43,689 nt of DNA from Candidatus Binatia bacterium (GTDB lineage: Bacteria; Eisenbacteria; RBG-16-71-46; SZUA-252). This document shows positions 1 to 43,689 of the stretch, piece by piece. The notes beneath the pieces were generated by a model that searched no databases, was not told the DNA's origin, and was given only the letters and a program-made list of their open reading frames with translations. The translations under genes and the position numbers were made by a program. How positions within the stretch are numbered: position 1 is the first letter of the stretch; each line of letters opens with the position of its first letter. The stretch covers positions 1 to 43,689 of the forward strand of contig DASQJL010000122.1 of assembly GCA_035631035.1 (NCBI GenBank), written 5' to 3'.

Positions 1-1068
1 CGCGCAGAGATAGACCGAGTGACCCTCGGCCGTGAAGCGGGCCGACATGATCGAGCCCTGGCGATAGGTGATACGGTGAAACAGGAGATCCGCCGGGCCG
101 GGCTGCGATTCGATGGCGCCGGTCCCATCGGCGAGCGCGCCACCGCCGGGCTCTGCCGAGGCCGATCCGATCGAACGCAACGACGCGGCCTCGATCAGCC
201 CCAGGGCGAACGCCAGATCGGACGCGCTCTGGAATCGCGTCTCGACTTCCTTGTCCAGACAGCGCTCCACGAGCGCGGTGATCCCGGGCGCCTCGCGTTC
301 GGTCGAAGCGGAGAGCGGCGCGGGCGTGACGTTCAGGATCGCGCTCATCCGGTCCATCGGGGTCGGCCCGTCGAACGCGCGGCGGCCCGTCAGCATCTCG
401 TACAGGATCGCGCCCAGGGCGAAGAGGTCCGCGCGATGGTCCACGGTCTGCTGGCGGATCTGCTCGGGGGCCATGTAGCTTGCCGTCCCGAGGATGGCGC
501 CCGTCTCGGTGAGCTGCGGCATGGCGGAGGCGGTGTCGTCGTCCCTCGCGGCTCCAGCCTCGCCCGGGGCGGCCCCTTCGGCGCGCACCAGCTTCGCCAG
601 GCCGAAGTCGACGATCTTCAGGCGATCGCCCTTCAGCACCATGAGATTCTCGGGCTTGAGATCGCGGTGGACGATCCCTCTCGCGTGCGCGACGGCGAGG
701 CCGTTGGCGATCTGGATCGCGAAGGCGATCGCCTTTCGGGGAGGGAGCGGGCTCTGCGCCACGCGGGCGCGGAGCGTGGTCCCCTCGATCAGCTCGCTCA
801 CGAGATAGGGCACGGCTCCCGCGACGCCGACGTCGTGGATCGCGACGATGTTCGGATGGTTGAGCTGCGCTGCCGACCGGGCCTCGCGCTCGAAGCGACG
901 AAGCCGCTCCGCGTCGGCCGCGAAGGAGGAGGGGAGGACTTTGACCGCGACATCGCGGCCGAGGCGCGCGTCGCGCGCGCGATAGACCTCGCCCATGCCG
1001 CCCGCGCCGAGCAGTCCCTGGATCTCGTAAGGGCCGAGACGCGAGCCGGGCGGGATGGTTGCGGTCAT
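1..1068 (-). CDS. Serine/threonine protein kinase with start of a beta-propeller sensor (3' end outside window)
   Basis: A eukaryotic-type Ser/Thr kinase reads leftward from ATG 1068 and runs off the window after 356 codons. The visible Hanks-type landmarks are the Gly-rich loop [13 protein letters not shown] near residue 20, VAVK, HRDLKPEN starting at His134, DFG with Asp154, and an APEQ activation-loop end. After the kinase domain and a Gly/Ala-rich stretch, the last residues (FHRITYRQGSIMSARF, then an EGHSVYL-type strand) match the way WD40-like/PD40 propeller repeats begin in soil-bacterial kinases. The family phosphorylates Ser/Thr in cytoplasmic or membrane-tethered signalling; the substrate is unknown. 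The AGGTTCTGAC before the ATG is only a weak ribosome site. The kinase call is secure; the propeller is inferred from its first strands. Confidence 0.93.
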   Translation of the reverse strand, partial: MTATIPPGSRLGPYEIQGLLGAGGMGEVYRARDARLGRDVAVKVLPSSFAADAERLRRFEREARSAAQLNHPNIVAIHDVGVAGAVPYLVSELIEGTTLRARVAQSPLPPRKAIAFAIQIANGLAVAHARGIVHRDLKPENLMVLKGDRLKIVDFGLAKLVRAEGAAPGEAGAARDDDTASAMPQLTETGAILGTASYMAPEQIRQQTVDHRADLFALGAILYEMLTGRRAFDGPTPMDRMSAILNVTPAPLSASTEREAPGITALVERCLDKEVETRFQSASDLAFALGLIEAASLRSIGSASAEPGGGALADGTGAIESQPGPADLLFHRITYRQGSIMSARFTAEGHSVYLCA

Positions 1069-1379
1069 GTCAGAACCTCGGACGGGTTCTCAGGGAACGA
1101 CGGTTCTCGGCGACGAACGACGCTTCTTGGCGAATGCTGCAATGGGCTCTGCGTAGAGTAAACGAACCAACTTGGTGATCGTAACGGTTCGGCGCTCTTG
1201 AAACGCACCGAACATGCTCTGGAGTATGCGCTTGAGCCGAATGGCGCACTGCCGCCGGCCGTCAGGGGCCTGTCAGGTTGGCAGAAGCGCCGCGGTTCGG
1301 ACTCCAAAGCCGTTTTGGACCGATTCGCGAAGGGGCGGCCAATTCACAGCTTAAGAATTCCACCCTTCGGGCGGGGCAT
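1069..1379. other. Intergenic region without a convincing gene
   Basis: The stretch between the leftward kinase and the leader of the small membrane-protein gene has no reading frame with a plausible ribosome site or recognisable protein. It must carry the kinase promoter on the minus strand, but I see no strong -35/-10 pair. A short near-palindrome ACCAACTTGGT lies near 1166-1176, and GAGAACC-type motifs recur on the minus strand near 1080-1110. A T-loop-like GGTTCGGACTCC near 1293-1304 lacks a complementary stem, so it is not a tRNA. Confidence 0.5.
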
Positions 1380-1451
1380 GGGTACGAACCCTGCAGGGAG
1401 TAGCGGTGTCGGGTTTGCCGACCAACAGGCTTTGGCCTGAGGGAGGTGACC
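1380..1451 (+). promoter_or_regulatory. Hairpin-rich 5' leader of the small membrane-protein gene
   Basis: Three perfect short inverted repeats follow one another directly before the ribosome site: GGGT-ACGA-ACCC at 1380-1391, GTCGG-GTTTG-CCGAC at 1408-1422 and CAGGC-TTTG-GCCTG at 1426-1439. A CCCTGCAGGG palindrome sits at 1389-1398. The Shine-Dalgarno GGGAGGTGA (1441-1449) comes directly after the last hairpin. This density of structure suggests a cis-acting RNA element. It lacks the GCAAA and GACGCAAAGC signatures of a class I cyclic-di-GMP riboswitch, and I do not recognise another class. The structure is seen; the regulatory role is inferred. Confidence 0.4.
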
Positions 1452-1580
1452 ATGAACCGGCTTCTGAATGTTTCACCGGTGCCCGGCACGTTTGGCTTCG
1501 TGACGTTCCTGGTGCTATTGCCCGTCGCGGGGTTGATTCTTGGAATCCTGCTGCTGGCCTTGCTCGGCGCCATCTTCTAA
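1452..1580 (+). CDS. Small hydrophobic membrane peptide (42 aa)
   Basis: A 42-residue reading frame starts at ATG 1452 behind a near-perfect Shine-Dalgarno (GGGAGGTGA) and ends at TAA 1580. After a short N-terminus (MNRLLNVSPVPG) the rest is almost entirely hydrophobic (FVTFLVLLPVAGLILG followed by ILLLALLGAIF), enough for one long or two short membrane helices. I know no family for it. A compact hairpin (CCCCT-GGC-AGGGG, 1591-1603) begins about ten bases after the stop and could end the transcript. The strong ribosome site, the clean membrane profile and the structured leader support a real gene despite its size; function is unknown. Confidence 0.6.
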   Translation: MNRLLNVSPVPGTFGFVTFLVLLPVAGLILGILLLALLGAIF

Positions 1581-1702
1581 GGAGCGCACGCCCCTGGCAG
1601 GGGGCCCAACGTAACGCAGCACCGGTACTCTTGGACGGCCCGCCGATTCGATGTTCGGTCCCGCCTGCTCGGACGTAGCCAAGGAGCAGGGGGGAGAGTC
1701 GG

Positions 1703-1756
1703 CGGGCTCGTTCTTTTATCCGCGTTTAGCGGGCTCGTTCTTTTATCCGCGCTTAG
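1703..1756. repeat. Two tandem copies of a 27-bp repeat
   Basis: Unit 1 (1703-1729) and unit 2 (1730-1756) are adjacent and differ at a single base (CGCGTTTAG versus CGCGCTTAG). Each contains GGGCTCGTTCTTTTATCCGC, locally AT-richer than the surroundings. The array ends about 50 bases before the FG-GAP gene. There is no spacer between units, so it is not a CRISPR. It could be a remnant of a mobile-element end, a recombination site or a regulatory repeat; the sequence alone does not decide. Confidence 0.85.
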
Positions 1757-1807
1757 CCCTCCTGGAAGCACGTCCATCGCGGCCCCGACCCTTCCCGGAG
1801 AGCATCC

Positions 1808-4800
1808 ATGAGCCTGCCGCGCCGCGGCCTCGCCGCATCCACGACCGCCGCCTTCCTGGCGCTCGCGACGATCCTGATCGCCCCGTGCTTCGTCACCGGC
1901 GATCCCCTCTTCCAGGACGATTCCGAATCCTACGACGTGGGCGACACCCAGGCCTTCCTTCCGGGCGCCTTCCAGTCGACCCCGACCGGCGTGGCGCCGG
2001 GGGATATGAACGGCGACGGACTGACCGACCTGGTGGTCGCCTGCCCCGGCGGATCCGCCGGCGCGTTCACGGGAAGCACGGTGTCGGTGCTCCTGCGCCG
2101 CGCCGGGACGGCCGTACCGGCCTACCTGCCCAAGATCGACTCGCCGACCGGCACCTCGACGGGCGCCGTCGCGGTCGCGGTGGGGGACCTGAACGGCGAT
2201 GGGAAGCTGGACGCCGTCACGGCCGACTACGGCAGCGGCACGGTGTCGGTGCTGCTGGGAGACGGCGCAGGGAACCTGGTCTTCACCCAGCAGGCTATGG
2301 CGGGGACGCATCCGCGCGGCGTCGCGCTCGGCGACCTGGACGGCGACGGATTTCTCGACGTCGTCGCGGCCAACTCGGGCTCGAACACGATCTCGGTCTG
2401 GCTCAACACCGGCTCGGGTTCGCTGGGCGCGCGCACCGACTACGCAACGCCGGCGGAGCCGCGCGGCGTCGTGATCGGGCAGTTCAACGCCGATTCGGCG
2501 CCCGACGTGGTCTCGTGCAACTACCTGGGCGGCACGATCACCCTGTTCACGAACCAGAACAACGTCACCGGCGCATTGAACGCCGGCGTGAGCATCCCCG
2601 TGGGGAACAAGCCGGCCGCCATCGCGGCCGGTCCGCTGGACGCGAACACCACCACCGACGTCGCGGTGGCATGCTCCTCGCGCGTGGTCACGCGGTTGAG
2701 CAACGGCGCGGGCGGCTTCGGTGGCGGCCTCAACCTCGTGCTGCCCTTCAATCCGCTCGCGATCGCGGTGAAGCAGTTCGTCGTGACCGGCGCCGACGTC
2801 GCGCTCGCCGGCGACGGCGGCCGGGGCGGCGTGAACGTGGCCTATCTCGCCAATGTCTCCGGCGCCTCGGTGGTGGGAGCCCAGTCGTACGTGAATGGCG
2901 GGCCGACGCCGTGGGGGGTCGCGTTCGCGTCGTCGTCGGCCGGCACGGAGATCGCGGTCGCGAACACCGGCGACATGGCGGCGGCCGACCCGACGCACAC
3001 GGTTTCGCTCTTGCGCCGGAACGGGCTGGGCGGGTTCGGAGCGACCCTCTCCACCACCGTCGCCACCACCACCGACCGCGTCGTGAGCGTGGACGTCAAC
3101 CGCGACGGAATCCCCGACGCGGTCATGACCGGCGCCGATCCCAACGGACTCGTCTGGATGCAGGGCTTGGGCGACGGCACGTTCCAGAACCGCACCACGA
3201 TCGCCAGCGGCGGTGGCACCCACACGTGGGTCGGCGCGCTGGACGCCAATCGCGACGCGATTTCGGACGTTCTCTTCTACAACCCGGCCGCCGCCGAGAT
3301 GCGGATCTGCCTGGGCACCGGCTCCGGATTCGCGGGGCCAACGGTCGCCGAGACCGGCTACGGCGAGCCCTGCGTCATCGGCGACCTGAACCGGGACGGC
3401 ATCCCCGACTTCGTCGCCACGAGCGGCGCCTCCTTCCGTGTCTTTATCGGATCGGGAACCGGCACCTTCTCCGCGTTCGGCCCGATCTCGGTCGTCGGGC
3501 CGACCGCGATCCGCGCCCTCACCCTCGGCGACTGGAACCGCGACGCGAAGCTGGACGTGGCGCTGAGCACCGATGCCGGCGTCGTCCGGTACCTCGGAAA
3601 CGGGGACGGCACGTTCGGGAGCGCCTCGACGGTTCTCTCCGGGCATTCGATTCGCGGCGGCGCCGTCGCCGACGTGAACCAGGACGGAGTCCCCGACCTG
3701 GCCGTGGGCGAGGAGGGAACGACGCCGCTCGGGCCCGACGAGAAGCAGGGGGTCGACGTGCTGTACGGAAACGGCGTGGGCGGGTTCGGGTCGCCGCAGC
3801 TCTTCCCGGCGCTCGACGTGCCGCAGAGCCTGGCGATCGCCGACGTGAACCGCGACGGCAAGCCCGACATCCTCGCGAAGAACGGCGCCGCGACGCCGGC
3901 CGATCCCCAGGGATTGTCGGTGCTCCTCGGGGGCAGCCTCGCCGTGCGCGCCGATTACGCCGCGGGCTCGAACCCGCTCGGAATGGCGCTCGGCGATTTC
4001 AATCGCGACGGGTTGATGGACGTGGCGGGCATGACCGCCGCGAACGGGGGCGCGATCGGCGTCCTGCGCGGGATCGCGGGCGCGGCCTTCGGGAACCTGG
4101 GGCCCCGGACCGACTACGGCAACGTCGGCGTGCTCACGGCGGGCGCCGACGGCGCCGACGTCGACGGGGACGGCGATCCCGACTTCGTGATGGTGGGCAC
4201 GATCGGCGGGATGCCGTACGCGGGAACGCTCTCCGGAAACGGCGCGGGCGCGTTCCTCGGCGGCTCGGTGGCGCCGATCACCGGCGGCGATCCGCGCTCC
4301 TGCGTGCTCGCCGATCTGAACCGCGACGGACGTCTGGACCTGGTGGTGGGTAACGGCAACTCGACGAACATCTACGTGATGCTGGGCTCGTTCAGCACGT
4401 TCGGGCCGGCGCTTGCGCGAGCGACGAATTTCCCGCCGCAGCGCGTCGCCGTCGGCGATCTGAACCGCGACGGGATTCCCGACGTGATCACCGCCAACAA
4501 CGGCGCGCAGGACATCTCCATCCTGCTCGGAGACGGGACGGGCAACTTCGGGGCGCCGACCACGCTCTCGACCGTGAACGGCGTGACCGGCATCGCGATC
4601 GGCGACATGAACCGGGATGGGCTGCCCGACATCGTGGCCACCGGCGGCGGCACGGGGGTCATTCGCCTGCACCTGCAGCAGTCCAACGGGACCTTCGCGA
4701 CGAACGGCAATGTCACGCTCGGCCCGGGCACGATCAGTCCCGTGTTCGGCGATTTCAATCGCGACGGCTGGCCGGACGTGGCGGTCGGAAACTCGGGCGG

Positions 4801-5446
4801 AGGCGGGCGCATCACCGTCATTCTCGGGGATGGGTTCGGCGGCATGGGCGGGAGCGGGAACCAGTACTCGCTGCCGTCCCCGCCGACGCAGGTGCGCACG
4901 GCCGACATCAACGGGGACGGCGTCCTCGACCTCATCGCGTCGGAGCCGGGGAGCGTCTCGGTGCTCCTGGGCGCGGGCGGGCCGGGCGGCGGCTTCTCTT
5001 CGACGACGAGCTACCCGGCGGCGACGGCGCAGGGGCTCGCGATCCTCGACATGAATCGTGACGGAAAGCCCGACGTGGTGGCGGGGAACAGCACGGAGCA
5101 GACGGGCTCCGTCTTCCTGAACGGCGGCTCGGTGCCGACCGGCGTGGCCGTGGGGACCGCGCCGCCGGCCCGGCCGCTGCTTTCGCAGAACGCGCCCAAC
5201 CCGTTCAATCCCAGGACGGAGATCCGTTTCACGATGCCGCGCGCGGGGCACGCGCGGCTCTCGGTGTACGACGCCGCGGGCCGGCGCGTCGCCACGCTCC
5301 TCGACGGGTCGGCGCCTGCCGGTGAGCGCCGCGTCGAGTGGGCGGGGAAGGACGATGCCGGCCATGCGGTCGCTTCGGGCATCTACTTCTACAAGCTCGA
5401 CGCCGACGGCACGTCGCTCTCCCGGAGGATGGCGCTTCTCAAGTAG
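1808..5446 (+). CDS. FG-GAP/VCBS repeat surface or secreted protein with FlgD/T9SS-like C-terminal domain
   Basis: A 1212-residue exported protein. Residues 1-31 form a signal peptide (basic MSLPRRG, then a hydrophobic AAFLALATILIA core). The body is a series of about eighteen FG-GAP/VCBS blades, each with a calcium-loop-like DxNxDGxxD motif, from DMNGDGLTD near residue 66 to DMNRDGKPD near 1081; such blades form integrin-like propellers that bind Ca2+. From about residue 1130 a QNAPNPFNPRTEIRF stretch, a VYDAAGRRVATL segment and a SGIYFYKL strand make the FlgD Ig-like/type A sorting domain common in FCB bacteria. GGAGA precedes ATG 1808. A few loops are degenerate (for example QFNADSAPD). 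The likely role is a cell-surface or released adhesin-type protein; its ligand is unknown. Confidence 0.93.
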   Translation: MSLPRRGLAASTTAAFLALATILIAPCFVTGDPLFQDDSESYDVGDTQAFLPGAFQSTPTGVAPGDMNGDGLTDLVVACPGGSAGAFTGSTVSVLLRRAGTAVPAYLPKIDSPTGTSTGAVAVAVGDLNGDGKLDAVTADYGSGTVSVLLGDGAGNLVFTQQAMAGTHPRGVALGDLDGDGFLDVVAANSGSNTISVWLNTGSGSLGARTDYATPAEPRGVVIGQFNADSAPDVVSCNYLGGTITLFTNQNNVTGALNAGVSIPVGNKPAAIAAGPLDANTTTDVAVACSSRVVTRLSNGAGGFGGGLNLVLPFNPLAIAVKQFVVTGADVALAGDGGRGGVNVAYLANVSGASVVGAQSYVNGGPTPWGVAFASSSAGTEIAVANTGDMAAADPTHTVSLLRRNGLGGFGATLSTTVATTTDRVVSVDVNRDGIPDAVMTGADPNGLVWMQGLGDGTFQNRTTIASGGGTHTWVGALDANRDAISDVLFYNPAAAEMRICLGTGSGFAGPTVAETGYGEPCVIGDLNRDGIPDFVATSGASFRVFIGSGTGTFSAFGPISVVGPTAIRALTLGDWNRDAKLDVALSTDAGVVRYLGNGDGTFGSASTVLSGHSIRGGAVADVNQDGVPDLAVGEEGTTPLGPDEKQGVDVLYGNGVGGFGSPQLFPALDVPQSLAIADVNRDGKPDILAKNGAATPADPQGLSVLLGGSLAVRADYAAGSNPLGMALGDFNRDGLMDVAGMTAANGGAIGVLRGIAGAAFGNLGPRTDYGNVGVLTAGADGADVDGDGDPDFVMVGTIGGMPYAGTLSGNGAGAFLGGSVAPITGGDPRSCVLADLNRDGRLDLVVGNGNSTNIYVMLGSFSTFGPALARATNFPPQRVAVGDLNRDGIPDVITANNGAQDISILLGDGTGNFGAPTTLSTVNGVTGIAIGDMNRDGLPDIVATGGGTGVIRLHLQQSNGTFATNGNVTLGPGTISPVFGDFNRDGWPDVAVGNSGGGGRITVILGDGFGGMGGSGNQYSLPSPPTQVRTADINGDGVLDLIASEPGSVSVLLGAGGPGGGFSSTTSYPAATAQGLAILDMNRDGKPDVVAGNSTEQTGSVFLNGGSVPTGVAVGTAPPARPLLSQNAPNPFNPRTEIRFTMPRAGHARLSVYDAAGRRVATLLDGSAPAGERRVEWAGKDDAGHAVASGIYFYKLDADGTSLSRRMALLK

Positions 5447-5512
5447 ACGCGGCGGGCGCCGGCGCCCAGAATCGATGGAGGCGGGTACGGGGGATGGCGG
5501 AGCGCGTCCGGC

Positions 5513-5541
5513 GCGACGCCATGGCGTCGCCTCGGCGTCGC
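5513..5541. repeat. 18-bp perfect palindrome plus a repeated half-site upstream of the second kinase
   Basis: GCGACGCCATGGCGTCGC at 5513-5530 is its own reverse complement. The right half-site is repeated immediately downstream (GGCGTCGCC at 5533-5541), giving one inverted and one direct copy of GGCGTCGC in about 30 bases. It lies between the FG-GAP gene and the kinase start. It could be an operator or an RNA hairpin ending the upstream transcript; there is no T-tract, which argues against a classical intrinsic terminator. Confidence 0.5.
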
Positions 5542-5622
5542 CAGCCCCGGCTCGCCGCATGGTATCTTTCCCGGCATGTCTCCGAATGTTCCGACCCTGC
5601 CATCGGTGCGCGCCAGGACCCC

Positions 5623-7992
5623 ATGGCTCTGACCTCCGGGACCAGGATCGGCGGCTACGAGATCGCCGGGGCCCTCGGCGCGGGCGGCATGGGCGAGGTC
5701 TATCGCGCGCGCGACACGCGGCTCGACCGGACGGTCGCGATCAAGGCGCTGCCCGATACCTTCGCGAAGGATCCCGCCCGGCTCGCGCGCTTCGAGCGCG
5801 AGGCCAAGCTTCTCGCCTCCCTGAATCACCCGAACATCGCGGGAATCCACGGCATCGTCGACGCCGACGGCGTCCCCTACCTCGTGCTCGAGTTCGTGGC
5901 GGGGGAGACGCTGGGCTCGCGCCTGGCGCGCGGCGCGCTCTCCCTGGAAGAGACGCTCCCGGCCGCGGTTCAGATCGCCTCGGCGGTGGAGGCGGCCCAC
6001 GAGCGCGGGGTCGTGCACCGGGATCTGAAGCCCGGGAACGTGATGATCACGCCCGCGGGCGTGGTCAAGGTGCTCGACTTCGGCATCGCGAAAGACCGCT
6101 CGGCACTGCCCTCTTCGAGCTCGGTCGCGGGGACGGAGCCGATCACCGCCGAGGGGGCGGTCCTGGGCACGACCGCCTACATGAGCCCCGAGCAGGCCCG
6201 CGGACAGGCGGTGGACCATCGCACGGACATCTGGGCGTTCGGGTGCATCCTCTTCGAGTGTCTCTCCGGATCGAGGCCGTTCCCGGGCGCGACCGGCTCC
6301 GACGTCATCGCGAAGGTGCTGGAGCGGGAGCCGGAGTGGAGCGCGATCCCCTCGGGAACGCCCGCCCGGCTGCGCGATCTCCTGAAGCGATGCCTGGTGA
6401 AGGACCCCTCCGCGCGCGCCGGGGCGATCGGCGCGCTCCGCAAGGAGCTGGCCGAGATGGCCGACGGGTCGCGCGCGCCGCGCTCGGGCCAGGCGGCGGC
6501 GATTCCCTCGCTGGCCGTGCTCTACTTCGAGAATCTCTCCAGCGACCGCGACAGCGACTATTTCTGCGCGGGAATCACCGAGGACATCCTCACCGATCTC
6601 TCCAAGATCCGGGGGCTTCGCGTGGCGTCGCGGAACGCGGTGGCGAAGTTCCGCGGCGAATCGGTGGACATTCCGCGCGTCGCGGCGGACCTCGGGGTCA
6701 CCGCGGTCGTGGAGGGGAGCGTCCGCCGGTCGGGCGACCGCGTCCGCATCTCGGCGCAGCTCATCAACGCCGCCGACGGCTTCCACCTCTGGGCCGAGCG
6801 GTACGACCGCACGCTGCAGGACGTCTTCGCCGTGCAGGAAGAGATCGCGTCCTCCATCGTCGCCGCGCTCAAGGTGGCGCTCGCGCCCGGCGAATCGGAG
6901 AACCTGCTCCGCGACCGCCCCGGCGACGTGCGCGCGTACGACCTGTACCTGAAGGGCAGGGAGCTGTACTACCGGTACACGGAGGAATCGCTTCGGGAGG
7001 CGCTGGGGCTGTTCGAGCGCGCCACCCAGATGGAGCCCGAGTACGCGCTCGCCTGGGCCGGAATCGCCGACTGCTACGGCCAGATGCTGCAATGGGGGCT
7101 GGGCACCCGCACCCGGGACCTGGTCCGAATGGGGCTCGAGGCCGCCCGGCGGTCGATCGCGCTCGACCCGAACCTGGCCGAAGGGTACAAGGCGGAGTCG
7201 CTGGTGATGCGATCCTCCGGCGACATCGAGGGAGCGAGGCAGAAGCTGGTGCGCGCCCTGGAGATCAACCCGCGCCTGACCAGCGCCTGGATCAATCTGG
7301 CCGTCCACGCGTTCGAGGCCTGCGACGTGGCGGGGGCCGAGCGCGGGCAGCGTCGCGCGATGCAGACCGACCCTCAGTCGTCGTTCGCGTCCACCTGGCT
7401 CAGCACGATCTTTCGCGAGTCCGGCCGCTACGACGACGCGATCGAGGCGGCCCTGCGCTCGATCCGGTTCTCGGGGAACGTGTTCGACCTGCGCGGAAGC
7501 TACAGCGCGCTCGTGTGCGTGCACCTTCGGCGCAACGACCTGCCGGCCGCCCGGAAGAGCCTGGCGGAGGCGCGGGCCGCCGCTGGAATGGGCCCCAATT
7601 TCCAGGTCCTCGAGGCGAACATCGCGGTCCGCGCCGGACTCAAGGACGAGGCCTTGCGCCTGCTCTCCGTGGCCGAGTCGTCCCTGGAGCTCCAGCCGCA
7701 CGCGATCCTCTGCGCCATCGAGGTCAGCCTGGCGCTCGACGACATGGATCGGGCGCTCGGTTTCGCGCGCCGCCCCATCTTTGCCGACATCAGCCCCGCG
7801 CTCCTTCGATTGAACCCGCGGCTCCATCCGCTGCTCGACCACGAGCCGTTCACGCCGCGCGTTGCTCCGGCGACGCTCGTCTGGCCGCGCGAAGCGCCCC
7901 CGGTGGATCCCGCGATCGCGGGGCTGTTCGCGGGGGTGCGCGTCGAGTCGGGGCTCCCCACGGGAACCGGGAGCAGCGCGGCCGGACTTTGA
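5623..7992 (+). CDS. Serine/threonine protein kinase with TolB-like domain and TPR repeats
   Basis: A 789-residue protein if translation starts at ATG 5623, chosen because the kinase fold begins within ten residues ([18 protein letters not shown]). Landmarks are the Gly loop at 19-26, VAIK Lys41, HRDLKPGN from His132, DFG from Asp152 and a SPEQA activation-loop end. From about residue 295 a TolB/adenylate-cyclase-associated module starts ([12 protein letters not shown], then [20 protein letters not shown] and HLWAERYDR). Residues from about 440 to 770 are TPR-like helices. Known relatives are one-piece signalling proteins in Acidobacteria and related phyla, the TPR part acting as a protein-interaction or sensing arm. 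There is no obvious membrane segment, so it is probably cytoplasmic. Targets are unknown. Confidence 0.92.
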
Positions 7993-8008
7993 TGACGCTC
8001 GAATCGAT

Positions 8009-8028
8009 GCGCATCCGGACGGATGCGC
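8009..8028. repeat. 20-bp near-perfect palindrome between the kinase and pyrE
   Basis: GCGCATCCGGACGGATGCGC has two 9-bp complementary arms around GA. In RNA this would be an 8-bp stem with a GGAC loop. It starts 17 bases after the kinase stop and 50 bases before pyrE. No T-tract follows, so it is either an operator-like DNA site or an mRNA processing or stability hairpin. Confidence 0.5.
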
Positions 8029-8077
8029 TGGATTCCTCCAAGCGACCCCTACTTCACGACGGGAGGCTGATCGTTCG

Positions 8078-8644
8078 ATGACCGCGACCCGTGAGCAGCT
8101 CCTCCATCTTCTCCTCGAAACCGGATCGTTCAAGTACAGCGACACGCCGACCTTCCAGCTCGCTTCGGGCGCGATGAGCCGCTTCTACGTGGACTGCCGC
8201 GTCGGTCTCTCGCACGCGCCGCTGCGCCGGATCGTCGGGGAGCTGATGCTGGCCGAGGCCGCGGGGCAGGCGGTGGACGCCGCGGGCGGGCTCTTGATCG
8301 GCGCCTACCCGATCGCGATCGCGGTCTCCGACGCGGCCTACGCGGCCGGTCGCACGGTGCGCGCGTTCGCCGTGCGCAAGGAGCCGAAGTCGCACGGTCT
8401 GAAGAAGCTCCTGGAAGGGGACGTGAAGGCGGGTGACCGCGTGCTCGTGGTGGACGACGTGATCACGAGCGGGAAGTCGACGATCGAAGCGATCCAGAAG
8501 TGCCGCGAGGCGGGCCTGACCGTCGTGAAAGCGGTCGTCATGATCGACCGCCAGGAGCAGAACGGCAGGAAGAGCATCGAAGCCGAGGGTGTCCCGGTCG
8601 GCGCGCTCTGCACGCTGGACGACTTGCAGCGCATCGCCGTGTAA
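8078..8644 (+). CDS. pyrE: Orotate phosphoribosyltransferase
   Basis: The 188-residue product matches bacterial PyrE, which converts orotate plus PRPP to orotidine 5'-phosphate in pyrimidine synthesis. The N-terminus FKYSDTPTFQLASGAMSRFY has the substrate-proximal FxLxSGxxSxxYxD pattern. RKEPKSHGLKKLLEG carries the catalytic-loop lysines, and VLVVDDVITSGKST (near residues 123-136) is the PRPP-binding signature. ATG 8078 follows a GGGAGG at 8061-8066, somewhat distant but the best site, and a longer frame upstream would overlap the kinase gene. Length fits the family (about 180-215 residues). No other pyrimidine gene is nearby, so it appears to be a stand-alone copy. Confidence 0.95.
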   Translation: MTATREQLLHLLLETGSFKYSDTPTFQLASGAMSRFYVDCRVGLSHAPLRRIVGELMLAEAAGQAVDAAGGLLIGAYPIAIAVSDAAYAAGRTVRAFAVRKEPKSHGLKKLLEGDVKAGDRVLVVDDVITSGKSTIEAIQKCREAGLTVVKAVVMIDRQEQNGRKSIEAEGVPVGALCTLDDLQRIAV

Positions 8645-8770
8645 GCGCTGGCGCGCTCCTTGCGTGAAACCGGTCGCCACTCCGGCCGAACACGGGCCGC
8701 ACCGCAACCGACGAAACGCCAATGGGGCAGAGCGCCTGGGGGAGTTGGCGCAGCGCCCCCCGGAGCCCAT

Positions 8771-10411
8771 ATGTTCAAAGAGCGACTCGCCGGCCCGGCC
8801 GCACTCGGCCTCGCCGCCCTGCTTTCCCTGATGCCCCTGGCCTGCGGCTCGCCGGGTCCCTCCCGCGCCGCGGTCACCCACAGCATCCAGACCCGCGTCG
8901 CCTCCGCCGTACCCACGGGAGCGATCGCCGGGGAGCGGCTGATCGAGCCGAAATCGGTCGGCCGCTTCTACAAGGCGCGCAAGTCGCTCATCGCGTGGGA
9001 CCACGACGACGTGCCCAAGATCATCGAGGCGATCCGCGGCGTCTACGCCGACGGGCTGAACCCCGACGATTACCACCTGGCCGCGATCCAGAAGCTGCAG
9101 AGCCAGCGGGAGCACGCGACCACGGCGGAGCTGGAGGCGGACCTGGACCTCCTGCTCTCCGACGCGATCGCGGCGGTCCTGGACCACGTCCGCTACGGGC
9201 GGGTGCGGCCCAAGTCGCTCGATCCGCGCTGGAACGTCGATCCGCGCGACGACATGCCGCCGCTGGATCAGACGCTCGCGGACGTGGCCAAGGCCAAGGA
9301 CCCGGTGGACGCGATCCAGCAGGCGAGGCCGGACCACTTCATCTACAAGGGCCTCGTGAACGCGCTGGCCCAGCTCCGGGAGATCGAGTCGAGCGGCGGA
9401 TGGGGCACGGTTCCCCCCGGCCGCGCCATCAAGCCGGGCTCCTCCGACCCGCGCGTTCCGCGCGTGCGCGCGCGGCTCGCCAAGAGCGGGGAGCTGGACC
9501 AGGCGGCCGCGACCGACTCGACCCGCGGCTATGACCGGGCGCTGGTGGACGCGGTGAAGCTCTTCCAGGCGCGTCACCGGCTGCCCGAGACGGGTGTGGT
9601 GGACAAGAAGACGATCGACGCGATGAACGTGACGGCCGCCGCCCGGGCCGCGCAGGTGCGTGTCAATCTCGAACGGGCGCGCTGGGTGCTGGGCGGCCTC
9701 AAGGGAGACTTCGTGCTCGTGAACCTCCCCGCGTTCAAGGCCTACTACATCCAGGGCGGAAAGAACGTGTGGGAGGGGCGGACCCAGATCGGCGAGGAAG
9801 CGAAGCAGACGCCGACCTTCCGCGCGCGCATGACCACGGTGGTGTTCAATCCCGACTGGACCGTGCCGCAGTCGATCGTGGCCGAGGAGATCTTCCCCGA
9901 CATGCAGTCGGGCAAGGACGGGCTCGGCTCGCGGCATCTCAAGGTCTACGACGGGAAGGGGAACGAGGTCGATCCCTCGTCGGTGGACTGGGGCTCGCCC
10001 GACAACTTCCCCTACACGCTGAAGCAGCCGCCGGGCGACGACAACGCGCTCGGCAAGGTGAAGCTGCTGTTCCCGAACAAGTACTCGATCTACATGCACG
10101 ATACGCCGAGCAAGCACCTCTTCGAGTCGTCCAGCCGGACCTTCAGCCATGGCTGCATCCGGACGGAGAACGTGCTCGACCTGGCCGAGATCCTCCTGCG
10201 CGGCCAGGACGGGTGGGACCACGCGAAGATCGAGGAGACGCTCGCGAGCGGAGAGACGCAGAACGTCGCGCTGGAGAACAAGCCGTACGTGCTGATCGTC
10301 TACTGGACGGTGTCCGTGGGGGCTTCGGGGGAGGTGCGCTACGCGGACGACATCTACGACCTGGACCAGCCGCTCCTGAACGCGCTCAACGCCGGGCCGA
10401 GGGCGGTCTAG
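8771..10411 (+). CDS. L,D-transpeptidase (YkuD catalytic domain, LdtD/YcbB type), lipoprotein
   Basis: A 546-residue envelope enzyme. The N-terminus has a lipoprotein signal with lipobox PLAC (Cys25), so it is predicted to be lipid-anchored on the periplasmic side. A scaffold region with DGLNPDDYHL, a PG-binding-1-like helix pair (DAVKLFQARHRLPETGVVDKK) and a YkuD domain (FVLVNLPAFKAYYI onward) follow in the LdtD order. The catalytic SHGCIRT motif has His460-Gly461-Cys462. Family members make 3-3 (L,D) peptidoglycan crosslinks or attach proteins to peptidoglycan. GGAG lies five bases before ATG 8771. A paralog with the same architecture is at 16541-18160. The next gene is convergent and only four bases away. 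Confidence 0.94.
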   Translation: MFKERLAGPAALGLAALLSLMPLACGSPGPSRAAVTHSIQTRVASAVPTGAIAGERLIEPKSVGRFYKARKSLIAWDHDDVPKIIEAIRGVYADGLNPDDYHLAAIQKLQSQREHATTAELEADLDLLLSDAIAAVLDHVRYGRVRPKSLDPRWNVDPRDDMPPLDQTLADVAKAKDPVDAIQQARPDHFIYKGLVNALAQLREIESSGGWGTVPPGRAIKPGSSDPRVPRVRARLAKSGELDQAAATDSTRGYDRALVDAVKLFQARHRLPETGVVDKKTIDAMNVTAAARAAQVRVNLERARWVLGGLKGDFVLVNLPAFKAYYIQGGKNVWEGRTQIGEEAKQTPTFRARMTTVVFNPDWTVPQSIVAEEIFPDMQSGKDGLGSRHLKVYDGKGNEVDPSSVDWGSPDNFPYTLKQPPGDDNALGKVKLLFPNKYSIYMHDTPSKHLFESSSRTFSHGCIRTENVLDLAEILLRGQDGWDHAKIEETLASGETQNVALENKPYVLIVYWTVSVGASGEVRYADDIYDLDQPLLNALNAGPRAV

Positions 10412-10415
10412 GGGC

Positions 10416-11126
10416 TCAGGGCCGGCGCGGCTCGAGCTGTGCCGTGAGGATCTGCTCCAGATTGGCCGCGACCTCGGCGACCGGCCTCGCGTACCAGTCG
10501 GGCTTGGGCATCGCGTGGTCCCACCGCGCCTTGGGCGGGTAGATGGCCGCGACGTCCCAGATGACGGTGCCCTCGGCGATCCGCTCGCTGTCCGGCATGA
10601 GCGCCGGATTCTCGACGATGTCCCGCACCATCCGCTGCGAGAGGGCCCGGTCCCGATCCCAGAACTGCCGCACCCGCCGGTCGGGCAGCCGATTATAGGT
10701 GCCGGGCGGCGGGCCGATCGAATCGGCCGGGCGGACCGGCTCCCAGACGACGAAGACGCGAAGCTTCCACGAGCGATGGCGGTTCAGCATGTCGGATACC
10801 GCGGAGGCCCCCCGCAGGCACATCCCTCAGGTGGGGGAGAGCAGGATCAGCACGCGCCGGTCGGAGGCGTCGGCGTTGAAGGCGTCGAGAAACCGCGGCA
10901 CCGTCAGGGCGACGGCGGGCGTCTGTCCACGGGGCACGGGCCCTCCCCGCGCCACTCCCGTGTCGGAGGGGGAGCCCTGCGCCTGCTCCGGCGCGAGCGA
11001 GGCCTGACGGGTCTCCTCGTGCCACCGGGCGTCGCGGAACGCGTCGCCGGCGATGATGACCGCCGCGCCGACGCCCATGAGGGCGAGCACCGCCATCGCG
11101 ATCGTCCATCCCTGCCGGCCGTTCAT
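10416..11126 (-). CDS. Thioredoxin-like protein with in-frame TGA, candidate selenoprotein (UxxC)
   Basis: Read leftward from ATG 11126 (GGAG seven bases upstream), the frame has a membrane anchor (WTIAMAVLALMGVGAAVIIAG, residues 7-27) and then a thioredoxin-like beta strand RVLILLSPT. It meets TGA at codon 100 (10827-10829) and continues in the same frame as GMCLRGASAV to a second TGA at 10416-10418. Read through, the product has 236 residues and the TGA falls where the first Cys of a CGMC redox motif would be, giving Sec-Gly-Met-Cys. Downstream features FVVWEPV, PDRRVRQFWDRDR and VIWDVAAIYPP continue the fold on the far side of the TGA, as in an uncharacterised SPTCxxCxxG thioredoxin-like family I recall. 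The alternative is a nonsense-mutated Cys gene. The selenocysteine machinery is not in this window. Confidence 0.72.
10799..10817 (-). promoter_or_regulatory. SECIS-like hairpin downstream of the in-frame TGA
   Basis: On the minus strand, nine bases after the TGA, CTGCGG (10817-10812) pairs with CCGCGG (10804-10799) around a GGGGCCT loop; one of the six pairs is a T-G wobble. The apical loop begins 16 bases after the TGA and opens with two guanosines. This agrees with the published bacterial SECIS pattern of a small stem-loop just downstream with a G at the first loop positions. Short GC hairpins are common in such DNA, so this supports but does not prove recoding. Confidence 0.5.
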
Positions 11127-11189
11127 TCGATGTCTCCAGCTTTCGCCATCCCGCTTCCCATGTCGGGGTGATCTTAGCACCGATCGCGG

Positions 11190-11195
11190 TATACT
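11190..11195 (+). promoter_or_regulatory. Possible -10 element for a leaderless hybrid kinase mRNA
   Basis: TATACT at 11190-11195 is the only good -10 hexamer in this short divergent gap and ends eight bases before GTG 11204. Transcription would start at or next to that GTG. No convincing -35 is seen 16-18 bases upstream and no Shine-Dalgarno precedes either possible GTG start. Confidence 0.3.
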
Positions 11196-11203
11196 CGTGC
11201 CCC

Positions 11204-13420
11204 GTGTTCCGTCCCCGTCGACACTGGCTGGCCGAGTTCCTCGTGGCCGTTCTCGCCGCATCCGCGGCGGCGTTCGCGCGCTCGTATCTGAGCCGCTATT
11301 TCGGCGAGCAGATCTCGATCCTCATCTTCGTTCCCGCGATCGCGTTCTCCGCATGGTTCGGCGGATTCGTTCCCGGCGTGCTGACCACGCTGCTCGCGGC
11401 AACGGCGCACATCCTGATGCCGCGAGAGGTCCCGCGCTCCCTCGTCGTCGATCCCCGGTCCGAGGAGATCCGGCTGGCCCTCCTCCTCGGGACCGGCATC
11501 CTCATCAGCTCGCTGTACGGCTCGCTGCGCTTCGTCCGCCGCGGCCTGGAGCGGCGGTTCGACCGCGCGCAGCTCATGCTGGAGGCCGCGCGCCGCCTCT
11601 CGGGAACGCTGGTCGTCGAGGAGATCCACGACGAGCTCCGCCAGATGATCGGCCGCGCGATCCCCTTCGACGGCATGATCGTCTCCTCCTACGACCACGA
11701 CTCCCACGTGGCGCGCTGCGTCTACGGCTGGGTGGGCGGACGGATGCTGGATCCCGCGTCGCTTCCGCCGCTCACGATCGATCCCGACGGGCAGGGGATG
11801 CAGACCGAGGTGATCCGGAGCGGCAAGGCGCGGCTCTTCGCCGATGTCCGCGCGCGCGTCCGCCGGCCGGGGCGCTACTTCGACGTGGACCCCGAGGGGC
11901 GCGTGCACGATCTGTCGCGCCCGGGGGCCGGGCCTCCCGGAGCGCGGTGCGCCATGATGGCGCCGCTCAAGCTGGAGGGGCGCGTCGTGGGCATCGTGCA
12001 GGTGATGAGCGACACGGCCGGCGCCTATCGCCGCGATCACCTGGCCTCGCTCGAGGCGATCGTGGCGCCGATCGCGGTGGCGCTGCAGAACGCGGAGCTC
12101 TACGCGCGGGCCAAGCGCGAGATCGCCGAGCGGCTCCGCGTGGAGCACGCCCTGACGCTGAGCGAGGAGCGGCTGCTCGAGGCCGACCGCCGCAAGGACG
12201 AGTTCCTGGCCACGCTCGCGCACGAGCTGCGCAATCCGCTCGCGCCGATCCGGAACGCGGTCGGGCTGCTTCGGAGCAGCGGCGCCGATCCCGCGACGAT
12301 CGCCTGGTCGGGCGAGGTGATCCAGCGCCAGGTGGGGCACATGGCCCGGCTTCTCGACGATCTCCTGGACGTGAGCCGGGTGAGTCGCGGGCGGCTCCGG
12401 CTGCGGACGGAGCGGGTGGACCTGGGTCAGGTCGTGCGGCACGCCGTGGAGGCGAGCCATCCCCTGATCGAGGCGGGGCGGCACCGCCTGGTGGTCGAGT
12501 TCCCGCCCCAGCCGATCCGGCTCGACGCCGATTCGACGCGGCTCGCGCAGGTCTTCTCGAATCTGCTGAACAACGCGGCGCGCTACAGCGAGCCGGGCAC
12601 GACGATCCACATCAGCGCTTCGGGTGAGGGAGGGGAAGCGGTGGTGCGGGTGACCGACCACGGGATCGGCATCATGCCCTCGATGCTGCCCCGGATCTTC
12701 GAGGCGTTCCTGCAGATCGACCGCTCGCTCGAGCGCTCGCAGGGCGGCCTGGGAATCGGGCTCACGCTGGTGAAGCAGATCGTGGAGCTGCACGGCGGGC
12801 ACGTCGAGGCGCACAGCGACGGCCCGGGGAAGGGGAGCGTGTTCACGGTGCGGCTGCCGATGCCCAACCCGGCGACGGTCGGTGTTGGGGCAGGCGAGGG
12901 CGGGACGGCCGGTGCTGGAATGGCCGGTGCCGGGGCGGAGTCCGACCGCTCGTCGTCGGATGGGTCGTCGTCCGGGTCGTCGTCGGATGGGTCGGCGCCT
13001 CGAGACCCTCGGCGGCGCGACGGGTCCGGCGACGGGACGCCCAGCGGACCGGCGCCGCGGCGCCGCATCCTGGTCGCCGACGATCTCGAGGACAGCGCGG
13101 CCAGCCTCGCGATGCTGCTGCAGATGCAGGGGCACGAGGTGCGCACCGCGCGCGATGGCGACGAGGCGGTGGGCGTGGCGCGGTCGTTTCTTCCCGAGAT
13201 CGTGCTGCTCGACATCGCCATGCCCAAGCTGAACGGATACGAAGCGGCGCGGCGGATCCTGGCCGAGAACCCCGCCAAGCGGCCGGTGCTGATCGCCCTG
13301 ACCGGATGGGGGCACGAAGAGAACCGCATGCGCACCCGCGAAGCCGGCTTCGACCATCACCTGGTGAAGCCGGTCGAGCCGGAAGCCTTGAATCGCCTGC
13401 TCGCGACGGTCGAGACGTAA
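11204..13420 (+). CDS. Hybrid sensor histidine kinase (DUF4118-like membrane domain, GAF, HisKA, HATPase, receiver)
   Basis: A protein of about 738 residues from GTG 11204 (an in-frame GTG at 11168 is an alternative). The N-terminal hydrophobic segments (FLVAVLAASAAAFA, ISILIFVPAIAFSAWFGGFV, GVLTTLLAATAHIL) resemble the KdpD-type DUF4118 bundle. A GAF-like domain follows, then HisKA with phospho-acceptor His340 in LAHELRNPLAP and a HATPase_c domain (LLNNAARYSE, VTDHGIGI, GGLGIGLTL). A Gly/Ala/Ser/Asp low-complexity linker joins a C-terminal receiver with acceptor Asp670 (VLLDIAMP). Autophosphorylation and internal phosphotransfer are expected; there is no DNA-binding output, so a separate response partner is needed. 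The divergent neighbour is the candidate selenoprotein. Confidence 0.92.
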   Translation: MFRPRRHWLAEFLVAVLAASAAAFARSYLSRYFGEQISILIFVPAIAFSAWFGGFVPGVLTTLLAATAHILMPREVPRSLVVDPRSEEIRLALLLGTGILISSLYGSLRFVRRGLERRFDRAQLMLEAARRLSGTLVVEEIHDELRQMIGRAIPFDGMIVSSYDHDSHVARCVYGWVGGRMLDPASLPPLTIDPDGQGMQTEVIRSGKARLFADVRARVRRPGRYFDVDPEGRVHDLSRPGAGPPGARCAMMAPLKLEGRVVGIVQVMSDTAGAYRRDHLASLEAIVAPIAVALQNAELYARAKREIAERLRVEHALTLSEERLLEADRRKDEFLATLAHELRNPLAPIRNAVGLLRSSGADPATIAWSGEVIQRQVGHMARLLDDLLDVSRVSRGRLRLRTERVDLGQVVRHAVEASHPLIEAGRHRLVVEFPPQPIRLDADSTRLAQVFSNLLNNAARYSEPGTTIHISASGEGGEAVVRVTDHGIGIMPSMLPRIFEAFLQIDRSLERSQGGLGIGLTLVKQIVELHGGHVEAHSDGPGKGSVFTVRLPMPNPATVGVGAGEGGTAGAGMAGAGAESDRSSSDGSSSGSSSDGSAPRDPRRRDGSGDGTPSGPAPRRRILVADDLEDSAASLAMLLQMQGHEVRTARDGDEAVGVARSFLPEIVLLDIAMPKLNGYEAARRILAENPAKRPVLIALTGWGHEENRMRTREAGFDHHLVKPVEPEALNRLLATVET
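12900..13040 (+). repeat. Low-complexity linker repeats inside the hybrid kinase
   Basis: Short direct repeats of GGTGCTGG / GGTGCCGG and then GGATGGGTCGTCGTCCGGGT-type units encode a Gly-Ala then Ser-Asp-Gly linker between the HATPase and receiver domains. The tract is in frame and likely to vary in length between strains. Confidence 0.6.
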
Positions 13421-13427
13421 CGCCCCG

Positions 13428-14096
13428 TCACTCCTCCTGGCCGTGAGGGCTGCCGGTGGCGGCTTCCTCCTCCGTGAAATGCCCGTGCGCGGGATGCGCC
13501 GAGGCTGCGTACAGCCGTTCGGCGTAGTGCAGGTAGGTCACGTAGGCCCCGACGTACTTCCGGCCGGCCTCGACGTCGCCGGGCGCGTAGCCCTTGAGCG
13601 CGGCGACCTTCTCGAACTGCTCGCGTAGCCCTTCCTCGACGCCCCCCTGGAGCAGCTTCACGAGTGGCGCGACGTCGCCGGTCGCGATCGCCCTGTCGGC
13701 GGCCGGGATCGCCGGGCCGAGGTCGCGTCCCGCGGGCTTCAGCCCGTCGTAGGGCGCGCCTTCGCCGGCGCGGTGGACGCGGACCAGCGTTTCGAAGAAC
13801 CAGGTGTCGGCGAGGTCCTTCGCGTCGGCGCCGAGCTTGCGAAGCTTCATCGTGCGCTCGAACGCGCGGCGGAGCTCGGGCTCGTCCTTCTTCTGAACCC
13901 AGATCAGCACGAGATTGGGATCGCCGGCCTGGAGCGCCTGGCGGGCGGCGGTCACGACGGGACCGTCGAGGCCGTCGCAATGGGCCCGGGCCGCAGTCGG
14001 CCAGACGGCCCAGAGCAGGGTGAGGACGATGCCACAGGGGATGACGGCGGAGAGGCGGTGCGGCGCCGGCGGCGGAGCGAGACGGGGCGTGGTCAT
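13428..14096 (-). CDS. DUF6448 family exported protein
   Basis: A 222-residue protein from ATG 14096, preceded by GAGGAG six bases upstream. A long signal peptide (RLSAVIPCGIVLTLLWAVWP, with TAARA cleavage) precedes HCDGLDGPVV, the usual mature start of DUF6448. Further family hallmarks are a VLIWVQKKDEPELRRAF segment, TWFFETLVRVHRAGEGAPY, GLKPAG and a C-terminal AYVTYLHYAERLY helix. The His/Cys at the mature N-terminus and the conserved HRAGEGAPY suggest ligand or metal binding, but the family has no assigned function. The C-terminus is His/Glu-rich. Its gene ends eight bases from the convergent hybrid kinase. Confidence 0.85.
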   Translation of the reverse strand: MTTPRLAPPPAPHRLSAVIPCGIVLTLLWAVWPTAARAHCDGLDGPVVTAARQALQAGDPNLVLIWVQKKDEPELRRAFERTMKLRKLGADAKDLADTWFFETLVRVHRAGEGAPYDGLKPAGRDLGPAIPAADRAIATGDVAPLVKLLQGGVEEGLREQFEKVAALKGYAPGDVEAGRKYVGAYVTYLHYAERLYAASAHPAHGHFTEEEAATGSPHGQEE

Positions 14097-14270
14097 GGGA
14101 TACTCCTCGACACGGACGGCGCCGCGTCGCCGCCCTGGTTGATGCGCGCGCACCTCATGTATACACCCCCGTCCCTCCGGCGTCGATTGCCGGAGATCTT
14201 GAATCGCCGGCTCGTCACGGTGACACTTAGGACGGGACGAGGTGACAGGGGGCCACGGTGGAGGTGGCTC

Positions 14271-14906
14271 ATGAGCCGAAGGATGCGAGGCGGGCCGGCG
14301 GTTTTGGCCCTGGTGACGGTTGCGGGTCTGGCGGGGCTGATCGCCGCGATGATCCTTTCCGGCTGCGGCCGGAAATCGGAGACCCGGAGCACCGAGAACG
14401 CGCCCCTGCAGATCACCGACAGCCTTGCCGGAAGGCCCGGCGCCCCCGGAGTCTCCGAGCGTGCTCCGGGATCCCCGGGCATCCCCACCGACCTGGACAG
14501 CCTGGCGTTCCGCCCCAAGCTGGAGCAGGTCCGCGCCGACATCGATTCCGGAAACGCCCAGTACATCCAGGCCTGGAAAGTGGGAAGCGCCGATCTCTTC
14601 GCGAACGTCTTCGCGAAGGAGGGCACCCTGATGCGCCGCGACGGAAAGCTCCTCCAGGGGCGCGAGCGGATCACCTCGGTCATGGGAAACGTCTTCTCGA
14701 AGATCCGGATGCGCCAAGGGTCGATCATCACGCGCACCCTCCGAGTCGAGGGCGATCGCGCCTACGAGACCGGCACCTACCGGTTCGAGACCGTTCCCGT
14801 GCGAGGCGGACCGTCCTCGATCGACTCGGGCCAGTTCGTGCAGGTCTGGAAGTACGAGTCCGGGCAGTGGAAGATGTGGCGCAACGACGCAAGACCGCGA
14901 GGGTGA
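14271..14906 (+). CDS. Lipoprotein with SnoaL-like/DUF4440 domain
   Basis: A 211-residue protein from ATG 14271 with GGAGG nearby at 14260-14264. Residues 1-31 are a lipoprotein signal with lipobox LSGC (Cys32). A Pro/Gly/Ser-rich spacer leads to a SnoaL/NTF2-like fold from about residue 80: DIDSGNAQYIQAWKVGSADL, FAKEGTLMRRDGKLLQGRERI, then FVQVWKYESGQWKMWRND. The pattern (work unit, blackened strand, closing W-x-x-x-x-D) is typical of DUF4440 proteins, many of which bind small hydrophobic ligands or act as isomerase-like enzymes; no specific reaction can be assigned. It is divergent from the DUF6448 gene across about 170 bases. Confidence 0.78.
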   Translation: MSRRMRGGPAVLALVTVAGLAGLIAAMILSGCGRKSETRSTENAPLQITDSLAGRPGAPGVSERAPGSPGIPTDLDSLAFRPKLEQVRADIDSGNAQYIQAWKVGSADLFANVFAKEGTLMRRDGKLLQGRERITSVMGNVFSKIRMRQGSIITRTLRVEGDRAYETGTYRFETVPVRGGPSSIDSGQFVQVWKYESGQWKMWRNDARPRG

Positions 14907-14961
14907 CGCGCCGGCAAGGCGCCTTGTCCCGAGGGCGGACCGCCGTGTCCCGTCACGCGCC

Positions 14962-15612
14962 CTATTTCCGGATCAGCTTGAACGCCGAGCCGCCCTTTCC
15001 GCTCCGGAAGTAGTTCACGATCCAGACCATCGCGAGCGGCTCGAGGTAGCGGGCGTTCTCGATGCCGCCGAGATCGACGGTGTCGGGCCATCCGAACGCT
15101 TCCAGCACCTGCCGCACCTCGTTCTTGGCGCCATCGTCGTTGCCGGCGATGAACATGGTGGGCGGTCCGCCGGGATAGCTCGGCCGGAACATGTCGGGAT
15201 TGCCGACGATGTTGAACGCCTTGACCACGCGGGCCTGGGGCAGCCAGCGCTGGACGTTCTCTCCCGCGGAGTCGCCGCCCGCGACGGCGAGCACGGGGGG
15301 GCGGCCGGGGACGCTGAAGTCGAGCGGGTTGGTCGTGTCGATCACGACCTTGCCCACGAGGTTCTCGGGCTTGGCCAGCTTGATCGCGTTCTCGGTGCCG
15401 CTCCACGCGGTCGCGAGCACCGCGAGCTGCGCGTGCGCGGCCGCCTCGGCGAAGGTTCCCGACGAGGTCTTGCCCCCCGCACCCTTTCGCCACTCCTTCA
15501 CGTCGTCTCGATCCGGCTCGCGGCTCCCCATCTTCACGTCGTGGCCGAGCGCCGCGAAGCCGGCGCCGATCGCCTTCCCCACGCTTCCCGATCCCAGGAT
15601 TCCGATCTTCAT
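14962..15612 (-). CDS. NADPH-dependent F420 reductase-like NAD(P)-binding protein
   Basis: A 216-residue protein from ATG 15612. It opens with a Rossmann fingerprint MKIGILGSGSVG (GxGxxG at residues 7-12) and a GHDVKMGSREPDR second strand that fits NADP preference. VLATAWSGTENAI, VVIDTTNPLDF, RVVKAFNIVGNPDMF and PTMFIAGND follow the F420-oxidoreductase/NAD-binding-2 order. Length matches stand-alone FNO-like reductases, which shuttle hydride between NADPH and a deazaflavin or another acceptor. No F420 biosynthesis gene is present here, so the physiological partner is uncertain. Confidence 0.85.
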   Translation of the reverse strand: MKIGILGSGSVGKAIGAGFAALGHDVKMGSREPDRDDVKEWRKGAGGKTSSGTFAEAAAHAQLAVLATAWSGTENAIKLAKPENLVGKVVIDTTNPLDFSVPGRPPVLAVAGGDSAGENVQRWLPQARVVKAFNIVGNPDMFRPSYPGGPPTMFIAGNDDGAKNEVRQVLEAFGWPDTVDLGGIENARYLEPLAMVWIVNYFRSGKGGSAFKLIRK

Positions 15613-15745
15613 CGAATCGCCTTTCGTTGAGCGCGGGGTTCGCGGCCCGCGCGGTTCCGGCGCTTCGGAGCGCCAACTGTCGACCGACGCTTTCCTTAGA
15701 CGGGGAGGGTACGTGGGCCGATTCGGGGGCTGCTATTCTTTTTCC

Positions 15746-16468
15746 ATGAGATCCGGTGCTCTCTCATGGGGCTGGCCGTCGCGGCTGGCCCTCGCCTTGC
15801 TCGCAATAGTCGCCGGGTCGACGGCGGCGGCGGGGGACTGGAACCGCGCGACGCTCCCCGCCTCCATCCGCGATCGCGTCCACTTCGCCGCGCGCGACGT
15901 CCCGGTGTTTCCCATGGACGATGCGCGGCTCCTGGATGCGAAGCGGTGGCCGAAAGCCATGACGATCGGCGGGGTGCCTTGCGCGCTCCGCATTCACGCG
16001 TGGGACGACGACGACGCGATCGCGGTCGCGTCGCTCGAGGACGTCGAGGAGCACAGCCGGGTGATGCTGTTCTACGACACGACACGATCGCGGTGGGACG
16101 CCGCCAACGCCGGCTGGGGTCCGCGCTATCTCTGGAACGAGAAGGGGAAGCTGATCCAGCGGATCTGGTACGAGCCGGACAGCACCCGCCTCGTGACGCA
16201 CGACTACACCTACTACAAGAATGGGAAGCTGCTGGGCTATTCCCGGCGTGAGGAAAAGCGCCGGTCCGCGCGGATCAGCGGGAGCCCCTATCAGTTCCTG
16301 TCCGAGTTCTTCTCCAAGGACGGCCGGCTGATCGCGGTCGCCTACGAGGACATGACCGCCCGTTCCCGCGATTCGGCGTACGCCTGGATGGGAACGGTCG
16401 TCCCCTACGACGAGTTCCGCATGAAGACCCACGTTCTCTACTCGAGCGCGCATCCCGGGAGTCGCTGA
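15746..16468 (+). CDS. Uncharacterised exported protein with GKLxxxxY-type strand repeats (paralog of 34594-35301)
   Basis: A 240-residue exported protein from ATG 15746. A signal peptide (ALALLAIVAGSTAAAG) ends near residue 29. The rest has no family I recognise. Its C-terminal half shows repeated short strands of the kind YLWNEKGKLIQRIWY, DYTYYKNGKLLGYSRR and FFSKDGRLIAVAYE, reminiscent of YD/MORN-like antiparallel sheets. The protein at 34594-35301 shows the same series in the same order (VWDGQNALIERSY, QYRGNGLVWAYRHR, YYDPDGKLAGFSVE), so the two form a small family in this genome. A role outside the cytoplasm is inferred; nothing more specific can be said. Confidence 0.75.
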   Translation: MRSGALSWGWPSRLALALLAIVAGSTAAAGDWNRATLPASIRDRVHFAARDVPVFPMDDARLLDAKRWPKAMTIGGVPCALRIHAWDDDDAIAVASLEDVEEHSRVMLFYDTTRSRWDAANAGWGPRYLWNEKGKLIQRIWYEPDSTRLVTHDYTYYKNGKLLGYSRREEKRRSARISGSPYQFLSEFFSKDGRLIAVAYEDMTARSRDSAYAWMGTVVPYDEFRMKTHVLYSSAHPGSR

Positions 16469-16540
16469 CCGCGCGTCGGCGCCGCCGTTCGGACTCCGGA
16501 CGGCCGCGCCGGGCGCCGCTCCCCGCGCGAGGAGCCCTAC

Positions 16541-18160
16541 ATGGTTTCGCTACGGAACGTTTCCATCCCTGCCCTCTTCGTCCTGCTCATCCTGGCCACG
16601 GCCAACTATGCGCCGGCCCCGCCCGGCGTGACCGAGCGGGTGCAGGTGCGCCTGCCCGGGCTGGAGCAGGGCTCGCTCACGCTGCGCGGGGAGCGGCTCT
16701 GGCAGCCGAAGGCGCTGGGGCGCTTCTATCGGGCGCGCCAGGCCCGTCCCGCCTGGAGCGGCCGCGACGCCGAGGACATCGTGCAGGCGATCCGCGGCGT
16801 GACGGCCGACGGTCTCAATCCCGCCGACTACCACCTGAAGGCGATCGAGCAGATGGTGTCCGAGCGGGACAACGGCTCGAGCCCCGAGCTGGAAGGGGAC
16901 CTGGACATCCTGCTCTCCGACGCGGTGGCGGCGATGGCGGACCACGTGCGCTATGGGCGCGTGCGGCCCGTGACGCTGAATGCCGCCTGGAATGTGGATC
17001 CGCGCGAGGGAGCGCCCCCGGTGGAGCAGCAGCTGGCCGAGATCCGGTCGGCGCCCGACCTGTCGCGGGCGATCGAGGCGCGTCGGCCCAACCACTTCAT
17101 CTACAAGGGACTCGTGCGCGAGCTGGCGTCGCTGCGCGACATTGCCGACCAGGGCGGCTGGCCGCGCGTCGCCTCGGGGCGCCCCATCGCGCCCGGCGCC
17201 CGCGACGAGCGGGTCGCCGCCGTGCGGCGCCGGCTGGAGGCGAGCGGGGAATTCCGCGGAGGCGCGGGCGCCGACCCGGCGCACTACGACGCCGCGCTCG
17301 CCAAAGCGGTACGCCGCTTCCAGGATCTGCATCGGATCCCCGCGGACGGCGTGATTGGTCCCACGACGGTCGCCGCGATGAACGTGCCGGTGCAGGAGCG
17401 GATCAACCAGGTCCGCGCGAATCTCGAGCGGGCCCGCTGGGTGCTGAACGGCCTCCGCGACGACTTCCTGCTCGTGAACATCCCGGCCTTCAAGGCCTAC
17501 CTGATCCGCGACCAGCGCCGGATCTGGGAGGCGCGGACGCAGGTCGGCGACGAGTACATGAAGACGCCGACCTTCCGCTCGACGATGCAGACCGTGGTCT
17601 TCAATCCCGACTGGACGCTGCCTCCCACGATCGCGAAATACGAGGTGCTGGACGCCATGCGGAACGGCGACAACGTGCTCATGAAGTGGGGGCTCAGGAT
17701 CTACGACCGGCGCGGACGCGAGGTCCACCCCGCCTCGGTCGACTGGAACGCGTCGCCCGACCGCTTCCCCTACACGCTGCGGCAGCTTCCGGGCTCGCGC
17801 AATCCGCTCGGCCGCGTCAAGTTCCTCTTCCCGAACAAGTACTCCATCTACCTCCACGACACGCCGAACCAGCGCCTCTTCGCGGCGCGCGACCGGACCT
17901 TCAGCCACGGGTGCATCCGCGTGGAGAACGCGATGGAGCTGGCGGATCTCCTGCTTCGCGACCAGATCGGAGCCGGCGGCGTCCGGAACGCCGTGGCGGA
18001 GGGTGCGACGCGGAACGTGGCGCTGGAGCACCCGATCCCGGTGCTGATCGTCTACTGGACAGTCAGCGTCGGGGCAAAGGGCGACGTGCACTACGCGAAC
18101 GATATCTATGGATACGACGCGCCGCTGGCCGCGGCGCTGAACGCGGGGCGGAGGGGATAG
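16541..18160 (+). CDS. L,D-transpeptidase (YkuD catalytic domain, LdtD/YcbB type), second copy
   Basis: A 539-residue paralog of the enzyme at 8771-10411, with the same blocks: DGLNPADYHL, HVRYGRVRP, NHFIYKGLV, a PG-binding-like segment (AVRRFQDLHRIPADG), FLLVNIPAFKAYLI, VVFNPDWTLP and the catalytic SHGCIRV with His456 and Cys458. The N-terminus is an uncleaved anchor or ordinary signal peptide (ALFVLLILATANYAPA) with no lipobox, unlike the first copy, so the two may sit differently in the envelope. GAGG precedes ATG 16541 by about eight bases. Expected activity is 3-3 crosslinking of peptidoglycan in the periplasm. Confidence 0.94.
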   Translation: MVSLRNVSIPALFVLLILATANYAPAPPGVTERVQVRLPGLEQGSLTLRGERLWQPKALGRFYRARQARPAWSGRDAEDIVQAIRGVTADGLNPADYHLKAIEQMVSERDNGSSPELEGDLDILLSDAVAAMADHVRYGRVRPVTLNAAWNVDPREGAPPVEQQLAEIRSAPDLSRAIEARRPNHFIYKGLVRELASLRDIADQGGWPRVASGRPIAPGARDERVAAVRRRLEASGEFRGGAGADPAHYDAALAKAVRRFQDLHRIPADGVIGPTTVAAMNVPVQERINQVRANLERARWVLNGLRDDFLLVNIPAFKAYLIRDQRRIWEARTQVGDEYMKTPTFRSTMQTVVFNPDWTLPPTIAKYEVLDAMRNGDNVLMKWGLRIYDRRGREVHPASVDWNASPDRFPYTLRQLPGSRNPLGRVKFLFPNKYSIYLHDTPNQRLFAARDRTFSHGCIRVENAMELADLLLRDQIGAGGVRNAVAEGATRNVALEHPIPVLIVYWTVSVGAKGDVHYANDIYGYDAPLAAALNAGRRG

Positions 18161-18250
18161 CGGCTCAAGTTTGGGGCGATCCGGCCGATTTTCCTGGGGA
18201 CCCGTTGCGCCGGGCCGAAATGGGCCCGCGCCGTCCTCCGGAGGCCGCCC

Positions 18251-18916
18251 ATGTCCCGAGTTCCGCTGAAGCAGCTCATCGGCATTCCGATGAACGTCGT
18301 GCTGTTCCTCTTCCTCATGGTGATGGCGTGGGGAAGCTGGGACGGCTTCTTCGCCCACCCCGTCCGGGTGGGCGTCGTCGCGATCCACCTGCTCATGATG
18401 CCGGTGATGACGCTGTGCACCGCCGGGCGGAGCCGCGGCGTGAAGCACGCTCCCGACTGGCGCCCCTTCTTCCCGCTCTTGATGGCGCACTCGCTGACCA
18501 CCGCGTGGGTCATGCCGTACATGGACGCGCGGGAGATCTGGGTCCTGCCGGGCGGCGACGCCCTCCGCTGGACGGGGCTGGCCGTGCTCGCCGCCGGCGC
18601 CCTGCTTCGCGTCTGGCCGATGATGGCGCTGGGGGGGCGCTTCGCGTCGGTGGCGGCCATCCAGAAGGGGCATTCGCTCCAGACCTCCGGCGTGTACGGC
18701 TTCGTGCGGCACCCCTCGTACGTGGGAATCCTCCTCATGGACATTGGATTCGCCGGCGTCTTCCGCAGCTCGATCGCGGTGGCGCTCCTGCCGATCGTCT
18801 TCTGGATGTTCAAGCGCCGGATGGACGTCGAGGAGCAGCTCCTGGTCGAGGAGTTCGGCGAGACGTATCGCGGCTACATGGGACGGACGTCGCGGCTGGT
18901 GCCCGGGGTCTATTGA
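18251..18916 (+). CDS. Isoprenylcysteine carboxyl methyltransferase (ICMT)-like membrane protein
   Basis: A 221-residue integral membrane protein from ATG 18251, with GGAGG seven bases upstream. Hydrophobic helices cover most of the sequence. The C-terminal third carries the ICMT/PEMT signature: GVYGFVRHPSYVGILLMDIG followed by a helix, then EEQLLVEEFGETYRGYM, the RHPxY...E...F...Y pattern that binds S-adenosylmethionine in this superfamily. Bacterial members have diverse or unknown methyl acceptors, so the substrate is not assigned. A strong intrinsic terminator lies about 50 bases downstream. Confidence 0.85.
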   Translation: MSRVPLKQLIGIPMNVVLFLFLMVMAWGSWDGFFAHPVRVGVVAIHLLMMPVMTLCTAGRSRGVKHAPDWRPFFPLLMAHSLTTAWVMPYMDAREIWVLPGGDALRWTGLAVLAAGALLRVWPMMALGGRFASVAAIQKGHSLQTSGVYGFVRHPSYVGILLMDIGFAGVFRSSIAVALLPIVFWMFKRRMDVEEQLLVEEFGETYRGYMGRTSRLVPGVY

Positions 18917-18968
18917 GAAGTTCCAAAACGTTTGTTCCTTGGCCGGAGCAATTCCTCCACAATGGTGC

Positions 18969-19003
18969 GGGGGCTGGACCGTGGGTCCATGCCCCCTTTT
19001 GTT
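18969..19003 (+). terminator. Rho-independent terminator
   Basis: GGGGGC-T-GGACC (18969-18980), loop GTG, GGTCC-AT-GCCCCC (18984-18996), then TTTTGTT. The stem has eleven G-C/A-T pairs plus one T-A and a single bulge. It ends the transcript of the ICMT-like gene and separates it from the DUF6627 gene that begins at 19059. Confidence 0.85.
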
Positions 19004-19058
19004 CGCCGCTCACGCGCGGCGCGCCGGACGCAGAGCCGGCCCGCCCTGGAGGACCTAC

Positions 19059-19457
19059 ATGAAGACCCGAATGATGCCCCTGCTCTTCCTCGCAGCGCTC
19101 CTGATCCTGAGCCTCGCCCCGACGTTCGGCCATGCGGCCGAGCCGGACCACATCGTCTCCGGCCCCGAGATCCAGGCCCGGATCGATCAGAAGATCCAGT
19201 CCGAAGCGGACGACCGCCAGGCGATCCGCGACCTGCTCTCACGGCCGGACGTTCGCCGCGTCGCGGGGCAGGCGGGGCTCGATCTCCGGCGCGCGGACGC
19301 CGCCATCGGCACCCTCTCCGGTCCCGAGCTGACCCGTCTCGCGGCCCAGGCGCGTGACGCCGACTCCCAGCTCGCGGGCGGCAAGACGATCACCATGACA
19401 TGGACCATGGTGATCATCGTCGTGGTCGCGCTCGTCGTGCTGATCGCGATCCTCTGA
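19059..19457 (+). CDS. DUF6627 (PA2779-like) small exported membrane protein
   Basis: A 132-residue protein from ATG 19059 with GGAGG six bases upstream. A signal peptide (MPLLFLAALLILSLAPTFGHA) precedes a short helical region with DRQAIRDLLSRPDVRRVAGQAGLD, the characteristic segment of the PA2779 family, and the protein ends in a membrane helix MVIIVVVALVVLIAIL. The next gene encodes a PA2778-type C39-like cysteine peptidase, and this two-gene order is the one known from Pseudomonas and other Proteobacteria. The function of the pair is not established; the small protein may be the partner or substrate of the peptidase. Confidence 0.82.
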   Translation: MKTRMMPLLFLAALLILSLAPTFGHAAEPDHIVSGPEIQARIDQKIQSEADDRQAIRDLLSRPDVRRVAGQAGLDLRRADAAIGTLSGPELTRLAAQARDADSQLAGGKTITMTWTMVIIVVVALVVLIAIL

Positions 19458-19468
19458 CCCAAGCCGTG

Positions 19469-21643
19469 ATGACGATGCTGCGGTTGGCGGCGGCCGGCGC
19501 GATTGTCGCGTCGGCCGCCCTTCACGGCATTCCGGCGTCCGCGGCGAGCCCCGCCGCCCCGACGGCGCTTGCCGCCACACAACCCGCGCCCGGCGCCGAA
19601 GCCGCTCCCGTAGTCCGCCTCCTGGACGTTCCCTACGTCCCCCAGAGCGAGCGGCTCTGCGGCGGGGCGGCGCTGGCCATGGTGCTCCGCTACTGGGGGG
19701 ATCCCCGCGCGCGCGCCGAGGATTTCGCGTCGCTCGTGCTCCCGGGGGAGAACGGGATCCGGGGCGATTCGCTCGTGGCGGCCGCGCGGGCCCGCGGCTG
19801 CCCGGTCTTTCCGATGCAGGCGACCGCGGCCGACCTGCGGGACCATCTCGCGCGCGGACGGCCGGTGATCGCGCTTCTGGATACCGGCACTCCGGTGCGC
19901 CACTACGTCGTGCTCCTCGCGGCCACCCCGACCGGCGTGATCCTCCACGATCCCGCCGTGGGCCCCTTCCAGACCCGATCCGCGCAGGACTTCGACAAGG
20001 CCTGGAACGCGGCGGGCCGCTGGGCCCTGCTCGTGCTTCCGCCGCAGGGGAGGGAGGGTCTCGCGGATCCCTCGCGCGTCGCGCTGGAGCAGTCGCGAAC
20101 CGGGACGCCGGCTCCGCCTCCGCCCGACACCACGGCGTTCGACACGCCGGTGATCCCGGAGGTCGCGACCAGCGGCCCGACGATCTCGGGCTGCGACGGC
20201 ATGGTGAGCGAGGGGGTCCAGAAGGCGAGGACCGGCGCCGACGCGGAGGCCGCCGGGCTCCTCAACGCCGCCGCCACGATCTGTCCGACGTCGGCCGCTC
20301 CGGTGCGCGAGCTTGCGGGACTCCGCTTCCGCGAGAAGCGCTACGCCGACGCGGGCTCGCTCGCCCGGCGGGCGATCGAGCTGGAGCCGAACGACGCCTA
20401 TACGTGGCGCCTCCTTGCCGGGAGCCGATACATGGACGGCGACGTGCAGGAGGCGCTCGAAGCCTGGAACCACGTCTCCGAGCCGCGCAGCGACCTCATC
20501 AAGGTCGAGGGACTCCGGCGCACGCGCTACGAGGCCGTGTCCGACCAGGTGGATCTCCCGCCCGGGTACCTCATCACGTGGGACGAGTACCGCCGCGCGC
20601 AGCGCCGCCTGGACGAAGTCCCCGCGGCCTCCCGCGCGCGCATGGAAGTGCGCCCCTCGGCCGACGGCGCCGCTCAGGTGCGCATCGCGGTCTCGGAGCG
20701 CCCGCTCCTGTTCGACGGCCCGCTCGACCTCGGCATCGCGGCGGGCCGCGCCGTCGCGAGCAACGAGGTGGCCCTGCGCCTCTCCAGCCCCCTTCGCCTG
20801 GGCGAGCTGTGGACGGCGCGCTATCGCTTCCAGCAGAACCGCCCGCGGGGGATGCTGACGATGGACGCGCCCGCGCTGGGGGGACGCCCGGGGCTCTTCC
20901 GCCTGGAGGGCATGGGGGAACGCCAGACCTATGCCCTCCAGCCCTCGGTGGAGGGCGTGCGCGTGCGGGAGGATCGGCGGCGCGTCGTGGTGAGCTACGG
21001 CGATTGGATCTCGCCCGACTGGCGGATGGAGTTCGGAGGAGGCCTGGAGCGCTTCGTGGTCGTGGAAGCCGGAGGGCACAACTGGGCCACGGTCCAGGGC
21101 GCGCTCGAGGCGCACAGCGTCGGCGACCACTTCGCGTTCACGCTGTCCGGCGCCGGATGGGCCACCGGCGGCGAGCGGGCGTTCCGCGCCGGGGATCTCC
21201 TCGCCCGCTACGGCTCGGACGATTTCAATCACGGGGACTGGCTGATGCGCGCCGGATTCTCGGCCGCCTCCTCGCGGGCGCCGCTCGCACTCTGGCCCGG
21301 CGCGAGCAACGGTTCGGGGCGCGACCCGCTCCTCCGCGCGCACCCGCTGCTCGAGGAGGGCATCGTGAATGGGTTGATCTTCGGAAGGCGGCTCGCCTAC
21401 GGGAACTTCGAGCGACGCGTCTTTCCGTGGGAAGTGAAGACCGTGCGGATCGGCCTCGCCGCCTTCCTCGACACAGGGAAAGCCTGGGAGCCGCTGGTCC
21501 CCCGGGACATCCCCTGGCAGTTCGACGTCGGCGGCGGGTTGCGGCTCGCCAGCCTCGGAGGCCGGGGCGAGCTGCGCATCGATTTCGGATACGGACTTCG
21601 CGATCAGGAGACGGCGATCTCGGCGGGGCTCTCGGCGCGCTGA
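19469..21643 (+). CDS. C39-like cysteine peptidase-TPR protein with POTRA/beta-barrel-like C-terminus
   Basis: A 724-residue exported protein from ATG 19469 (an adjacent GTG at 19466 is possible), eleven bases after the DUF6627 stop. After a signal peptide the C39-like peptidase spans about residues 50-195: Cys64 in ERLCGGAALAMVLRYWG, His145 in VRHYVVLL and Asp161 in LHDPAVGP form the expected triad. A TPR pair lies near 240-350. From about 365 the sequence resembles a POTRA domain (RRLDEVPAASRARMEV, then VRIAVSERP) followed by alternating amphipathic strands, and it ends in AFLDTGKAWE, FDVGGGLRLAS and a barrel-like final strand, as in Omp85-type surface antigens. PA2778 homologs are normally about 300 residues, so this is a fusion. 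The peptidase and TPR parts are well supported, the barrel is inferred. Confidence 0.85.
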   Translation: MTMLRLAAAGAIVASAALHGIPASAASPAAPTALAATQPAPGAEAAPVVRLLDVPYVPQSERLCGGAALAMVLRYWGDPRARAEDFASLVLPGENGIRGDSLVAAARARGCPVFPMQATAADLRDHLARGRPVIALLDTGTPVRHYVVLLAATPTGVILHDPAVGPFQTRSAQDFDKAWNAAGRWALLVLPPQGREGLADPSRVALEQSRTGTPAPPPPDTTAFDTPVIPEVATSGPTISGCDGMVSEGVQKARTGADAEAAGLLNAAATICPTSAAPVRELAGLRFREKRYADAGSLARRAIELEPNDAYTWRLLAGSRYMDGDVQEALEAWNHVSEPRSDLIKVEGLRRTRYEAVSDQVDLPPGYLITWDEYRRAQRRLDEVPAASRARMEVRPSADGAAQVRIAVSERPLLFDGPLDLGIAAGRAVASNEVALRLSSPLRLGELWTARYRFQQNRPRGMLTMDAPALGGRPGLFRLEGMGERQTYALQPSVEGVRVREDRRRVVVSYGDWISPDWRMEFGGGLERFVVVEAGGHNWATVQGALEAHSVGDHFAFTLSGAGWATGGERAFRAGDLLARYGSDDFNHGDWLMRAGFSAASSRAPLALWPGASNGSGRDPLLRAHPLLEEGIVNGLIFGRRLAYGNFERRVFPWEVKTVRIGLAAFLDTGKAWEPLVPRDIPWQFDVGGGLRLASLGGRGELRIDFGYGLRDQETAISAGLSAR

Positions 21644-21687
21644 ACGCGCCTGGACGCCCGGACGCGCCGGAAGCCGGGAAGCACGCC

Positions 21688-22137
21688 ATGACCCCCACGC
21701 TCTACACGATCGGCTACGAGAAACGGACGCAGGAGGAGTTCTTCGCGATCCTGCGCCGCGCCGGCATCGACGTCCTCATGGACGTGCGCGACGTGGCCTG
21801 GAGCCACAAGCCCGGGTTTTCCAAGGGGACGCTGTCGGAGACCACACGGACCGCCGGGCTCGAATACGTGCACGCGCAGTTTGCGGGGAATCCGAAGAAG
21901 CTGCGCGCGAAGGAGTCGGAAACCGAGGGGTTGATCCGCGCCTACGAGCAACACCTCGAGGCCCACCCCGAGATCCTCCAGGAGTTCTCGACGCTGATCG
22001 GCGACTACGCCCGGGCGGAGAAGCGCGTCTGCATCATGTGCTTCGAGCGCAGCCCCGCCGATTGCCACCGCGGTGTGCTCGCCGCGCGGTGGAAGCGCAA
22101 GAAGCGGGGGAGGGTGGAGCACTTGGGGACGGAGTAG
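21688..22137 (+). CDS. DUF488 family protein
   Basis: A 149-residue cytosolic protein from ATG 21688. It has the complete DUF488 pattern: LYTIGYEKRTQEEFFAIL at the start, VLMDVRDVAWSHKPGFSK, an EYVHAQFAGNPKKLR segment and the C-terminal VCIMCFERSPADCHRGVLA motif with a conserved Cys-(x7)-Cys-His. The family is widespread and uncharacterised; the conserved Cys-His pair suggests metal binding or a nuclease-like role, but this is not shown. It stands alone after the peptidase gene and meets the GNAT gene convergently. Confidence 0.9.
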   Translation: MTPTLYTIGYEKRTQEEFFAILRRAGIDVLMDVRDVAWSHKPGFSKGTLSETTRTAGLEYVHAQFAGNPKKLRAKESETEGLIRAYEQHLEAHPEILQEFSTLIGDYARAEKRVCIMCFERSPADCHRGVLAARWKRKKRGRVEHLGTE

Positions 22138-22163
22138 CCGCCCGCCGGGCGCGCTCCGGGCGG
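22138..22163. repeat. GC hairpin between convergent genes
   Basis: CCGCCCG (22138-22144) and CGGGCGG (22157-22163) are complementary around a 12-base loop, directly after the DUF488 stop and before the convergent acetyltransferase stop. It could act on both transcripts as a boundary, but there is no T-tract in either direction. Confidence 0.35.
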
Positions 22164-22206
22164 CCCGCGGGATCGCGCCCCGCCCTCCGAAGCGTCCCGC
22201 AACGAG

Positions 22207-23049
22207 CTAGATCACCGCTCCGTTCCACTCCCAGTTCTCCCGGAAATAGGCCAGCTCGAAGCCCATCCTCCGGGCGTTGCGGAACGACTGGGCGCGGCCC
22301 TGTCCCTTCTCGGCCGAGGTCTCCATCGTCATCACCTTGCAGCCGGCCGCCTCGGCGTCCTGGATCCGGCGCGCGATCAGGGCGCTGTGGATGCCGCGCC
22401 CCTGCGCCTCGGGGAGCACGACCCCGATTTCGAACGACGCCCACTCGCCGTTCACGAACAGCGCGGCCGCCCCGACCGGCTTGTCCCCCTCGTAGGCGAG
22501 ATAGGTGCGCCACCGGCCCAGGTCCACGAGCTCGGAGAACCACTCGGCGGTCTCGGGCGGATACTCGAACGCGGTCTGCACGATGCCGCCCCACACCTTG
22601 GCCAGATGGCCGTCGGAGGCGGGGATCTGCACGATGCGCGGGGCGAACTCGATCTCGCGCGCGGGGCCCAGGCCGCGGCGGAGTTTGGCCCAGGGCTCGA
22701 TCATCTCGAAGCCGCGATCCTTGAGCCATCCCGTGATGGTCTTGGGCTCGGCGACGGGGCTCACCTGCATGAAGAAGCGGGGCACGCCCGAGGCGATGTA
22801 GGTCTGGATGATCCGGTCCACGATGGCGGGGCTCACCGGCTCCTCGTTCCCCAGGCCCAGCACCCGGTTGAAGAGGAGATGGTCCAGCTTGGAGGAGATG
22901 GCGAGCTGCGCGCCGTACAGGTTCTCGAAGCGGAGGCCCAGCTGGTCGATCAGGGCCGGCCCCGGCGCCATGAACCAGGTGCGCCAGCAGGTCATCTCGT
23001 ACCGCTCGAGGAGGCGGATCTGATCGGGCGGAATCAAAGGCTCGAACAT
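22207..23049 (-). CDS. GNAT family N-acetyltransferase, long form
   Basis: A 280-residue protein from ATG 23049, two bases after the TSUP stop, so probably translationally coupled to it. The C-terminal half is a GNAT fold: VGAAALFVNGEWASFEIGVVL, then the acetyl-CoA pyrophosphate loop LPEAQGRGIHSALIARRI, and a terminal RMGFELAYFRENW strand. The N-terminal half (ERYEMTCWRTWFM, FNRVLGLGNEEPVS, VPRFFMQVSPVAEP) is a family-specific extension also found in the paralog at 27754-28590. Acceptor unknown; small-molecule amine acetylation is typical. Confidence 0.85.
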   Translation of the reverse strand: MFEPLIPPDQIRLLERYEMTCWRTWFMAPGPALIDQLGLRFENLYGAQLAISSKLDHLLFNRVLGLGNEEPVSPAIVDRIIQTYIASGVPRFFMQVSPVAEPKTITGWLKDRGFEMIEPWAKLRRGLGPAREIEFAPRIVQIPASDGHLAKVWGGIVQTAFEYPPETAEWFSELVDLGRWRTYLAYEGDKPVGAAALFVNGEWASFEIGVVLPEAQGRGIHSALIARRIQDAEAAGCKVMTMETSAEKGQGRAQSFRNARRMGFELAYFRENWEWNGAVI

Positions 23050-23051
23050 GG

Positions 23052-23801
23052 TCAGGCGGCTCCTTGGATCCAGCGAATCGTGAAGACGAGCCCCGTGAGG
23101 AGCAGCAGGGCGAAAACGACCCGGCGGAAGGGTTCCTGGGCGATCCTGGCGACGAGACGCCGCCCGACGAACGCGCCCAGCCACGCGATTCCGACGAGCA
23201 GGGGATAGTACGTCCAGGGCACGCTCCGCGAGAAGCCCTGACCGAAGTAGACGGGGAGCCGCGTCAGGTCCACCGCGAAGGCGATCGCGGCCGCGTTGGC
23301 CAGGTACTCGTCGCGCGGCATCCGGAAGGCGCTCAGGAACGCGCCGCGGAGCGCGCCCCCGGTGCCGATCAGCCCCGCCAGGAAGCCGGAGACCGCCCCT
23401 CCGGCGGCCATGGCGCCGAGTGTGGGGCGGAGCCGCAGGCTCTGCTTTAGCGAGATCGCGGCATAGGCCATCAGGAAGAGCCCGAGCAGCCCTTTCAAGG
23501 TCGGCTCCGGCGTGGAGCGCACGAGGAGGGCACCCAGGAGCGTGAGCGCGAGGCTGGGGATTCCGAACCCCAGCAGCACGCGCCGCACGAGGCCGTGGCG
23601 GAAGAAGACCACGCGGCTGCCGCTGCCGGCCACGTGAAACACCCCGACCAGGAGGAGCGCGGTCGGGAACGTGAAGAGGAGCGTCGCCACCGGCATGAGA
23701 AGCGTCGACGAGCCGAAGCCGGCCATCGTGGCGATGACCTCGGCGACGAATCCCGCGGCGAAGAAATAGGCCGGAGCGTGCACGCGGCGCGAAGCGTACA
23801 C
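23052..23801 (-). CDS. TSUP (TauE/SafE) family permease
   Basis: A 249-residue membrane protein from GTG 23801. The duplicated TSUP layout is visible: AEVIATMAGFGSSTLLMPVA in the first half and GFLAGLIGTGGALRGAFL in the second, each a short Gly-rich reentrant-like motif between membrane helices, with about eight helices in total. The family exports or imports small sulfur-containing or organic anions such as sulfite, sulfoacetate or taurine breakdown products; the substrate here is not predictable and no sulfur-metabolism gene is adjacent. Its stop overlaps the start region of the GNAT gene by spacing of two bases. Confidence 0.88.
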   Translation of the reverse strand: MYASRRVHAPAYFFAAGFVAEVIATMAGFGSSTLLMPVATLLFTFPTALLLVGVFHVAGSGSRVVFFRHGLVRRVLLGFGIPSLALTLLGALLVRSTPEPTLKGLLGLFLMAYAAISLKQSLRLRPTLGAMAAGGAVSGFLAGLIGTGGALRGAFLSAFRMPRDEYLANAAAIAFAVDLTRLPVYFGQGFSRSVPWTYYPLLVGIAWLGAFVGRRLVARIAQEPFRRVVFALLLLTGLVFTIRWIQGAA

Positions 23802-23834
23802 CGCCTCGCGCCGCGCGGCATCATCAAGGATTCG

Positions 23835-24431
23835 CTACGGATTGATTCGGGTCCCGATCACCGAGAACTGCCCGATCGCGTTCGTGTTGCTCGTCGGCGG
23901 CGCCGGTGCGATCAGGCTGTCCAATCGCGCCCCCGCGAACGTCGCCAGCCCGGTCGGCGTCAGGGACGGGCTGCCGGTGGTCCACCCCACCGAGCCCGAT
24001 CCCGCGTTGTAGACCACGATCCAGTAGGTCGAGTCCGCCTGGAGCGTGTACAGGACGGGGGTCGTGAACGTGCTCACCGTCGGCGTGTTGTTCTCCGGGA
24101 GCAGCAGAGGCTTGTTGAAGGTGAGGATCGGCGAGCTGGGATTGCCGCCGCTGTTCCGGAAGAGACGGACGACGATGCTGTCCGACTCGCCGGCGCCGAC
24201 GCGCAGCTTGAGCCGCGCCGCCGTCAACGCGTAGGAGGTGTCCGGCATCGTGAAGCCGACCGCCGCGACGCGTCCGCTGTCGAGGCTGATCTCGGCGTTC
24301 TCCGCGCCGGAGAGGTTGCTGATGAGGGTGGTGGTGACGATCGGCTTGAAGTCGTGGTGGTCGTCGTCGCTGCAGCCGGCGAAGATGACGAGGGCCGGCA
24401 CGAGCGCGAGGAGCAAGGCTCGTCGAAACAT
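23835..24431 (-). CDS. Choice-of-anchor R domain-like lipoprotein
   Basis: A 198-residue protein from ATG 24431 with GGAAGGA just upstream. The signal peptide has lipobox FAGC (Cys20), followed by an Asp/His-rich SDDDHHDF linker. The mature part is beta-rich: VGFTMPDTSYALTAARLKL, SDSIVVRLF, TLQADSTYWIVVYNAG and SVGWTTG fit the choice-of-anchor R pattern seen in surface proteins. A lipid anchor instead of a C-terminal sorting signal explains its surface attachment. No catalytic motif is seen; a structural or binding role is inferred. Confidence 0.8.
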   Translation of the reverse strand: MFRRALLLALVPALVIFAGCSDDDHHDFKPIVTTTLISNLSGAENAEISLDSGRVAAVGFTMPDTSYALTAARLKLRVGAGESDSIVVRLFRNSGGNPSSPILTFNKPLLLPENNTPTVSTFTTPVLYTLQADSTYWIVVYNAGSGSVGWTTGSPSLTPTGLATFAGARLDSLIAPAPPTSNTNAIGQFSVIGTRINP

Positions 24432-24461
24432 GGGGGTCCTTCCTGGACACGGACTGTATCC

Positions 24462-24484
24462 AAAGGGCCGCTCAGATCCGGCCC
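24462..24484 (-). terminator. Weak terminator-like hairpin
   Basis: On the minus strand GGGCCG (24484-24479), loop GATCTGAG, CGGCCC (24470-24465) and then TTTGG. It lies between the TMEM175 stop and the lipoprotein start. The T-run has only three bases, so termination would be partial at best. Confidence 0.3.
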
Positions 24485-24579
24485 CTGATGTTTGGGTCCC
24501 CCTTTGCTCGACCCTACGTAATCATCCCTGCTTCCGGAGACACCCTCAACCCCGAATTCGTTGGATCGGCGCGCCAAAC

Positions 24580-25200
24580 TCAGCTCTCGGCCCGGTAGCT
24601 GAGCGCGGCCCAGTAGACCCAGAGCGCCACGCACAACCCCAGTCCGGCGACGGCCTTCCAGAACGAGAGCAGGGTCGCCGCGACGTACACGGCGAGCCCG
24701 AAGCGATAGGCGCCCCAGATCCGCGCGACGGCGGCCGGCGTCACGTGCGCCTGCAGCAGGCGCCGGCGGTTCGCGGTGTACCACCAAAGCTGGAACGTGA
24801 GGGAGACCGCCACGAACGTCCCGCAGTAGAACGCGGCGGCGACCCGCTCGCCCGCGTGGCCGAGGTACTCGGCGAGCACGGCGGTGGGGAAGGGGACGAA
24901 CGTCACCATGAGGAGCATCGCCCCGTTCGCGTACAGGAAGGGCGCGTCCACCCGCCGCACCATGCGGAAGAGGCCGTGATGGTTGATCCACATGATGAGG
25001 ATCGCCGCGAAAGAGCCGAGGAAGGCGACCAGCGAGGGCCAGAGGGTCTGGAGCGCCGCCCAGAGCTCCGGGCCGGAGGCCGCCGGTCCCAGGCGCGGCA
25101 CCTTGAACTCCAGCACCAGGAGCGTGATCGCGATCGCGAAGACGCCGTCGCTGAAGGCCTCGACGCGGTAGGTGTCGCGCTCGCCGGCGGATTCGGTCAT
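24580..25200 (-). CDS. TMEM175-family (DUF1211) potassium channel-like protein
   Basis: A 206-residue membrane protein from ATG 25200. The defining signature RVEAFSDGVFAIAITLLVLE starts near residue 12; it forms the first transmembrane helix with the FSDGxFAIAxTL filter motif of bacterial TMEM175 channels. Five further hydrophobic helices follow, including FLGSFAAILIMWINHHGLF. Bacterial members conduct K+ with weak selectivity. It lies 38 bases after the ABC permease stop and may be cotranscribed with it, although a functional link is not obvious. Confidence 0.9.
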   Translation of the reverse strand: MTESAGERDTYRVEAFSDGVFAIAITLLVLEFKVPRLGPAASGPELWAALQTLWPSLVAFLGSFAAILIMWINHHGLFRMVRRVDAPFLYANGAMLLMVTFVPFPTAVLAEYLGHAGERVAAAFYCGTFVAVSLTFQLWWYTANRRRLLQAHVTPAAVARIWGAYRFGLAVYVAATLLSFWKAVAGLGLCVALWVYWAALSYRAES

Positions 25201-25238
25201 GTGCGGAGGGTCGGTTCGCGGCGGGCGCCGGCCGGCCC

Positions 25239-26561
25239 CTAGCCTTCCGAGCGGCGGAGCGCCGCGGCCCCGAGCGCGAACGCGATCATGCCCGCCACGA
25301 CGAGGATGCCGAGCGGCCTCGCCATCTCCGCCCAGCCGAAGCCGCGCCAGACCGCGCCCTCGACGCCCAGGATCGCCCACTTCACGAGGCTGAAGTTGCT
25401 GAGGGCCTGCAGCCAGGGGGGCATCGCGAAGAGAGGGATCATGCCGCCGCCCGTCATGGAGAGGACCAGCATGACGGCCCACCCCGCGCCCGAGACGCTC
25501 TGCGGCGAGCGGCCGATCGCTGCGATCAGCATCATGAGCCCCGTGAAGCAGAAGGCCGCCGCGCCGACGGCGGCCGCGAGCATGAGCGGGTCGCTCACCC
25601 GGATGTGGAAGAAGAATCTTCCGATCGCGAAGAGGAAGCCGGTCGAGATGAGGCAGCCGATGAAGCAGGCGAGCGCTTTTCCCGCCAGCACCTGCGCCCG
25701 GCTCACCGGGGCGAGGCGGAGACGCAGGAACGTTCCGGTGAGCCGCTCGTAGACGATCGAGATCGCGAAGGCCATGCAGGTCCCGATCAGCGCCCAGGCG
25801 AGCCCCGAGGGGAAGGTCACCTCGTACGCGGTGCGCGGACCGTTGTCCTGCTCGGTCACCTCGACCATGTGGATGCGCGGGCCGCCCATGGCCTTGCTCG
25901 TGGAGTCGCTGCCCGCGGCGATCCCGGCTGCCGGTCCCGCGCTGTCGGCGGCGGCCTGCTCGGGGGCTTCGACCGAGTCGAGCACCGTCATGAACGACTC
26001 GAGCGAGCGGAGCACGCGCTCGCCCCGGAGCCGGCGGTCGGTCGAGGCGGTCGTGTCGGCCTGCAGCTTCTCGAGCTGCCGCGCGATCAGCTCCCGGCCC
26101 GCTCCGCCGGTCCCGAACGACTGGCGCATCCCCATGAAGACCGCCTGCGTCACGAGGCCGCGGAGCATGTCTGCGGTCGGGCGCTGGCGCGGATCGATGC
26201 CGATCTCGATCCCGGAGGTGCTGTCCCCTCCGAAGCCGAAGTTCTCGCTCATGCCGGGACGGAGCGCGATGTAGGCGGTGAGGTCGCCGTGGCGCACGGC
26301 GGTGATCGCGGAGTCGAGCGGGGTCTCGCGCACCCGGAGCGCCTCCGATTCGCGGAGGCGCTGCACCAGCGCGCGGGAGTAGTCGGTGCGGTCCAGGTCC
26401 ACCACGGCGACGGGCAGGCTGGGCCGCCCGCCGCTGCCGGAGAAGACGGCCCCGAAGAGCAGGGCCACGAGAACCGGAAAGCCCAGCACCCAGAAGAACG
26501 AAGCCCGGTTCCGGATCAGGAGCTTCAGATCTTTACGGGCGATCGTGAGGAGAGCCTTCAC
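25239..26561 (-). CDS. ABC-2 type transporter permease
   Basis: A 440-residue membrane protein starting at GTG 26561. It has the ABC-2/YhgE-like layout: a first helix FFWVLGFPVLVALLFGAVF, a large extracytoplasmic domain of about 230 residues (VAVVDLDRTDYSRALVQRL, then Ala/Ser-rich DSAGPAAGIAAGS), then five helices at the C-terminus with IVYERLTGTFLRLRLAPVSR and VMLVLSMTGGGMIPLFAMP. Together with the ATPase at 26623-27516 it forms an exporter, of drugs, lipids or other amphiphiles in typical members. The order ATPase then permease on the minus strand indicates one transcript. Confidence 0.92.
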   Translation of the reverse strand: MKALLTIARKDLKLLIRNRASFFWVLGFPVLVALLFGAVFSGSGGRPSLPVAVVDLDRTDYSRALVQRLRESEALRVRETPLDSAITAVRHGDLTAYIALRPGMSENFGFGGDSTSGIEIGIDPRQRPTADMLRGLVTQAVFMGMRQSFGTGGAGRELIARQLEKLQADTTASTDRRLRGERVLRSLESFMTVLDSVEAPEQAAADSAGPAAGIAAGSDSTSKAMGGPRIHMVEVTEQDNGPRTAYEVTFPSGLAWALIGTCMAFAISIVYERLTGTFLRLRLAPVSRAQVLAGKALACFIGCLISTGFLFAIGRFFFHIRVSDPLMLAAAVGAAAFCFTGLMMLIAAIGRSPQSVSGAGWAVMLVLSMTGGGMIPLFAMPPWLQALSNFSLVKWAILGVEGAVWRGFGWAEMARPLGILVVAGMIAFALGAAALRRSEG

Positions 26562-26622
26562 CGGCGGCTCACCCCTATGACCCGATCACGTCCACCACCC
26601 CACGCACCACACCCGGTGACCC

Positions 26623-27516
<894 letters not shown>

Positions 27517-27604
27517 GAAATCCCCCCGGCAAGGTCATGGCGCGCGATATCCCCGGAGGGCAGCCGAGCGGCCGCGATCACCGCGGGGACGTTGTTGCCC
27601 GCGA

Positions 27605-27633
27605 AGTATTGCGCGTTCGCGCGCGCGGCGCAA
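27605..27633 (-). promoter_or_regulatory. Sigma70-like promoter for the ABC exporter operon
   Basis: On the minus strand TTGCGC (27633-27628) and AATACT (27610-27605) are separated by exactly 17 bases. The element lies about 90 bases before the ATP-binding protein start. The -35 overlaps the T-tract of the terminator of the upstream acetyltransferase transcript, so termination and initiation are packed together. Confidence 0.5.
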
Positions 27634-27662
27634 AAAAAATCCGCGCGGCCGGGAGGCGCGGA
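27632..27662 (-). terminator. Rho-independent terminator of the second GNAT gene
   Basis: On the minus strand TCCGCGC (27662-27656), loop CTCCCGGCC, GCGCGGA (27646-27640), then eight T residues (27639-27632). A perfect 7-bp GC stem plus a T8 tract, about 90 bases after the acetyltransferase stop. Confidence 0.88.
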
Positions 27663-27673
27663 GAAAATATTCG

Positions 27674-27702
27674 TTGCATCGCGAAATGTCCGCGCGGCGA
27701 TG
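27674..27702. repeat. Inverted repeat in the GNAT-ABC intergenic region
   Basis: GCATCGC and GCGATGC (about 27675-27681 and 27695-27701) are complementary around a GAAATGTCCGCGC-type loop in a locally AT-rich stretch. It precedes the terminator of the acetyltransferase transcript; it could be a second stem of the same boundary or an operator for the exporter promoter. Confidence 0.4.
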
Positions 27703-27753
27703 CGCCGTTTTCGTCATGGTTCGCCGCGGCGATTCGCGCGGGCCAGAACGAGC

Positions 27754-28590
27754 TCAGCCCGCGGCGGTCACTCCGAGATAGTTGTCGCGGTAGTAGGCGA
27801 TGCGGAAGCCCAGGCGCGTCACGTTGTGGAAGGACGGCGCGGGCTGGCCGGGCTTGTCCTCGGCGGTCTCCACGGAGAGGCAGCGGCAGCCGAGCGCCCG
27901 GGCGTCGTCGATCCGGCGCGCGATCAAGGCGCTCTGGACGCCGCGTCCTCGCGCCTGCGGCAGCGTGGCCGCGAATCCGAGCGACGCCCACTCGCCGCGC
28001 ACGTAGAGCGACGCCGTGCCCACGGGGGACGCGCCGTCGAACGCCAAGTAGTGCCGCCAGTCCTTGCGCCCCACCAGTGCCGCGGCCCACGGCTGAAGAC
28101 CGGGGTCGAGGCCGAACCCCTCGCGCAGCACGCGGCCGAAGGCGGCCGCATGCTCGGGGCCGATCTCCTCGATCCGGGCGTCGGTGCGGATCGGGGGCAC
28201 GGGATCCACGCCCCGCTCCAGCTTGGCCCAGCGGTTATACCGGACCAGCCCGCGCGCGAGCAGCCACTCCCGCGCCTCGGCGGGTTCGGCGGCGGGCGAG
28301 AACGGGACGAAGAAGCGGGGCGACCCGGCCGCCCGGTAGCGGGCGACGATGCCGTCCAGCTGCGCCTCGGTGACCGGCTTCTCGATCCCGAGACCCATCA
28401 CGCGATTGAACATCAGAACGTCGAGCCGGGGCTTGAGGAGCAGGAGCGCGCCCTCGGCGACCTCAGCGGTCGTGCCGTAGCGCTCCCGGATCTCCGCGGG
28501 CGCCGCCTCGTACCAGTCGCGCCAGTAGTCGGTCTCCATCCGCTCGTGCCGGCGCACCTGATCGAGCGAGACTTGAAGCGGCTCCATCAT
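27754..28590 (-). CDS. GNAT family N-acetyltransferase, long form (paralog of 22207-23049)
   Basis: A 278-residue protein from ATG 28590. It has the same two-part structure as the other long GNAT in this window: an N-terminal block (VRRHERMETDYWRDWYEA, FNRVMGLGIEKPVTEAQL, SPRFFVPFSPAAEPAE) and a GNAT fold with TLPQARGRGVQSALIARRI as the acetyl-CoA loop and a final RLGFRIAYYRDNYLGV. The two clearly descend from one duplication and may have different acceptors. It is followed by a strong terminator, so it is a single-gene transcript; the divergent neighbour is an outer-membrane-type protein. Confidence 0.87.
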   Translation of the reverse strand: MMEPLQVSLDQVRRHERMETDYWRDWYEAAPAEIRERYGTTAEVAEGALLLLKPRLDVLMFNRVMGLGIEKPVTEAQLDGIVARYRAAGSPRFFVPFSPAAEPAEAREWLLARGLVRYNRWAKLERGVDPVPPIRTDARIEEIGPEHAAAFGRVLREGFGLDPGLQPWAAALVGRKDWRHYLAFDGASPVGTASLYVRGEWASLGFAATLPQARGRGVQSALIARRIDDARALGCRCLSVETAEDKPGQPAPSFHNVTRLGFRIAYYRDNYLGVTAAG

Positions 28591-28608
28591 TCAGAGAGTA
28601 TGGTCGGC

Positions 28609-29670
28609 ATGTCACGCCTCGCCAAGACCCGCCTCTCGCCCGCCCCACTCCCTAGCTCCCTCGCGAGATGCCTCGTGGCGCTGTGCGCCCTGCTGGCCCT
28701 GATCGCGGTGCCGCGCCCCGCGCGCGCCGACCACCCCGCGGTCGGGTTCGGGTCGGGCATCGCGGGGCCGATCATCACGATCCCGGCCTACACGCTGCCC
28801 GCGGGGAAGTGGGCGGCCAGCGCGAGGGTCGAGCACATCTCGTTCCGCACCTTTTCCGATTCGGAGCTGGTGCGACTGGCCCAGAACGGGATCGAGGCCC
28901 ACAGCACTCGGAACGTGACCAGCCCGTCGCTGTCGGTGGCCTACGGCGTGAGCCGGACCTTCACGGCGGCCGCGCGGCTCCCCTACGTCGTGCGTCAGGA
29001 CATCCGCGAGGGGCACCTCGAAGGGACCACCGCGGTGGCGCACCATCACGGCGACTCGCGAGGGTTCGGCGACATCACGCTGACGGGGCAGTTCCTGGTC
29101 TGGGACCGTGAGCGCGCCAAGGTCGCGGCCCTCACCGGCGTCAAGGCCCCCACGGGCCGGACGCATGTGGCGGATGTCGAGGGGGAGCGCCTCGAGACCG
29201 AGCACCAGCCCGGGTCGGGATCGTTCGATTTCCTGGAGGGAATCTCGGGATCGGCGCGGGTCCCGTTCGGATCGTTGGACGCGAACCTGCTGCTGGTCCT
29301 CGCGACCCACGGCGCGCAGGAGTCCACCCTCGGCAACCTGCTGCACTACAACGTGGCGGTCTCGACCAAGGTCTCGGGGGCGCACGAGCATCATCACGCG
29401 CCCGGTACTCCGCCGCATCGCGATCCGACCGTCGTGGGAGCCGACCTCATCCTCGAGCTGAACGGGGAATCGAGGGCGAAGGAGCGGGTCGGCGGGATCA
29501 CCGACCCCAACAGCGGCGGCAACCTCGTCTATCTCTCGCCCGGAGTGCGCTTCGGCACGGGGTCGTGGAGCGCGAGCCTCTCGGCGGGATTCCCGGTCGT
29601 CCAGAGCGTGAACGGCACCCAGCACGAGACCGACTGGCGGCTGCTGGGCGGCCTCGGGATGTCGTTCTAG
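28609..29670 (+). CDS. Outer-membrane-type beta-rich protein (transporter/porin-like)
   Basis: A 353-residue exported protein. ATG 28609 is preferred to ATG 28600 because of its spacing from GAGAG at about 28593; both give the same signal peptide (LARCLVALCALLALIAVPRP, ARADHP cleavage near residue 40). The mature part is dominated by amphipathic strands typical of outer-membrane barrels (KWAASARVEHISFRTFSD, SLSVAYGVSRTFTAAARLPY, FGDITLTGQF, SFDFLEGISGSARVPFGS) and ends in a strand with C-terminal Phe (LLGGLGMSF), the usual barrel signature. Two His clusters (AHHHGD and HEHHHAP) could bind metal. It resembles MetA/phenol-pathway-type transporters, a loose match; substrate unknown. Confidence 0.75.
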   Translation: MSRLAKTRLSPAPLPSSLARCLVALCALLALIAVPRPARADHPAVGFGSGIAGPIITIPAYTLPAGKWAASARVEHISFRTFSDSELVRLAQNGIEAHSTRNVTSPSLSVAYGVSRTFTAAARLPYVVRQDIREGHLEGTTAVAHHHGDSRGFGDITLTGQFLVWDRERAKVAALTGVKAPTGRTHVADVEGERLETEHQPGSGSFDFLEGISGSARVPFGSLDANLLLVLATHGAQESTLGNLLHYNVAVSTKVSGAHEHHHAPGTPPHRDPTVVGADLILELNGESRAKERVGGITDPNSGGNLVYLSPGVRFGTGSWSASLSAGFPVVQSVNGTQHETDWRLLGGLGMSF

Positions 29671-29676
29671 GCCGAG

Positions 29677-31110
<1,434 letters not shown>

Positions 31111-31140
31111 TCTCAGAGTTTACATCATTTACAACTTTAC

Positions 31141-31159
31141 CGAAAGATACGTACTTTCG
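31141..31159. promoter_or_regulatory. Inverted repeat, candidate operator of the RamB-like regulator
   Basis: CGAAAG (31141-31146), ATACGTA, CTTTCG (31154-31159) is a perfect 6-bp inverted repeat around a near-palindromic TACGTA centre, in an AT-rich stretch between the divergent regulator and aceB. It lies about 35 bases upstream of the aceB -35. A TTAAGA-16-TATCTT pair on the minus strand overlaps it and could be the regulator's own promoter, allowing autoregulation. Confidence 0.5.
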
Positions 31160-31193
31160 TTATCATCTTAACTTCATGTCTTTCAAATACTTG

Positions 31194-31222
31194 TTGACTT
31201 CAAACCAGGTCGCCTTTACTAT
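31194..31222 (+). promoter_or_regulatory. Sigma70-like promoter of the glyoxylate operon
   Basis: TTGACT (31194-31199) and TACTAT (31217-31222) are separated by exactly 17 bases, a close match to the consensus. A start near 31229 gives a leader of about 75 bases ending in the AGGAGGTGA ribosome site of aceB. Confidence 0.75.
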
Positions 31223-31302
31223 CGTGAATGTCGTCAACGAGGGGTGGGACGGGCTGACGACCGCGTCCTGCCCCTTTGCTGTTCGCAGTCAGGAGGTGAA
31301 CC

Positions 31303-32916
31303 GTGGAAGCCACGACGATTACCCGCGAGCGCGCGGAGGGCATCGAGGTCCGAGGCCCCATGCGCCCGCTTTACGACGAGATCCTGACGGCCGAGGCGCT
31401 CGCGTTCCTCGCTCGTCTGACCCGCGAATTCCGTCCCCGCATCGAGGAAGCCCTGACCCGCCGCGCGCAGCGGCAGGCGCGCCTGGCCGCGGGGGAGAAG
31501 CTCGAGTTCCTGAACCTGCACCCCGAGGAATGGACGGTCGCTCCGATCCCGGCCGATCTCCTGAAGCGCGCCGTCGAGATCACCGGACCGGTCGACCGGA
31601 AGATGGTGATCAACGCGCTGAACTCCGGCGCCGACTGCTTCATGGCCGACTTCGAGGATTCGACCGCGCCGACCTGGGACAACAACGTCCAGGGGCAGAT
31701 CAACCTTCGGGACGCCGTGCGCCGGACGATCGCCTTCGCCGATCCGGCGAGCGGGAAGTCCTATGCGCTGAACGAGCGCGTCGCGACGCTGCTCGTCCGG
31801 CCCCGCGGCCTCCACCTTCCCGAGCGGCATCTCCTCGTGGACGGGAAGCCCGTTCCCGGATGCCTGTTCGATTTCGGCCTCTACTTCTTCCACAACGCGC
31901 GCGAGCTTCTTTCGCGCGGCACCGGCCCCTACTTCTACCTCCCCAAGATGGAGTCGCACCGCGAGGCGGCGATCTGGAACGACGTGTTCGTGGCGTCCCA
32001 GGGCGCGCTCGGCGTGCCGCGCGGCTCCGTCCGCGCCACGGTGCTGATCGAGACCCTGCCCGCCGCCTTCGAGATGGACGAGATCCTCTGGGAGCTGCGC
32101 GAGCACGCGGGGGGGCTCAACTGCGGCCGCTGGGACTACATCTTCTCCTTCATCAAGACGCGCGCGCACGAGGCCGAGGCGATCCTTCCCGACCGCTCGC
32201 AGGTCACGATGGACCAGCCGTTCCTGCGCGCCTACGCGCAGCTTGCCGTGAAGACCTGCCACCGCCGCGGCATCCACGCGATGGGCGGGATGGCGGCGCA
32301 GATCCCGATCAAGGGCGATCCCGAGGCGAACGAGCGCGCGCTGGCCAAGGTCCGCGCCGACAAGCTGCGGGAAGTGAAGGACGGCCACGACGGCACCTGG
32401 GTGGCCCATCCGGGCCTGGTCCCGATCGCGCGCGAGATGTTCGAGGCGCACATGAAGGGGCCGAACCAGATCGACCGGAAGCGGGAGGACGTGGAGCCCT
32501 CCGCGCCCGCGCTGCTCGAAGTGCCCGACGGCACGCGCACCGAGGATGGGCTCCGCCTGAACGCGCGGGTCGGCATCCAGTACCTGGCGGCGTGGCTCTG
32601 CGGCAACGGCTGCGTGCCGCTCTACAACCTGATGGAGGACGCGGCGACCGCGGAGATCTCGCGGACGCAGGTCTGGCAGTGGATCCGGCACGGCGCGACG
32701 CTCGAGGACGGGCGGCCCGTGACTCCGGACCTCTTCCGGCGCGTCGTCGACGATGAGATGACGCGGATCGCCGGCGACGTGGGGCCGGAACGGTTCCGCG
32801 ATGGACGTTACGACGAAGCGCGGGCGCTGTTCGTGCGGCTTTCGACGGCCGAAGCGCTCGAGCCCTTCCTGACCCTTCCCGCCTACGATCTGCTGGATCG
32901 GGTGGATCGGGACTGA
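31303..32916 (+). CDS. aceB: Malate synthase A
   Basis: A 537-residue enzyme starting at GTG 31303 with a perfect AGGAGG six bases upstream. It condenses glyoxylate with acetyl-CoA to malate, the second step of the glyoxylate bypass. Type A length and markers are clear: [14 protein letters not shown] near residue 108, [13 protein letters not shown], the catalytic-barrel segment [34 protein letters not shown] and [11 protein letters not shown]. Isocitrate lyase follows after 31 bases, so the pair forms one operon. Expected to be induced on acetate or fatty acids by the divergent RamB-like regulator. Confidence 0.97.
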
Positions 32917-32947
32917 CCGCGCGACCTGCGCTACGGGAGAACACACC

Positions 32948-34270
32948 ATGAAATCGCGAATTCGTCAGACCGGACCGTTCGAGAAGAGGGACCGCTGGGC
33001 CGGGATCGTCCGTCCCTACACCGACCGGGACGTCGCCGCCCTGCGCGGCACGGTCCAGGTCGAGCACACGCTCGCCCGCCGCGGCGCCGAGCGGCTGTGG
33101 TCGTTGCTGCACGATGAGCCGTACGTGTCGGCGCTGGGCGCGCTCACCGGCAACCAGGCGGTGCAGCAGGTCAAGGCGGGGCTCCAGGCGATCTACCTGA
33201 GCGGCTGGCAGGTGGCCGCCGACGCCAACCTGGCGGGGCAGACCTACCCCGACCAGAGCCTCTATCCCGCCAACAGCGTTCCCAGCGTGGTGCGCCGCAT
33301 CAACCAGGCGCTCCTGCGCGCCGACCAGATCGAGAACGCCGAGCGGGTCCGCGCGGCCAACGGCAACGGGAATGGCAACGGACACGGTCCGGCCAAGGCG
33401 CCGCGCTTCTGGCTCGCGCCGATCGTCGCCGACGCCGAAGCCGGATTCGGCGGCCCGCTGAACGCGTTCGAGCTGATGAAGGGGATGATCGAGGCGGGCG
33501 CCGCGGGCGTCCATTTCGAGGACCAGCTCTCGAGCGAGAAGAAGTGCGGGCACCTGGGAGGCAAGGTGCTCATCCCCACCGGGCATTTCATCCGCACCCT
33601 GGTGGCGGCGCGCCTGGCCGCCGACGTCCTGGACGTCCCGACGCTGGTCGTGGCGCGCACCGACGCCGACAGCGCGCGGCTCGTGACCAGCGACATCGAC
33701 CCGCGCGACCACGAGTTCCTGACGGGGGAGCGCACCCCCGAGGGGTTCTTCCGGATGCGGGGCGGCCTGGACTGCGCCATCGCGCGGGCGAAGGCCTACG
33801 CGCCCTACGCCGATCTCCTCTGGTGCGAGACCTCGACGCCGGACCTGGACGAGGCGCGCGCCTTCGCCGAGGGCGTTCACCGCGAATTCCCGGGGAAGCT
33901 CCTCGCCTACAACTGCTCCCCCTCGTTCAACTGGAAGAAGAACCTGAACGAGGAGACCATCGCCAAGTTCCAGCGCGAGCTGGGGGCGATGGGCTATCGG
34001 TTCCAGTTCGTCACGCTCGCCGGCTTCCACGCGCTCAACCACTCGATGTTCGAGCTGGCGCGGGCCTACAAGGAGAAGGGGATGACCGGCTACGTGCAGC
34101 TTCAGGAGGCCGAGTTCGCCTCGGAGAAGGACGGCTACTCCGCCACGCGCCACCAGCGCGAGGTCGGGACCGGCTATTTCGACGAGGTGATGCAGGTGAT
34201 CGCGGCCGGCAGCGACTGCGCGACCCTGGCGCTCAAGGAATCGACGGAAGCGGCCCAGTTCCGGGCCTGA
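32948..34270 (+). CDS. aceA: Isocitrate lyase
   Basis: A 440-residue enzyme from ATG 32948, cleaving isocitrate to glyoxylate and succinate. The catalytic KKCGHLGGK lies at residues 198-206 with Cys200. [37 protein letters not shown] and [15 protein letters not shown] complete the family pattern. The sequence looks close to actinobacterial-type Icl, except for a Gly-Asn-rich loop insertion ([11 protein letters not shown], about 33359-33391) absent from the mycobacterial enzyme I remember. It follows aceB with a short gap and a GGGAG ribosome site. A perfect 8-bp hairpin begins 16 bases after the stop. Confidence 0.97.
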
Positions 34271-34285
34271 TCAAGAACGGGAGGC

Positions 34286-34308
34286 GCATGCCGATCTATC
34301 CGGCATGC
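34286..34308 (+). repeat. Perfect hairpin after isocitrate lyase, overlapping the next start codon
   Basis: GCATGCCG (34286-34293), loop ATCTATC, CGGCATGC (34301-34308). An 8-bp perfect stem follows the aceA stop. It lacks a T-tract, so it may stabilise the aceBA mRNA end or attenuate. The ATG of the next small gene (34305) sits in its right arm, where it could be occluded. Confidence 0.6.
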
Positions 34309-34559
34309 GCCATCCCTCGGTCCGCGGCGTCGGCGTCCGCTACCTGATCGCCGTCCTGTTGCCCATCTCCGGAGCGGTCCTGGTCGTCTACACGGCGGTG
34401 CAGCTTGCGATCGCGCACGTGACGCACAACGTGGCGCCTCCGCGGCGGATCGCCGAGTCCACCCTCCCCGCCGACGACCTTCCCGCCATGAACGGGGGCG
34501 GCTCCGAGCCGCGTCCCGCGCACGAGCCCGTTTCCGCGCCGGCGCCCCGCACGCGCTAG
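34305..34559 (+). CDS. Small single-span membrane protein (84 aa)
   Basis: An 84-residue frame from ATG 34305. One hydrophobic helix (RYLIAVLLPISGAVLVVYTA, residues 12-31) is followed by a Pro/Ala/His-rich tail (PRRIAESTLPADDLPAMNGG). I recognise no family. The GGGAGG at 34279-34284 is too far for a normal site and another ATG in a different frame lies between, so translation may depend on the hairpin opening. It could belong to the aceBA transcript. A real small membrane protein is plausible but not certain. Confidence 0.5.
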   Translation: MRHPSVRGVGVRYLIAVLLPISGAVLVVYTAVQLAIAHVTHNVAPPRRIAESTLPADDLPAMNGGGSEPRPAHEPVSAPAPRTR

Positions 34560-34593
34560 AATCACCTCCCTGGCATCCTGGGAGGGAGGGTCC

Positions 34594-35301
34594 CTGATCC
34601 GTCGAATCCAAGCCGTCGTTCGCCTGGCCGCCGCGGCCCTGGCCGCCGCATGCCTCGCCGCCGTATGCCTCGCCGCCGCTTCGCCCGTGCCGGCGCCGCC
34701 CGGGCGCACCGAGGCGGTTTTCGACACCGTGCCCGAATCGGTCCGCGCGCTGCTGCACCCCGCGACCGCCCTCCTGCCCGCCTTTCCGAACGAGAACCCC
34801 GCCGCCCTCGATCCGAGCCGGTGGGCCCCCAGCGTCGGCGACAGCGATCGGGTCTGCGCCCTGGAGCTGCGCACCTACGTGCGCGGCACCCCCGTGGCGC
34901 TGTCGGACATCCGGCAGCGGAAGCCGGGACAGTCCCTGTCGGCGCGGTATCTGTGCGCCTCCCGGACGTGGCGCGGCCCCCGCTATGCCGGCCCCTTCTA
35001 CGTCTGGGACGGCCAGAACGCCCTGATCGAGCGGAGCTATCGGCAAACCGACGGGGCGCGCTACCGCGAGGATCTCTATCAGTACCGGGGGAACGGGCTG
35101 GTGTGGGCCTACCGCCATCGCGAGCGGAGCGAGGATCAGGTGGGGCCCTCGTTCATGCTGGACGAGTACTACGACCCGGACGGGAAGCTGGCGGGGTTTT
35201 CGGTCGAGCGGACCGGGCCCGACTCGCTGGCGGTGCGCTGGCGGCGCGGGGCCGTAGTGGAGGACGAGGCGTTCCGGAAGTGGGCGGGGGAGTTCCGCTA
35301 G
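34594..35301 (+). CDS. Uncharacterised exported protein (paralog of 15746-16468), probable CTG start
   Basis: No ATG or TTG gives an N-terminus with a signal peptide, and the first GTG (34687) would omit it. In the same frame, CTG 34594 directly follows GGAGGGAGGG (34581-34590) and starts a classical signal peptide: basic IRRIQAVVR, then the hydrophobic LAAAALAAACLAAVCLAAA and a PVPA cleavage site. I therefore assign the CTG start (235 residues). The mature protein has strand repeats VWDGQNALIERSY, YQYRGNGLVWAYRHR and YYDPDGKLAGFSVER in the order seen in the protein at 15746-16468. Function unknown; the family match between the two is convincing by eye. Confidence 0.7.
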   Translation: MIRRIQAVVRLAAAALAAACLAAVCLAAASPVPAPPGRTEAVFDTVPESVRALLHPATALLPAFPNENPAALDPSRWAPSVGDSDRVCALELRTYVRGTPVALSDIRQRKPGQSLSARYLCASRTWRGPRYAGPFYVWDGQNALIERSYRQTDGARYREDLYQYRGNGLVWAYRHRERSEDQVGPSFMLDEYYDPDGKLAGFSVERTGPDSLAVRWRRGAVVEDEAFRKWAGEFR

Positions 35302-35302
35302 G

Positions 35303-37510
35303 CTAGGCCGACACCTCCGCCGCGTCCAGAACCTCGCGCACCTTCTTGATCAGCGCGTCGGGCGTGAACGGCTTCTGGAGAAACGCCACCCCCGCGTCGA
35401 GGACCCCGTGGTGGACGATGGCGTTGTCGGTGTACCCCGACATGTAGAGCACCCGCATGCCGGGCCGCTCGCGCAGCACCTGGTCGGCCAGGATGCGCCC
35501 GCTCATCCCGGGCATCACGACGTCCGTCAGGAGCATGTGGATCGCCTCGCGGTGCTCGAGGAGGACACGGAGCGCCTCCTTCGGCCCGTGGGCCGGGATC
35601 ACGCTGTAGCCCGCGTCCTTCAGGATCTCGGCGACCAGGTTGAGCAGCGACTCCTCGTCCTCGACCGCGAGGATCGTCTCCCAGCCGCGCGGCACGACGC
35701 GCGCCTGGGGCGTGGCGAGCGGCGGCTCGACCCCCGCTTCGTGGATCGGCAGGTAGACTTTGAAGGTCGCGCCCTGGCCGGGCTCCGAGTAGACCCACAT
35801 GTGCCCCTGGCTCTGCTTCACGATGCCGTACACCGTGGAGAGGCCGAGGCCCGTCCCCTTGCCGAGCGCCTTGGTCGTGAAGAAGGGCTCGAAGATGCGG
35901 GCCCGCGTCTCCGAGTCCATCCCGATCCCGGTGTCGCTCACCGCGATCATCACGTAGGGGCCGGGCTTCACGTCGGGGTGGCCCCGGGTGTAGCTCTCGT
36001 CCAGGATCACGTTCGCCGTCTCGATGGTGAGCTTGCCGCCGCGCGGCATGGCGTCGCGCGCGTTCACCGCGAGGTTCATGAGCACCTGCTCCAGCTGGAA
36101 AGGATCGGCCTTCACGCGGCCGACCTCGCGATCGAGCGACGCGACCAGCTCGACGTCCTCGCCGATCAGGCGTCCGAGCATCCCGCTCAGGTTCCCCACC
36201 ACCTCGTTCACGTCGATGACCTTGGGCTGCAGCACCTGCTGCCGGCTGAAGGCGAGGAGCTGCCGCGTGAGGGAGGCGGCGCGGTCGGAGGCTTTCCGGA
36301 TCTCGTTCAGCTCGCGCTTGCCGATGTCGCCGGGGAGCCGCAGGTACAGAAGGTCGGTGTAGCCGGTGATGGCCGTGAGGAGGTTGTTGAAGTCGTGGGC
36401 GATCCCGCCCGCCAGCTTCCCGACCGCCTCCATCTTCTGCGACTGGCGCAGGCGGTCCTCCAGCCGGTTCCGCTCCGTGCGGTCGGCGATCACCGCGAGC
36501 ACGCCGAGCGGACGGCCGCCGGGCACCCGGAGCGGCGCGCTGTAGACGGCGATGTCGATCATCGACCCGTCCTTCCTCCGCCCCCGCGTCTCGTAGGCCG
36601 TGACGGGGGCGCCCGCGCTGATCCGCTTCAGGACGTCCTCGTAATTCTTACGATCCTCCGTGTCCATGGGGCTGTAGGGCTTGCCGAGCATCTCGTCGCG
36701 GCCATAGCCGAACGTCACCTCCGCCGCGTGATTCCAGAGGGTGATGTTTCCCTTGGGATCGATGGCCGCGATCGGCAGCGGACAGGTCTCGATCACCGCC
36801 TCGAGCTCGGCCGTGCGCTCCCGGACGCGCTCCTCCATCCGGTCGCGCGCGTCGATCAGGTCGGTCTCCACCTCCGCCCGCCGGCGCACGTCGCGGCGCA
36901 CCCGGTGCGTGGCGAAGGCGACCGTCACGATCCCGACGATTGAGCCGAGCAGGATGAGCACCGTGGAGGCCAGGGCGCTCTGCCGCGCCGCCTCGTCGCG
37001 ATGGTGGAGGAGGATCGACTCCTGCTGGCGCACGGCCTGCAGCATCGCGCGGGCCTCGTCCATGACGATCCGCCCGCGGTCGTGGAGCAGCCACTGCCGC
37101 GCCGACTCGGCGCCCCCGCGCCGCCGGATCCCGATCCCCTCGGCCAGCATGGCCAGCCGCTGGTTCGTGAGCGAGCGGAGGTGCGCGACGCGCTCCCGCT
37201 GGTGGCCGTTGTCGCGCGTGAGGAGCCCCAGCGAATCCACCTCGGCGCGAAGCGAGACGGAAGCGGTGGTGTAGGGCTCGAGGAAGAGCGGATCGCCCGT
37301 GATCAGGTAGCCGCGCTGCCCGGTCTCGGCGTCGGCGAGCAGCGATCCCACGCGCGCGGCGTGCGCCATGACTTCCTGGGTGTGGGCGACGGAGTCGGAA
37401 TTGCGGATCAGGGCCCGGATGGAGAGGAACGACACGACCCCGATCAGGATCAGCGCGAAGAGGGTCAGGCCGAACCCGAGGTTCACATGGCGGAGAAGGG
37501 CCTTGGGCAC
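35303..37510 (-). CDS. Hybrid sensor histidine kinase (CHASE3, PAS, HisKA, HATPase, receiver)
   Basis: A protein of about 735 residues from GTG 37510 (GGGAG eight bases upstream; a GTG at 37543 would add eleven residues). Two membrane helices ([19 protein letters not shown] and [19 protein letters not shown]) enclose a CHASE3 sensor domain with [17 protein letters not shown] domain ([20 protein letters not shown]), HisKA with phospho-acceptor His372 in [11 protein letters not shown], HATPase_c ([28 protein letters not shown]) and a receiver with Asp663 ([12 protein letters not shown]) follow. Known CHASE3 kinases sense extracytoplasmic signals of unclear identity. There is no response regulator gene adjacent, so the final output is elsewhere. 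Confidence 0.93.
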
Positions 37511-37577
37511 GTGGAGGGCTCCCGGTGGAGGCGCGCGCCGCACGGGACGCGGCGGCGGAACCGATGCAGGGAAAAGC

Positions 37578-38576
37578 CTATCGCCCGGCGGCGGAGGGCG
37601 TCAATGGCGCGAGCCCCATCTCCCGGAGGTAGCGCTCGCCACCCGGCCCGTTCAGGCGCCAGTAGGGAAGCCGCGTCGAGCGGAGAAGCTCCCCCTCGTC
37701 CAGTCCGTCGCGGCCCATTCTGCCGCGCGGAGTCCCCGTGGCGGACCACGCCCACTTGAGGACGCGGTGCGGCCAGGCCGCCTCGATCCAGAAACGGCCG
37801 GTGCGTCCGTCATCCAGGGTCGCGGTGTAGAGGATCGCCGGGAACGGCCCCGCGGGGACGCTCACGCGAACCGGATCGCGCGCGCGGGCGATCGTGGCCG
37901 CGACCCAGGCGGCGGGACGGTGGGCGAGGCGGGTGATGAAGGGGCTCGCGAGCAGGGGAAGGGAGCGCGTTCGCCCGGGCGGAAGGAAGTCGCCTCGCAG
38001 CCCGCGGAGCACGAGGAAGAGGTCGTCCTCGGCGATCCCCCCCGGCTTCATCGGCAGGGAGAGGGCGCGCGATTCGTCCTCGAAGTAGGAGCGCACGAAT
38101 CCGCTGACCGCGCGCGGGCCGAACGCCTGCTCCTCGTAGACCTGGCCGCACCACTCGGTGCAGCTGAAGGCCGTCTTGACCGGAGAGAAGTCGCGGCTGT
38201 GCGTGAAGAGGGAGATCATCGTGTGGTAGTCGTAGATCCCGGTCTGGAAGCTGCGCGACAGGTTCAGCTTCAGCGCCTCGAACGTGTCGGCCGGGTTCCT
38301 CGCGGGGTCGTCCACCTTCACGCGCTTCGCCGCGCTGAAGGGCTCGGTGACGACGATCATGGCGCAGCGTCCCGCCCGGCGCTGGCCGTAGCGGGTGACG
38401 TGATAACTGTAGCCGTTCAGCTCGGCCCGGCCATCCTGCCACCAGGACTCGAAGGATGCTGCGGGCGGTGGCGCAGCCATCGCCCGCGGGGCAGGGCGCG
38501 GCGGGGCGCCTTCCACGCAGGCGACGGCAGCCGCGAGCCCGTACCCGAGCAACGCCGCGAGCGCGGCGCGCTTCAG
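37578..38576 (-). CDS. Uncharacterised exported protein of the nitric-oxide-reductase unit, probable CTG start
   Basis: The frame ends at 37578 and has no suitable ATG or GTG near the N-terminus. CTG at 38576 overlaps the stop of the preceding gene as CTGA and begins a signal peptide (KRAALAALLGYGLAAAVACV) with a possible lipid-anchor Cys20; I take it as the start (332 residues). An internal ATG would remove the signal. The body (GYSYHVTRYGQRRAG, IVVTEPFSAAKRVKVDD, LKLNLSRSFQTGIYDYHTM, FSCTEWCGQVYEEQAF) resembles a family often mislabelled as a septum-formation protein; its role is unknown. Two overlapping starts tie it to the membrane protein and reductase upstream. Confidence 0.65.
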   Translation of the reverse strand: MKRAALAALLGYGLAAAVACVEGAPPRPAPRAMAAPPPAASFESWWQDGRAELNGYSYHVTRYGQRRAGRCAMIVVTEPFSAAKRVKVDDPARNPADTFEALKLNLSRSFQTGIYDYHTMISLFTHSRDFSPVKTAFSCTEWCGQVYEEQAFGPRAVSGFVRSYFEDESRALSLPMKPGGIAEDDLFLVLRGLRGDFLPPGRTRSLPLLASPFITRLAHRPAAWVAATIARARDPVRVSVPAGPFPAILYTATLDDGRTGRFWIEAAWPHRVLKWAWSATGTPRGRMGRDGLDEGELLRSTRLPYWRLNGPGGERYLREMGLAPLTPSAAGR

Positions 38577-39112
38577 CGCGGGAGCGCGGTGCGCACGGCC
38601 CGGAGCCGAGCGATCTCGCGGCGCACGAGAACGAAGCAGGGAAGCGTGGCGCCGCAGAAGGTCGCCTGCAGCCGCGGATCGGCTTGCCGCCCCGCCTCCA
38701 CCGCCACCAGGATTCCCGCGAGCAGGATCAGGGCGAGCGAGATCGCCCCCTGGAAGCGCGCCATTTCCGTGTGCGGCCAGGCGTCCATCGGCCGGAGCAG
38801 CTCCCGCCCGTCGTTCGAGTCGGTGCATGCGTTCTTGAGCGGACAGGCGTTGCACATCTCCGCCTTGGCCCGGTAGCGGACCAGCCGCGCCTTCTCGTCC
38901 CGCTCGATCCGCCACAGGTAGGTTCCCTCCGAGCACTGCCATGCGTCGAAGGCCTGATGATAGCGGAAGCCGATCGCCTTCACGCGCAGCACCCGCGCGT
39001 GCGAACGGCGCGCGGCCCAGCCCAGCGCGGCGGCCACGCCGACCAGGAACAGGGCGTAGCCGCCGACGAACGCCGCCTCCTGAAGCGGCGTCAGGCCCGC
39101 GAAGGAGGTCAC
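38573..39112 (-). CDS. Membrane protein with transposase-like cysteine cluster, coupled to nitric oxide reductase
   Basis: A 179-residue protein whose GTG start (39112) overlaps the reductase stop in a GTGA, so it is translationally coupled. Membrane helices lie at about residues 14-33 and 120-140. Between them a cytoplasmic segment FDAWQCSEGTYLWRIERDE, then YRAKAEMCNACPLKNAC, has Cys60, Cys87, Cys90 and Cys96. This CPxG-like plus YR-A-x-x-C-x2-C-P-x4-C pattern is the zinc-binding region seen near the C-terminus of IS1182-type transposases, but the protein is far too short for a transposase and has two membrane spans. It appears to be a recruited zinc module; a regulatory or assembly role for the reductase is inferred. 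Confidence 0.7.
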   Translation of the reverse strand: MTSFAGLTPLQEAAFVGGYALFLVGVAAALGWAARRSHARVLRVKAIGFRYHQAFDAWQCSEGTYLWRIERDEKARLVRYRAKAEMCNACPLKNACTDSNDGRELLRPMDAWPHTEMARFQGAISLALILLAGILVAVEAGRQADPRLQATFCGATLPCFVLVRREIARLRAVRTALPR

Positions 39113-41394
39113 CGCTCCGCTCCGGCCGGCTCGGTGCGGGTGGCCGCGTCCATGAAGAGCGGCGCCGCCTCGCCGACCGCTTCCGGCACCCGCCGCGCGC
39201 CGCGCACCGCGTTCCAGGCGAGCCAGAGGATGGGGACCGTGCCCGCGATGAAGAGGAGGTCCCCGGGGAGACGCACCCATTCGATCCAGACGTTCATCCC
39301 GCTGGTGAGGAACTCGAGGGAGCGAGCCTCGACGTAGCCCGCCTTGACCGAGTGGTAGAGCTGCAGCACGCCGAGCGGGAAGAGAGTCGCGAAGGACATC
39401 CACGCGAGCCCGATGTTGAGGGCCCAGAACGAGAACTTGGCCGCCCGGTCCGACCAGCGGTCGGGCGGGGTGAGATAGCGCAGGCAGAAGAGCGCGATCC
39501 CGATCGCGAGCATGCCGTAGACGCCCATGAAGGCGGTGTGCCCGTGGTTCGCCGTGAGCGCGGTGCCGATCTCGTAGTAGGAGACGATCGGGAGGTTGAT
39601 CAGGAAGCCGAAGATCCCGGCGCCGAGGAAATTCCAGAAGCCGACCGCGGCGAGGAACATGACCGCCCAGCGATGGGGGAACGCGCGCTTCCCCTCGCCC
39701 ACCTGCGCCGCGCCGAGCTGGAGGAAGCTCCACGCCTCGACGGTCAGGAACGTCAGCGGCACCACCTCGGCCGCCGAGAAGGTGGCGCCCAGCGCCATCG
39801 CCTCCACCGGCGTGCCGTTGAAGTACATGTGGTGCATCGTCCCGATTACCCCGCCGATGGAATAGAGGATGAAGTCGAGGTAGATCAAAGTGAGCGCGAC
39901 GCGCTCGTGCACGACGCCGAGGAGCACGAAGATGTAGGCCACGATCACCGTCGTGAAGAGCTCGAGGAAGTCCTCGACCCACAGGTGCACCACCCACCAG
40001 CGCCAGTACTCGGCGCTCGTGACGTGCGACGCGGTCTGCGCGAGGAGCCCGACTGCGTAGAACGCGGGGATGGCGAGCGCCGCGTAGAAGAACATCCAGG
40101 GCATGTTCCCCCGGTGCTCCTGATGCAGCCGCGTGCGAAGCACGCGGTAGAGGATCACCACCCAGAGCACGAGACCCACGGAGAGGAGCGCCTGCCAGAA
40201 CCGCCCCAGGTCGAGGTATTCGAAGCCCTGGTTTCCGAACCACTCCCAGAGCCGCCCGGCGTAGCCGAAGATCCCCGCGTACTCGCCGGCCAGGCTGCCG
40301 AACACGACGAGCGCGACGGCGCCGAGGAGCCCGTACGCCAGGTAGTGCTGCCCCTTCGGTTCGCCCCGCGCGATCATCGGCGCGATGAAGATCCCCGCCG
40401 CCAGGTAGGAGGCCGCCACCCAGAAGATCGCGAGCTGGAGGTGCCAGGTGCGCGCGAGGTTGAAGGGGAGGATGCGCGCCAGGTCGATGCCGAAGAAGCC
40501 GGCGATCTCGGCGCGGTAGTGCTGCACCGAGCCGCCGAGCAGCGCCTGGCCGAGGAAGAGGAGTCCCATCACCAGGAAGTACCAGGCGGTCGCCCGCTGC
40601 GCCGGCGTGAGCGCGACCTCCCCGGGCGCGCGGAAGCCGATCCGCTCCTGGTCGCGCCCGTGCCATCCCAGGAAGCGCCAGCGCCCGAACACGGCGAGCA
40701 TCACGCCGGTGCCGCCGAGGAGCGCGATCAGCGACAGGACGCTCCAGAGGAGCACGTCGGCGGTGGGGCGGTTCTCGACGAGCGGCTCGGGTGGCCAGTT
40801 GTTCGTGTAGGAGTAGTCCTTCCCGGGACGCCGCGTGGAGGCCGCCCAGGCGGTCCAGGCGAAGTAGGCCGTGAGCTGCCGCAGCTCGACCGGGTCGGTG
40901 ATGGCGCGGGGGCGAAGGCCGAAGCGGGTGGTGGGCTCGGAGAAGAAGGCGGCGTAGCGCGCGACCAGCGAATCGTGCGCGGCGGAGCGCGCCGCGTCGA
41001 AGCGCAGGATGCCGGTGGCCGGCTCGTAGCGGTTGGTCTTGAACGCCGCCACCGTCAGGTCGCGCGCGCGGTCGGAGCTCGCGCCGCCGTAGGCGTCGCG
41101 CACCATCGTGGCGGACCGGCGGAGATAGTCGGCCGTGTAGTCGGGTCCGAGGTAGGCTCCGTGCCCGAAGATCGAGCCGTATTCCATGAGACCGTTCTTG
41201 AGGAAGACCTGCTGCCCCGCGGTGACGTCGGCGCCGGTGAAGAGGACGCGGCCGCTCTCGTCCTGGACCTGTTTCGGGATCGGCGGCTCGGCCTGGTAGG
41301 TGCGCATCGCGAGGAAGCCGAGGACGAAGAAGCCGAAGAGGAAGACCAGAATGGCCGCCTGGAACCAGGTCTTGGCTACGAGGAGAGGTCGCAT
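39109..41394 (-). CDS. norB: Quinol-dependent nitric oxide reductase (qNOR)
   Basis: A 761-residue polytopic enzyme from ATG 41394 (GGAG six bases upstream). It reduces 2 NO to N2O with electrons from quinol, without a separate NorC. The length, the periplasmic N-terminal cytochrome-c-like domain without CxxCH (TAGQQVFLKNGLMEYGSIFG) and the heme-copper-oxidase core identify qNOR. Metal-ligand candidates are His318 (HLQLAIFWVAASYL), His470 with Glu474 (HLWVEDFLELF) and His521-His522 (GTMHHMYFNG). About fourteen helices are visible. It heads an overlapping three-gene unit. No nitrate or nitrite reductase is nearby, so detoxification or partial denitrification is possible. Confidence 0.95.
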   Translation of the reverse strand: MRPLLVAKTWFQAAILVFLFGFFVLGFLAMRTYQAEPPIPKQVQDESGRVLFTGADVTAGQQVFLKNGLMEYGSIFGHGAYLGPDYTADYLRRSATMVRDAYGGASSDRARDLTVAAFKTNRYEPATGILRFDAARSAAHDSLVARYAAFFSEPTTRFGLRPRAITDPVELRQLTAYFAWTAWAASTRRPGKDYSYTNNWPPEPLVENRPTADVLLWSVLSLIALLGGTGVMLAVFGRWRFLGWHGRDQERIGFRAPGEVALTPAQRATAWYFLVMGLLFLGQALLGGSVQHYRAEIAGFFGIDLARILPFNLARTWHLQLAIFWVAASYLAAGIFIAPMIARGEPKGQHYLAYGLLGAVALVVFGSLAGEYAGIFGYAGRLWEWFGNQGFEYLDLGRFWQALLSVGLVLWVVILYRVLRTRLHQEHRGNMPWMFFYAALAIPAFYAVGLLAQTASHVTSAEYWRWWVVHLWVEDFLELFTTVIVAYIFVLLGVVHERVALTLIYLDFILYSIGGVIGTMHHMYFNGTPVEAMALGATFSAAEVVPLTFLTVEAWSFLQLGAAQVGEGKRAFPHRWAVMFLAAVGFWNFLGAGIFGFLINLPIVSYYEIGTALTANHGHTAFMGVYGMLAIGIALFCLRYLTPPDRWSDRAAKFSFWALNIGLAWMSFATLFPLGVLQLYHSVKAGYVEARSLEFLTSGMNVWIEWVRLPGDLLFIAGTVPILWLAWNAVRGARRVPEAVGEAAPLFMDAATRTEPAGAER

Positions 41395-41488
41395 GGGGAT
41401 CTCCGTGATAAGCTCGCGCGGCGCCACGCCGGACCTGCCGATCGCGCCGAACCGGGGCCCTCCGCCCCGAGAGGAGGGAATCCTACCG

Positions 41489-42064
41489 ATGAATCCCGAG
41501 ACCGCAACCCTTCAAACCGAAATCGACCGCCTGGAGCGGGAGCTGCTCGAGGGGCGGGAGCGCCTCGCCGGGCTGAAGCGCAAGGCGCCGCGCCCGGCCG
41601 TGAAGGACTACACCCTCGCCGGATGGAAGGGCCCCGTGCAGCTGAGCGAGCTGTTCGCGGGGAAGCCCGACCTGATCGTGGTGCACAACATGGGGCGCGG
41701 CTGCCGCTACTGCACGCTCTGGGCCGACGGATTCAACGGCGTCTATCCGCACCTGGCCGACCGCGCCGCGTTCGTCGTCTGCTCGCCCGACGCCGTCGAG
41801 GTCCAGAAGGAGTTCGCGTCGGGGCGCGGCTGGCGCTTCCCGATGGTCTCGGGCAAGGAATCCACGTTCATCCAGGACATGGGATTCCGGAGCGAGAAGG
41901 GGTGGATGCCCGGCGTCTCGACGTTCCACCTGGAGCCGACCGAGGCAATCGTGCGCGTAGCGCACGATGGATTCGGTCCCTTCGATTCCTATTGTTCCGT
42001 GTGGCACCTATTCGCGCTTCTTGCCGAGGGTGTGAACGACTGGGAGCCGCAGTACCGCTACTAG
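41489..42064 (+). CDS. DUF899 thioredoxin-like protein
   Basis: A 191-residue cytosolic protein from ATG 41489, with GAGGAGG about twelve bases upstream. A coiled-coil start (LQTEIDRLERELLEGRERL) precedes a thioredoxin-like fold: PDLIVVHNMGRGCRYCTLWADG carries a CRYC redox pair, followed by FVVCSPDAVEVQKEFA, GRGWRFPMVSG and VWHLFALL. This is the DUF899 layout; members are thought to be thiol-disulfide proteins but no substrate is known. It is divergent from the nitric oxide reductase and overlaps the convergent hydrolase by four bases. Confidence 0.87.
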   Translation: MNPETATLQTEIDRLERELLEGRERLAGLKRKAPRPAVKDYTLAGWKGPVQLSELFAGKPDLIVVHNMGRGCRYCTLWADGFNGVYPHLADRAAFVVCSPDAVEVQKEFASGRGWRFPMVSGKESTFIQDMGFRSEKGWMPGVSTFHLEPTEAIVRVAHDGFGPFDSYCSVWHLFALLAEGVNDWEPQYRY

Positions 42065-43197
42065 CGCATCGCCCTCGCGGCGAGCGTCGCCGCTTCGTAG
42101 CGGAGCGATTTCAGATCTTTGTGCCCGTCCGGGTGGACGGCGTTCGTGAGCAGGACGAGATAGGCGTCCATTTCCGGATCGATCCAGAGCGAGACGCCGG
42201 TCCAGCCGCTGTGACCGAACGAGGCGCGCGAGAAGACCGCGCCGCGCGGCGCGGAGTAGGGGCTCTCGATGTCGAAGCCGAAGCCGCGCCGAACGCCGAG
42301 ATTGCCCTCGCACTGATCGGTGGTCATCGCGCGCACCGTCTCCTCGGCCAGGATCCGGCGGCGACCGAGCATGCCGCGGCGGAGAATCATCTCGCAGAAG
42401 CGCGCCACCTCGCGCGCGGTGCCGAACATCCCGGCGTGCCCGCCGATCCCGCCCAGGGCTTTCGTGCGGGCGCGCGGATCGTGCACCGTTCCGCGCAGCC
42501 ACTTCCCGTCCACCCGCTCGGTCGGCGCCACCCGTCCGCGGTCCTTGCGGCTCGTGCCGAAGCGGGTGTCGCGGAACCGGAGCGGCTCGAACAGGAGCTC
42601 GGCGGCGAGGAGGTCCAGTCCCTTCCGGAGCCGCCGTTCCGCCACGCCCTGCGCCAGCACGTAGCCGACGTCGCTGTAGGTGAAGCGGGCCCCCGGCGGC
42701 GCCTCGAGCGGCTCGCGCGCGATCGCGGCGAAGAGCGCGCGCTTGCTCCCGCCGTAGTCGGGAAGGGGATTGTCGGGGACGAAGCCGGCCGTGTGGGTGA
42801 GCAGGCGGTGGAGCGGAATCCGGCCCACCTCGGTGCCGGCCGTCTCGGGCAGGTGGCGCTCGACCGGGTCGAGGAGCGAGAAGGCGCCGCGCGCTGCGTG
42901 CTCCACCAGCACCGGCGCGGTCGCCATCACCTTGGTGAGCGAGGCCAGGTCGAAGATGGTGTTCCGGGTCACCCGCTCGCGGCGCGGGCGCAGGGCCCGG
43001 TGGCCGTAGGCCGCGTGATAGACTACGCGGCCGCGGCGGCCCGCGACCACGACGGCGCCGGGGATCAGCCCGCCGGCGATGCGGTCCCGCAGGAACACGG
43101 AGAGCGGCTTGAATTTGCGGGCGAGGGACCGGGAGCGCGCCCGAGGCGCTGGAGGGTTCGCCATGAGCGGCAGAGGATACGCGAAATGATCGGACAT
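42061..43197 (-). CDS. Beta-lactamase-fold serine hydrolase
   Basis: A 378-residue protein from ATG 43197 (GGAGCGCTGGA upstream). The class C-like active site is present: Ser86-x-x-Lys89 in FDLASLTKVMAT, a YSDVGY tyrosine motif, and GHSGWTGVSLWIDP near the C-terminus in the position of the third motif. LHRLLTHTAGFVPD and KALGGIGGHAGMFGTAREVA are typical of the esterase/DD-peptidase-like group. There is no clear signal peptide, but the basic N-terminus could be exported by a non-standard route. It is more likely an esterase, amidase or peptidase than a resistance enzyme. Confidence 0.9.
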   Translation of the reverse strand: MSDHFAYPLPLMANPPAPRARSRSLARKFKPLSVFLRDRIAGGLIPGAVVVAGRRGRVVYHAAYGHRALRPRRERVTRNTIFDLASLTKVMATAPVLVEHAARGAFSLLDPVERHLPETAGTEVGRIPLHRLLTHTAGFVPDNPLPDYGGSKRALFAAIAREPLEAPPGARFTYSDVGYVLAQGVAERRLRKGLDLLAAELLFEPLRFRDTRFGTSRKDRGRVAPTERVDGKWLRGTVHDPRARTKALGGIGGHAGMFGTAREVARFCEMILRRGMLGRRRILAEETVRAMTTDQCEGNLGVRRGFGFDIESPYSAPRGAVFSRASFGHSGWTGVSLWIDPEMDAYLVLLTNAVHPDGHKDLKSLRYEAATLAARAMR

Positions 43198-43250
43198 TCC
43201 AGCGCGCTCCGGCCTGCCGTTCCGCGGCGGCGCCGCGCCGGGCGCTTTGA

Positions 43251-43689
43251 ATGATCCCGCTCCGCGACGAGAACCGGTCGGGAAGCTTCCCGATCGTCAA
43301 CGTGCTGCTGATCGCGGCCTGCACCGTTGTATTTCTCTACGAAGTGACCCTGCCCACCGATGGGCTCAAGGCTTTCTTCGATCAGTTCGCCCTCACGCCG
43401 GGGCGCATCAGCTACCAGCTCGATTCCGGCTCGGGCTCCTGGGCCGAGCGGATCGCCCCCTTCTTCACCTCCATGTTCCTGCACGGCGGCTGGCTCCATC
43501 TGATCGGAAACATGTGGTACCTGTGGATCTTCGGCGACAACATTGAGGACCGGCTGGGCCATCTGACGTACCTGGTATTTTATCTGCTCTGCGGATTCGG
43601 CGCCGGCATCGTTCACACCATACTGAACTACGACGTTACGGTTCCAAGCATCGGCGCGAGCGGCGCGACCGCCGGGGTTCTCGGCGCGT
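43251..43689 (+). CDS. Rhomboid-family intramembrane protease (3' end outside window)
   Basis: The first 146 residues from ATG 43251 are visible. Helix 1 is PIVNVLLIAACTVVFLYEV; the L1/helix 2 region contains FTSMFLHGGWLHLIGNMWYLWIFGDNIED with the conserved His83 and Asn87. The catalytic Ser137 sits in the GASGA motif (SIGASGATAGVLG) just before the window ends. The second catalytic residue (His in helix 6) is beyond the edge. Rhomboids cleave membrane proteins within the bilayer. No clear ribosome site is visible next to the ATG; the divergent hydrolase start is 54 bases away. Confidence 0.93.
   Translation, partial: MIPLRDENRSGSFPIVNVLLIAACTVVFLYEVTLPTDGLKAFFDQFALTPGRISYQLDSGSGSWAERIAPFFTSMFLHGGWLHLIGNMWYLWIFGDNIEDRLGHLTYLVFYLLCGFGAGIVHTILNYDVTVPSIGASGATAGVLGA

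Follow-up and report, generated by a model that had tools for sequence, protein, structure and literature searches.

A minus-strand gene in the stretch of DNA analysed here (43,689 nucleotides, referred to below as the window) is almost certainly a genuine selenoprotein gene, in which UGA codon 100 is read as selenocysteine (Sec). It represents an apparently uncatalogued selenoprotein family that is present in Acidobacteriota and in the phylum of the window, and whose genes are cut short at the UGA when translated with the standard code. The recoding site, the Sec machinery, the SECIS hairpin, the fold and the linkage to MerT were established computationally; export, membrane anchoring and redox activity of the Sec-Cys pair are properties that the protein would be expected to have.

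The frame that opens at ATG 11126 contains a single in-frame TGA, at codon 100, and the read-through protein runs RRVLILLSPT-U-GMCLRGASAV around this codon (Table 1). The initial annotation had described a frame that is open on either side of a lone TGA at 10827-10829, with an anchor and a ribosome-binding site upstream; translation and coordinates agree with the first statement, and both upstream elements were located. The SECIS hairpin, the exchange of Sec and Cys across the family and the link to MerT-like transporters are additions to that annotation. The hydrophobic segment has a mean Kyte-Doolittle value of 2.48 across residues 9-27, and the order of parts in the protein is a short N-terminus, the hydrophobic helix, a linker and then the domain that bears UGMC. 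The gene is solitary, without a MerT neighbour, and both of its neighbours lie on the plus strand. The L,D-transpeptidase-like neighbour has a similar (YcbB-like) counterpart about 6 kb away on the same strand (16541-18160, likewise named from its translation only). Two other TGA codons of the window were considered as further UGA/SECIS candidates and rejected: the one at 16466-16468 is the normal end of the gene at 15191-16468 and is followed by a terminator-like hairpin, and the one at 30404-30406 lies in a short frame with a weak hairpin.

Table 1. Features of the selenoprotein gene and its immediate neighbours (positions in the window)
Feature	Position	Strand	Remarks
Selenoprotein gene	10416..11126	-	236 residues including Sec; stop TGA 10416-10418
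Ribosome-binding site GGAG	11134..11137	-	7 nt before ATG 11126
Hydrophobic helix, residues about 8-28, predicted membrane anchor	11043..11105	-	Hydropathy; AF2 helix 3-44
Thioredoxin-like domain, residues about 75-232	10431..10904	-	AF2 and Foldseek
Sec codon UGA, residue 100, first position of UxxC	10827..10829	-	64-locus codon census
Second Cys of UxxC, residue 103, TGC	10818..10820	-	Cys in 62/64 loci
SECIS-type hairpin CUGCGGGG-GGC-CUCCGCGG	10799..10817	-	8 bp, 3-nt loop, 17 nt after UGA
Histidine-kinase-like gene	11168-13420	+	Named from translation only
L,D-transpeptidase-like gene	8660-10411	+	Named from translation only

The contig collection yielded seven homologs, whose titles all name Acidobacteriota, and each of them has TGA at this codon. 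Further homologs were drawn from the window's phylum and from a sample of 396 genomes of the phylum of KBS 96, and a census of the codon at the Sec site in 64 loci of the two phyla found TGA in 51, TGC in 7, TGT in 6 and any other codon in none. The resulting Sec:Cys ratio in the sampled loci, about 4:1 (51:13), may be biased, because the profile behind the census came from Sec members and two phyla were covered. The census bears out the earlier proposal that the TGA occupies the first position of a CxxC motif (UGMC), and the homologous proteins all continue through this site, none of them ending there; neither TAA nor TAG occurs inside the matched cores of the 64 loci. The residues past the TGA had been read as a continuation of the same fold, and the homologs are indeed conserved far downstream of it, with nearly invariant W54, W82, W116 and D117 in alignment A7. 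On the tree, parsimony counts nine switches between Sec and Cys, at least five of which are forced by well supported branches, and both states coexist in genome G221, which has two Sec copies beside a single Cys copy. The second motif position is Cys in all loci except L113 and L114, which are close relatives and have TGA there as well (UPKU, UxxU), possibly a double-Sec version of the motif as judged from its codons; the hairpin in these two loci seems displaced by 3 nt. A search of viral contigs and plasmids for relatives found none.

These results bear on three other readings of the TGA. One is that it is a real stop, leaving either a pseudogene or two genes, a membrane peptide of 99 aa and a second ORF. 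An ATG at 10823, one codon past the TGA, does open an ORF of 135 aa, but a start-like codon lies within four codons past the TGA in just 11 of the 51 TGA loci, at differing positions, and a stop does not account for the same-site TGA in 51 loci of two phyla, swapped only for Cys codons. Together with the SECIS covariation and the full Sec machinery described below, this makes a real stop very unlikely. A nonsense or sequencing error limited to the window's assembly might be suspected in a draft genome of 135 contigs. For practical purposes it is ruled out by the same TGA in dozens of independent assemblies, including an Acidobacteriaceae KBS 96 scaffold (L025), where the motif reads LLLSPT-U-TVC. 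The initial annotation held that a random nonsense mutation would hit this position only rarely, and the 51 TGA codons and 13 Cys codons at this site show that chance is not the cause. Finally, the whole genome could use TGA for an amino acid such as Trp, or readthrough could insert some residue other than Sec; either would likewise keep the frame open. No positive support for this was found, and it is extremely improbable: the window gene and many of its homologs themselves terminate in TGA, all 13 homologs that lack TGA have Cys in its place, and the gene comes with a SECIS hairpin and its genome with a Sec-specific tRNA.

The published model of bacterial SECIS elements calls for a hairpin 16-37 nt after the UGA, a loop of 3-9 nt with G in its first two positions, and an energy of -7.5 kcal/mol or lower (PMC13188914). 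The window hairpin satisfies this model, since its loop starts with GG and its energy is -10.8 kcal/mol at the spacing and size listed in Table 1. Among the homologs, 74.5% of the TGA loci reach the threshold of -7.5 kcal/mol, about a quarter thus falling short of it, and not one Cys locus out of 13 does (Fisher 8e-7). P-values of this kind are inexact because the rows are related; the same relatedness is shared by the Cys loci and the slid positions used as controls. At control positions within the same genes, 6.5% pass. Compared with synonymous shuffles, the mean z-score is -1.99 in the TGA loci and +0.06 in the Cys loci, so that codon choice favours the hairpin in the former and not in the latter. 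Across the alignment of the 51 TGA loci, pairing in the 8-bp helix amounts to 82.6%, and 68 cells are altered on both sides of the stem; compensatory examples include UGCGG/CCGCA, UGCAG/CUGCA, UUCGG/CCGAA and UUCGAG/CUCGAA. The covariation score is 0.533, compared with 0.239+-0.021 for column shuffles and at most 0.208 for slid positions. The folding energy of a 61-nt stretch with the UGA inside is ordinary (z 0.20), which we ascribe to total energy masking the hairpin in GC-rich DNA. An Rfam search of the window gave no match.

The machinery for decoding UGA as Sec, whose presence in the same genome had been proposed as a check, is all there. The genome of the window (3.35 Mb in 135 contigs, 97.4% complete) contains selA (557 bits), selB (359 bits), selD (355 bits) and a tRNA-Sec gene (69.7 bits) with the anticodon TCA according to ARAGORN. 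Its SelD (L017, G000:C123:1160-2086) has one in-frame TGA of its own, in the context VSCAG-U-AAK. This agrees with the UxxK motif catalogued for SelD proteins that contain Sec, and SelD is itself a predicted selenoprotein in this organism. Use of Sec appears to be ordinary in the lineage, because selA scores above the cut-off in 40 of 47 genomes of the window's phylum. Hosts of the homologs likewise carry selA, in 7 of 7 cases for the contig collection and in 42 of 46 for the further hosts from the phylum of KBS 96. The four without a match, G394 with a Cys copy and G331, G169 and G205 with TGA copies, are probably incomplete assemblies. One Cys member (L117, G151:C8) lies about 4 kb from selA (G151:C8:370482-371840).

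An AF2 model built from 8 sequences contains a thioredoxin-like domain with pLDDT of about 95 across most of the core. Its elements (E90-96, H101-116, E122-128, a helix, E152-156, E192-196 and a helix) follow the beta-alpha-beta-alpha-beta-beta-alpha pattern of thioredoxins, in which CxxC opens the first core helix, and UxxC at residues 100-103 stands at the start of that helix. Foldseek places 2b5x (YkuV) first (E 1.4e-4), followed by ResA, TlpA, DsbE/CcmG and peroxiredoxin folds. Sequence searches of the PDB returned weak thioredoxin-type matches only, and the Pfam models for Thioredoxin (PF00085), TlpA and redoxin did not match the window protein; 3 of the 64 cores match Pfam Thioredoxin weakly (best E 4.6e-4). 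NCBIfam models, including NF045683, gave no match to the core Sec domain of the window, and in the 64 cores pdi_dom alone was found, weakly (E 0.004), in four. None of the 119 prokaryotic selenoprotein families tabulated in 2026 (PMC13188914) could be equated with this one when the entries were compared by family model and motif rather than sequence by sequence.

A MerT-like gene or domain accompanies 17 of the 51 Sec loci and 4 of the 13 Cys loci (21/64, a few of the matches being weak), mostly immediately upstream on the same strand; two thirds of the loci, including the window, have no such partner. In the clade of the window protein, 8 of 16 members have one. The order in L020 is merR, merT-like gene, Sec gene, zf_CopZ, and merR occurs in some of the loci though not in the window. 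Direct fusions also exist, of MerT with the Sec domain in L019 and L024 and of MerT, HMA and the Sec domain in L029 and L030, and in the model of the L019 fusion a bundle of membrane helices precedes the same thioredoxin domain. In the closest of the MerT-like matches, TM1 carries SCCLP. In the genome of the window PF02411 gave no match, but the control also matched nowhere, so that this does not establish absence. In two loci (L022:4235-4573 and L098:6900-7208) a DUF2703-like protein, assigned by a weak Pfam match, precedes the MerT-like gene. Three members (L030, L032 and L033, the genes of L082, L085 and L086) have an extra N-terminal domain of unassigned kind, LAGQWRG...VAGRWTGQFDLP..., ahead of the Sec domain.

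The C-terminus of MerT, past its last helix, presumably faces the periplasm. Because of this orientation, and because other members (L028, L032, L035) have lipoprotein-like N-termini, the Sec domain is most likely extracytoplasmic, and the window protein would be anchored N-in/C-out. In the model that we favour, SelB and tRNA-Sec decode the UGA at codon 100, aided by the SECIS hairpin directly downstream, and the product would be a thioredoxin-fold protein that is anchored in the membrane, lies outside the cytoplasm and has UGMC as its active site. Thiol/selenol exchange at its Sec-Cys pair would be expected to transfer electrons or soft metal ions.

In the MerT-linked branch the Sec protein most likely would work beside the transporter. 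Selenols bind Hg(II) very tightly, and the selenol/thiol pair may take up this ion, or a soft metal like it, and deliver it to the transporter; alternatively, the Sec protein may keep the Cys pair of the transporter reduced, and the analysis cannot separate the two. Any metal role in this branch is given somewhat less than an even chance. At about even odds, the selenoprotein instead serves only as a periplasmic enzyme, either a disulfide reductase or one of the peroxidase type, its MerT neighbourhood reflecting a general demand for thiol redox activity and not metal transfer. The fold neighbours (ResA/TlpA/DsbE and peroxiredoxins) and the two thirds of loci without MerT, the window among them, are as expected of such an enzyme, while the tight upstream linkage and the direct MerT/HMA fusions in several branches of the tree speak for a closer tie to the transporter. 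Since so many loci have no MerT partner, a metal role is not general on present evidence; for the solitary copy in the window we infer the oxidoreductase part alone, and a metal role there would be a guess. A broader proposal, possible but on balance doubtful, is that Sec prevails and is probably ancestral in an exported Sec-thioredoxin family, with Cys derived several times, and that in the mer-like branch this protein replaces or supplements MerP as the soft-metal partner of MerT-like transporters.

A predominance of Sec over Cys in the sampled loci is unusual, and a family of this kind would be hard to detect by methods that depend on Cys homologs. The deep-Sep pipeline, for instance, discards a candidate unless it has a known Sec homolog or two or more Cys matches in the top ten (PMC12013277). 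The family may have been overlooked so far because current pipelines require Cys homologs. The MerT fusions tie selenol chemistry to soft-metal transport, a connection that could be tested in a cultured acidobacterium.

Four known systems come closest. Catalogued UxxC selenoproteins (Sec-Trx PF00085, the TlpA/redoxin type and PF13098; PMC13188914) share the thioredoxin fold, Sec at the N-terminal position of CxxC, and the combination of UGA and SECIS; the present family differs in its own conserved SPTUxxC, VWEP and WD motifs and in being predicted to be membrane-anchored or a lipoprotein. ResA/TlpA/CcmG (DsbE) and YkuV share the thioredoxin domain and provide the best structural matches (2b5x, 1su9, 3ios), and ResA/TlpA/CcmG are also membrane-anchored and extracytoplasmic, as predicted here. 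Identity to these proteins is however only about 10-20%, Sec replaces the first Cys, the family has motifs of its own, and no cytochrome c maturation genes were seen among the neighbours scanned. The other two systems concern mercury transport. The N-terminal MerT and HMA parts of the fused members match MerTP or NF045683 (MerT/CopZ fusion-like heavy metal transport selenoprotein), but Sec here lies in an additional C-terminal thioredoxin-like domain, unlike in NF045683 and the putative mercuric transport selenoprotein (PF02411, C/SxxU), and the HMA CxxC of L029 and L030 is encoded by Cys. The arrangement of a small extracytoplasmic protein beside a MerT-like membrane protein, in some cases together with merR and CopZ, resembles the MerP/MerT uptake pair, except that the small protein is a Sec thioredoxin and not an HMA domain. 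Thioredoxin-like UxxC selenoproteins are a known kind, and it is the domain family of the window, its Sec-rich make-up (51:13) and the MerT fusions that appear to be new.
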